Positions 1 through 16,561 of a stretch of DNA of 16,561 nucleotides are shown here, piece by piece; the stretch's first letter is position 1; each line of letters starts with the position of its first letter. The position numbers and the translations under genes are program-made. The notes under the pieces were generated by a model. It searched no databases, was not told the DNA's origin, and saw nothing but the letters and a program-made list of their open reading frames with translations. The stretch comes from Bacilli bacterium (GTDB lineage Bacteria > Bacillota_I > Bacilli_A > RF39 > UBA660), in NCBI GenBank assembly GCA_017411235.1, contig JAFPMR010000150.1, positions 1-16,561 of the forward strand, given 5' to 3'.

Positions 1-1879
1 TCTTAAATTCCTCTAAAGCAGTACGTTTAACAAGTCCTGACTTAGTAACAAATAATAAGTTACTAATCTCATCGACTTTATCACGATTAATCTTAATAAT
101 AGAATTAACCTTTTCTTCCTTTTCTACTTGAATCAAGTTAACAACTGGTAATCCCTTAGATTGTCTACTAAATTCAGGAATTTCATAACCTCTTAATCTA
201 TATACCTTACCTTTATTAGTAAAGAATAATACATCATCATGAGTTTCAATATTAAGCATATGTTCTACGAAGTCTTCATCATTAGTTGTCATACCTTTAA
301 TACCTACTCCACCACGGTTTTGAGTCTTAAATGTATCAGAAGTTGTTCTCTTAATATAACCATTTGTAGTTAATGCAATAATAACATCTTCATTTGGAAT
401 TAATGACTCATCTTCAATATAATCGATTGCTGTCATATCAATATGTGTACGTCTTTCATCAGCAAATCTATTCTTAATTTCAGTCATTTCTTCCTTGATA
501 ATATTAAGAACTTTCTCTTCGCTAGCTAAAATTGATTTCAATTCTTCAATTTCTTTTAATAATGCAGCTAACTCTTCTTCAATCTTATCTCTTTCTAAGC
601 CTGTTAATCTACGTAATCTCATTTCTAGAATAGCTTGAGCTTGGATTTCAGTAAGACCAAATCTTTCCATCAAACCATTTTGAGCTTCAATATCAGTCTT
701 AGCTGCTCTAATTAACTTAACTACTTCATCAATATTATCTAAAGCAATCTTTAATCCCTCTAAAATATGAGCTTTCTTCTCTGCTTTATCTAAATTGAAC
801 TTAGTTCTTCTAATAATAACTTCCTTTTGGAAATCTATATACTTAACGATAATATCTTTTAGTCCTAAAGTCTTAGGAACTCCTTGATCTAGCATTAAGA
901 ATATAATACCAAAATTAGTTTGGAAATCAGTATGTTTATATAATTGATTTAATACTACTTGTGCATTAGCATCTTTCTTTAAAGTAATAGTAATTTTAAT
1001 ACCATTCTTTAAATCTGCATGGTAATCAGTAATACCATCAATTACCTTATTATGAACTAATTCAGCAACTTTGTTTTTTAAATCTAAAGTATTAACACCA
1101 TATGGAACTTCATCTACTACAATGTAATGTCTACCATTCTTTTCTTCAATAGTAGCTTTACTTCTAATAGTAATAGAACCTCTACCAGTTTCATATGCCT
1201 TCTTAATACCACTATTTCCTAGGATTATACCTCCTGTTGGAAAGTCAGGTCCTTTAATAATTTGCATTAATCCATCTACATCAATATCAGGATTATCTAT
1301 ATAAGCTATACAACCATCAATTACTTCACCTAAATTATGTGGAGGAATATTAGTTGCCATACCTACAGCAATACCCATTGTTCCATTAACTAAAATATTA
1401 GGAAATCTAGAAGGTAATACTCTAGGTTCTTTTTCAGTACCATCGAAGTTATCATCCATATCAACTACTTCTTTACCGATATCTCTTAATAATTCAAGAG
1501 AAATCTTAGAAAGTCTTGATTCTGTATAACGCATGGCAGCTGCACCATAACCTTCGATATTACCGAAGTTACCATGGCCATCTACTAGCATACAACGATA
1601 ACTAAAATCTTGTGCCATTCTAACCATTGCTTCATAAATTGAAGAATCACCATGTGGGTGATATTTACCCATAACGTCTCCAACTATCTTGGCGCTCTTA
1701 ACATGAGGTTTATCTGGAGTAAAACCTGATTCATACATTGAATATAGTATTCTTCTATGAACTGGTTTTAAACCATCTCTTAGATCTGGTAATGCACGTG
1801 CTGTAATAACACTCATTGAATAATCTAAGAACGAATCTTTAATTTCTTTAACAATATTATTATGTTCTACTCTATCCAT
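1..1879 (-). CDS. gyrA: DNA gyrase subunit A (5' three quarters; cut by the window edge)
   Basis: GyrA is the breakage-reunion subunit of DNA gyrase, which with GyrB introduces negative supercoils using ATP. The visible 626 residues start with MDRVEHNN and include the winged-helix region KYHPHGDSS (72-80), the catalytic tyrosine Y118 in AAAMRYTE, and the start of the C-terminal beta-pinwheel with a GyrA-box-like NRGGVGIKG (521-529). That box argues for GyrA rather than ParC. Quinolone-region positions carry S79 and E83 (E. coli 83 and 87), the state usual in susceptible Gram-positives. The start at 1879 has AGGGGG eight bases upstream; an ATG at 1883 is out of frame and stops after three codons. 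It lies 12 bases after gyrB, so the two are surely co-transcribed. The family is about 800-850 residues, so roughly 200 lie beyond base 1. The reading frame is open throughout. Confidence 0.97.
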
Positions 1880-1891
1880 ACATTACACCCC

Positions 1892-4895
<3,004 letters not shown>

Positions 4896-4962
4896 TTTTT
4901 ACCCTCTTTTACGACCGTAGATAAAAAAAAGTATTTTTTAGGTACTCCCATACCACATAACC

Positions 4963-4971
4963 ATTATAACA
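4963..4971 (-). promoter_or_regulatory. Extended -10 promoter for recF-gyrB-gyrA
   Basis: On the minus strand the sequence reads TGTTATAAT, an exact extended -10 (TGnTATAAT) about 70 bases before the recF start. The expected -35 position falls inside the comK terminator stem and reads TACTTT, a poor match, so activity would depend on the TG extension. Placement just after the comK terminator suits a fresh transcription start. Inferred from sequence only. Confidence 0.55.
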
Positions 4972-4973
4972 CA

Positions 4974-4998
4974 AAAATGCTACTAAAAGTAGCATTTT
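4974..4998 (-). terminator. Intrinsic terminator of comK
   Basis: The minus strand reads AAAATGCTACT, loop TTT, AGTAGCATTTT, followed by further T. This perfect 11-bp stem starts seven bases after the comK stop. The T-run is short (five), so readthrough into recF is possible. Confidence 0.75.
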
Positions 4999-5005
4999 CG
5001 TATTT

Positions 5006-5464
5006 TTATTCACCATTTTTTTTGTATTTTCTCATTTGGAGAGTATCTTTTAATCTTGAACATCTATATAGCTGATTATCAATGATTGCTGTAGACACAT
5101 CTATAAGCAATTTTTTCCCATTTTTTAGCTCAACAATTGTCTTATCTTTAAACTTATCTGGTTTATAAACATGTTCATAAGAGATCCAAGAACATTGACC
5201 ATTCCTTGGAGACAATGTAGGAAAGAAAATAATATCAAAACTTTCTTCTATAATAACAGGTACTTTATGAGTAAAACCTACTAACTTAGATGTACCTATT
5301 TGTCTTCCTTCTAAAGAACTACCAAAGTATTCACAACTCTCCTCTACTATCTTTAATGGTGATTTATTGACCTCAAACGAGTCATCAACCTCATACACTA
5401 TAGTATGATTATTATCTTTTGGAACTAATGCCACAGTATCTTTATTTATTTCATAAGAATCCAT
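5006..5464 (-). CDS. comK: ComK-family competence transcription factor, C-terminally short
   Basis: ComK is the activator that switches on DNA-uptake genes (comG, comE, comF) and its own gene in B. subtilis. The 152-residue product aligns over nearly all its length with my recollection of B. subtilis ComK: SYEIN (3-7) with SYEVN, SPLKIVEESCEYFGSSLEGR (35-54) with the KPLQIVDRSCRFFGSSYAGR segment, and FFPTLSPRNGQCSWISYEHV (80-99) with LFPTLSSTRPQCGWISHVHV. It ends at the point where B. subtilis ComK (192 residues) begins its FMLYPK tail, the MecA-binding degron, so that tail is absent. I chose the ATG at 5464 (GGAGG eight bases upstream) over TTG at 5470 (two bases). It is a single-gene unit between the dnaN and comK terminators, in the slot usually held by yaaA/rlbA. 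Homology is confident. Function as a competence switch is inferred, since no uptake genes are in the window. Confidence 0.88.
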   Translation of the reverse strand: MDSYEINKDTVALVPKDNNHTIVYEVDDSFEVNKSPLKIVEESCEYFGSSLEGRQIGTSKLVGFTHKVPVIIEESFDIIFFPTLSPRNGQCSWISYEHVYKPDKFKDKTIVELKNGKKLLIDVSTAIIDNQLYRCSRLKDTLQMRKYKKNGE

Positions 5465-5496
5465 AACCAAAACCTCCTTCTTCCAAAATTAACCCC

Positions 5497-5563
5497 CTTA
5501 TACTCTAATCAAAAGTAAAAAAAGGTCGAAAAAAGTCGATTTTTTAAAAAAATTGATTTTTTT
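5497..5563 (-). promoter_or_regulatory. comK promoter region with two ComK-box-like (AAAAN5TTTT) motifs
   Basis: ComK of B. subtilis binds pairs of AT-boxes, AAAAN5TTTT. Two exact matches lie here: 5531-5543 (N5 = GTCGA) and 5548-5560 (N5 = ATTGA; the frame can slip by one base). On the minus strand a -10-like TATAAG lies at 5502-5497 with only a weak -35 (CCTTTT, 5525-5520). The boxes therefore sit directly upstream of the -35, where an activator would. The boxes are 4-5 bp apart, whereas B. subtilis spacers are about 8, 18 or 31 bp. The tract is very A/T-rich, so chance matches are easier than usual. Confidence 0.5.
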
Positions 5564-5571
5564 CACAAAAA

Positions 5572-5604
5572 AAAAGATAACTTCTTGTTTATAAGTTATC
5601 TTTT
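5572..5604 (-). terminator. Intrinsic terminator of dnaN
   Basis: Inverted arms AAAAGATAACTT (5572-5583) and AAGTTATCTTTT (5593-5604) surround a 9-base loop. On the minus strand the hairpin runs straight into a T-run. It begins nine bases after the dnaN stop and separates dnaN from comK. Confidence 0.85.
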
Positions 5605-5612
5605 ATCAACAA

Positions 5613-6731
5613 TTAATAAGTCTTAATTGGTAATATCAATTGAATTAATGATTCATCTGTTACAGACTTAATTACTATTGGTTTAACTTCACCATTTAAT
5701 AAAATCAATATTTCTTCATCTTTAATAGTTTTTAAAGCATCTAACATATATTTAGCACTAAATGAAATATCAATTGCAGCTTCTTGACTAGTTTCAACAT
5801 CTAGTTTTTCTTCTACTTTACCAATTTCAGAAGCATATGAATTAATAACTAATTGACTATCTTTAAGTTTCATTTTAACAATATTCTTATCTTTATTTTG
5901 AGTAAGTAAAGCTGCTCTATCTATAGCATCAAAGAAATCACTTATCTTAGTATTAATAATAATAGCAAAATCCTTTGGAATTAAGTTAGAAGTATTAGGA
6001 TATGTTCCAGATAATAAATTACTTTGGAATATAATATTCTTATATTTAAATAATACCTTGTTACTAAATACATGCATTTCCACAGGTTCTTCATCTACTA
6101 TAATCTTATCTAATTCCATAATATTCTTTCCAGGGATAACTATATTAATATCATCATCAACTGGGTTATCTAATTTAATATTCTTCTTAGCAAGTCTATA
6201 TGAATCAGTAGCAATACATTCTAATACATCCCCTACTATATTAAAGTTTAATCCAGTAAGTAAAGGTCTTAACTCTTGAGTAGATATTGCAAATGCAGTT
6301 TGACTAATAATACTCTTAAAAGTATTTCCATCTAAAACTATAGGTTTATCTACTTCATCTAATTTTAATGTAGGATATTCCTTAGGATCTAAGCAGTTTA
6401 AATCATATTGACTATTATCAGAAGAAATCTTAATCTTTAACCCATCCATTAATTCAAAATTAATTTCATCACTAGGCATCTTTCTAATAATATCTAAAAT
6501 ATATTTACTTTGAATAATAATAGATCCTTCTTCTTCTACTTTCTTAATATCTTTCTTATCTATAAAAGCTTTAATTGTTAATTCACTATCACTAGCAGTT
6601 AAATATAAACCTTCTTTAGTTAATTCTACTTTTACTCCATTTAATATAGGAATAATATTCTTAGGTGAAATAGCTTTAACTACATTTGATAAGTTTTCCA
6701 AAATAATGTTTTTTTCAATTGTAAATTTCAT
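5613..6731 (-). CDS. dnaN: DNA polymerase III sliding clamp (beta subunit)
   Basis: DnaN is the ring-shaped processivity clamp that tethers the replicative polymerase and other clamp-binding proteins to DNA. The 372-residue product has the family length (about 366-380), the N-terminus MKFTIEKNIILENLSNV and the C-terminal LIQLILPIKTY, close to the usual ILPIRTY ending that forms part of the peptide-binding pocket. Three repeats of the clamp fold are expected from the length. The ATG at 6731 has AAGAAGG seven bases upstream; a nearby ATG at 6735 is out of frame. dnaN follows dnaA after a 151-base spacer that holds DnaA boxes and a likely promoter, and a strong terminator ends it. Confidence 0.97.
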   Translation of the reverse strand: MKFTIEKNIILENLSNVVKAISPKNIIPILNGVKVELTKEGLYLTASDSELTIKAFIDKKDIKKVEEEGSIIIQSKYILDIIRKMPSDEINFELMDGLKIKISSDNSQYDLNCLDPKEYPTLKLDEVDKPIVLDGNTFKSIISQTAFAISTQELRPLLTGLNFNIVGDVLECIATDSYRLAKKNIKLDNPVDDDINIVIPGKNIMELDKIIVDEEPVEMHVFSNKVLFKYKNIIFQSNLLSGTYPNTSNLIPKDFAIIINTKISDFFDAIDRAALLTQNKDKNIVKMKLKDSQLVINSYASEIGKVEEKLDVETSQEAAIDISFSAKYMLDALKTIKDEEILILLNGEVKPIVIKSVTDESLIQLILPIKTY

Positions 6732-6760
6732 TCATATTCCTTCTTTCTTATTATTTTTTA

Positions 6761-6851
6761 ATTATGATTATTATTATGAAGTTAATAATGTTGATAAGTC
6801 TATTTTTATCAACTAATAAGCCATAAATATAATAACAAATCATGTTTATAA
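6761..6851. other. dnaA-dnaN spacer: DnaA-box-like pair and AT trinucleotide run (second half of oriC)
   Basis: Two DnaA-box-like 9-mers face each other: TTATCAACA on the minus strand (6797-6789) and TTATCAACT on the plus strand (6806-6814). They form an 8-bp inverted repeat with an 8-base loop. A weaker match, TTATAAACA, lies at 6851-6843 (minus). Beside the pair is an A/T run with 3-base periodicity (6761-6778; minus strand ATA ATA ATC ATA), similar in style to the DnaA-trio element of the B. subtilis unwinding region. In B. subtilis this spacer contains the unwinding element, so a like role is inferred here. Confidence 0.5.
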
Positions 6852-6858
6852 GTATCAA
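6829..6858 (-). promoter_or_regulatory. Likely dnaN promoter
   Basis: On the minus strand TTGATA (6858-6853) is followed by an 18-base spacer and TATTAT (6834-6829) with a TG extension. It lies about 100 bases before the dnaN start, so the transcript leader would include the DnaA-box hairpin at 6790-6813. dnaN could therefore be expressed apart from dnaA. Confidence 0.45.
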
Positions 6859-6882
6859 GTTACTAACAAATAATACACAATC

Positions 6883-8244
6883 TTATAATTTTGACTTAAT
6901 TTCATTAATAATTTCTTTTAATTGTCCATTTTCTTTTAAATCTTCTTCAATTTTATCTACTGCATGTATTACTGTTGAATGATCTCTTCCTCCAAATTCT
7001 AACCCAATTCTAGGAAATGATTGATCTGTCAACATTCTACATAAATACATAGCAACCATACGAGGATATGCTATATTAGCACTTCTTCTCTTACCTTTTA
7101 GTACTTCTACTGTAATCTTATAATAATCAGCAACAGCACTTTGAATAGTACTTATATCATTAGATATATAAGGATTCTTTGTTATAAAGTCTTTTAATGC
7201 ATTATTAGCAAATTCTAAATCTATACTATCAGGTACATACATAGCTGTATAAGCAACTAATCTATTAATAGCACCCTCTAAACTTCTTACATCTGTATCA
7301 AAATTACTTGCGATAAATTCAACTGCTTCATCAGTCATCTTATTTTGAATATTAGGAAGTCTCTTTATTTTATCTTTAATAATACGACATCTTAATTCAA
7401 AATCAGGTGGGAAGATATCAACAGGTAATCCCATTGCAAATCTATTTCTTAATCTCTCCTCTAATATCTTTAAATCATCAGGAGAACGATCAGATGTAAT
7501 AATAATTTGTTTATTCTTTCTATGAAGTTCATTAAATGTATGGAAGAATTCTTCTTGAGTTTGTTTAGCATTAACCAAGAATTGAATATCATCTATCATC
7601 AATACATCTAAATCTCTATATTTTTTCTTAAATTTACTGGAAATATCCATTGCATTCTCTTTAGGATTAGATATTCTTGTATAATCATTCCTAAATTCCT
7701 CACTAGTAGTGTATAAAACCTTTAACTTAGGATTATGTTCAACAATATAATTACCTATAGCATGCATTAAGTGAGTCTTACCTATTCCACTCTTTCCATA
7801 TATAAATAATGGATTATAAGTAGTACCAGGGCTTTCAGCAACCGCAAAAGCAGCTGTTCTAGCAAACTTATTAGGATTTCCAACAACAAAGTTTTCAAAA
7901 GTTAAATTAGGATTCAAGTTATTATCAAAGTCTTCATCAGGTTCATTGTCGATAACTTCAACGTTATTAACAACTTGTTCAACGGTATTTTCAACACTTT
8001 TAGCAATTTCTTCCTCCATTAAACAGTCTATTTTTCTCTCAATTCCTGTAACTTTTAGGAAAGCATCGCTTAATAACTTATAATAATGTGTTAATAAAAT
8101 ACGTTTATGAAGAGGTTGTGGAACCAATAAAGTAACCTTTTGATCATCCATTTCATAGAATTTAGTTTCACCAAACCAAAGATTAAAAGATACTGGATTA
8201 AGTTCTACTTTTATAATATCTAGAACCTTATTCCAAATATCCAT
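6883..8244 (-). CDS. dnaA: Chromosomal replication initiator DnaA
   Basis: DnaA is the AAA+ ATPase that binds 9-bp boxes at oriC, opens the origin and recruits the helicase. The 453-residue product has the N-terminal helicase-interaction domain, a short acidic linker (about 78-112), Walker A GKSGIGKT (150-157), Walker B MIDDIQF (216-222), the arginine-finger box ERLRNRF (263-269) and the DNA-binding signature GGRDHSTVIHA (418-428). The start is uncertain. The ATG at 8244 has GGAG ten bases upstream. A TTG at 8253 would add MNN, bring the N-terminus closer to S. aureus length, and has GGGGTGAT at workable spacing. The gene points away from the box-rich oriC, and one DnaA box overlaps its probable promoter, suggesting autoregulation. 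Confidence 0.97.
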   Translation of the reverse strand: MDIWNKVLDIIKVELNPVSFNLWFGETKFYEMDDQKVTLLVPQPLHKRILLTHYYKLLSDAFLKVTGIERKIDCLMEEEIAKSVENTVEQVVNNVEVIDNEPDEDFDNNLNPNLTFENFVVGNPNKFARTAAFAVAESPGTTYNPLFIYGKSGIGKTHLMHAIGNYIVEHNPKLKVLYTTSEEFRNDYTRISNPKENAMDISSKFKKKYRDLDVLMIDDIQFLVNAKQTQEEFFHTFNELHRKNKQIIITSDRSPDDLKILEERLRNRFAMGLPVDIFPPDFELRCRIIKDKIKRLPNIQNKMTDEAVEFIASNFDTDVRSLEGAINRLVAYTAMYVPDSIDLEFANNALKDFITKNPYISNDISTIQSAVADYYKITVEVLKGKRRSANIAYPRMVAMYLCRMLTDQSFPRIGLEFGGRDHSTVIHAVDKIEEDLKENGQLKEIINEIKSKL

Positions 8245-8292
8245 ATTATTCAAGCTCCATCACCCCACTCCACTTTGACAATTTGTACAATT

Positions 8293-8321
8293 ATTATAAT
8301 TCAGGTTGTGGAAAAATAAAA
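8293..8321 (-). promoter_or_regulatory. Possible dnaA promoter overlapped by a DnaA box
   Basis: A perfect TATAAT lies at 8298-8293 on the minus strand, about 50 bases before the dnaA start. The -35 at 17-base spacing (TTTATT, 8321-8316) is weak. A DnaA box with one mismatch (TTTTCCACA, minus, 8315-8307) occupies the spacer, which would let DnaA repress its own gene. Confidence 0.45.
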
Positions 8322-8486
8322 GTAATAAATGCACAAAAAAAAGCCGTCAACAAGGTATCAACACAATTAACCACAGCTTTTCATCTCTTAGTAACGTATT
8401 TTACCATACTTATCCACATTATCAACAAATTTTTAATAAACAATGTGGAAAAAGTTATCCACATATCCACAAGAAAAAGTGAATAA
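8307..8486. other. oriC: Chromosomal origin of replication: DnaA-box cluster
   Basis: The 338-base spacer between dnaA and rpmH has no supportable gene and holds the origin. Against the consensus TTATCCACA, exact boxes lie at 8410-8418 and 8455-8463 (plus). One-mismatch boxes are at 8315-8307 (minus), 8367-8375, 8419-8427, 8452-8444 (minus) and 8463-8471. Two-mismatch boxes are at 8355-8363 and 8486-8478 (minus). Boxes at 8410 and 8419 abut head to tail, and those at 8455 and 8463 overlap by one base, so there are two tandem doublets. A/T-rich sequence follows up to the rpmH promoter. Position next to dnaA and box density make the call firm; the exact unwinding site is not visible. Confidence 0.9.
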
Positions 8487-8499
8487 CTTTTGTTAACAC

Positions 8500-8540
8500 A
8501 AAAAAAGTCAAAGAATTACCGATATTTCTTGACTTTTTTT
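8500..8540. repeat. Inverted repeat at the oriC/rpmH boundary
   Basis: Perfect 12-bp arms, AAAAAAAGTCAA (8500-8511) and TTGACTTTTTTT (8529-8540), flank a 17-base loop, with three more pairs possible past a bulged A. It has T-runs in both directions, so it could act as a bidirectional terminator shielding the origin. The right arm also supplies the rpmH -35 (TTGACT). Confidence 0.65.
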
Positions 8541-8558
8541 TTGAAATATTATTATAAT
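8529..8558 (+). promoter_or_regulatory. rpmH promoter
   Basis: TTGACT (8529-8534), an 18-base spacer and TATAAT (8553-8558) give a near-consensus housekeeping promoter, the best match in the window. Start of transcription is expected near 8565, 27 bases before the rpmH ATG. It probably drives rpmH-rnpA-yidC-jag. Confidence 0.8.
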
Positions 8559-8591
8559 AAGAGAGCTTGTTTAGATGTGGAGGTGTATTTT

Positions 8592-8717
8592 ATGAAAAGA
8601 ACTTATCAACCAAATAATAGAAAAAGAGCAAAAAAACATGGATTCTTTGCTAGAAAAGAAAGTAATGTATTAAACTCTAGAAGAGCAAAAGGACGTAAAA
8701 GAATAGTTGTTAAATAA
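8592..8717 (+). CDS. rpmH: 50S ribosomal protein L34 (shortened internally)
   Basis: L34 is a very small basic protein of the large ribosomal subunit. The 41-residue product begins [18 protein letters not shown], the family signature, and ends [12 protein letters not shown]. Between HGF and VL the family usually has about 13 residues including TKNGR; here there are nine (FARKESN before VL), giving a four-residue in-frame shortening compared with the usual 44-46. The ATG at 8592 has GGAGGTG six bases upstream. A reading frame extending upstream to 8490 crosses the promoter and is not used. rpmH next to rnpA and dnaA is the classical arrangement, and an attenuator-like hairpin follows. Confidence 0.95.
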
Positions 8718-8738
8718 GCCACTAGTTAGTGGTTTTTT
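8718..8738 (+). terminator. Attenuator-like hairpin between rpmH and rnpA
   Basis: CCACT (8719-8723), loop AGTT, AGTGG (8728-8732), then six T. The stem is short (5-6 bp), so partial termination is likely. This would give more L34 message than RNase P protein message, fitting the need of the cell. No second promoter for rnpA is evident before its start 24 bases on. Confidence 0.65.
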
Positions 8739-8761
8739 ATGTATTAAAAAGGGTGATGTCT

Positions 8762-9079
8762 ATGAAAAAAATCGAAATGATTAAAGACAGAGATACATTT
8801 AATAATATAATAAAGAAAGGAAAATTTAAAAAAAACGACTTCTTTGTTATATATAACAATATAAATAATGAAAACAATATTAGATTTGGTATTGCTGTAA
8901 GCAAAAAATATGGTCACGCAGTTGATCGTAATCGAATAAAAAGACAAACCAGAGCCATTATAGATAATCACAGAAATTTATTTCAAAATAACTTCAATTA
9001 TATTATAATGGTTAGGAAGAGCTGCCTAAATGCCAAATATAGTATTTTAGAGAATGCTCTAATAGAATTATTAAAGTAA
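8762..9079 (+). CDS. rnpA: Ribonuclease P protein component
   Basis: RnpA is the protein cofactor of RNase P, which removes 5' leaders from tRNA precursors. The 105-residue product is a little short for the family (about 110-120). It has the central RNR signature AVDRNRIKRQTRA (53-65), the RNA-binding helix that defines the family, plus the preceding RFGIAVSKK strand (41-49). The ATG at 8762 is preceded by AAAGGGTGAT, a good extended ribosome site; longer frames from 8729 start inside the hairpin. It is followed after 10 bases by yidC. The protein is very rich in Asn, Lys and Ile, as A/T-rich codons favour. Confidence 0.95.
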   Translation: MKKIEMIKDRDTFNNIIKKGKFKKNDFFVIYNNINNENNIRFGIAVSKKYGHAVDRNRIKRQTRAIIDNHRNLFQNNFNYIIMVRKSCLNAKYSILENALIELLK

Positions 9080-9089
9080 AGGTGAGATC

Positions 9090-10028
9090 GTGAAGAAAAG
9101 ATATAAAGTATTAATAATAGCAGTCATCTTATTATTAATAACAGGATGTACAAAAACGGTAAAAGATGGAAAAAAAGCCGTTACTTTTGATGAAACAGGG
9201 CAAACCTTAACTGCAAACATATTATGTAAACCAACTAATCAAGACTTATATGAAAAATATGAAGAGTATAATGATAATCTAACAGTCAAATTAGATGATC
9301 TTCCTACTTGTAAGAGTTTTACTCCTAAAAAAATAAAATATGTAAGTTTATGGGAAACAATCTTCATTAAGCCATTAGCTTGGTGCATACTTAAATTAGG
9401 TTATGCAGTTAAAAATATGGGTGTATCAGTAATGATAATAGGATTATTAATAAGACTATTAATGATGCCAATCCAAATTAAAACTGTAAAACAATCTGAA
9501 GCAATGAAGAAAATTCAACCAGAAATGGAAAAGATTGAAAGAAAGTACAAAAATAAAACTGATAACGATTCATTAATGGCTAAGAGTCAAGAAACAATGA
9601 TGTTATATAAAAAATATAAGATCAATCCAGTAGGAAGTTGTTTAATGGCCTTTATCCAATTACCTTTATTCTTTGCTTTCTTAGAAGCAATCAATAGAGT
9701 ACCAGCAATCTTCGAAGGAAAATTCTTAACAATGAACTTAGGAATGACTCCTATGACAGGAATTGCTCATCATAACTACATATATATATTGTTAGTTATA
9801 TTAATTATAGCAAGTACATATTTCTCATTTAAGAATTCTATGGGAGGACAAAGTCAAACTCCTGAGATGCAACAACAAATGAAATTTATGTTTACATTTA
9901 TGATATTAATGATTTCAGTAGCTTCATTAAGTTTACCAACAGCTATAGCATTATACTGGATTATAACTAATGGATTTGCTGTTATTCAAAATATCATTAT
10001 AAAGAAAATGCTAGAAAAGAGTGAATAA
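9090..10028 (+). CDS. yidC: YidC/OxaA-type membrane protein insertase (lipoprotein, long N-terminal domain)
   Basis: YidC inserts and folds membrane proteins in the cytoplasmic membrane with or without SecYEG. The 312-residue product starts with a lipoprotein signal ending LITGC, so C20 is the likely lipidated residue. The insertase core follows: membrane segments near 107-128, 180-201, 229-247, 266-283 and 284-304, and the hydrophilic-groove arginine R122 in GLLIRLLMMPI, equivalent to SpoIIIJ R73. Between C20 and the core is an external stretch of about 65 residues (21-85) with C46 and C74; from memory the same stretch in SpoIIIJ is about 15. The start is GTG at 9090 with AAAGGTGA upstream. 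It lies between rnpA and jag, as in B. subtilis spoIIIJ. Confidence 0.94.
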   Translation: MKKRYKVLIIAVILLLITGCTKTVKDGKKAVTFDETGQTLTANILCKPTNQDLYEKYEEYNDNLTVKLDDLPTCKSFTPKKIKYVSLWETIFIKPLAWCILKLGYAVKNMGVSVMIIGLLIRLLMMPIQIKTVKQSEAMKKIQPEMEKIERKYKNKTDNDSLMAKSQETMMLYKKYKINPVGSCLMAFIQLPLFFAFLEAINRVPAIFEGKFLTMNLGMTPMTGIAHHNYIYILLVILIIASTYFSFKNSMGGQSQTPEMQQQMKFMFTFMILMISVASLSLPTAIALYWIITNGFAVIQNIIIKKMLEKSE

Positions 10029-10029
10029 T

Positions 10030-10656
10030 ATGGAATTACAAGTATTTGAAGCAAAAACTAGAGAAGAAGCTAAAGCAAAAGCTTTAGAAGCTCTAGGAGT
10101 AGATGAAAGTGAATTATACTTAAAAGAAGAAGAAAAAAAGGGTGGATTATTTAAAGGAACTGTATATAAATGTAGTGCAATTACAGTTGATGAAATAGCT
10201 GAATTCGTTGAAGAAAAAGCAACTGAATTAGTTGGTAATATGGGAATTGAAGCTAAATTTGAAACTACAATTAGAGATGAACAAATCAATTTAAAGATGT
10301 ATTCTGACAAGAATAGTATTCTAATTGGTAAAAATGGACAAACTCTAATGGCTATGCAAACAGTTCTAAGACAAATGGTTCATAATGAAATAGGTATGTA
10401 TCCATATATCTTACTAGATGTAGAAAACTACAAAGAAAAGAAGAATTCTCATTTAGAAAGAAATGCAAAGAGAATTGCAAAAGAAGTACAAAAGACTAAA
10501 GTAGATGTTGCTTTAGATGATATGAATGCTTATGAAAGAAGAATAGTTCATAATGCTATATCTAATTTCAAAAACATTTCTAGTGCTTCAGAAGGTGAAG
10601 AACCTCATAGACATATAGTAATTAGATATGTTGAATCAAATGAAGATGATGAATAA
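10030..10656 (+). CDS. jag: RNA-binding protein Jag/KhpB (Jag-N, KH and R3H domains)
   Basis: Jag (KhpB, EloR) is a cytoplasmic RNA-binding protein that, with KhpA, affects cell elongation and division in Gram-positives. The 208-residue product shows a Jag-N domain (1-50) with its GGLFKG motif (38-43), a KH domain with GKNG (100-103) in ILIGKNGQTL, and an R3H domain with R170/R171 and H174 in YERRIVHNAI. Length is normal. I chose the ATG at 10030, one base after the yidC stop, with AAGAG upstream; GTG at 10021 overlaps yidC and has a poor site. Co-transcription with yidC is clear. Its stop codon lies inside the terminator hairpin. Confidence 0.93.
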   Translation: MELQVFEAKTREEAKAKALEALGVDESELYLKEEEKKGGLFKGTVYKCSAITVDEIAEFVEEKATELVGNMGIEAKFETTIRDEQINLKMYSDKNSILIGKNGQTLMAMQTVLRQMVHNEIGMYPYILLDVENYKEKKNSHLERNAKRIAKEVQKTKVDVALDDMNAYERRIVHNAISNFKNISSASEGEEPHRHIVIRYVESNEDDE

Positions 10657-10668
10657 TCATCTTTTTTT
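10643..10668 (+). terminator. Intrinsic terminator of the rpmH-rnpA-yidC-jag unit
   Basis: AAGATGAT (10643-10650), loop GAATA, ATCATCTT (10656-10663) and a seven-base T-run. The jag stop codon TAA (10654-10656) sits at the loop, so coding and termination overlap. Confidence 0.8.
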
Positions 10669-10696
10669 ATTGTCAAAAATGACAACCTGAAACTAT

Positions 10697-10722
10697 AAAA
10701 TTATTTCCCGGGAAATAATTTT
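10697..10722. promoter_or_regulatory. Exact Noc-binding site inside a 26-bp perfect palindrome
   Basis: Arms AAAATTATTTCCC and GGGAAATAATTTT meet with no spacer. The inner 14 bases (10703-10716) read ATTTCCCGGGAAAT, the published B. subtilis Noc-binding consensus. The palindrome ends where the first extended -10 begins. The window encodes a Noc-type protein at 14839-16338, in the operon this site precedes. Confidence 0.85.
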
Positions 10723-10742
10723 GCTATAATTAGTATAGAATA

Positions 10743-10756
10743 AAAATTATTTCCCA
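10743..10756 (+). promoter_or_regulatory. Noc half-site in the second mnmE promoter
   Basis: AAAATTATTTCCCA repeats the left arm of the palindrome 46 bases upstream but is followed by ACATATAG, so only half the site is present. It falls at the -35 position of the -10 at 10773-10778. The 16-mer TAAAAATTATTTCCCA (10741-10756) recurs exactly at 12170-12185. Confidence 0.5.
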
Positions 10757-10804
10757 ACATATAGAATTGTGCTATAATACTAGCCAAAAAGGAGTTGACC
10801 AAGT

Positions 10805-12169
10805 ATGAATGATACTATTTGTGCAATATCTACTAGTCAAGGAGTAGGTGCCATTGCCATAGTTCGTGTCAGTGGATCAGAATCTATTGAAATCGTTAAT
10901 AGTATATTTAAAGGTAAAGATTTAACACAAGTAGAATCTCATACTATTAACTACGGACACATAATTGATGACGCGGGAAATACTATAGATGAAGTACTTG
11001 TAACAATTATGAAAGCACCAAAGACATTTACAGCTGAAGATACAGTAGAAATAAATACTCATGGTGGAATTGCTCCTACTAATAAAGTATTAGAACTATT
11101 ATTAGTAAAAGGATGTCGATTAGCAGAACCAGGAGAATTTACTAAAAGAGCTTTCTTAAATGGAAGAATTGACTTATTACAAGCAGAAGCAGTCATGGAT
11201 ATGATTAATGCCAAAACAAATTCTCAAAGAGAAATGGCAGCTAATCAAATATCAGGTAAAGTATCTGATTTAATCAATGAATTAAGAGATGATATGATTC
11301 AAATCATTTCTAATATAAACGTTAATATAGATTATCCAGAGTATGATGATGTAGATATTATTACAGATGAAGTAATGATACCTAAAATTACTAAATTAAA
11401 AGAAAAGATAGAAAGAATTCTAAAAGAATCTAAAAATGGAGTCATCATCAAAGAAGGAATTAAAACTTCAATTATAGGAAGACCTAACGTTGGAAAGAGT
11501 AGCTTACTTAATGCTTTACTAGAAGAAGATAAAGCTATCGTAACCGATATAGCAGGTACTACAAGAGATATCGTTGAAGGTCAAATATCTATAAATGGAG
11601 TTCTACTTAATATGATAGATACAGCAGGAATAAGAGAAACAGAAGATACTATCGAAGCTATAGGAGTAGAAAAGTCTAAAAAAATGATGAAAGAATCCGA
11701 CTTAGTTCTATTTGTATTAAACAATAATGAAGAACTAACTTCTGATATAAAAGAACTATTTAAAGAGTTGGGAAATAAACAATATATCGTTATTATTAAT
11801 AAAACTGACCTAGAAAAGAAATTAGATATTAGTGAATTAGATGTTGATAAAGATAGAATTATTAACATGAGTATCGTTAATAATGAAGGTATAGATGAAT
11901 TAAAGAACAAGATAATTGAATTATTCAATTTAAATGAACTTGAAACAAAAGATCCTACATACCTATCTAATACAAGAAGTATAAGTATACTTGAAAAATG
12001 CTTAAACTCAGTAAAAGAAATAGAAAAAGGATTACAAAACAACATGCCAATCGACATGATAGAGCTAGATATTAGGGATATTTGGGAGACTTTAGGAACC
12101 ATTAATGGTTCAACTTATGAAGAAGAATTACTAGATGAAATGTTTAGTAGATTTTGTCTTGGGAAATAG
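10805..12169 (+). CDS. mnmE: tRNA modification GTPase MnmE
   Basis: MnmE works with MnmG as a complex that puts a carboxymethylaminomethyl or aminomethyl group on wobble uridine 34 of certain tRNAs, using GTP hydrolysis and a folate donor. The 454-residue product has the N-terminal folate-binding domain (1-120, MNDTICAISTSQGVGAIAIV), the helical domain, and an inserted G domain with G1 GRPNVGKS (225-232), G2 GTTRD (251-255), G3 DTAG (272-275) and G4 NKTD (332-335). It ends in FCLGK with the conserved C451. The ATG at 10805 has AAGGAG ten bases upstream. It is the first gene of mnmE-mnmG-rsmG-noc, and the stop is TAG. Three copies of GGGAAATA, a Noc half-site core, lie in the coding sequence (10975, 11770, 12161). 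Confidence 0.97.
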   Translation: MNDTICAISTSQGVGAIAIVRVSGSESIEIVNSIFKGKDLTQVESHTINYGHIIDDAGNTIDEVLVTIMKAPKTFTAEDTVEINTHGGIAPTNKVLELLLVKGCRLAEPGEFTKRAFLNGRIDLLQAEAVMDMINAKTNSQREMAANQISGKVSDLINELRDDMIQIISNINVNIDYPEYDDVDIITDEVMIPKITKLKEKIERILKESKNGVIIKEGIKTSIIGRPNVGKSSLLNALLEEDKAIVTDIAGTTRDIVEGQISINGVLLNMIDTAGIRETEDTIEAIGVEKSKKMMKESDLVLFVLNNNEELTSDIKELFKELGNKQYIVIINKTDLEKKLDISELDVDKDRIINMSIVNNEGIDELKNKIIELFNLNELETKDPTYLSNTRSISILEKCLNSVKEIEKGLQNNMPIDMIELDIRDIWETLGTINGSTYEEELLDEMFSRFCLGK

Positions 12170-12170
12170 T

Positions 12171-12198
12171 AAAAATTATTTCCCAGGAAATAATTTTT
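12171..12198. promoter_or_regulatory. Near-exact Noc-binding site in the mnmE-mnmG spacer
   Basis: Perfect 13-base arms AAAAATTATTTCC and GGAAATAATTTTT flank the dinucleotide CA. The core 12178-12191 is ATTTCCCAGGAAAT, one mismatch from the Noc consensus. As RNA it could also fold into a weak hairpin followed by T, so some attenuation before mnmG cannot be excluded. It starts two bases after the mnmE stop. Confidence 0.75.
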
Positions 12199-12219
12199 AT
12201 ATAAAAGGTGTTGATAACT

Positions 12220-14088
12220 ATGTATGAAATTATAGTTGTTGGTGGAGGACATGCAGGCTGTGAAGCAGCAAATGCATGCGCAACAAAAGGACATAAAACA
12301 TTACTTATAACAAGTAATTTAAAGAATATAGCAGACATGCCATGCAATCCTCATATAGGAGGATCAGCTAAAGGTATAGTTGTTAGAGAAATAGATGCCC
12401 TTGGTGGTATTATGGGAAAAATAGCAGATAAAACCCATCTACAAATTAAGATGTTAAATAGTGCTAAAGGTCCAGCAGTACAGTCATTACGTGCTCAAGG
12501 AGATAAAATAGCTTATCCAGAAGAGATGTTAAAACATCTTAATTCTTTAGAAAACTTAACCATTCAAGAAGGAATGGTTGAAGACCTAATAGTAGAAGAT
12601 AATACTGTTAAAGGAGTTATCCTAGAGGATGGTACTAAAATTATTTCCCAAGCGGTAATACTTACAACTGGAACCTATTTAAAGGCTGATATACTTGTGG
12701 GAAATACTCGAACAAGAAAAGGACCACATGGTGAAAAACCATCTAATCATTTAAGTGATAAACTACATGATTATGGATTTAATATCATCAGACTTAAAAC
12801 AGGTACACCACAAAGACTAGATCGTAAAACAATAGATTTCTCTAAGACTAAATTAGAACCAGGAGACGATAAATTACTTACTTTTAGTTATGACTTAGAA
12901 CCATGCTATAAAATAGAAGATCAAGTACCATGTCATTTAACTTATACAAATGAAACTACCCATAAAATAATTATGGATAACTTAAATAAATCAAGTATGT
13001 ATGGAGCTTTAGATGACATCAAAGGAGTAGGTCCTCGTTATTGTCCTTCTATAGAAGATAAAGTAGTTAGATTTAAAGATAAAGAAAGGCATCAATTATT
13101 CCTAGAACCAGAAAGTAGATATTATGATGATATCTATCTACAAGGATTCTCAACATCAATGCCACCAGAAGTACAAGAACAAATGGTTCATTCACTTCCA
13201 GGACTTGAAAATGCTAAGATTCTAAAATATGGTTATGCAATTGAATATGATGCAATCTATCCAACTCAATTACATGCTTCATTAGAAACTAAAGTATTAG
13301 AAAACCTATATACAGCAGGTCAAATAAACGGAACTAGTGGTTATGAAGAAGCAGCATGCCAAGGATTAATGGCAGGTATTAATGCCTCTTTAAAACTAGA
13401 AGGAAAAGAACCATTGGTACTTAAAAGAACAGATGCATACATTGGTGTTTTAATAGATGATTTAATAACTAAAGGAATTAGAGATCCTTATAGATTATTA
13501 ACTAGTAGAGCAGAATTTAGATTATTACTTCGTAGTGATAATGCTGATTTAAGATTAAGAAGATATGGTTACGAAGTAGGTCTAATTAATGAAGAACAAA
13601 TAAATAGATTAAATAAAAAAGAAGAAGATATTAGTAAATGTCTAGAATATATGAGAAATACTAAAATAAAAATAACTCCTGAAATAAAAGGAATATTTGA
13701 AGAAAAAGGATATCAAGTTCCTACTCAATCATTAAGTCTAGAACAATTAATTAAACGACCAGAAATAACAATGGATTTCTTATCATCATTAATAGAAATT
13801 CCATATGATAAAACTATTCAAGAACAAATAGAAATCAATTTAAAATACGAAGGATATATTGCTAAGTCATACAAAGAAGCAGAGAAAATGTTAAAACTAG
13901 AAAAGAAACAAATCCCTGAAGACATTGATTATGATAAGGTTAAAAACATAGCTTCTGAAGCTAGACAAAAACTAAAAGAAGTTAGACCAACTACAATAGC
14001 TCAAGCTATCCGTATTAGTGGCGTTAATCCAGCAGATATATCTATACTTTCAGTATATTTAAAGAAAGAATATGGTAAAGATGAATAG
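12220..14088 (+). CDS. mnmG: tRNA uridine-34 modification enzyme MnmG (GidA)
   Basis: MnmG is the FAD- and NADH-dependent partner of MnmE in wobble uridine modification. The 622-residue product has the normal length (about 620-635). The FAD-binding motif VVGGGHAGCEAA (6-17) opens the protein. Two family signatures are present: GPRYCPSIEDK (about 271-281) and AGQINGTSGYEEAACQG (about 367-383). The C-terminal helical region that contacts MnmE is complete. The ATG at 12220 has AAAGGTG nine bases upstream; an earlier in-frame GTG at 12208 overlaps that site. A Noc half-site (12637-12650) encodes KIISQ at a variable position, and another GGGAAATA lies at 12699. The end overlaps rsmG by eight bases. 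The stop is TAG. Confidence 0.97.
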   Translation: MYEIIVVGGGHAGCEAANACATKGHKTLLITSNLKNIADMPCNPHIGGSAKGIVVREIDALGGIMGKIADKTHLQIKMLNSAKGPAVQSLRAQGDKIAYPEEMLKHLNSLENLTIQEGMVEDLIVEDNTVKGVILEDGTKIISQAVILTTGTYLKADILVGNTRTRKGPHGEKPSNHLSDKLHDYGFNIIRLKTGTPQRLDRKTIDFSKTKLEPGDDKLLTFSYDLEPCYKIEDQVPCHLTYTNETTHKIIMDNLNKSSMYGALDDIKGVGPRYCPSIEDKVVRFKDKERHQLFLEPESRYYDDIYLQGFSTSMPPEVQEQMVHSLPGLENAKILKYGYAIEYDAIYPTQLHASLETKVLENLYTAGQINGTSGYEEAACQGLMAGINASLKLEGKEPLVLKRTDAYIGVLIDDLITKGIRDPYRLLTSRAEFRLLLRSDNADLRLRRYGYEVGLINEEQINRLNKKEEDISKCLEYMRNTKIKITPEIKGIFEEKGYQVPTQSLSLEQLIKRPEITMDFLSSLIEIPYDKTIQEQIEINLKYEGYIAKSYKEAEKMLKLEKKQIPEDIDYDKVKNIASEARQKLKEVRPTTIAQAIRISGVNPADISILSVYLKKEYGKDE

Positions 14089-14800
14089 AGAACAATTTGA
14101 AGAAGAACTACATAAATTAGGTATTGATTTAACTGGTCATGAATTAATAAGTTTCAATACTTATTGTGAATTTTTAAAAGAATACAATTCACATACAAAT
14201 TTAACAGCAATAACAGACGACGAAGGAATTTTCTTAAAACACTTTTATGATTCCTTAACTATTGTTAACGCTATAGATTTAAACAAATATAATACCTTAA
14301 TAGATATTGGTACAGGAGCTGGATTTCCAGGCATTGTACTAGCAATAATCTATCCTCATTTGAAGATAACTTTATTAGATTCTAATAATAAGAAAATAAC
14401 ATTCTTAAAAGAATTAGCTGATAAATTAAATATAAAAGGGATAGAATACTATCAAGGTAGAGCAGAAGACTATGTAAAAACACATCGTGAAAAATTTGAT
14501 ATCGTTACAGCTAGAGCAGTATCAAATCTACCAGTACTTAGTGAATTATGTTTGCCTTTAACAAAAGTAGATGGATATTTTGTAGCAATGAAAGGATCAA
14601 ATAAAGATGAAATAGAAGATGCTAGATTTGCTATAAAAACACTAGGTGGACATATTGAAGAAATAGTAAATTTTAATCTTCCAATTGAAGAAAGTGAAAG
14701 AAATATAATAAGAGTTAGAAAGATAAGAAATACACCAAATGAATACCCAAGAAGATACGAAAAAATAGTAAAGAACCCATTGAAAATAAAAGCAAAATAG
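14081..14800 (+). CDS. rsmG: 16S rRNA (guanine-N7) methyltransferase RsmG (GidB)
   Basis: RsmG methylates N7 of a guanine in the 530 loop of 16S rRNA (G527 in E. coli) with S-adenosylmethionine. The 239-residue product has the SAM motif DIGTGAGFPG (75-84), the acidic ribose-binding region LLDSN (98-102), LKHFYDSLT (52-60) and a basic C-terminal tail ending NPLKIKAK. Length is normal. I chose the ATG at 14081 because MNREQFEEELHKLGI aligns with the B. subtilis N-terminus as I recall it. The ATG at 14072 would add three residues. Both have weak ribosome sites, and the eight-base overlap with mnmG suggests translational coupling. It is followed after 38 bases by the ParB-family gene with no terminator between. 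Confidence 0.96.
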   Translation: MNREQFEEELHKLGIDLTGHELISFNTYCEFLKEYNSHTNLTAITDDEGIFLKHFYDSLTIVNAIDLNKYNTLIDIGTGAGFPGIVLAIIYPHLKITLLDSNNKKITFLKELADKLNIKGIEYYQGRAEDYVKTHREKFDIVTARAVSNLPVLSELCLPLTKVDGYFVAMKGSNKDEIEDARFAIKTLGGHIEEIVNFNLPIEESERNIIRVRKIRNTPNEYPRRYEKIVKNPLKIKAK

Positions 14801-14838
14801 GGTAATATAGATAATAGATAAGAATAGGGGCTGAAGAG

Positions 14839-16338
14839 ATGAATTTAGAACAAACTGTCTTACAAGTACATTTAGAAGATATAATTCCTAATAGATTTCA
14901 ACCAAGATTGAATTTTGATGAACAAGGTCTACAAGAATTAGCAGCTTCAATTAAAGAACATGGTATTATCCAACCTTTAGTTTTAAGAAAACTAGGGGAT
15001 AAATACGAGATAATTGCAGGTGAAAGAAGATATAAAGCAGCTGGAATGGCGGGATTAACTACTGTACCAGCAGTTATTGCTAATATAGATGATAATAAAT
15101 CTGCAGAAGTTGCCTTAGTAGAAAATGTTCAAAGAAGAGACTTAACAGCCATTGAAGAAGCTCGTTCTTATAAGAATTTATTAGACAAGGGTTATCTAAC
15201 ACAAGATCAACTTGCTAAACGTATGGGACTATCTCAACCAGCAGTAGCTAATAAATTAAGATTATTAAATCTTGATGAAGAAGTACAACAAGCATTACTA
15301 GAAGAAAAGATTTCTGAAAGACATGCACGTACTTTATTATCTTTGCCATTAGAAGAACAAAGAGAATGGCTACATAGAATAATCAATGAGAGACTTACAG
15401 TTAGACAATTAGATCTAGAATTAAAGAAAGCTAAAGGAATTCCTGAAGATTCAGATGAAACTACAGGAGGAGATATTCCATTAGTAACAACAATTCCTAG
15501 CATTGAAGATATCAAAGCAAATGCAGTAGATATTAGAGATATAAATAATCAAGAACAAAGAGAAGAATTAGAAACCTTTGATTTAATGGAAGAACCAAAA
15601 GAAGAAGAAAGTACTATTAAAGAAGAAAAGGGAGAATTTACTACAGCAACATCAGTTCCAGAAATTAATATCGCAACTCCATATTCTTCAAGTAATATAG
15701 TTAATGAGGAACCGATAGCTATGCCAAATAACAATAATAAATTCTTTGGTGCAATACCAGAGAGTACACCAGCAGTACCAACATTTACTGCTCTAGGAAC
15801 TGAACAACCAGTACAACAACCAAATGAAATGGAAATGCATGCTTCTACAGGAGCTACAACAAATGACTTTGAAGTATTTGATGCTAGTCCTCAAACAAAT
15901 CCATATGAGATTAACTCAAATCCATTCATGGATGCTGGTTCATTTACACAACCACAAGTTCCTGCTCCTGAATTTAATAGACCTCAACAAGTTGTTAAAC
16001 CAGAATTTAATTCTCAAATAAATCCAACAGCACAAATGGAGATAAATCCTAATAATAAATTCTTTACTCCAATTGCTCAAAACACATCTGATCAAGCAAC
16101 AATCGTAAGACCAACAGTAAATAATACAGATATTGATCCGATGAAAGCTGTAGATTATTTAGCTGAGAACAAAGAAGAAAAATTAGATACTGGCGAACCA
16201 AAAGATTTGAAATATGCAATTGATTCTATTAGATCATCAATTGATAAACTTGGTAATGAAGGATTCTATATTGATGTAGAAGAAATAGACTTCCCAGAAG
16301 CATATCAAATTACTATGAGAATACATAAAGACAATTAA
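14839..16338 (+). CDS. noc: Noc-type ParB-family DNA-binding protein with long linker
   Basis: Noc is a ParB-family CTP-dependent clamp that binds scattered sites and stops septum assembly over the nucleoid. The 499-residue product has the CTP-binding part (GIIQPLVLR 42-50, GERRYKAA 61-68, ENVQRRDLTAIEEA 95-108), a helix-turn-helix (about 120-145), and a C-terminal dimerisation domain (456-497, LKYAIDSIRSSIDK...ITMRIHK) like that of B. subtilis Noc. Residues that set Noc against ParB specificity read Q133, K139, N144 and R161; Noc has Q, K, K, R and ParB has R, T, A, G, so three of four are Noc-like. It is much longer than Noc (about 283) owing to a linker (about 201-440) rich in Asn, Gln, Pro, Glu and Thr. 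The N-terminal membrane-binding helix is missing, and no upstream frame supplies it. SD AGGGG is eight bases before the ATG. A chromosomal ParB role remains possible. Confidence 0.88.
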   Translation: MNLEQTVLQVHLEDIIPNRFQPRLNFDEQGLQELAASIKEHGIIQPLVLRKLGDKYEIIAGERRYKAAGMAGLTTVPAVIANIDDNKSAEVALVENVQRRDLTAIEEARSYKNLLDKGYLTQDQLAKRMGLSQPAVANKLRLLNLDEEVQQALLEEKISERHARTLLSLPLEEQREWLHRIINERLTVRQLDLELKKAKGIPEDSDETTGGDIPLVTTIPSIEDIKANAVDIRDINNQEQREELETFDLMEEPKEEESTIKEEKGEFTTATSVPEINIATPYSSSNIVNEEPIAMPNNNNKFFGAIPESTPAVPTFTALGTEQPVQQPNEMEMHASTGATTNDFEVFDASPQTNPYEINSNPFMDAGSFTQPQVPAPEFNRPQQVVKPEFNSQINPTAQMEINPNNKFFTPIAQNTSDQATIVRPTVNNTDIDPMKAVDYLAENKEEKLDTGEPKDLKYAIDSIRSSIDKLGNEGFYIDVEEIDFPEAYQITMRIHKDN

Positions 16339-16351
16339 AATTGTCTTTTTT
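16327..16351 (+). terminator. Intrinsic terminator of the mnmE-mnmG-rsmG-noc operon
   Basis: AAAGACAAT (16327-16335), loop TAAA, ATTGTCTTT (16340-16348), with T continuing to 16351. The noc stop TAA (16336-16338) lies in the loop. Confidence 0.8.
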
Positions 16352-16369
16352 CTTCATAAATGCTAAAAT
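16341..16369 (+). promoter_or_regulatory. Promoter of the gene after noc
   Basis: TTGTCT (16341-16346), a 17-base spacer and TAAAAT (16364-16369) with the TG extension (TGCTAAAAT). The -35 is made from the right arm of the noc terminator. It lies 21 bases before the next ATG. Confidence 0.55.
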
Positions 16370-16390
16370 AACCAACACGGAGTGATATTT

Positions 16391-16561
16391 ATGAAAAAAA
16401 TAATAAATATTAACTTATACAAAGACGACCGGTTACAAGAAGAATATAAAGATATTCTTGCTATTGTAGATAAGGAGTCTTATAAATTTAAATTAAACGA
16501 TGTAACTACTGTAATTAGTAATCGTTATTTTCAGCGTGAAAACGAAGAATATAAATTTAAA
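16391..16561 (+). CDS. Small-protein N-terminus, possibly DUF1934 (YwiB-like); runs off the window
   Basis: An open frame of 57 codons starts at ATG 16391 with GGAGTGAT six bases upstream, so it is a real gene start. The sequence MKKIININLYKDDRLQEEYK then alternates charged and hydrophobic residues, as in beta strands, and contains DVTTVISNRYFQRENEEYKF. This resembles the start of DUF1934 proteins, small calycin-like beta-barrels of unknown role common in Bacillota, but the match is by impression and only the N-terminus is seen. It is not ParA (no P-loop), which is what follows noc in B. subtilis. Its own promoter overlaps the noc terminator. Confidence 0.6.
   Translation, partial: MKKIININLYKDDRLQEEYKDILAIVDKESYKFKLNDVTTVISNRYFQRENEEYKFK

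Follow-up and report, generated by a model that had tools for sequence, protein, structure and literature searches.

Why does an operon that encodes a Noc-type protein carry a perfect palindrome with an exact Noc-binding site (NBS) in its own promoter, close to a chromosome origin? The question is raised by the window, the whole stretch of 16,561 nucleotides of Bacilli DNA that was analysed. The original prediction held that the palindrome contains the Noc consensus core and abuts an extended -10 element, and both statements were confirmed: the core ATTTCCCGGGAAAT occupies 10703-10716 within the 26-bp palindrome AAAATTATTTCCCGGGAAATAATTTT (10697-10722), whose arms pair 13/13 without a loop, and T10722-G-C followed by TATAAT (10725-10730) directly abuts it, TATAAT beginning 22 nt after the start of the core. 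Our main reading, to which we assign a probability of about 0.7, is that the palindrome is a true NBS, an origin clamp-loading site for the operon's own Noc that probably also serves autorepression. The features on which the argument draws are the following.

8307..8471, no strand: DnaA-box cluster (TTATCCACA; 2 exact boxes, 5 with 1 mismatch) between dnaA and rnpA
10697..10722, no strand: 26-bp perfect palindrome with exact Noc-binding core (sequence, pattern scan)
10722..10730, plus strand: upstream promoter-like -10, TG-extended (TGC TATAAT), a consensus match only
10743..10755, plus strand: half-site AAAATTATTTCCC, with TTTCCC (10750-10755) at the -35 position of the mnmE promoter
10770..10778, plus strand: main mnmE promoter -10, TG-extended (TGC TATAAT; TATAAT at 10773-10778)
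10805..12169, plus strand: mnmE (TIGR00450, 421 bits)
12172..12197, no strand: second NBS-like 26-mer, 1 mismatch, core ATTTCCCAGGAAAT, in the mnmE-mnmG gap
12220..14088, plus strand: mnmG (ATG 12220 picked by eye; the ORF list begins at GTG 12208)
14072..14800, plus strand: rsmG (profile search)
14839..16338, plus strand: noc-type ParB-family protein, 499 aa (profile searches, specificity residues)
16327..16351, plus strand: putative terminator hairpin 3' of noc, AAAGACAAT-TAAA-ATTGTCTTT, then T-rich (by eye; the terminator scan did not list it)

By ORFs and profile search, mnmE, mnmG, rsmG and noc follow one another on the same strand. The wider order is gyrA, gyrB, recF, comK, dnaN, dnaA, DnaA-box cluster, rnpA, yidC, jag and mnmE-mnmG-rsmG-noc (gyrA, gyrB, dnaN and rnpA named from ORFs by eye). 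The region is the chromosome origin, and the DnaA-box cluster, 2.2-2.4 kb away from the NBS, is probably oriC. The comK product, a ComK-family protein (PF06338, E 1.2e-46), is encoded on the minus strand at 5006-5470, with dnaN and recF on either side; in 21/80 fetched loci, dnaN has a comK relative beside it.

The promoter region itself is built as a tandem repeat, in which the NBS with its TGC-TATAAT is followed, 46-48 bp on, by the half-site AAAATTATTTCCC with TGTGCTATAAT (TGTGC-TATAAT). The main TATAAT starts 23 nt after the beginning of the half-site's TTTCCC and 32 nt ahead of the mnmE ATG. A scan of the window with up to 3 mismatches to the NBS gave 3 matches against 0.66 expected. At the second site, mnmE ends in GGG AAA TAG, and these codons can base-pair with the left NBS half to give a stem at 12157-12188, flagged by the terminator scan as terminator-like. 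This stem might act as an attenuator of the operon, and could cut noc off from the mnmE promoter.

Genome-wide counts were made in relatives, the closest whole genomes of which share ~65% full-length Noc identity with the window. The 193 genomes sampled make up the family to which a Ca. Coprovivens genome (G003) belongs; most of the relatives' assemblies are MAGs in fragments, with no completeness stated. The exact 14-mer NBS was found in 158/193 genomes, with 361 sites in total (mode 1, maximum 20), and was absent from 35; exactly one copy is present in 67 genomes, and 189 have 0-6. A lone exact copy in an AT-rich window might by itself be taken for coincidence. However, chance would yield ~0.0025 exact sites per 1.2 Mb at 28% GC, or ~0.5 over 193 such genomes against the 361 found, and the reversed palindrome gave 0 sites in the same genomes, which makes a chance origin practically negligible. 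In a class-wide sample that includes the family members, 60/395 genomes carry an exact NBS; the reversed control matched twice, both times in a single genome (G552). At 0-1 mismatch, at least two NBS are present in 11 of the 12 genomes checked, among the matches listed. With up to 2 mismatches, the same 12 genomes have 77 sites but also 30 of the reversed pattern, and two-mismatch sites were therefore left out of NBS counts; of the matches listed, 43 have 0-1 mismatch, and 42 of these lie on the noc contig. An asymmetric two-mismatch relative, ATTTCCCACGAAAT, has four copies off the noc contig in G004, G005 and G007.

The original prediction also proposed that the site may nucleate a Noc clamp near the origin, a view that the placements fit well. 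On the origin contigs of 16 genomes, none of the 53 sites measured (0-1 mismatch) is more than 22.4 kb away from the dnaA start. Six of these contigs are 107 kb to 1.04 Mb long and carry 19 of the sites; the other ten span 26-67 kb, too short to reveal distant sites. The 1.04-Mb contig (G020) has 4/4 one-mismatch sites in 20.5 kb. A site lies +2.4 to +2.7 kb from dnaA, in the mnmE upstream region, in 11/16 genomes (+2.45 kb in the window), and where a listed site is on the same contig as noc, it lies within 26.5 kb of the gene (33/33; 16 genomes). Exact NBS were found in 17 of 20 genomes, with 53 of the 56 sites on the noc-bearing contig; the other three are on contigs without noc and were not placeable. 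The expected tens of sites, with depletion around the terminus as in the terminus-free spread of B. subtilis, were in contrast not borne out: the relatives have few sites (maximum 20), near the origin where they can be placed.

Among 184 distinct loci, NBS lie in the mnmE upstream region (36), the mnmE-mnmG gap (12), rsmG (11), mnmE (4) and the rsmG-noc gap (1); eleven loci besides the window have a site classed to the mnmE-mnmG gap, two of them more than 600 nt from mnmG. Others lie in the gyrA-tadA gap and, by eye, inside dnaX, ebfC and metG (the relatives' tadA, dnaX, ebfC, metG and tatD being named from ORFs by eye). Of the sites embedded in rsmG (L224, L230, L250, L258, L271, L284, L289 and others), several apparently occupy the same codons. 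In these small-genome Bacilli, the NBS set is usually a handful near oriC, on the noc operon side and on the side from gyrA to metG/tatD, and its members in coding DNA and gaps suit loading better than control.

The same data bear on the idea that the palindrome acts as RNA, as a terminator or attenuator hairpin. A perfect inverted repeat could fold in this way, and the stem at 12157-12188 is indeed terminator-like. However, no T run comes after the palindrome, the main -10 is downstream of it, related sites occur within genes, and the sequence itself is nearly fixed, being exact in 60 of 73 distinct sites (preselected at 0-1 mismatch). We regard a role as RNA as highly improbable.

Is the protein of the operon a Noc? 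The prediction that the operon encodes a Noc-type protein was right in gene order, and it agrees with the specificity residues and with a tree. The window protein (14839-16338) has both ParB domains (PF02195 and PF17762, 111 bits each). Its best NCBIfam match is Noc (TIGR04285, 278 bits, below the curated cut-off of 315); relatives in G003 and G020 score 270 and 281 bits, and their Spo0J-type paralogues 244 and 239. Its closest solved-structure relatives are Noc proteins. NBS preference is set by Q173, K179 or K184, and R201, one lysine being sufficient (PMC7383237, in excerpt). The window protein has Q133, K139, N144 and R161 at these places, the Noc-type pattern Q-K-x-R, with N144 instead of the usual K at the equivalent of position 184. 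In a tblastn set of 131 rows, with identity taken against the first 210 residues of the window protein, QK[NST]R was present in all 119 rows of at least 64% identity (98 distinct sequences), whereas nine of nine Spo0J-type paralogues have R..G or R..S, and the remaining three rows are distant ParBs. The ParB/Spo0J rows form one group in the tree (97/68), outside which Geobacillus Noc falls together with the Noc rows of the relatives; the tree has long branches, moderate support and Geobacillus as the sole known Noc. Specificity residues and tree thus place the window protein, with moderate support, in the Noc lineage. Moreover, R64 and N96 do not vary across the 26 sequences compared; they fall at the places of B. 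subtilis R89 and N121, as matched by their spacing of 32, and these are CTP-binding residues of Noc (PMC8429893, in excerpt).

A match at E 1e-20 or better was found in 190/193 family genomes, mostly two per genome, the second being a Spo0J-type protein in the nine genomes examined. In G003, G006 and G020 (L142, L144, L153), the Spo0J-type gene lies ~30-50 kb from noc on the same contig. The Spo0J paralogues begin with LGKGL or LGRGL, the ParA-binding motif (PMC12704722, in excerpt), which the window's Noc-type protein does not have. The structure prediction of the window protein (mean pLDDT 51) was too weak for use, and hints at no more than a disordered central part and, at the C-terminus, a helix-strand-strand unit.

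The window stops within gyrA, and in the relatives read parS lies just past this gene. An NBS lies close beside parS, at 5-35 bp, in about a fifth of family genomes (36/193), and a reversed control for such pairs gave 0 in 193 genomes; gyrA, tadA or dnaX is near the pair in 30/30 returned loci. In G042 (L167), which has 20 exact NBS genome-wide, 13 NBS alternate with 12 parS beside gyrA at a repeat of ~79 bp. Class-wide, pairs occur in 14/395 genomes, 11 of which belong to the 193-genome family; the other three are G019, from the set of Noc relatives, and two further genomes, G409 and G537. The parS-to-NBS centre distances are nominally phased (R 0.38, p 8e-4), but the 49 values come from 36 genomes that are related and so not independent. 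The reversed parS pattern with up to 2 mismatches matched in 9 of 20 genomes, and single two-mismatch parS matches in those genomes are therefore weak. In closer relatives (L114, L116, L117, L118), a symmetric parS variant, TGTTCCACGTGGAACA, replaces the usual TGTTTCACGTGAAACA beside gyrA. Titles and abstract openings in the open-licence literature yielded no paper on NBS interleaved with parS.

One could also suppose that a dimeric transcription factor unrelated to Noc uses the palindrome as its operator, as palindromes on -35 elements are typical operators. We consider this very unlikely: the palindrome's sequence is the Noc core consensus, placeable sites are near the origin and adjoin parS in the genomes just counted, and the operon's own protein carries the matching specificity residues.

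Does the site also control the operon? An NBS with 0-1 mismatch lies within 200 nt of the mnmE start in 30 of 158 distinct upstream regions, and none was found in that range in the other 128; autoregulation through an NBS in the mnmE promoter is therefore not general. Within the NBS-bearing set (window included), a -10 was called 22-34 nt ahead of the mnmE start in 29/30 regions. In nine mnmE upstream regions, three of which (L004, L005, L007) look closely related, the distance from the start of the NBS to the -10 hexamer is exactly 24 nt, which places TTTCCC on the -35 position; none starts at 25-42 nt. The half-site ATTTCCC is kept at the exact 24-nt place in the window and in L001-L003, and is 1 nt off in L075, while TTTCCC was found at that place in 0/90 NBS-less promoters with a -10 call. 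It may be kept as a weak -35 element. A pattern search of the 193 genomes, which in part recovers the promoters already counted, gave 14 matches (7 at 23-24 nt, 6 at 41-44, 1 at 29), including an apparent tatD promoter of G003 and G001 with 24-nt spacing. Helical phasing of the NBS to -10 spacings was considered as further support and set aside, as its significance (p 2.5e-4) was lost once the 24-nt sites were removed (p ~0.07). The geometry fits repression by occlusion. The self-regulation that the original prediction had suggested is thus plausible but unproven: several lineages have a site or half-site placed exactly on the -35, but the arrangement is not general. In titles and abstract openings of the open-licence literature, no paper on Noc autoregulation or on an NBS in a noc promoter was found.

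A simpler account is that Noc must load near oriC, that the promoter is merely handy non-coding DNA, and that the operon is not regulated by Noc. The way in which sites shift among the mnmE upstream region, the gaps, rsmG, mnmE, the gyrA-tadA gap and other genes speaks for it. It does not explain the exact 24-nt spacing in nine mnmE upstream regions, the half-site retained at the same place in other promoters, or the equal spacing in the tatD promoter of two genomes. We rate loading alone as not quite an even bet.

On our main reading, loading at the origin with probable autorepression, the palindrome at 10697-10722 would be the loading site for a CTP-dependent clamp, the product of the operon's fourth gene. 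Together with the half-site at 10743 and the site at 12172, it would load Noc ~2.4-3.9 kb from the dnaA start, and loaded Noc would slide into the noc operon and toward oriC. Since the NBS lies on the tandem operon promoter, Noc bound over the -35 would probably dampen transcription of mnmE-mnmG-rsmG-noc, a negative autoregulation. We infer that the window's Noc binds the site and loads there as a clamp; repression of the operon by bound Noc has about even odds.

How such a Noc could reach the membrane is a related question. B. subtilis Noc needs an N-terminal amphipathic helix, which holds R7-F8-F9 (PMC4331003, in excerpt). The window protein has at most 6 residues ahead of its core. Among 95 Noc-type proteins, 6 residues precede the core in 62 and 16-30 in 8; even with the longest possible start taken, 87 have at most 13. 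Most of these proteins would thus have little room for the usual N-terminal membrane-targeting helix. The linker of 73/95 contains [NSGTD][KR][FY]F (91 occurrences, N being first in 86), against 1.0 expected from shuffled linkers; the motif is lacking in 22/95 Noc-type proteins and was found in 0/9 Spo0J paralogues. In addition, FFNFL occurs in the linker of 58/95, and the window protein has NNKFF twice. It is tempting to hypothesize, by resemblance to R7-F8-F9, that the linker [KR]FF is a relocated membrane anchor; membrane attachment through it is presumed.

Taken together, these observations could mean that Noc in this family is a second CTP-driven origin clamp rather than a chromosome-wide nucleoid-occlusion factor, with a hybrid parS/NBS centromere beside gyrA, a linker N[KR]FF tether and self-repression. 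ParB and Noc would load at parS and NBS in one centromere beside gyrA, and N[KR]FF, moved from the N-terminus to the linker, would tether Noc to the membrane or a partner. If so, Noc would link the origin with the membrane, and from this single place would set the timing of replication or division. We hold this joint reading tentatively, as having rather less than an even chance; its odds were slightly lowered because 10 of the 16 origin contigs are short and 22 of the 95 proteins are without the linker motif.

How does the family compare with known systems? As in B. subtilis, noc follows rsmG. The window shares with the B. subtilis system the site core, the Q-K-x-R residues and the equivalents of the CTP-pocket residues. 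In B. subtilis, ~70 NBS are spread over most of the chromosome (PMC4331003, in excerpt), and on NBS DNA Noc is a loading, sliding CTP-dependent clamp (PMC8429893, in excerpt). In contrast, the relatives have few sites, all measured ones within the origin-proximal range given above, NBS beside parS in 36/193 genomes, and a Noc with little or no room for an N-terminal helix and a long linker with [KR]FF motifs. An exact site outside Bacillus, which the original prediction called notable, is not new: the core consensus of S. aureus Noc, which controls replication initiation, is identical to that of B. subtilis (PMC5540599, in excerpt). According to the same excerpt, all but one of 41 S. aureus Noc loci lie within 700 kb either side of the origin, and minor peaks adjoin dnaA. 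The sites are alike in both core and preference for the origin half, but 189/193 relatives have 0-6 exact sites instead of 41 loci, and the sites measured are no farther than 22.4 kb from dnaA. parS/ParB (Spo0J) also offers an origin-adjacent cluster and a paralogous clamp, and some relatives' NBS lie within the gyrA-tadA array; the parS sequence departs from the NBS at positions 1 and 6 (PMC7383237, in excerpt).

KorB is a plasmid repressor with its own operator and a partner, KorA. As a ParB-fold clamp of plasmid RK2 that represses promoters (PMC11790492, in excerpt), it is a precedent for a ParB-family clamp as transcription repressor, orthology not being claimed. The dozens of sites of B. 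subtilis and S. aureus Noc are thought to mark the nucleoid. An exact NBS held near the origin, in places alternating with parS, separates replication control or origin tethering from chromosome-wide occlusion, and the family offers a natural test of a Noc with few sites and no N-terminal helix, as well as of how two sibling clamps could share one centromere. Judged from residues and tree, the system is Noc/NBS-like, yet it differs in the N-terminal helix, the chromosome-wide sites and the curated cut-off; it would be an origin-restricted variant of Noc/NBS, perhaps with self-regulation.
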